IMG/VR virus record: IMGVR_UViG_3300046665_000163
Location: 1-20,348 of that record
Strand: one strand, 5' to 3'
Length of the DNA: 20,348 nucleotides
DNA from: a virus
Part shown: piece by piece, positions 1 through 20,348 of the stretch
How the letters are laid out: each line of letters opens with the position of its first letter
Numbering within the stretch: the first letter of the stretch is position 1
Position numbers and translations under genes: made by a program
Notes under the pieces: model-generated
What the model was told of the DNA's origin: nothing
Seen by the model: only the letters and a program-made list of their open reading frames with translations
Databases searched by the model: none

Positions 1-176
1 GTCCAGAGTTTAGTCGTTGAGTTGTAAATCATGACCTGGCCGTTCGTTGGTGAGGTCGTTGAAACCTTGTCTCGCAAGCTGTTATCGCTGAGGTTCTGGA
101 CAAGCTCGGAGAAATACTGCGTCGGCTTTCCGTCTGCCTTGATCCACTGCCAGTCAGGCTCGACGGGCTTTTTCAT
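1..176 (-). CDS. Phage tail protein, N-terminal part only (runs off left edge)
   Basis: Only the first 58 codons are present; the gene continues past the left edge. The ATG at 176 overlaps the stop of the preceding gene as ATGA, so it belongs to the late operon. The protein opens MKKPVEPDWQWIKADGKP and later has TSPTNGQVMIYNSTTKLW. A phrase of the type 'P-x-N-G-Q-V-x-x-Y-N-S-T-x-x-x-W' is common near the start of phage tail fibre or tail spike proteins, where it forms a virion-attachment region. It directly follows the gp10-like gene, where P22-like phages carry tail needle or tailspike genes. The tail role is inferred from position and this motif; the receptor-binding part lies outside the window. 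Confidence 0.6.
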   Translation of the reverse strand, partial: MKKPVEPDWQWIKADGKPTQYFSELVQNLSDNSLRDKVSTTSPTNGQVMIYNSTTKLW

Positions 177-328
177 GCCCGCACGATTTCAGCGGCTTCG
201 AGCGCGGCCTTCATGCGCTCGCGCACCTCGGATTTCGTCTGCTCCATGCGAGCAATGATCTCATCATCCCAGCCCCGCGCCTTGAGATAGGCGATTGTTG
301 CTGCGTCAAGCTCTGCATCAGTTGCCAT
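173..328 (-). CDS. Small helical protein in the tail operon (51 aa)
   Basis: This 51-residue protein starts MATDAELDAATIAYLKARGW and is rich in Ala, Glu and Arg, predicting two or three helices (last stretch KSEVRERMKAALEAAEIVRA). Its ATG shares one base with the stop of the gp10-like gene (TAATG), and its own stop overlaps the next start (ATGA). The tight coupling on both sides argues it is a real gene of the tail module. I do not recognise a family. It could be a small virion or assembly factor, but nothing in the sequence fixes a function. Confidence 0.65.
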   Translation of the reverse strand: MATDAELDAATIAYLKARGWDDEIIARMEQTKSEVRERMKAALEAAEIVRA

Positions 329-1743
329 TAGGCTGCCCTCGGTTCGCCGGTCATCTCGCCGCCCATGAGGCCGAAATGTACGGGATCTGACATGCGTATT
401 TTCCAGATGTAGCCCTGCCGTCCCGCCGCCCTGAGCTGGTTCACTCGTACACGCGTCTTACCGAGCGATTGGCGCCCAAGCTTGCGAATGCGTGGAATGG
501 AGAACGTCTGGCCGCCATCGACGGAGTATGAAATCTCAACGCTAGGATCGGTCGCGATTGGATCCTCTCCAGGAGCAAGACCGACGCCGATTGCAAAATC
601 AAAGAATGCTGAGATGCCGCGCGACCTCTGCGGGAAGTCCTGAACAGGGGCACTCCACACCTCACAGATCAGAGGCTTATCGACCTCCTTGTAGGCCGTG
701 TTCGTGATCTGCTGGACGTTCCCGGTCAGCGTGTCGCCGCACAGCCACTTGGAGAATGCGTAGTAGGATTGCGTCAAACGGCTGTTGGCTATCAGGTACG
801 AAGGCCGCTCATGCCATTTCTCGTTGTTCTTGTTGAATACCCATGTCCATGTCGGGCTGGTGATCTGGATGAACGAATGACCGCGCGAGATGTAGGAGCA
901 CATCTCAAGCGTCGTCTTGTCGCTCACCGCCTCGATCAAGCCGTCTAGATCAGGCGTTGAAATCTTGGTCAGCGAAATCCCATCGACCGCATAGACACCA
1001 TTATCATCCGCGATGATGTGAATGCCCTTCGAAAAGCTATCCTCGAACCCCGTAATGCAGTATGGCCCGGCAATCCCGCGTGGGATCACGTCCGATTTTG
1101 CAAACGGGAATGGTGAAAGTCCCTGATCCGTCCAGATCTCGATCGTCTGATTGCCACAGAGATAAAGTCGGCCGGTCCACTCGACAGCCCGTAGAAGCCC
1201 GTCAGGCTTGGCCTGAGCCGTTCCGAATGACAGCGCATTCACCGCCGTCGAGTTCAAATCCGTCGCCCACGCCTGCCCTGAGCCCGTCGTGAACACACCG
1301 TAGCCGTTGACAGAGCATGTCGAGTTGACCGCCGGCAAATCCGCGTCGGGCCACGCATTTGTCACCGTCGTAGGTGTGAAGACGGCCACGTTACCGTCAG
1401 GATCGACGAACCACTTATCCGGCGTTGTTGCATTGTTGCGAGCGAAGAACCCTTTCTTCGTTCCGTTCATGTTGCCGACGCCTACTGCAGCACCGCCGGC
1501 ACTCGTAAACTTCTCTAGCCTCCCGCTGAATGCGGTGTAGAGCGTTCCTGCGACCTCCATCATCCCGCGGAAGCCGGTGCGCGTTGTCGTGCCGAAGTTC
1601 ACCAGGCCTGGCGAGCGATGGCGAACTGCAACAGCCCGACCGCCTTCACCCATCGGCTCGGCATAGCAATTGTACAGCCGCCCTGCCCCTTCAGATGCCC
1701 GCATACCGGGGAAGTGAGAGACAGGGAAGTTGATCTTGGCCAT
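328..1743 (-). CDS. P22 gp10-like tail accessory / DNA stabilization protein
   Basis: At 471 aa this matches the length of P22 gp10 (about 472 aa), the 'packaged DNA stabilization' tail accessory factor that helps plug the portal after packaging and holds the tail needle. It opens MAKINFPVSHFPGMRASEGA, continues with RLYNCYAEP, and then has repeated Trp/Gly-rich strands of a beta-propeller type such as LCGNQTIEIWTDQG and YAVDGISLTKIST. The opening 'R-L-Y-N-C-Y-A-E' resembles the N-terminal signature (R-L-x-N-x-x-x-E) of this family. Its ATG overlaps the stop of the gp4-like gene (TAATG), and gp4-then-gp10 is the P22 order. The family call is good; the exact structural contacts are inferred from P22. 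Confidence 0.85.
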   Translation of the reverse strand: MAKINFPVSHFPGMRASEGAGRLYNCYAEPMGEGGRAVAVRHRSPGLVNFGTTTRTGFRGMMEVAGTLYTAFSGRLEKFTSAGGAAVGVGNMNGTKKGFFARNNATTPDKWFVDPDGNVAVFTPTTVTNAWPDADLPAVNSTCSVNGYGVFTTGSGQAWATDLNSTAVNALSFGTAQAKPDGLLRAVEWTGRLYLCGNQTIEIWTDQGLSPFPFAKSDVIPRGIAGPYCITGFEDSFSKGIHIIADDNGVYAVDGISLTKISTPDLDGLIEAVSDKTTLEMCSYISRGHSFIQITSPTWTWVFNKNNEKWHERPSYLIANSRLTQSYYAFSKWLCGDTLTGNVQQITNTAYKEVDKPLICEVWSAPVQDFPQRSRGISAFFDFAIGVGLAPGEDPIATDPSVEISYSVDGGQTFSIPRIRKLGRQSLGKTRVRVNQLRAAGRQGYIWKIRMSDPVHFGLMGGEMTGEPRAA

Positions 1744-2090
1744 TAGTAATACTTGGCCTTGACAGTTTCGAAGGTCGGCTTCGTCGCCTCGATCCGCCGA
1801 AGGATGTTTTCATCCCGCGTCTTGGCATCTTCATTGATGGCAGAGCCGAAGTCAGGCCCGGCAATATTCCCAAGAATGCGAGCAAGCGGCAGATAGAACT
1901 CCAGCTCGATCTCATCGGGATCAGCGATATACACGATGCCATCGGCAGAAAGCTGGGCAATCAAGGGGTCGATCAGATCATCAACCGACGTATAATCCTC
2001 AGCAGACGGAGCTTCCCCGGATTCGATGATCCCGATGTTCTTCAACGCACGCGTAATGAGCTGATCGCGCGTCTTGACCGTATCGACCAT
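1743..2090 (-). CDS. P22 gp4-like head-tail connector / tail accessory protein
   Basis: This 115-aa protein starts MVDTVKTRDQLITRALKNIG and contains SAEDYTSVDDLIDPLIAQLS and LPLARILGNIAGPDFG. That helical layout is typical of small head-completion proteins that bind under the portal (P22 gp4, about 166 aa). It is shorter than gp4 and may lack the C-terminal extension. The gene lies immediately upstream of the gp10-like gene with a TAATG overlap, the P22 order. The start is supported by GAGG seven bases upstream, directly after the terminator at 2101-2132. Transcription of this gene and the tail genes therefore depends on read-through of that hairpin. The family is inferred mainly from context and length. 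Confidence 0.7.
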   Translation of the reverse strand: MVDTVKTRDQLITRALKNIGIIESGEAPSAEDYTSVDDLIDPLIAQLSADGIVYIADPDEIELEFYLPLARILGNIAGPDFGSAINEDAKTRDENILRRIEATKPTFETVKAKYY

Positions 2091-2100
2091 ATCGAGACCT

Positions 2101-2132
2101 CAAAAAGGCACGGCCACCCCGAAGGATGGCCG
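2101..2132 (-). terminator. Rho-independent terminator with UUCG loop
   Basis: Read on the minus strand, a 9-bp stem (CGGCCATCC/GGGTGGCCG, with one G-U pair) closes a UUCG tetraloop. A run of five T follows a four-base gap. It lies between the decoration-type gene and the gp4-like gene, just before the latter's ribosome-binding site, so it probably attenuates rather than fully stops the late transcript. Confidence 0.75.
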
Positions 2133-2148
2133 CTAGTCTGGGGAGGGC

Positions 2149-2625
2149 TTACGGAACGTAGTAGTAGACGACGATCGACATGGTGCCGGCGGCGAAGGTC
2201 GCAGCCGTGGCGATCGTATTGACCACGATGACGGTCTCAGCCGAGAACGTCTGCGGACCAGTGGTAATCAGCACGCCGCCGAACGGATACTGATAGCCGG
2301 ATTCCGCCTTGATACCGGCAAGCGTGTCGGTGCCCATGACGCCGAAGTTGCCGAACCCGGTGAGGTTGGCCGCTTCCACGCCGTTGGCGAGCCAGCCAAC
2401 GTCGAGATCGAGGGTTTCCGTCGCGTTGGTGTCGAGATCGCCCGAATAGAACCAACCACCCGTGACGACAGCACCGGCAGGAAGACGGCACATTTCGTAG
2501 TAGTCAGCCGCGACGGGATTGACCGCAACGGCGATGGAGCCTTGAGCGATACACATAACGCCGCCAACAGCAGGCTTGGACAGTGGAAACGTGCTTAGCG
2601 CACGCGTAGCAGTGAAAACGGTCAT
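2149..2625 (-). CDS. Putative capsid decoration / head protein
   Basis: This 158-aa protein starts at the ATG at 2625, preceded by GGAGG five bases upstream; the longer reading from a TTG at 2637 is unlikely. The sequence (MTVFTATRALSTFPLSKPAV, then GSIAVAVNP, LPAGAVVTGGWFY, ending TMSIVVYYYVP) is rich in Val, Ala, Thr and Gly with few charges, as expected of a beta-rich virion surface protein. It is encoded directly after the coat gene, where many phages with N4-gp56-type coats carry a small decoration or head-associated protein. It is flanked by two strong terminators, suggesting it is meant to be abundant. I infer the role from position and composition; no catalytic motif is seen. Confidence 0.55.
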   Translation of the reverse strand: MTVFTATRALSTFPLSKPAVGGVMCIAQGSIAVAVNPVAADYYEMCRLPAGAVVTGGWFYSGDLDTNATETLDLDVGWLANGVEAANLTGFGNFGVMGTDTLAGIKAESGYQYPFGGVLITTGPQTFSAETVIVVNTIATAATFAAGTMSIVVYYYVP

Positions 2626-2644
2626 GATGACCTCCAATCAGGTG

Positions 2645-2672
2645 AAAAGAAAAAGGGAGGCCGAAGCCTCCC
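2645..2672 (-). terminator. Rho-independent terminator after the coat gene, UUCG loop
   Basis: On the minus strand a perfect 7-bp stem (GGGAGGC/GCCTCCC, plus positions 2655-2672) closes a UUCG tetraloop. It is followed by TTTTTCTTTT (plus positions 2645-2654). It begins eight bases after the coat stop codon and is a textbook intrinsic terminator inside the late operon. Confidence 0.9.
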
Positions 2673-2680
2673 CATGTTCA

Positions 2681-3766
2681 TCACGCATCCGCGACCGCAG
2701 CGAACCAGCCGGTCACGATGCCGTTGTCCTTCAGCGTGGTGGTGTCGGTGTTACCCGTGCCGAACTCCAGCTTTTTGACGCCGTAGATCGCTTCCGTCGC
2801 CACGCCGAACTTGTCGCCGTAGTCGAAGGTCTTGGTCTGGGTGGACCAGCGCTTGGCATACGCCGCGCCGACCGCCTGAGCACCGCAGAGGATCACGGGG
2901 CCGCAAGCAACCGGGGTTGCGTTGTTCGTGATGTAGCGGTCCAGATCCGGCGTCTCCTTGACGATCACGCCATCCCACAGGATGTCGCCACCTTCGAAGA
3001 GTTTGGTGTTCTGGGCCTCAAGGCGCACTTCGCGCTGAGCCTGGACAATGGTGGCGTCCAGCTTCAGGTCGCGGAACGAGCGCGTGTTGGCGTGCATGGT
3101 GTACCAACGCTTCGCCCCGCCGCTTTCGACACGGACCGGGCGAACGCGAGGATTGGCGCCGATAGCAAGGCGCTTCATCTGGCTCACGGCGGCCGGGGTC
3201 AGCTTGTCGTCGGTGTTGTCGATGGTGTTCAGGGCCGTCGAGAACGTGGCGCTGTAGTTGCTCAGCAGCTTGCCGAACAGCACACGATCCGCATTCGCCG
3301 CGACCCAGGCGTTCTTCTGGGCAGCAGTTGCCGACAGGAAGTCAACACCGTTGATGCCCATCATGGCGCTTGAGATCAGGCCTTCGGTGTCCTTGAGAGC
3401 CCATTCCTTCAGAACCGAGCGAGCCGCATTGCGCAGATCGATCGGCGACTTGACCTCTTCCATTTCTGGAATGCGGACGGCGTTACGGCGCTTGTCCACA
3501 TAGAGGCGGAACGAGCGGGACACCATGTCCTCCTCGTTGCCTTCCAGGATGTTGGAGCCGGTCGTGGCGGTGTTCTGGAGCTTGTTGACGAGAGCGAAGG
3601 TGATCGAGTCGCCCGGCTTCTTCGAAACGTCTTCGCGAAGCTGGATGATCGAATTTTCGTTCGTCCCCATCTCGCCCGCGTAACGGTTCTCGGTGAGGTA
3701 TTCGAGGAAGAACTTGCTGTCCCACTGTTGGACGCGCAAGCCAGTTGCGAGTGCGGTGTCAGCCAT
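2681..3766 (-). CDS. Major capsid protein, N4-gp56 family
   Basis: This 361-aa coat protein matches the N4-gp56 / DUF4043 major capsid family (HK97-fold). Diagnostic stretches near the N-terminus are residues around 15-35 (WDSKFFLEYLTENRYAGEMG), KKPGDSITFALVNKL, the LEGNEEDM motif at about residue 77, and IPEMEEVKSPIDLRNAARSV. The family usually runs about 300-400 residues. AAGGA about eight bases upstream of the ATG supports the start. It follows a scaffold gene and is closed by a terminator, consistent with very high late expression. In the capsid it would form the icosahedral shell around the portal. It is not a P22 gp5-type coat, although the surrounding cassette is P22-like. Confidence 0.88.
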   Translation of the reverse strand: MADTALATGLRVQQWDSKFFLEYLTENRYAGEMGTNENSIIQLREDVSKKPGDSITFALVNKLQNTATTGSNILEGNEEDMVSRSFRLYVDKRRNAVRIPEMEEVKSPIDLRNAARSVLKEWALKDTEGLISSAMMGINGVDFLSATAAQKNAWVAANADRVLFGKLLSNYSATFSTALNTIDNTDDKLTPAAVSQMKRLAIGANPRVRPVRVESGGAKRWYTMHANTRSFRDLKLDATIVQAQREVRLEAQNTKLFEGGDILWDGVIVKETPDLDRYITNNATPVACGPVILCGAQAVGAAYAKRWSTQTKTFDYGDKFGVATEAIYGVKKLEFGTGNTDTTTLKDNGIVTGWFAAVADA

Positions 3767-3802
3767 GACACGTTATCCTTTCAGGTATGACACCGCGACC
3801 GC

Positions 3803-4615
3803 TTAGCGGCTGGTGTCGAAGATATCGGTGAGAGACGGAGGGCCTGACCAAGCCGGTGCGCTGCGCGTGCCGACGTTGCGGGCTCCTGTGAGGTTGGACG
3901 GCATGACCGTGGTCTTCGGCGGCAACACTTCTGTTGCTTGGCCATCCGCCGTCAGTCCGTGCTTTGCGAGAATTTCTGCTTCCAGCTTCGCGCGGAAAGC
4001 CGCTGGATCGTCGCCGATCTCGGCCCTTGCTGCTTGCTGCTTGTGCCACTGGACTGCCGCAGCCCAAGGATTGGGGCTGTTGTTGATCTTGGCGTGTACT
4101 GCTGGATCGATTGAGCCGGTTTTAGCTGCCTCGTTGAAGGCCGCTTCTGCCGCACTGACCGTCTCCTCGGTAAAGCGAGTGATCGCGATATCCTTAGTGA
4201 TGGCCTGGAGCGTGGTTTGGAGCTGCTGAAATTGCGGGTTCACCGCCTCTCGTGCAGCGCCAGTAGGATCCTTGAAGAAAGCATCGATCGGATCGACTGC
4301 CTCGGCCTGCTCCTGTTTTGGAACTGGGATGCGCTGTAGAACCTCGGTGATTTGGCGCTGTAGCGCTTCATTCGACTTCCGAAGATCAACAACCTCATCG
4401 GTGTATCGCTTGACCTTCTGCTTTTCAGCGTGAAGAGCCTCATGCGGGACAAACTTGGTGCCCTGCGTGGTGCCTTCCGGCTGTTCAGCTTCGATCTGCT
4501 CCTGAGGAACTTCCTCAGCAACCTGCGTTACAACTTCCTCGTGCTCGTTTGTCTCAGGCGCAGCTTCGCTGCTCCCGGACAAAATATTGTCCAGAGTATC
4601 GGTCACAGTGGTCAT
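3803..4615 (-). CDS. Capsid scaffolding protein
   Basis: About 270 aa, very acidic and Gln/Glu/Ala-rich with long predicted coiled coil: EEVPQEQIEAEQPEG, then KQKVKRYTDEVVDLRKSNEALQ truncated here to the core motif KVKRYTDEVVDLRKS. It ends with a short C-terminal segment, GPPSLTDIFDTSR. This composition, and placement between portal and coat, are typical of P22 gp8-like scaffolds, whose C-terminus binds coat and which leave the procapsid before maturation. The start is uncertain: an ATG at 4615 has only a very close AGG upstream, and a GTG at 4636 would add seven residues but has no clear ribosome site. No protease domain is visible. Confidence 0.8.
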   Translation of the reverse strand: MTTVTDTLDNILSGSSEAAPETNEHEEVVTQVAEEVPQEQIEAEQPEGTTQGTKFVPHEALHAEKQKVKRYTDEVVDLRKSNEALQRQITEVLQRIPVPKQEQAEAVDPIDAFFKDPTGAAREAVNPQFQQLQTTLQAITKDIAITRFTEETVSAAEAAFNEAAKTGSIDPAVHAKINNSPNPWAAAVQWHKQQAARAEIGDDPAAFRAKLEAEILAKHGLTADGQATEVLPPKTTVMPSNLTGARNVGTRSAPAWSGPPSLTDIFDTSR

Positions 4616-4716
4616 CCTGTTTTTGTGAAAGGTCACATACGCCCGAAGATCGGCGGCATCCCATGTTTAACGAGACTGGTCTCGAACGCCCGATAACGCC
4701 CGGCGGCGGCGATCTG

Positions 4717-6828
4717 TTAGGCTGCTACTGGCTTGCGCGCTGTTAGCTGCCGATCCTGTTGACGGTCGTTGGCTTCCTGCCGCGCCTTCTGCGGCGCCAA
4801 GCGAGCATCGGTCATGAGCTTGAATGCCTGCGCCTTTGCCTGAGCGGCGCCTGACTGAAGCTTCTCGATCTCAGCTTCGGTGCGGGCGATCTCGGCCAAG
4901 GCCTGTTCGATCTGAATTTCAGGCGGCAACTCGAACTCTTGTGGCTGCTCTGGTGCACTCTGCTCCGGCATTCCTGCCTGATGAGCCTGCGCCATGTTCT
5001 TCGCCGCCTCGGATTCGGTCTTCTGCACCTCTGCCGCGGCACCACGAAGTTGAAGCTGTTTCGCCTGCTGTGTGGCCGGGTCTTGCGCCTGCTGCTCGGC
5101 GCGCTTGTCCATATCCCCGAGGATCTTGTCCTTGTTCTTCAGGTTCGGCGCGGCCTCGATCAGCACACGGAATGGGATTTCATTGCCGGTGTCGAACTTC
5201 TTGAGTTCAACCAGCGCCTGGAACTGCTCAAGAGCAGGCGTCAGGCTGTCCGGGGCCTCGTCAATGATGATGTCGCAGTCCAGCTCAGCCACATTGCCCA
5301 CGATGCCGGCGATGCGCTCGGCTTCCTGCGGATTCTGCTGCTTGAGCATTTCAACCATCTGCGGATCGACGTTCAGGCCAACCCATTTGACGTTGCGCTC
5401 ATCGTCGGTGACGCGAATCCACTTCTCAGCGGTCCAATACTGCCGAATGCGGTTCCAAATGGCCCGAAAGACGCGTTTATCGAGGTGGCGAAGATTATCC
5501 ATCAAATCGCCGACCTGGATCATGCCGCCTTGCTGGCTTGCAATGATGGCCTTGCCGGAAGCAGCGTTCGAGCCGCCCGTCTTGTCGCCCATCTCCGTGG
5601 CATTAGGCCCTTTCAGGTCGATGGCGTTCTTTGCCTCTTCCAGAAGCTTGAAATGGCCATCGGCGAGATCGGTGCGAGTGTTAAACTGCACGGTCTTGTC
5701 CCGCAACGCGCCAGGATTGACCTTCATCGTGCCGTCAGGCTTCACGCTCTGCCGGCGGAACTCATCGATGTTATCGATCGCGCCTTCTTCGTAGAGCGTC
5801 TGCGACACGTTCAGCAGATGCAGCGACTTGGACCGGCGCTTGTTGATTTCGTCCTGCAGCGAGATCATCTCGCGCACCATGCCATATCGGTTGTTGTCCC
5901 GATCGACATAGGCTGACTGATAGATCAGTTCGCAGTCGCTCTCGCCCTTGTCGGTGACATAAGGCGACTTGCCCGACTTCAGAATGCCGCCCTTGGTATA
6001 TTCGGCAAAGAACCACTCGCCGGCCCGCTTGATCCACATCTGGACGATGCGAACGCGCTTGCGCTTGCGGTCAGCCCAAACCGAATAGATCGGCTTGTCG
6101 TCATATGTCTGGCTGGCCGTAACCGAGCCCATGGTGTCGGCGATGATCTCGGCGGCATCCGGGTTATCCCGGTACTGGACCAAGGCATCGGCCTCATCCA
6201 TCCACAGCACGCAGCCAAGATAGCCGGCGTCCGAGAAGTCTAGCTCACTCGAATGCGGATCAGCGAACATCCGATCCCACGCAACCTTGCGGATCTTGAT
6301 GTCGTATTCCTGCGGCGGCGTCATTGCCGAGGAACCCATCATCTGCTGCGGGCTCTGCGGCTTGCTGTACTTGGACGGTTCGGCTGTTACGGAGAACCCT
6401 CCTGAACCCTCAACAAGCATGTTGCGCCACACCGCAGAACGCAGCTTGTCGTAATCCTCCTCATCCGTGACGTACTTGATGCCCTGGCTGGCGCCGTCCG
6501 CGTCCTGCTCGTGCTTTGGCGTCCGCGGCATTGCCTTGGGCTGAATGCGGGATTGCTTCTCCACACCGACCAGATAGTCGATCTTGGTCTTGATCCGGTT
6601 GTCGATGGTCGGAGGCTGGCCACGCTTTTCGAACTCAGCCAGTTCCTCAGCCGTGTATTGCTTGTTGTCGAGGTAGTCCCGGTCGCGCTCGGACTGCTCA
6701 CGCGCATTGAAGCTCGACCCTTCCGATTCCTCGAACATGCGGACGAGATCGGCGACAGTCAGTTTCTCACCGCTAGACGTGCCGTCAGGGATAACCTCCG
6801 ACGTGCTGATGTCCGGCTGTGCGAGCAT
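4717..6828 (-). CDS. Portal protein, P22 gp1-like
   Basis: About 703 aa from the ATG at 6828, close to P22 portal (725 aa). It forms the dodecameric ring through which terminase pumps DNA. Visible features are an N-terminal VADLVRMFEESEG and RDYLDNKQYTAEELAEF, then DNRIKTKIDYLVGVEKQSR, a sequence type characteristic of P22-family portals, and the central RYGMVREMISLQDEINKRRS. A long Gln/Ala/Glu-rich coiled-coil C-terminus (EIQIEQALAEIARTEAEIEK) resembles the P22 barrel extension. The gene starts eight bases after the TerL stop with AGG upstream; a TTG at 6843 is a less likely start. Order terminase-portal-scaffold-coat supports the assignment. Confidence 0.9.
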   Translation of the reverse strand: MLAQPDISTSEVIPDGTSSGEKLTVADLVRMFEESEGSSFNAREQSERDRDYLDNKQYTAEELAEFEKRGQPPTIDNRIKTKIDYLVGVEKQSRIQPKAMPRTPKHEQDADGASQGIKYVTDEEDYDKLRSAVWRNMLVEGSGGFSVTAEPSKYSKPQSPQQMMGSSAMTPPQEYDIKIRKVAWDRMFADPHSSELDFSDAGYLGCVLWMDEADALVQYRDNPDAAEIIADTMGSVTASQTYDDKPIYSVWADRKRKRVRIVQMWIKRAGEWFFAEYTKGGILKSGKSPYVTDKGESDCELIYQSAYVDRDNNRYGMVREMISLQDEINKRRSKSLHLLNVSQTLYEEGAIDNIDEFRRQSVKPDGTMKVNPGALRDKTVQFNTRTDLADGHFKLLEEAKNAIDLKGPNATEMGDKTGGSNAASGKAIIASQQGGMIQVGDLMDNLRHLDKRVFRAIWNRIRQYWTAEKWIRVTDDERNVKWVGLNVDPQMVEMLKQQNPQEAERIAGIVGNVAELDCDIIIDEAPDSLTPALEQFQALVELKKFDTGNEIPFRVLIEAAPNLKNKDKILGDMDKRAEQQAQDPATQQAKQLQLRGAAAEVQKTESEAAKNMAQAHQAGMPEQSAPEQPQEFELPPEIQIEQALAEIARTEAEIEKLQSGAAQAKAQAFKLMTDARLAPQKARQEANDRQQDRQLTARKPVAA

Positions 6829-6835
6829 GTTCACC

Positions 6836-8281
6836 CTAGGCAACTTTCCATGAACTTGAACCTTCGTCGTCGTTGCCCCAGCCGTCGCGGACTGGCTTGA
6901 TGGTCTTCTTGGCCAGAGGGCCTTTGATCATTTGATCGAGCAACTGTCCCACCAATCCCAATGCGTCCACTTGGTCATCGTGCTTGCCGGCTGGGAAGCT
7001 CAGCAACTCGCTGCGCAGCTCGGGATACCAAGGCGCGTTGATCGGCACATAAAGGCCTTCCAGCGCCATCCTGCCGCGGATGGACTGCGCTCTGACTGCC
7101 TTGTCGCCTCGTGTCGGGAATTGCTCTCGTGTCGTGTAGGCCTTGCGCTCTCGCATCCGGCGCTCAAGGAATGGACCAACGCCCGATTTGATCTGGCCTT
7201 GTTCCTCGGCCCAACCCATCGGCTTGTGCTGAATTACGAGGTCACAGAGTGCTTCGACCCAGACATCCGAACTGGCTTGCTTCCGCCACAGATCGAGCAG
7301 GTACATCCTGCCCTCGGGATCAATGCCAACAACCGCATGCACAGTAAAATCGCCGCCGTCTGCCGTGACGGCATAGTCGGACCCGCCATACACTCGGAGC
7401 GTTTTCGGGTCTGGCGCTTTGTCATAAGGCCTCAGCCATTCGGACTTGAAGTAGTCGCCCTCTTCGGGGGCTGGCCGCTGCTGGTATAGTGCAGACCATG
7501 TTCTTGCCGGCGTTGTCTTTCGTATCTCCTGAATCTGATCGCCATATCCATAGGCGCCATCGTTCCAGAGTGGTTCGCCCGGCTCTCTGCCAAGCTGATC
7601 GTTCTCCTCAGCAATCGCCGGGAGAGAGATAACCTTCCAGTTTCCATGTTGAAGCGCGCGGCCGGCCAAGTCGTCTTCATGCCAGCGAGTTTGGATCAGG
7701 ATTTCGGCAGCGCCTGGTACAAGCCGAGTCCGGAAATCATTGATATACCAATCCCAGATGCGATCCCGAATAAGCTCAGAATCGGCATCTTGTCGGGATC
7801 TGATAGGGTCATCAATGAGGCCAAGCTTAGCGCGAAAGCCAGCGATGCCTGTGCCAACACCAGCAGCATAATACTCCGGCCCGCTTGTGAGCGCCCATCG
7901 CCCTGCAGCCTGGTTGTCTGCCGCAACGCTAATCCCTAATGTCGATGAATGCTCATTGACGAGGTTCCTGACCCTTCGGCCCCACTTCTCTGCCAATTCT
8001 GTCGTGTGTGACGCTGCAAGGACATTGCCCTGCACCATCTGCATATACCAAGGGACGAACAACACACTGCCGTAGGTGGACTTCGCAGAACCCGGTGGCA
8101 GGAAGAACGCCAGCTTCTTGGTCTCTTCGTTCGCAACCCGCTCCAGTTCGTCAATCAGCAGGTAATGATGGCGTGCAGGCTCAAACCCGCACAGGCGGCA
8201 CCATTCAGTTAAGCTTTGACGAATTGCCCTTCGGCGCAGCAGTTCCTTCGCTGCGGCCGGCGGCGATACGTGTAAGGTCAT
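6836..8281 (-). CDS. Terminase large subunit (ATPase and nuclease)
   Basis: About 481 aa. It is the packaging motor that translocates and cuts concatemeric DNA at the portal. N-terminal ATPase signs are a Walker-A-like FFLPPGSAKSTYGS (about residues 60-73), a Walker B LGLIDDP, and the coupling motif LIQTRWHEDDLAGR. The C-terminal RNase H-like nuclease shows acidic positions in VYGGSDYAVTADGGDFT and the terminal acidic pair in KHDDQVDALGLVGQ. The Walker A has Ala-Lys where many have Gly-Lys, a known variant. The ATG at 8281 lies inside the end of the TerS gene (77-base overlap) with GAG upstream; a GTG at 8287 is an alternative. Confidence 0.92.
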   Translation of the reverse strand: MTLHVSPPAAAKELLRRRAIRQSLTEWCRLCGFEPARHHYLLIDELERVANEETKKLAFFLPPGSAKSTYGSVLFVPWYMQMVQGNVLAASHTTELAEKWGRRVRNLVNEHSSTLGISVAADNQAAGRWALTSGPEYYAAGVGTGIAGFRAKLGLIDDPIRSRQDADSELIRDRIWDWYINDFRTRLVPGAAEILIQTRWHEDDLAGRALQHGNWKVISLPAIAEENDQLGREPGEPLWNDGAYGYGDQIQEIRKTTPARTWSALYQQRPAPEEGDYFKSEWLRPYDKAPDPKTLRVYGGSDYAVTADGGDFTVHAVVGIDPEGRMYLLDLWRKQASSDVWVEALCDLVIQHKPMGWAEEQGQIKSGVGPFLERRMRERKAYTTREQFPTRGDKAVRAQSIRGRMALEGLYVPINAPWYPELRSELLSFPAGKHDDQVDALGLVGQLLDQMIKGPLAKKTIKPVRDGWGNDDEGSSSWKVA

Positions 8282-8690
8282 CGTCACTCATTTGGCTGAC
8301 TTCGTGGCGAACGATGTGTTCGGACTTCTCGCGCCAATCGTCAGCGCGGCGGTTCTTGAGCCAGAAGATCATCGCCGTGGTGTCAGGCGGAACATGCTCA
8401 CGGAACGGAGCGCGAATGATCTGGCCTTGGAACTGAAAAACCTTCTCGGACTCGAACGTGTAGCCAACGGCCTTGTGGTACAGGCTCCGCTCGACGCGCT
8501 CATCAGCCGCGGACTTGCCTGCCTTTAAGGCCTCCGAAAACTCAGGCTGCTTGTTCTTCCAAAGATAGAAGGTCGATACTGCAACACTGAAGAAGTCGGC
8601 CATTTCAACGTCAGTAGCGCCTAGTTCGCAGAGCTTCTTGGCTTGTTCAGTGTATTCTGCCTTGAACGTGGAAGGACGTCCACCAGCCAT
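8205..8690 (-). CDS. Terminase small subunit
   Basis: This 161-aa protein begins MAGGRPSTFKAEYTEQAKKL and has an N-terminal helix-turn-helix (LCELGATDVEMADFFSVAVS, then TFYLWKNKQPEF). This is the layout of small terminase subunits that recognise the packaging site and load the large subunit. The middle has a KAVGYTFESEKVFQFQG beta hairpin and TAMIFWLKNRRADDWREKSE, which recurs in this group of terminases. The ATG at 8690 overlaps the upstream stop (TGATG). The C-terminal 25 codons overlap the TerL start in another frame. The family is well supported by sequence style and by its position next to TerL. Confidence 0.85.
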   Translation of the reverse strand: MAGGRPSTFKAEYTEQAKKLCELGATDVEMADFFSVAVSTFYLWKNKQPEFSEALKAGKSAADERVERSLYHKAVGYTFESEKVFQFQGQIIRAPFREHVPPDTTAMIFWLKNRRADDWREKSEHIVRHEVSQMSDDDLTRIAAGRSEGTAAPKGNSSKLN

Positions 8691-8860
8691 CAATCCAGTT
8701 TCCCGAAGTTCAGGCGCTGGTATTCGGCACTGCGCATGGCCTTCAACTCGCGGACTGTTACCTCAACAAAGCCATCTGGGCGCTTGGCTTCCGGTCCGGT
8801 CATCTTCGCGTGTGCGCTTTCAACATCAGCCTGCGAATATCCTTTGCCGAACAAGCCCAT
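8690..8860 (-). CDS. Small phage protein upstream of terminase (56 aa)
   Basis: A 56-residue protein starting MGLFGKGYSQADVESAHAKM and ending YQRLNFGKLD. Start and stop are both coupled to neighbours as TGATG, which is good support that it is translated. It looks soluble and mixed helical. I do not recognise a family. Position just before TerS suggests a late accessory gene, but no function is assigned. Confidence 0.65.
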   Translation of the reverse strand: MGLFGKGYSQADVESAHAKMTGPEAKRPDGFVEVTVRELKAMRSAEYQRLNFGKLD

Positions 8861-9093
8861 CACGCGCAATCCCCGTCAGGCGCGACGCGGTTGGCCATCA
8901 ATTCCTCGTTGCGATAAGCCAAATTCGGAAATAGCGGGCCTCCAGTTGAAAGATCAAGCAGCGCTCCCAAGAGTGATGGCAACGGGCTTTTCAACGCACT
9001 ACGGATCATTTCAGTGCGGAGGCAATCTTCAAAGCCCTCCCGCTGCTGTTCCACAGTGTAAACAGCTGGGTTGAAATCATCTTTGACCGTCAT
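8860..9093 (-). CDS. Small unknown protein with C-terminal APDGDCA (77 aa)
   Basis: A 77-residue protein starting MTVKDDFNPAVYTVEQQREG, with an amphipathic middle (MIRSALKSPLPSLLGALLDL) and the C-terminus NRVAPDGDCA. GGAG lies seven bases before the ATG, which overlaps the preceding stop (ATGA). The last seven residues are identical to those of the neighbouring gene ending at 9090, although the codons differ almost everywhere. No family is recognised. The single terminal Cys next to an acidic Asp could be a metal, thiol or interaction motif, but that is conjecture. Confidence 0.7.
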   Translation of the reverse strand: MTVKDDFNPAVYTVEQQREGFEDCLRTEMIRSALKSPLPSLLGALLDLSTGGPLFPNLAYRNEELMANRVAPDGDCA

Positions 9094-9260
9094 GCGCAGT
9101 CTCCATCGGGGGCGGTGTATTCGCTGGGCGCGGTGTCGTGCTGGGCAATGAACCGCTTCGCATAATCATCGATCGGCATGATCAGATCCGGCGCATTGCA
9201 CAGCGGCGCATCTTCCTTGCCAGCGCGGAAGTCCACTCCGTAAATGATCTCTGCGGACAT
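9090..9260 (-). CDS. Small unknown protein with C-terminal APDGDCA (56 aa)
   Basis: A 56-residue protein starting MSAEIIYGVDFRAGKEDAPL, with a second Cys in PLCNAPDLIMP and ending EYTAPDGDCA. A strong GGAGG lies five bases before the ATG at 9260. Its stop overlaps the next gene (ATGA). It shares the terminal heptapeptide with the next gene, but the rest of the two proteins does not obviously align. No known family is recognised. Confidence 0.7.
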   Translation of the reverse strand: MSAEIIYGVDFRAGKEDAPLCNAPDLIMPIDDYAKRFIAQHDTAPSEYTAPDGDCA

Positions 9261-9272
9261 TTTAGCCTCCGG

Positions 9273-9380
9273 TCATGAAATGCTAGACATCAGGCCACGA
9301 CGATAACGCTCGAAACCAGCGATATCGCACAGTTCACGAACGAAGGGAGCATTCCGCCAGCGATACAGAAGCCTGCTCAT
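9273..9380 (-). CDS. Very small protein at head of late operon (35 aa)
   Basis: A 35-residue basic peptide, MSRLLYRWRNAPFVRELCDI continuing to RRGLMSSIS. GAGG five bases upstream supports the ATG at 9380. The frame is open further up, so an N-terminally extended 78-aa form starting at 9509 (MGNKSGLVTYGKDRTK) is possible and would include part of the presumed late leader. It is followed 12 bases later by the next gene. Function unknown. Confidence 0.45.
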   Translation of the reverse strand: MSRLLYRWRNAPFVRELCDIAGFERYRRGLMSSIS

Positions 9381-9592
9381 GCTCACCTCGAAGGGTACCG
9401 GGCGCCCCGCCAACGATTGGGGTTGGGGGAGGAATGCGATGACGGAGCGGCCCGATTGGAATTTGGTACGGTCTTTCCCGTAAGTCACCAACCCGCTTTT
9501 GTTTCCCATTTAAGCAATCTCGGGTCCGAGTTGCCGCAGAGCCGGGAGCGTGGGCTGATTACTCAGCTTGGTACAAACCCAGTTCTTGAATC
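9381..9592 (-). promoter_or_regulatory. Probable late-operon leader between a terminator and the first late gene
   Basis: This stretch lies downstream of the strong minus-strand terminator at 9593-9623 and upstream of the first late gene, so a late promoter or antitermination site is expected here. I see no convincing -35/-10 pair. A short perfect hairpin (GCTGA-TTAC-TCAGC, 9554-9567) is the only clear structure. The call is positional. Confidence 0.3.
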
Positions 9593-9623
9593 AAAAACCC
9601 GCCGAGCTGGTTAAGCTGGCGGG
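9593..9623 (-). terminator. Rho-independent terminator ending the early/middle operon
   Basis: On the minus strand CCCGCC pairs with GGCGGG (plus 9598-9603 and 9618-9623). An inner AGCT/AGCT extension lies around a TAACC loop, and TTTTTG follows directly. It sits about 50 bases after the stop of the 57-aa gene. The T run is only on the minus-strand side. Confidence 0.85.
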
Positions 9624-9671
9624 CAAATCACTTGACCTTCGCATTTCGCCACATGTGTGACTCGGTGTCAA

Positions 9672-9845
9672 CTACCCCTCAGGGCTGTGCATAAGTGATG
9701 ATGGATAGTTAGACTGATGCGGGCCGCCAGTCGGCTGTTGAGCGGCATAAACGTAGGCGATGTAGTCGTCACGGGTCGTGAACGGCGGGTTCAAAGACCA
9801 ATAGCCGGTACCATCCCTCGTGACGTAGTAGTGCCATTTGGTCAT
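9672..9845 (-). CDS. Small aromatic-rich unknown protein (57 aa)
   Basis: A 57-residue protein, MTKWHYYVTRDGTGYWSLNP and then FTTRDDYIAYVYAAQQPTGG, ending HSPEG. It is rich in Tyr and Trp. The ATG at 9845 overlaps the preceding stop as ATGA, with GGAGAGG seven to eight bases upstream. It is the last gene before the terminator at 9593. I do not recognise a family; composition suggests a small folded beta protein. Confidence 0.65.
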   Translation of the reverse strand: MTKWHYYVTRDGTGYWSLNPPFTTRDDYIAYVYAAQQPTGGPHQSNYPSSLMHSPEG

Positions 9846-10441
9846 GATCGCCTCTCCAACAACACCCGATGCACAGCATTGAGCCCCAGCCTCAGATCAC
9901 CCAGCTTAGCATCATCTCGCCAAACATGGTGCTCATCCTGCTCGGTGATACAAATTTCCCGCATGACAATCAGGATTCTGTTACCGCGATTATGCTCACG
10001 GCCCAGCTTGACGAGCGCACAATGGCAGTCATCGTACAGGTCTTGGATCTCCTGATCGCTCTGCTGGTGGTCAGGGTTGATATCAGCCTCGAAGGGGGAA
10101 AATCCGGTTGAGATACGCTCCGACATCGAACCTGACTTGGGGCTACCGATCTGGATGCCCATTCTGCGGCCATAGGAGCGCACCAGGGACGCGTAGCCGT
10201 TGCCGGCGCGGAGTTGGTCACCCGTAATCGCCAAAGCGATCCTGAGTCTTCCCAGGGGGTACCCAGCCTGATTGACGAGCTTGGGCTCGGTGTGGTCCAA
10301 CTTGCGCCCCTCGATCACGGTCATGAAAGCTTTTCGATGTGGCTGGTTGTGGTGGAACGAGGGATCGAAGATTTCCCCGCGTGATTTGCCGGATGAATCC
10401 CTGAGTACCGTTGTTTTCTTTTTACGTCCTGCCCGCGCCAT
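9842..10441 (-). CDS. Basic phage protein of unknown function, positional candidate for late regulator (199 aa)
   Basis: About 199 aa from ATG 10441 (MARAGRKKKTTVLRDSSGKS); an ATG at 10450 is too close to its AAGGGG to be preferred. The N-terminus is strongly basic. The middle (GRLRIALAITGDQLRAGNGY and SLVRSYGRRMGI) looks helical, and the C-terminus (RDDAKLGDLRLGLNAVHRVL) ends in an amphipathic helix. No family is recognised. It sits between replication genes and terminase and is followed after one small gene by a terminator, the slot where lambdoid and P22-like phages keep a Q-type antiterminator. That role is only inferred from position. Confidence 0.6.
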   Translation of the reverse strand: MARAGRKKKTTVLRDSSGKSRGEIFDPSFHHNQPHRKAFMTVIEGRKLDHTEPKLVNQAGYPLGRLRIALAITGDQLRAGNGYASLVRSYGRRMGIQIGSPKSGSMSERISTGFSPFEADINPDHQQSDQEIQDLYDDCHCALVKLGREHNRGNRILIVMREICITEQDEHHVWRDDAKLGDLRLGLNAVHRVLLERRS

Positions 10442-10480
10442 GTCTCTCATGCCCCTTGTGTTGATGCCTGACGCTGAACG

Positions 10481-10576
10481 CTACTGAAACAACGGTTTTA
10501 TGATCACTATGACGGCTATCATGACAGCCCCAACAGCGACCCCCGCACTGAAAATCAACTCCTCTCGTTTGCTCAT
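10481..10576 (-). CDS. Single-helix membrane peptide (31 aa)
   Basis: A 31-residue peptide, MSKREELIFSAGVAVGAVMI then AVIVIIKPLFQ: a charged N-terminus followed by one transmembrane helix. GAGGGA lies six to seven bases before the ATG, which overlaps the preceding stop (ATGA), so translation is well supported. Such peptides in phages can be pinholins, exclusion peptides or small regulators; the sequence does not decide. Confidence 0.6.
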   Translation of the reverse strand: MSKREELIFSAGVAVGAVMIAVIVIIKPLFQ

Positions 10577-10701
10577 GTGGTTTCCCTCATCGCCTTCTGG
10601 TAGGCTTCGACCTCGGGTGATTTGTCCGGCGGCGGCTCCCAGAACCACCAGCCGCCCCAGATTGGCCCTGGCTCCCTCTCGCTCGCTGCTGGGGCAGTCA
10701 T
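10573..10701 (-). CDS. Trp/Pro-rich small protein (42 aa)
   Basis: A 42-residue protein, MTAPAASEREPGPIWGGWWF then WEPPPDKSPEVEAYQKAMRE. Its ATG at 10701 and its stop are both in ATGA overlaps with neighbours. The central IWGGWWFWEPPP patch is strikingly aromatic. No family is recognised. Confidence 0.6.
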   Translation of the reverse strand: MTAPAASEREPGPIWGGWWFWEPPPDKSPEVEAYQKAMRETT

Positions 10702-10931
10702 TTGATTTCTCCATGGGCTTTGAGAGCCTGTGCGATTTCGTGGCGAACGTAGGCGCTGAGGTTAAACCGCGCCTCCAGTTCGACTGGACCGCCAGCGCCG
10801 AATGGCGATCTTGTGCTGACCACGCAGTGATAGAACTGCGGGTCAATCTGGCCGGAGATGTACGGAACATTGATCCATACGTCGTTGTCGCTTACCGCCG
10901 CTGCTGGGGCGTCGCCCGTGGGGTGGGTCAT
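10698..10931 (-). CDS. Small unknown phage protein (77 aa)
   Basis: A 77-residue protein starting MTHPTGDAPAAAVSDNDVWI, with VPYISGQIDPQFYHCVVSTR and a C-terminal amphipathic helix (AYVRHEIAQALKAHGEIK). GGAG eight bases upstream, and ATGA overlaps on both sides, fix the start at 10931. It appears soluble. I do not recognise it. Confidence 0.65.
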   Translation of the reverse strand: MTHPTGDAPAAAVSDNDVWINVPYISGQIDPQFYHCVVSTRSPFGAGGPVELEARFNLSAYVRHEIAQALKAHGEIK

Positions 10932-11068
10932 CGGAATATCTCCTTGATGGTCAGAATGCAGATGACCATGAAACAAAACGTCATAAAACCGCTCGCAACA
11001 CTGGGCAGCTTCACCTCTGGAAAGGCGACTGTCGCGTACATCAGGATCGCCCACGCGATGGCTGTCAC
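10928..11068 (-). CDS. Two-helix small membrane protein, holin-like (46 aa)
   Basis: From the GTG at 11068 this gives 46 residues with two hydrophobic stretches (TAIAWAILMYATVAF and GFMTFCFMVICILTI) joined by a short loop and ending KEIFR. GGAGG six bases upstream sits in the last codons of the preceding gene, whose stop is one base before the GTG. Two-helix proteins of this size include class II/III-like holins, but no endolysin is adjacent, so the holin reading is weak. Its stop overlaps the next start (ATGA). Confidence 0.6.
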   Translation of the reverse strand: MTAIAWAILMYATVAFPEVKLPSVASGFMTFCFMVICILTIKEIFR

Positions 11069-11069
11069 C

Positions 11070-11348
11070 TCAAGCCTCCACAATCTTGAGGCCGACTTTT
11101 CGGAGCGAGCTTTCCAAAGCACCGGGCGACTTGGCCGTCATCCCCATGTCGTTCATGAACCAGATCACCTTGCCGATTTTCCCGGCCGGAAGCGGATCGC
11201 CATTCGGGTAAGTCCCGGCGAGTTTCAACATTCCGAGCTTCGCCCAAGCATCAACCATCATGCCGGCATCCTTGGCCAGTGCATCCGTCACAGGCTCTCC
11301 CGGATAGAACTCGTTGGTCAGAACCCTTACCGCCTCGTCTCTCGTCAT
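11070..11348 (-). CDS. Small unknown phage protein (92 aa)
   Basis: About 92 residues from ATG 11348 (GGGAG seven bases upstream; ATG 11354 is too close to the same site). It starts MTRDEAVRVLTNEFYPGEPV, is mostly helical, and has GTYPNGDPLPAGKIGKVIWF and a C-terminal SPGALESSLRKVGLKIVEA. It follows the helicase gene after about 47 bases. No family is recognised. Confidence 0.6.
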   Translation of the reverse strand: MTRDEAVRVLTNEFYPGEPVTDALAKDAGMMVDAWAKLGMLKLAGTYPNGDPLPAGKIGKVIWFMNDMGMTAKSPGALESSLRKVGLKIVEA

Positions 11349-11395
11349 TCCCATTCTCCCGGTTTGATTTGGATCTACTGCATCGAGCGGAGGGC

Positions 11396-12901
11396 CTAAT
11401 ACCCAACCGCGTAGTCAGTTGACGCATACGCGCCGGTCTTGAGATCGAAATTCATCTGTAGTTTGCAGGGATAGCCAAGCTCCTCGAACCGGGCCTTGCG
11501 CTGAAACAGATGCGCCTCGGTCTTGCGATTTGTCCCGTCGAAAATCTCTGGCCGGTGCACCACAAAGCCCTGGTCCACCATGTTTTCCCAGTTCTTAGAG
11601 CCGCTGATATCTTCCAGGCCCGGCGCCTGCCCTCGCCTGCTGCCATCCATCTTCGCCGGATGCGCAAGGATCTGCACATGCACGTTCATATCGTGGGCAA
11701 ACGCATGCAAAGTGCGAAGACACCGGCCGATATACTCGGTTTCGCTTTCATCACGCCCACGCGAACCTTCCAGGCGGTTCCACGGGTCGAGCTGAATGAT
11801 GCGAGCGCCATGACGAACGATGGCGACTTCCGCCATGTCCAAAAACCATTCCAGCGTCGGGCGCTGCTCGGGATGGACGAGAAACAGATAGCGCTCATCA
11901 ATCCACGCATCGGCCTTGGCCTTGTCCTCAGTCGATATGTCCTTCTCCAACTGACCCGTTAGCAAAGTGCGAAGATGGCGCCGGATATGCGGCTTGGCGC
12001 GGGTTTCGAACGACGCGATGCACGCCGGCACACCGTACTGGCGGACAACCTGAAACCAGATCTGATTCCAGAGTACGGTCTTGCCATGGCCGGGGTGCCC
12101 GGTGACAACACTTAGCGTTCGCGGCGCCAACCGAACCTTGCTCTCCCATTCGGGGAAGCCTGGGTCCCATAGCACCAATGGAGCGGGCTCAGGAAGTTCG
12201 TGGAGTCGATAGATGCCGGCGATGGGCCATTGCAGCGCAGTGTCGCCCAAATGCTCCATGAGGGCTTCTGCGCCATTCTGAACCAGCATCTCGTTTGCGT
12301 CCTTGATGCCTTCCGGCCAATCAACAAACCAGAAGCGAGCCGCGCCGAGCAGCTTGACCATATCAGCGCGTAGCGCATGACCGTTGCCATCAGCGTCGCC
12401 GCACCACACGAACTTCTTAACTTTGGACAGGCCCTCAGCGAGCGCATCCTTGACGTATTCGTAGCCGCGCATCTCGGCGGGGTTATCTGCGGCCTTCTCC
12501 TTCGCGCCATTTGGCACCGACAGAACGCGATCGGGCGGCACACCCGCTTCAACCAGCGCGCAGGCGTCAAGCTCACCCTCGACGATGTAGACTTCCTTGG
12601 GGTTTGCCTTCAGGACGCGATCAAGGTTCCAGAACGAAAGCTTGAACCCGCCGCCGGCAACGAACGACTTGCCCGGATAGGCCCGCGCCTTCCAACCGTC
12701 CTTGAACGGGAAGAACACGGCCTCGGACTTGCCCTGCAAGTCAGGAAAGAACGCCGTACCGGAGGCGACGCCCAGCAGCCCCAAAGTCTCCAGGCTTAGG
12801 TGGCGGGTTTCTTGAGCCCATGTGACTGCGGACGGGCTGATCCGCAAAGACTGCGCCGTGCCACCCGCAGTGCCAGCAATTATATTTTCCTGAATCCCCA
12901 T
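11396..12901 (-). CDS. Toprim primase / DnaB-type replicative helicase (T7 gp4-like without its zinc finger)
   Basis: A 501-aa protein that joins a Toprim primase domain to a RecA-like hexameric helicase. The Toprim glutamate motif is EVYIVEGELDACALVEAG (about 100-117) and its acidic motif is FVWCGDADGNGH. The helicase shows Walker A TGHPGHGKTVLWN (about 267-279), Walker B ARIIQLDPWNRLEG, and the HVQILAHPAK motif. It would unwind DNA and make primers at the phage fork. The start ATG at 12901 has AGGGG about nine bases upstream, but both lie inside the upstream zinc-finger gene in another frame. The first ~20 residues are therefore an out-of-frame reading of that finger. Homologous single-chain proteins carry the finger in frame, so this may be a split gene, a frameshifted fusion or a sequencing indel. 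Confidence 0.9.
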   Translation of the reverse strand: MGIQENIIAGTAGGTAQSLRISPSAVTWAQETRHLSLETLGLLGVASGTAFFPDLQGKSEAVFFPFKDGWKARAYPGKSFVAGGGFKLSFWNLDRVLKANPKEVYIVEGELDACALVEAGVPPDRVLSVPNGAKEKAADNPAEMRGYEYVKDALAEGLSKVKKFVWCGDADGNGHALRADMVKLLGAARFWFVDWPEGIKDANEMLVQNGAEALMEHLGDTALQWPIAGIYRLHELPEPAPLVLWDPGFPEWESKVRLAPRTLSVVTGHPGHGKTVLWNQIWFQVVRQYGVPACIASFETRAKPHIRRHLRTLLTGQLEKDISTEDKAKADAWIDERYLFLVHPEQRPTLEWFLDMAEVAIVRHGARIIQLDPWNRLEGSRGRDESETEYIGRCLRTLHAFAHDMNVHVQILAHPAKMDGSRRGQAPGLEDISGSKNWENMVDQGFVVHRPEIFDGTNRKTEAHLFQRKARFEELGYPCKLQMNFDLKTGAYASTDYAVGY

Positions 12902-13031
12902 CGATATTAACCCCTAGGCATCGGTCTGATTTTTTACGGCGTGTCGGACTGCATTTCGGACATTGGACGCGCTGCTCACCCGGCTTGTTGCGCGCCCTGA
13001 TGCCCAGAGCTTCAAGATGCTGGATCACCAT
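12741..13031 (-). CDS. Primase zinc-finger protein overlapping the helicase gene
   Basis: A 96-aa product whose first ~60 residues form a primase zinc-binding domain: VQCPKCSPTRRKKSDRCLGV and KYNCWHCGWHGAV, i.e. two CxxC pairs as in T7 gp4A. The tail (GSRNPPPKPGDFG and after) looks like non-conserved reading through the overlapping helicase frame. AGGTGAGGC precedes the ATG at 13031, which overlaps the initiator stop by seven bases. The finger would recognise the template priming site for the adjacent Toprim/helicase protein. The helicase frame is +1 relative to this one, with a 161-base overlap. Confidence 0.8.
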   Translation of the reverse strand: MVIQHLEALGIRARNKPGEQRVQCPKCSPTRRKKSDRCLGVNIDGDSGKYNCWHCGWHGAVFADQPVRSHMGSRNPPPKPGDFGAAGRRLRYGVLS

Positions 13032-13678
13032 GCCTCACCTCGCGCTCGGAGATCCTCGGGAGCACTGCCCGCCCCTCTGATGATCGCGCCGATGTATTCG
13101 CGGGCGTTGCCCTTCTGGGATGCTTGCTCCAAGGCCGCACGGGCTAGGGCGATGTTTTTGTTTTTCGCTTCGAGCAGGTTTTTGACCATGCCGCCTGCAT
13201 TGGCGCCGAGGACAACTTTGCCGCGCCGGAAATATTCGGCTTCGTCGTTCGGAGGATTTTCAGGGGCCGCAGGAGCGGCACTATCCTTTCCCTTCCTATC
13301 CTCTCCTATCCTATCCGTCGCGACCATTCGCCGAACGTTCGCCGAACATTCTTGCGGAGGCGGATATTTCGGCTTCTGGGGCTTATCAATTTTCTGATGG
13401 TGCCAGCCTGTGATCTGCAAATAGTTTTTGCCATCAACGGTGTACTGAACTAGCAGACCATTCGCCGACAATTCGGCTACCATTCCCGCCAACTCATCGG
13501 GCGATACACTGTCGCCGGGGAATATCTGAGCCTTGATGGTTTTCGGCGAATACGGCAGCCGCCCGGTATCATCGGCAAAATTCCACATACCGACGAACAT
13601 TAGGCGAGTGGTCGGCGAACATTCCATGACTTGTTCGCTGGTCCAAAACTCAGGTTTGATTGATCTGATCCGGGCCAT
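13025..13678 (-). CDS. Phage replication initiator-like protein (217 aa)
   Basis: A 217-aa protein starting MARIRSIKPEFWTSEQVMEC, then TTRLMFVGMWNFADDTGRLP and MVAELSANGLLVQYTVDGKN. This is a winged-helix-like N-terminus found in many phage replication proteins of the lambda O / DnaD-like kind, in the position where O-type initiators precede a helicase or loader. The centre is a Pro/Lys/Asp-rich linker, and the C-terminus has AKNKNIALARAALEQASQKG and REYIGAIIRG, a helical tail resembling DnaD/DnaB_2-type ends. Its coding DNA carries repeated TTCGCCGA boxes and a GGATAG repeat tract, suggesting the origin is inside the gene. It starts in a TAATG overlap. The family is inferred. Confidence 0.65.
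   Translation of the reverse strand: MARIRSIKPEFWTSEQVMECSPTTRLMFVGMWNFADDTGRLPYSPKTIKAQIFPGDSVSPDELAGMVAELSANGLLVQYTVDGKNYLQITGWHHQKIDKPQKPKYPPPQECSANVRRMVATDRIGEDRKGKDSAAPAAPENPPNDEAEYFRRGKVVLGANAGGMVKNLLEAKNKNIALARAALEQASQKGNAREYIGAIIRGAGSAPEDLRARGEAW
13281..13620. repeat. Iteron-like boxes and a GGATAG tract inside the initiator gene (candidate origin)
   Basis: The octamer TTCGCCGA occurs on the plus strand at 13327, 13338 (11-bp period, both followed by AC) and 13461. It occurs on the minus strand at 13543-13550 and 13612-13619. Next to it, 13281-13317 is a pyrimidine-only strand apart from A residues in four CTATCC units, so the opposite strand reads GGATAG repeats. Repeats inside an initiator gene are the arrangement of the lambda origin. 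The origin role is inference. Confidence 0.5.
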
Positions 13679-13857
13679 TACATGTCTCCCAGATAGGCGC
13701 GCAAAGCTTCAGCAATCACGGTATCCGACCGGACACCCTGATCCATCGCATAACGTTCCAGCGCCACAGCAACCGTGCCCTGCACGCTCACCATGTATGT
13801 GACGGGGGCGAGCCTCGGGATGCGCGCCAGTGTGCTTTCCAAGCGTTTGTTTCTCAC
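13678..13857 (-). CDS. Small ribbon-helix-helix-like protein (59 aa)
   Basis: Read from a GTG at 13857 that overlaps the HNH stop (GTGA), it ends in TAATG with the initiator start. The 59 residues include TYMVSVQGTVAVALERYAMD and VRSDTVIAEALRAYLGDM: a beta strand, a helix, and a turn-helix of the Arc/CopG (RHH) DNA-binding type. It could be a regulator of replication genes. The family is suggested by pattern only; the basic N-terminus (VRNKRLESTLARIPRL) would be an extension. Confidence 0.55.
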   Translation of the reverse strand: MRNKRLESTLARIPRLAPVTYMVSVQGTVAVALERYAMDQGVRSDTVIAEALRAYLGDM

Positions 13858-14213
13858 CGTTCCCTACCTGCCCTGACTATCTCGCCGTTAAATCGGCGCC
13901 ACGCAGTGATTTGCCGTGGCTTCTTTACGCCGATGAACTTCTGACGCTTGCGCGATACGCGAGACTTTTCCGCGACGTCAGCCTTGGTCTTGATCTTGTG
14001 AAATTCTCTCAATGCCGGCGCCAGGTTACTTTCCCGGTGCTCGCCGCCATTGATCAGCGCAACGATGTGGTCGCAGTCCCAGTCCTTGCCCCGGATGATC
14101 TGACCGGAGATGTGGCAGCGGCCACCATGGGTTTCGAACACACGAGCGCGAACGTGCCGGGGGATGGCTGTGTCGTGACTCTTGCCAATCCATTCCGGCA
14201 CGCTTCTGCTCAT
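13854..14213 (-). CDS. HNH endonuclease-family protein (119 aa)
   Basis: The start at ATG 14213 (MSRSVPEWIGKSHDTAIPRH) is set by an ATGA overlap and GAGGG upstream. The core is RARVFETHGGRCHISGQIIR then DWDCDHIVALINGGEHRESN, giving the HNH pattern (His in the DCDHI strand, Asn in ESNL, His in EFHKIK), with two Cys that may hold a structural zinc. About 119 aa is normal for stand-alone HNH nucleases. The C-terminus is basic (SRVSRKRQKFIGVKKPRQ). In phages such proteins aid packaging or recombination; here it sits in the recombination block, far from terminase, so a recombination or homing role is more likely. Confidence 0.85.
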   Translation of the reverse strand: MSRSVPEWIGKSHDTAIPRHVRARVFETHGGRCHISGQIIRGKDWDCDHIVALINGGEHRESNLAPALREFHKIKTKADVAEKSRVSRKRQKFIGVKKPRQITAWRRFNGEIVRAGRER

Positions 14214-14545
14214 ACCCGCGCCCTCGAATTGCTGGACTGGGTACGCCATGCCTCAATCTTTGCGTCCGCGGCACCACGCAGGAACCGATGGTGTTCATCG
14301 GCCTGCACAGCCTCGCGGATGGCCTCAAGGTGCTGAAGGTAGCGAGGATCGGCATAAGCCTCCCTCTCCTGCAGCACAGCCGACAGAGAACCGTGTTCCT
14401 TCATCAGGATGGCCTTCATGACCTTCCTATATTCCTCGACGTAGATGCGATCGGCCTTGGCCTGAGCCGCCTCACGGGCATTGTCCCGCAGGTAGTCCAG
14501 AGCCTTGTCGATCTCGTCGTCAGTGATGAAGGATCGGTTTTCCAT
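14210..14545 (-). CDS. Helical protein in recombination block (111 aa)
   Basis: A 111-aa, highly charged, almost entirely helical protein: MENRSFITDDEIDKALDYLR, then AADAKIEAWRTQSSNSRARV at the end, with ADRIYVEEYRKVMKAILMKE in the centre. It starts in a TGATG overlap with the SSB-like gene and ends in ATGA with the HNH gene. Proteins of this look recur in alphaproteobacterial phages next to Rad52/RecT and SSB genes, so an accessory recombination role is likely, but no family can be named with certainty. Confidence 0.65.
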   Translation of the reverse strand: MENRSFITDDEIDKALDYLRDNAREAAQAKADRIYVEEYRKVMKAILMKEHGSLSAVLQEREAYADPRYLQHLEAIREAVQADEHHRFLRGAADAKIEAWRTQSSNSRARV

Positions 14546-14820
14546 CAGAATGGCACGTCGTCTTGCATGTCGGAATTGCGGCCAGTGCTGCGGGGGCGCT
14601 CAGCAGGCGCTTCAGCGCGAGCCGGGGCGTCATCCTTGGGCTTGGGCGGATACATTGACAGCCATGCCTGCCCCTCTGCGTTAGGCATAGGGAGCGCATC
14701 AAGAACGACATTGAAGCCGTCTTTGCCTTCCTTTGCCGGGAACATCGATCCAATCTTGGTGTACCGGATCTTGCCATCTTTATCTTTGCGCGATGTAACT
14801 ACGTCATAGCGACCGGTCAT
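14545..14820 (-). CDS. SSB-like protein with acidic DDVPF tail (91 aa)
   Basis: A 91-aa protein starting MTGRYDVVTSRKDKDGKIRY, with a short beta-rich front (TKIGSMFPAKEGKDGFNVVL), a Pro/Ala linker and the last residues MQDDVPF. The acidic tip followed by Pro-Phe matches the DDDIPF tail with which SSB recruits partner proteins. The globular part is shorter than a bacterial SSB OB-fold (about 110 aa), so this is a reduced or unrelated ssDNA-binding protein that has kept the recruitment tail. It lies directly after the Rad52-like gene (ATGA), a common phage pairing. Confidence 0.7.
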   Translation of the reverse strand: MTGRYDVVTSRKDKDGKIRYTKIGSMFPAKEGKDGFNVVLDALPMPNAEGQAWLSMYPPKPKDDAPARAEAPAERPRSTGRNSDMQDDVPF

Positions 14821-15497
14821 TCTGCTGCCTGCTGGGTTGATGCCGCACCAATGCGGTCAAGGGTTTCGAGAAGGTGACGACGCATGGAGGCCGGAAGCTG
14901 GGCAATCATGCCTGCATTCCGTTCCTTCACGTCCTGTGCGGACGCTGCGTCGGTGACAAAGTGCTTAATGACCTGGTTTGCGAACGCGTAGGCCACGCGA
15001 CCGGCTCGCAAACCCCACCCGGCCGTCGTGCAAAAATCCTCGTGGATCTTGTCGAGGTTCTTCCGCTCGGCTTCGGGAATGATGAAGCTGCGGCCGCGAG
15101 CCTCGATAGCGACCCAAGGCGACTTCATCTCATAGAGATAACGGCCGATCCCCCAACGCACCGCAGCGCGCTTGAGAGCGTCGGAGAGCATGCCCTTCTC
15201 GCCTTCAACGTCGGTAGCTCCGGCGCCGTCAGCCTTCCAGACCCAATCCCCGCCTGGGACACGGACGCCTATGTTGCAGACAATGGCACTACCGGCGGCG
15301 GCCGAGTAATTACACTGCCATCCATCAGGGCCACAGACGCCATCAAGACGATCCATGACAGCACGAGCGTCCATGTAGGCAAGTGCCATGCCTTTGGTCT
15401 TGTCAGCATTGGTTGACCCAATCCGCCAGTCGATCTCTTCAGCTGCGAATGGCATGCTGAGAGCGTCGAACAATTCTTGGGAGGTTTCGTAGTTCAC
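14817..15497 (-). CDS. Rad52/22-family single-strand annealing protein
   Basis: A 226-aa protein starting from a GTG at 15497 (GTGA overlap; GGAGGG upstream). The core ARAVMDRLDGVCGPDGWQCN, the beta-strand region, and DVEGEKGMLSDALKRAAVRW with GIGRYLYEM are typical of the Rad52_Rad22 family. In that family the 'SDALKRAA-x-x-x-G-x-G-x-x-L/Y' block is the most conserved stretch. It would anneal complementary single strands during phage replication and concatemer formation, probably with the SSB-like protein encoded next. The C-terminal third is helical and phage-specific. Confidence 0.88.
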   Translation of the reverse strand: MNYETSQELFDALSMPFAAEEIDWRIGSTNADKTKGMALAYMDARAVMDRLDGVCGPDGWQCNYSAAAGSAIVCNIGVRVPGGDWVWKADGAGATDVEGEKGMLSDALKRAAVRWGIGRYLYEMKSPWVAIEARGRSFIIPEAERKNLDKIHEDFCTTAGWGLRAGRVAYAFANQVIKHFVTDAASAQDVKERNAGMIAQLPASMRRHLLETLDRIGAASTQQAAE

Positions 15498-15727
15498 CGC
15501 TTGCCCTCCAGGTCGTCATACGTGATCTGCAGTGCATCCAGCGCTAGTGCGATGCTGGTACGGCATCGGTCCCGCAGCAGAATGCCTCGCGCTTCATTGT
15601 TGAGCCGGTAACCGGCGATATCAGCAGCTACGCTGACTAGATTTTCTACCGCATGCTCAACCTCAAATTCACGCGTCTGCATGAACTTCTCGGTTTCCGC
15701 ATACATTTCGGACATCGACATTCTCAT
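15494..15727 (-). CDS. Small helical unknown protein (77 aa)
   Basis: The ATG at 15727 shares a base with the preceding stop (TAATG), and AGGAGG lies seven bases upstream, so the start is secure; the frame is open further upstream but those codons are a shadow. The protein (MRMSMSEMYAETEKFMQTRE, then HAVENLVSVAADIAGYRLNN) is helical with a C-terminal ALDALQITYDDLEGKR. No family is recognised. It is coupled to the Rad52-like gene. Confidence 0.65.
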   Translation of the reverse strand: MRMSMSEMYAETEKFMQTREFEVEHAVENLVSVAADIAGYRLNNEARGILLRDRCRTSIALALDALQITYDDLEGKR

Positions 15728-16092
15728 TACGCAACCTCCTGCTCTCTCCCTATCGGGATCATGTTCCAACCAACCTTGCTCTTGCGGACGATGAAGAAGC
15801 GAAACGGGTATTGATCCGCCGCCACTTTGATCTTCACGTTCGCGTCCTCCATCATGAAGCCCTTGCAATCATGCAGTTCGATCACGCCATCGCGTGTCAT
15901 CACCGCAAAGTCGGGCGTCAGGAATGTCTTGTCTGCGAGGCGCAGCTTGATGCCTTCGAAGCGATACCAAAGGACATCGCCATCCCGCTTTCGAAGCTCC
16001 AGGTGCTGCGAGTAGCTGGCCTCGGTCTTGTTCATGGCGCCGGCCTTGAGGCGGCCGAGCGCGAAATGGTCAAAGCGGGTGCGCTGGATCAT
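15727..16092 (-). CDS. DUF1064-like PD-(D/E)XK nuclease (121 aa)
   Basis: About 121 aa from ATG 16092 (ATGA overlap, GGAG seven bases upstream). The core YRFEGIKLRLADKTFLTPDF, then GVIELHDCKGFMMED and KVAADQYPFRFFIVRK, matches the DUF1064 phage family. The pattern PD...E-x-H-D-C-K-G reads as a PD-(D/E)XK-type active site (P-D, Glu, Lys). Such proteins are small nucleases of the VRR-Nuc/Holliday-resolvase-like superfamily. Position next to Rad52 and SSB-like genes suggests a recombination or resolution function. The family is fairly clear; activity is inferred. Confidence 0.75.
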   Translation of the reverse strand: MIQRTRFDHFALGRLKAGAMNKTEASYSQHLELRKRDGDVLWYRFEGIKLRLADKTFLTPDFAVMTRDGVIELHDCKGFMMEDANVKIKVAADQYPFRFFIVRKSKVGWNMIPIGREQEVA

Positions 16093-16628
16093 GCCCAAAC
16101 TCCGACAACCCGCAGCGAGCGAACAGACGGCTTTTGCGGGGGCGCCGCTTTAGGCTTCGCACCGAACCGCTTCTTTGGTTCGACCCAGCACAGATCAAAG
16201 TGCTTCGTGCAGTAGGACGACCCGTTAGCCTTGGGATGACCGCAGAAGGTCACTTCGCGGTCGCCATACGGATAACGGCAGTCTTCCGGTTCGAGGTCCA
16301 GCAAGGTGATATGACGAGGCTCGATATCAACCTGGCGGGCCGCCGGCAGCTTGATTGCGAATACCTTCTGAACGACGCCACAGCCGATGAAGATTTGGTT
16401 TGTCGCCCGCTTCTCCGCTCTCTGTCGGTTGCTCTTGGTATAGTTGGCATGGCGGCGCTTCATGCGCTCCGCATCCGACATCACAACCTTCGCCTTGGAG
16501 AGCCCCAATCGGCGCGCGCGGCCAATACAGGCATTGCGAGACGTGCCCACTACTGGCGCGATCTCAGCGAACGTATGTGTGTTCACCATCTCCCGCAGGA
16601 TCTCGTCGGCTGCTGTCGTCCAGATCAT
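16089..16628 (-). CDS. GcrA-like cell-cycle regulator encoded by the phage
   Basis: A 179-aa protein starting MIWTTAADEILREMVNTHTF, then AEIAPVVGTSRNACIGRARR and LGLSKAK, the N-terminal DNA-binding helix bundle of the GcrA family (W-T...IA..LG.TRNA.IGRA.RLGL). The C-terminus has LEPEDCRYPYGDREVTFCGH and SYCTKHFDLCW, matching GcrA's C-terminal sigma-interaction segment (L..L....C.WP.GD....FCG....YC..H). In Caulobacter GcrA binds sigma-70 and acts at promoters with CcrM-methylated GANTC. The ATG at 16628 overlaps the zinc-ribbon stop (ATGA). A phage copy could redirect host or phage promoters; that is inference. Confidence 0.85.
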   Translation of the reverse strand: MIWTTAADEILREMVNTHTFAEIAPVVGTSRNACIGRARRLGLSKAKVVMSDAERMKRRHANYTKSNRQRAEKRATNQIFIGCGVVQKVFAIKLPAARQVDIEPRHITLLDLEPEDCRYPYGDREVTFCGHPKANGSSYCTKHFDLCWVEPKKRFGAKPKAAPPQKPSVRSLRVVGVWA

Positions 16629-16831
16629 TTCATCTCGCCCATTTGTTTCAGGAACGCATCGAACTTGATGACCCGCTTCATCATCGGCAGCGGGATTTCC
16701 GCTGTCCGCCAACGCAGGCCGCACACCGTGCAGGCCCGGACGCGCTTGACGTACCAAGTGTCAACGCGGCGGCTGTCTTCCACCTGACTATCGGCGTTGC
16801 ACGTCGGACACGTCGCGGTGCTTGGGGTCAC
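16625..16831 (-). CDS. NrdR-like zinc-ribbon protein without ATP-cone (68 aa)
   Basis: It starts at a GTG at 16831 (GTGA overlap, GGGGGGAA upstream). The 68 residues contain ATCPTCNADSQVEDSRRVDT and VRACTVCGLRWRTAEIP: two CxxC pairs spaced as in the N-terminal zinc ribbon of NrdR, including the 'VxDSR' stretch. The ATP-cone that NrdR uses to sense dATP/ATP is absent, so it is only the DNA-binding half. It may be a small transcription factor. It is placed directly before the GcrA-like gene. Confidence 0.7.
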   Translation of the reverse strand: MTPSTATCPTCNADSQVEDSRRVDTWYVKRVRACTVCGLRWRTAEIPLPMMKRVIKFDAFLKQMGEMK

Positions 16832-17226
16832 TTCACTTCCCCCCGAAGAATTTCACGAGCCGACGCAAGCGAAGTTTCAGCCTCTGCCAGAAGATCGTCA
16901 CGACGGTCTTGGCCAATTTGCTTAGCGATGTGGATTTCATGCTCTAGCCTCTGGATCTCGGATTGAAGGACGGACACCAGTTCGGCTCGAACCCTGTTCA
17001 TCAGCCAGTTAGGGACGATTTTCGTCCTCATTCTTCTTAGATTTTCCAACGTCGTCGGCGTCGTACCGATCCGGTTAGCGATGCGCACTCGTGCTTCACT
17101 GACCTTGATGCCAAGGCGGCTGGCCTCGGTATCCTCAAGAGCCTTGGAGAAGCGGTTAAGCGTGTGAACGTCTGACATTGCATTCATCGGGGTACTCTCA
17201 AACTGACCATCTAACTCGGCAGACAT
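16828..17226 (-). CDS. HTH/coiled-coil protein, first gene of the early operon (132 aa)
   Basis: From ATG 17226 (GAGGAAG four to five bases upstream) it encodes 132 aa; internal ATGs at 17187 and 17178 are alternatives. An HTH-like segment (SEARVRIANRIGTTPTTLEN, then LRRMRTKIV) is followed by a long coiled coil (VLQSEIQRLEHEIHIAKQIG). No family can be named. It is the first gene in the unbroken chain of overlapping early genes and has an 8-bp inverted repeat just upstream, so it may be a regulator or a DNA-binding early protein. Confidence 0.6.
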   Translation of the reverse strand: MSAELDGQFESTPMNAMSDVHTLNRFSKALEDTEASRLGIKVSEARVRIANRIGTTPTTLENLRRMRTKIVPNWLMNRVRAELVSVLQSEIQRLEHEIHIAKQIGQDRRDDLLAEAETSLASAREILRGEVK

Positions 17227-17234
17227 TGCACTTC

Positions 17235-17260
17235 CTCATGTTGTTAGTTGTGAACATGAG
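17235..17260. promoter_or_regulatory. Perfect 8-bp inverted repeat with 10-base spacer upstream of early operon
   Basis: CTCATGTT (17235-17242) and AACATGAG (17253-17260) are exact reverse complements separated by ten bases. The site lies between the minus-strand start at 17226 and the plus-strand ATG at 17256, which it overlaps. The geometry suits a dimeric regulator. No clear promoter hexamers were identified. Confidence 0.5.
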
Positions 17261-17474
17261 CAAGGCAGCGAACGATAACGAACCTTTTGCGATGATCAGC
17301 ATTGGCCTGGCCGCCGAACTGATCCTGAATAAGCTGCGCGTGAAGGCGCAGTTAGAAAACGAAGAACGATACGCGAGCGATGAGCGCTCCAGCACCGACA
17401 GCAATGAAACAGAGCGAGATGACCTTCACCGCGAGACCAAGAAACCGGCCAATCGCATCGGCAATAGGAGTTAG
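17256..17474 (+). CDS. Possible small protein divergent from early operon (72 aa)
   Basis: A 72-aa frame from ATG 17256: MSKAANDNEPFAMISIGLAA, then KLRVKAQLENEERYASDERS. The MSKAANDNEP opening is common among short rhizobial proteins. Against it, there is no good ribosome site, and the last 41 codons (17352-17474) lie opposite the hydrophobic end of the minus-strand gene 17352-17609, so part may be a shadow. The start sits in the inverted repeat at 17235-17260. Confidence 0.35.
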   Translation: MSKAANDNEPFAMISIGLAAELILNKLRVKAQLENEERYASDERSSTDSNETERDDLHRETKKPANRIGNRS

Positions 17475-17609
17475 CGGACTCGCACCCATGACGGCCTCCG
17501 GTTCGAAAGCTGCTGACGAATAAGTTTTGAAGGATTGCACTGGCGCCCCCCGGTGCATGATGGGGCGGGAAGCGGCCGATGTATTTGCGTAGTCGCTTCC
17601 CGTGCTCAT
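17352..17609 (-). CDS. Small single-pass membrane protein (85 aa)
   Basis: From ATG 17609 (GGGAG seven bases upstream) the protein begins MSTGSDYANTSAASRPIMHR. It continues with a soluble region (SPLTPIADAIGRFLGLAVKV) and ends with one transmembrane helix (ISLCFIAVGAGALIARVSFF). The strong ribosome site and plausible helix favour it over the opposing plus frame. It would be expressed on the transcript leaving the Cro-like gene. Function unknown; superinfection exclusion is one possibility for a small membrane protein placed here. Confidence 0.5.
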   Translation of the reverse strand: MSTGSDYANTSAASRPIMHRGAPVQSFKTYSSAAFEPEAVMGASPLTPIADAIGRFLGLAVKVISLCFIAVGAGALIARVSFFVF

Positions 17610-17728
17610 GCTGCAACTCCCGGCTGAAATCGCTTGGAAAAAGTTGAGTGTGCCGGATTGCGACACGATGCAGTGCGCAATGGAATCTTCTGGAACTCTT
17701 CAAAATAGTTGCCGCTTGTTCCCGCCGA

Positions 17729-17752
17729 TGTGATCAGATGATGACGATCACA
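17729..17752. promoter_or_regulatory. Inverted repeat TGTGATC-N10-GATCACA, candidate operator
   Basis: TGTGATC (17729-17735) and GATCACA (17746-17752) are exact reverse complements separated by ten bases, sixteen bases before the start of the plus-strand gene at 17768. The geometry equals that of the repeat at 17235-17260, although the sequence differs. It could be the operator of that gene. Confidence 0.45.
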
Positions 17753-17767
17753 CAACAGGGGTTGGGA

Positions 17768-18001
17768 ATGAGCGAAGCTGATTTCTACGGTGTCCCGGAA
17801 TACTTCGTTAGCCATGTTGCGACCGAAAGCGCCGGCAACGGCAATATTCGCGTGATCAACTATGCCGTGAGAGGCGGGATGTCCGTTCCGCAGTTCACCG
17901 TCGTGATTGCCGCAGTCGATCTGCTCAAGGCTTCGCGCGAGGTTGAGGTTGCCGCGGAAGCTATGTTTGTTAAGGAGAGATTGTGCTGGGCCAGTCATTG
18001 A
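17768..18001 (+). CDS. Conserved-looking unknown protein next to the switch (77 aa)
   Basis: From ATG 17768 (AGGGG six bases upstream): MSEADFYGVPEYFVSHVATE, then NGNIRVINYAVRGGMSVPQF and a helical end (SREVEVAAEAMFVKERLC). ATGs at 17738 and 17741 lie within the inverted repeat and are less likely. The style resembles small conserved proteins of Bradyrhizobium-type genomes, but I cannot name a family. It converges with the Cro-like gene; their last seven bases overlap. The transcript driving the early operon would run antisense through it. Confidence 0.6.
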   Translation: MSEADFYGVPEYFVSHVATESAGNGNIRVINYAVRGGMSVPQFTVVIAAVDLLKASREVEVAAEAMFVKERLCWASH

Positions 18002-18207
18002 GCCGGCTCCACGTCATAGAAGTCGTTTGCAGTAACGTCCCCCGAGGTTTCCCGGATGATCGCTTCCATCCGGTCTTTGTTGGGGATTGTCCCGCTGCAA
18101 TACGCGCTGATCATCTGTGGGGTGACGCCGATCGCTCGGGCAAAATCACCGCGGACGCGCTTCGTGCCGTCAGTCTTGGGGGTGTCTAGCCACTGATCTA
18201 ATTTCAT
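17995..18207 (-). CDS. Cro/YdaS-like helix-turn-helix protein (70 aa)
   Basis: A 70-aa protein starting MKLDQWLDTPKTDGTKRVRG; the HTH is DFARAIGVTPQMISAYCSGT followed by IPNKDRMEAIIRETSGDVTA. Length and layout fit phage Cro or YdaS-type DNA-binding proteins encoded opposite the repressor. The ATG at 18207 follows the operator array directly. A possible sigma-70 promoter TTGACT-N16-TATAAC (minus, 18240-18213) would start RNA at or next to the ATG, so the message may be leaderless; GAGG is too close to act as a normal ribosome site. It probably turns down the repressor promoter and permits lytic growth. Confidence 0.8.
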   Translation of the reverse strand: MKLDQWLDTPKTDGTKRVRGDFARAIGVTPQMISAYCSGTIPNKDRMEAIIRETSGDVTANDFYDVEPAQ

Positions 18208-18212
18208 GCCTC

Positions 18213-18248
18213 GTTATAGCCTGACCATAATTATAGTCAAGCCATAAC
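18213..18248. promoter_or_regulatory. Immunity operator array: two abutting 17-bp operators
   Basis: Two sites abut: TTATAGCCTGACCATAA (18214-18230) and TTATAGTCAAGCCATAA (18231-18247), each TTATAG-N5-CCATAA. Together they make a 36-bp imperfect palindrome (15 of 18 positions paired). They span the -35 and -10 of the presumed minus-strand promoter. Half-sites TTATGG also occur at 18258 and at 18301, the latter over the repressor start. The same double site recurs at 20147-20180. Confidence 0.8.
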
Positions 18249-18308
18249 CAAGAAATATTATGGTGAGGCCCAATGGGGCGGAACTCGGCTTTTTGCTAAA
18301 TTATGGTC

Positions 18309-18653
18309 ATGGCAAAAAAAGTAATCCCCCGACCCAAAGTCCGCCCTCGAATGCGCACATTCTTCCGTGAGTGGCGAAAGTACCGAGATCTGACGCTGGA
18401 AGAGGCTGGCGAGCGGGCTGGAATGACGGCCGGCAATCTCTCTGCCATGGAGCGCGGCACGCAGGGATACACTCAGGCGGGCCTAGAGGCTCTTGCCGAG
18501 GCCTATAACTGCGATCCTGGCCAGCTCTTGACGATCGATCCCAGCAAGGAAGACGCCATCTGGTCGATCTGGGAGCGGGCCAAGCCTGGCGATCGGCTTA
18601 AGATCGTGGATATCGCCAAGACGATCATTGGGAAGACGGGAACCAACGGCTAG
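18309..18653 (+). CDS. CI-like XRE-family repressor, lacking a peptidase domain
   Basis: About 114 aa from ATG 18309 (an in-frame ATG at 18303 would add two residues; neither has a ribosome site, so the message may be leaderless). The XRE HTH is WRKYRDLTLEEAGERAGMTA followed by GNLSAMERGTQGYTQAGLEA. The C-terminal ~35 residues (DAIWSIWERAKPGDRLKIVD) form a short helical dimerisation-like tail. There is no S24/LexA-type peptidase domain, so RecA-driven self-cleavage is not expected and induction must use another route. It diverges from the Cro-like gene across the operators. Its TAG stop shares CTAG with the stop of the convergent O-antigen gene. Confidence 0.82.
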   Translation: MAKKVIPRPKVRPRMRTFFREWRKYRDLTLEEAGERAGMTAGNLSAMERGTQGYTQAGLEALAEAYNCDPGQLLTIDPSKEDAIWSIWERAKPGDRLKIVDIAKTIIGKTGTNG

Positions 18654-19885
18654 GGCGCCGTTGTTGCTCCCACAGGCATTGCCTGCCGAGCTATAGCGAT
18701 CACAGCCACACTGAACACAAAGAACCCTTGCGCCCACGATACCCAAAGCCGGTGATCGACTGAGAACTCGATGACGACGGCGAACAGGATGGCGGCGGCC
18801 AAGAACTGGACCGCCCCCGTCCTTGCTAAGCAATAGCGAGTGAGCGCCAGCACAGCCCCGCAGAGTGCCACGACGCCCAGCAGGCCCAGGTCGTACCAGA
18901 AGTCAAACGCCGCGTTGTGGGCGCTGGGGATGTCGGGCAGATCGTAGAATTTGGCGCCCTTGATCACCCATGGCGACACTCGAAGGCTATCCACCCCATG
19001 CCCGAAAAGCGGGGCTTCCGGGATGTGCTCGGCGACCATTTGCCAGAGATCCAGCCGGGAGATGAATGATGCAGGGAGCGCATTCCCGAATGGGGCGATT
19101 TCTCCCATCACGTCTGCAATGATGAACGGCGCCAGAAATGCCATCGCGACGAATGCGGCTGCGAATAGGCACAGAAACAGAGCGCGGTGTGATTTGGCCA
19201 GATAGAACGCGGCCGTCAAAAGGACAGCCAGCGTTATTCCCGATGACTTCCCCATGAAAAGCGCCGGGATGGCAAAGACCAGCACAGCCAAAACAGGCGG
19301 GCGCCCCCTGCGCATGGCCTCTGCACACAGGACAGCAGCCGCGACGAACCCGTAGAGGGTCACCTTATGCAGGGTGCGCAATTGATCAATCAGGGCGGCT
19401 GGGTGCAGGCGCAGCGCCACATAAATTTCATAGGCCAATAGGGCGAATATGGCGACCGCGCAGCCGATCACGAGCGCTTGCCAAACCCTTTCGGCCTGAT
19501 CCCTGCTCAGACTTCGGATCTGCCCAACCAGCAGAACGCCGGCAACGCCATAAGCGGCTATGTTGAGCGCTGCCTTAGTGGCCCGCGGCGGGTCGATCGA
19601 CCAAAGACCGCTGGCGTAGACGAACAGCGCCACGGCACCGACCACGGATGCCGCCGGGAGGGAGAACCTGAATCGGCCGGCGAATGCCAGGGGGCAAAGC
19701 AATAAAGGTGCCGCAAATGCCCATGCGCTCGGCGCCATTTCAATCGTAACGAACAGGATCGGAGCTATTCCGAAGACGAAAAGCGCCACGCGCGTCGTGT
19801 TTTCAGCTAAATCGGAGACGAAAAGCGGCTTCCCCCCGGAAAAGGTGCCCCAGCCTTGCGACTTAACCCTGCCCACCATCGACAA
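18650..19885 (-). CDS. O-antigen polymerase/ligase-family membrane protein (Wzy_C type)
   Basis: A 411-aa protein with about ten to eleven transmembrane helices. Family signs are ASGLWSIDPPRATKAALNIA near the N-terminal third and, after a large periplasmic loop, APLFGHGVDSLRVSPWVIKG with SAHNAAFDFWYDLGLLGVVA. The 'GxGxxxx...HN.....ydLGlLG' pattern is the Wzy_C / O-antigen ligase signature. It would polymerise or ligate surface polysaccharide in the inner membrane, altering phage receptors. A TTG at 19885 has GGGGA eight bases upstream; an ATG at 19879 is the alternative. It lies beside the repressor, a usual place for lysogenic-conversion genes, and faces a 34-aa membrane peptide. Confidence 0.85.
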   Translation of the reverse strand: MSMVGRVKSQGWGTFSGGKPLFVSDLAENTTRVALFVFGIAPILFVTIEMAPSAWAFAAPLLLCPLAFAGRFRFSLPAASVVGAVALFVYASGLWSIDPPRATKAALNIAAYGVAGVLLVGQIRSLSRDQAERVWQALVIGCAVAIFALLAYEIYVALRLHPAALIDQLRTLHKVTLYGFVAAAVLCAEAMRRGRPPVLAVLVFAIPALFMGKSSGITLAVLLTAAFYLAKSHRALFLCLFAAAFVAMAFLAPFIIADVMGEIAPFGNALPASFISRLDLWQMVAEHIPEAPLFGHGVDSLRVSPWVIKGAKFYDLPDIPSAHNAAFDFWYDLGLLGVVALCGAVLALTRYCLARTGAVQFLAAAILFAVVIEFSVDHRLWVSWAQGFFVFSVAVIAIARQAMPVGATTAP

Positions 19886-19903
19886 TTGAACAATCCCCGC
19901 CGG

Positions 19904-19921
19904 CAGGCTGTTGGGAGCCTG
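19904..19921. promoter_or_regulatory. Short inverted repeat between the divergent conversion genes
   Basis: CAGGCT (19904-19909) and AGCCTG (19916-19921) flank six bases in the roughly 60-base gap between the O-antigen gene and the 34-aa peptide. It could be an operator or a hairpin; no T run follows on either strand. Confidence 0.3.
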
Positions 19922-19945
19922 ATTATTGCTTTTCGTATCGAGCGA

Positions 19946-20050
19946 ATGAGCAGGCTAATCGGCCGATTTTATATAGGCGTTTTCGCCCTATCGGCCGTTC
20001 TTGGGCTGCTCTTGTTGGTCTCACGGCCAAGCTACATCGCCCTGCAGTAA
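19946..20050 (+). CDS. Single-helix membrane peptide, Iap-like candidate (34 aa)
   Basis: A 34-residue peptide, MSRLIGRFYIGVFALSAVLG then LLLLVSRPSYIALQ: a basic N-terminus and one transmembrane helix. It is divergent from the O-antigen polymerase-like gene, about 60 bases apart. In Pseudomonas phage D3 a comparably tiny hydrophobic peptide (Iap) inhibits host O-antigen polymerase and is paired with a phage wzy. The resemblance is in size, topology and context only. GAG upstream is a weak ribosome site, so the gene is tentative. The frame is open upstream, but those codons fall in the presumed promoter gap. Confidence 0.45.
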   Translation: MSRLIGRFYIGVFALSAVLGLLLLVSRPSYIALQ

Positions 20051-20074
20051 TGTTCCGAAACACTACTCTGGCGT

Positions 20075-20111
20075 GAATCGGTAATCAATGCTGCTTTCGC
20101 AGCCGCGATTC
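20075..20111. promoter_or_regulatory. Nested inverted repeat upstream of the right-hand operators
   Basis: An outer pair GAATCG/CGATTC (20075-20080, 20106-20111) encloses a tight hairpin GCTGC-TTTC-GCAGC (20090-20103). It lies in the 96-base gap after the 34-aa peptide. No T run follows directly, although AT-rich sequence (20119-20130) does. Role unknown; weak terminator, regulator site or part of an attachment region are possible. Confidence 0.3.
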
Positions 20112-20134
20112 GTGTCCCTAAAAAATAAATTGAG

Positions 20135-20180
20135 GTGACACCATATTTCTAGTTGCGCCATAATTATAGCCGTGCCATAA
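20135..20180 (+). promoter_or_regulatory. Promoter covered by a second copy of the immunity operator array
   Basis: A plausible promoter, GTGACA (20135-20140), 18 bases, CATAAT (20159-20164), is overlaid by two abutting 17-bp sites: TTCTAGTTGCGCCATAA (20147-20163) and TTATAGCCGTGCCATAA (20164-20180). The second is an exact TTATAG-N5-CCATAA match to the operators at the repressor switch. The gene at 20227 is therefore probably repressed by CI in the lysogen. Confidence 0.75.
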
Positions 20181-20226
20181 CTAGCCCACACACGAAACGA
20201 CGGCGCGACCGTCAGGTGGGGGCAAA

Positions 20227-20348
20227 ATGAGCAAGTGGATCAGCCTGCAGAAGACCGACACGGGCTTCGTATTCGCTACCACGCATTCGATCGTTGGCAG
20301 CCAGTGGGATTGGATCTCCGGCGTCATCGCTGAAGAGTTCGAGTGCTC
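20227..20348 (+). CDS. Unknown CI-controlled gene, 5' part only (runs off right edge)
   Basis: The ATG at 20227 is preceded by GGTGGGGG with four bases between. Forty codons are visible: MSKWISLQKTDTGFVFATTH, then SIVGSQWDWISGVIAEEFEC. No family can be named from this fragment. It lies about 46 bases after the second operator array, so it is expected to be off in the lysogen and on after induction, like a second early promoter (the lambda pL position). Genes there in other phages are kil, recombination, excision or antirepressor functions; which applies is unknown. Confidence 0.6.
   Translation, partial: MSKWISLQKTDTGFVFATTHSIVGSQWDWISGVIAEEFEC

Follow-up and report, generated by a model that had tools for sequence, protein, structure and literature searches.

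Divergent regulatory genes and operator arrays

The window analysed here is the whole record of 20,348 bp, and its immunity region contains two divergent regulatory genes with operators between them. A Cro-like ORF of 70 aa (17995-18207, minus strand; Pfam HTH_3, 1.1e-5) heads the leftward lytic transcript, and a CI-like repressor ORF (18303-18653, plus strand; Pfam HTH_31, 5e-10) starts at ATG 18303 or, more likely, at 18309. The CI-like protein is small, ~114 aa (116 aa or less), and its structure model consists of a helix-turn-helix (HTH), with pLDDT of 90+, and one C-terminal helix. A profile search matched, among others, the P22 c2 and 434 repressors. Pfam returned HTH families only, and neither it nor the model revealed a C-terminal peptidase/oligomerisation domain, which sets the protein apart from lambda-type repressors with their S24 peptidase domain, RecA-stimulated cleavage and octamers. 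It would therefore be unsafe to assume lambda-type induction by cleavage or looping through octamers.

Two arrays of 17-bp dyads flank cI, and their sites abut with zero gap at 18214-18247 and 20147-20180. The sequence stops 168 bp past the second array. Array 1 contains an outer site (TTATAGCCTGACCATAA, 18214-18230) and a middle site (TTATAGTCAAGCCATAA, 18231-18247), both without mismatch to TTATRG-N5-CYATAA; array 2 contains a middle site with one mismatch, TTCTAG (TTCTAGTTGCGCCATAA, 20147-20163), and an outer site with none (TTATAGCCGTGCCATAA, 20164-20180). These pairs had been reported in a first-pass annotation, and their sequences are as described there. That each array has just two sites is not borne out: both have a third, degenerate in the window. 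In array 2 it lies at 20130-20146 (TTGAGGTGACACCATAT), in register with good third sites of relatives, and in array 1 the positional homologue of the relatives' third site is displaced by 10 bp, to 18258-18274 (TTATGGTGAGGCCCAAT), by a 10-bp insertion that precedes it. Derived from 27 distinct sites, middle and outer, the consensus is TTMTDGYNNNRCYATAA; its third position varies naturally between A and C, and the TTCTAG of array 2, correctly counted as one mismatch, is therefore a normal variant and not a departure from consensus.

Scanning the window with TTATRG-N5-CYATAA at up to two mismatches gave five matches (0.57 expected): four make up the two pairs, and the remaining one, a weaker operator-like site, lies over the cI start (TTATGGTCATGGCAAAA, 18301-18317). 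Abutting pairs with at most four mismatches in total occur in the window only as part of the two arrays, and none was found in 60 random windows of matched dinucleotide make-up. Most relatives keep this weaker site at the cI start codon, as TTATAGTATGACCAAAA and similar sequences; it is a probable autoregulation site, in a position to repress cI.

The operator word in related phages

Protein searches with the CI-like and Cro-like sequences, together with two strict array-pattern scans, identified nine contigs in addition to the window (L005, L006, L007, L008, L009, L024, which is the contig of L017, L018, L036, and L038). Eight of the nine have an array in the cro-cI interval and another beyond cI, with ~0.4-2 kb between the two, and the second array of most relatives has three sites. 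In the ninth and more divergent contig, L036, the sites at the two expected places match only weakly. Cro-like homologues were found in seven viral loci, most of them adjoining the same array. Named relatives point to alphaproteobacterial hosts.

The two strict array patterns, run against 2.9 million viral contigs, matched only eight contigs, every one a member of this phage family, and some members were matched by one form only. Arrays of the same word accompany CI proteins with the HTH segment (T/S)(A/V)GN(L/I)SAMERG(T/A)QGYT and are absent from relatives with other HTH residues. A near-identity DNA search of a phage collection returned no match to the window, and a CI-alignment profile search of genome contigs returned a single weak match, in a Eubacterium MAG, which does not assign a host. 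L036 carries a strong operator pair several kb from its switch (reverse strand 8780-8813; plus strand of the locus 2069-2102) with a promoter TTGCGC-N17-TATAAA, which suggests that some members have more than two controlled promoters.

The word of the window is absent at loci whose CI is 34-50% identical. We compared the 120 bp upstream of cI with the DNA 0.3-2.4 kb downstream de novo in 13 such divergent phages, and matches within a phage exceeded those between phages (mean 18.2 versus 16.6 of 24; permutation p ~5e-5, n = 13). A word of the phage's own clearly recurs around cI in L010, L012, L021 (Rhizobium phage RHph_I1_23), L026, and L028; several others, taken singly, do not rise above background. 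Judged from these comparisons, divergent phages tend to carry their own operator word on each side of cI. RHph_I1_23 (MN988556) and Synechococcus phage Ssp-JY42 (PP438432), whose CI proteins are relatives at 38-42% identity, likewise appear to repeat words of their own, different from that of the window, on both sides of cI; neither record has operator annotation. The rightward genes of RHph_I1_23 extend to an ERF gene.

Predicted promoters share a register with the operators

Outward from cI, each array runs third, middle, and outer site, 17 bp each and without a gap. A -35 element (TTGCGC or TTGACY) falls within the spacer of the middle site and, at a distance of 17 or 16 bp, a -10 element (YATAAN and near variants) within the outermost half-site. 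Both arrays conform to this arrangement in nine loci, as mirror images of each other. In the window, the predicted pR-like leftward promoter (18208-18240, minus strand) is TTGACT (18240-18235), N16, TATAAC (18218-18213), in the register common to the other arrays, and the pL-like rightward promoter (20153-20181, plus strand) is TTGCGC-N17-CATAAC. The first-pass annotation had placed a rightward promoter here, and relatives have it in the same register.

The best scores of the conserved-register promoters are modest, 7-10 of 12 across the nine loci, and the evidence therefore lies in the register across loci and not in any single match. At array 2 of the window the best-scoring match is an alternative, GTGACA-N18-CATAAT (20135-20164; 10/12), which also sits on the operators, whereas the promoter in the conserved register reaches only 7/12; at three arrays the top score goes to the conserved-register element offset by a single base (GTTGCA-N18). 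Consensus and conserved register together predict outward promoters overlapped by operators in both arrays. The N5 spacers differ between sites, as noted earlier, but they are not free, because the spacer of the middle site holds the promoter -35. The zero gap between sites may in turn reflect an operator period that equals the promoter spacing. With the leftward -10 only 5 bp from the cro ATG, cro is probably leaderless.

An exchangeable slot between cI and array 2

In the window, this slot holds a gene for an O-antigen ligase/polymerase-like protein (Wzy_C, PF04932, 1.4e-13; 18650-19885, minus strand), a polytopic membrane protein with many hydrophobic segments. The gene is convergent with cI, starts ~260 bp from array 2, and is transcribed away from it. 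Searches of phages and viral contigs, at the sensitivity used, found no relative of the protein, and the gene is absent from the slot in all relatives examined. Beside it, the window has an ORF of ~34 codons with one likely membrane segment (19949-20050, plus strand; MSRLIGRFYIGVFALSAVLGLLLLVSRPSYIALQ). The surface-polysaccharide module proposed for this interval thus comes down to a single gene and perhaps the tiny membrane ORF.

Slot contents are exchanged among relatives, and this cargo is not a fixed part of the layout. The slot contains two small ORFs in L005, a methyltransferase-like gene in L008 (a weak match, below Pfam's cut-off), a P63C-domain gene in L009, a 93-aa ORF in L017, and next to nothing in L006, L007, and L018. 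The window and its closest relative, L005, are 82% identical over 17609-18644, up to the end of cI, and share no homology through the cargo; homology returns for 118 bp (20117-20234, 87%), covering array 2, the promoter, and the leader, and then ends again. Array 2, the promoter, and the leader thus form an island of conservation flanked by segments that have been exchanged. By the same comparisons, the ligase-like gene is one occupant of a variable, exchangeable slot.

A conserved leader hairpin and the rightward operon

Between the pL-like promoter and the first rightward gene, folding predicts a leader hairpin (20183-20226, plus strand), with a 3' arm that overlies the ribosome-binding region. 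It is found at the same place in nine loci (the window, L005-L009, L018, L024, and L038; mean folding z -2.05), and its arms differ in sequence among phages while their pairing is kept. The cro transcript, probably leaderless, has no such hairpin, and no Rfam family was detected in the immunity region. Hairpins are present in L010 and L028 too.

The first rightward gene (MSKWISLQKTDTGFVFATTHS..., 20227-20348, plus strand) is cut by the window edge; its ~40 visible codons match no family, and L005 has no homologue at the same place. ERF, a YqaJ-type exonuclease, and NinB are among the genes past array 2 in L017 and L018. The window itself encodes a Rad52/Erf-like annealing protein in the leftward operon (14817-15497, minus strand), whereas the ERF of L017 and L018 belongs to the rightward operon.

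Comparison with known immunity regions and interpretation

The lambda immunity region is ordered OL1-3/pL, rexAB, cI, OR1-3/pR, and cro, and its 17-bp operators form two sets ~2 kb apart (PMC5880393, PMC11077077, PMC4997575). The phages described here resemble it in having two sets of three 17-bp sites that flank cI, with outward lytic promoters inside them, and a slot for cargo, at the position of rexAB, that separates cI from the second operator. The analogy to pL and pR made in the first-pass annotation therefore extends to the relatives. Lambda pL leads to a recombination operon, and so does the second array in L017 and L018. Unlike those of lambda, the operators of this family abut without a gap, are in register with the promoter, and have an unrelated sequence; the repressor is ~114 aa without a peptidase/oligomerisation domain, and the cargo is convergent with cI and not co-transcribed with it. 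The likeness is thus one of layout and not of the whole mechanism. A precedent for flanking operators with a repressor of the non-self-cleaving type is the immB region of phiKO2 and N15 (CB, Cro, OR1-3, OL1-2), where operators flank a repressor that lacks self-cleavage residues (PMC4997575), although those operators are 16 bp long and OL controls repA of a plasmid prophage.

The region 20130-20181 is very probably the second operator/promoter region, an OL/pL analogue, in a lambda-like bipartite immunity region of a temperate phage. In the lysogen, the small CI-like repressor would occupy the tandem 17-bp sites at both arrays and so shut off the two outward promoters. When active, the leftward promoter would drive cro and the replication/structural genes, and the rightward one an early operon that in relatives carries ERF, YqaJ, and NinB for recombination. 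Through the weaker site at the start of cI, CI and/or Cro probably keep cI expression in check, and the ligase-like gene would be lysogenic cargo, presumably expressed in the lysogen. Looping between the two arrays is only possible.

Array 2 could instead regulate the cargo and not the rightward lytic operon, given that the ligase-like gene begins a short way off and is transcribed away from the array. We consider this improbable, since the array persists where the slot is empty or otherwise filled, the promoter register at array 2 points right in all nine loci, and no good leftward promoter in the slot overlaps it. More improbable still, to the point of being negligible, is a recent duplication or mobile repeat without a regulatory role. 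The half-sites and zero spacing are indeed identical between the arrays, but the spacers differ, which had already been taken to speak against a recent copy, and the relatives strengthen that argument: array 2 keeps its position across phages, its word changes along with that of array 1 in divergent phages, and against L005 it stands as an island between unrelated sequences.

A slightly better, though still small, chance attaches to the sites serving only the Cro-like regulator or some third one, with CI having sites elsewhere; Cro and the prophage repressor do bind different sites in phiKO2 and PY54 (PMC4997575). However, the sites cover both lytic promoters plus the cI start, and arrays of this word follow the shared HTH segment of the CI proteins and are missing where those residues differ. 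Within the preferred reading of an OL/pL analogue, we tentatively propose, as a possibility that we would not yet favour, a minimal lambda switch: the 17-bp operator period would be locked to the -35/-10 spacing, each operator unit supplying a promoter element; the ~114-aa repressor without a cleavage domain would read both arrays; and the conserved 5' hairpin of the pL transcript over the ribosome-binding site would add post-transcriptional control.

The lambda-like layout is already known; what is particular here is the zero-gap design and the exchangeable cargo slot. DNA sequence alone suffices to identify the immunity operators of this family of phages, which the records examined do not appear to describe, and the two-array layout with an internal cargo slot recurs well outside the lambdoid phages. 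Paired operator words provide a handle for assigning immunity specificities, and for locating lysogenic cargo genes, in uncultured phages.
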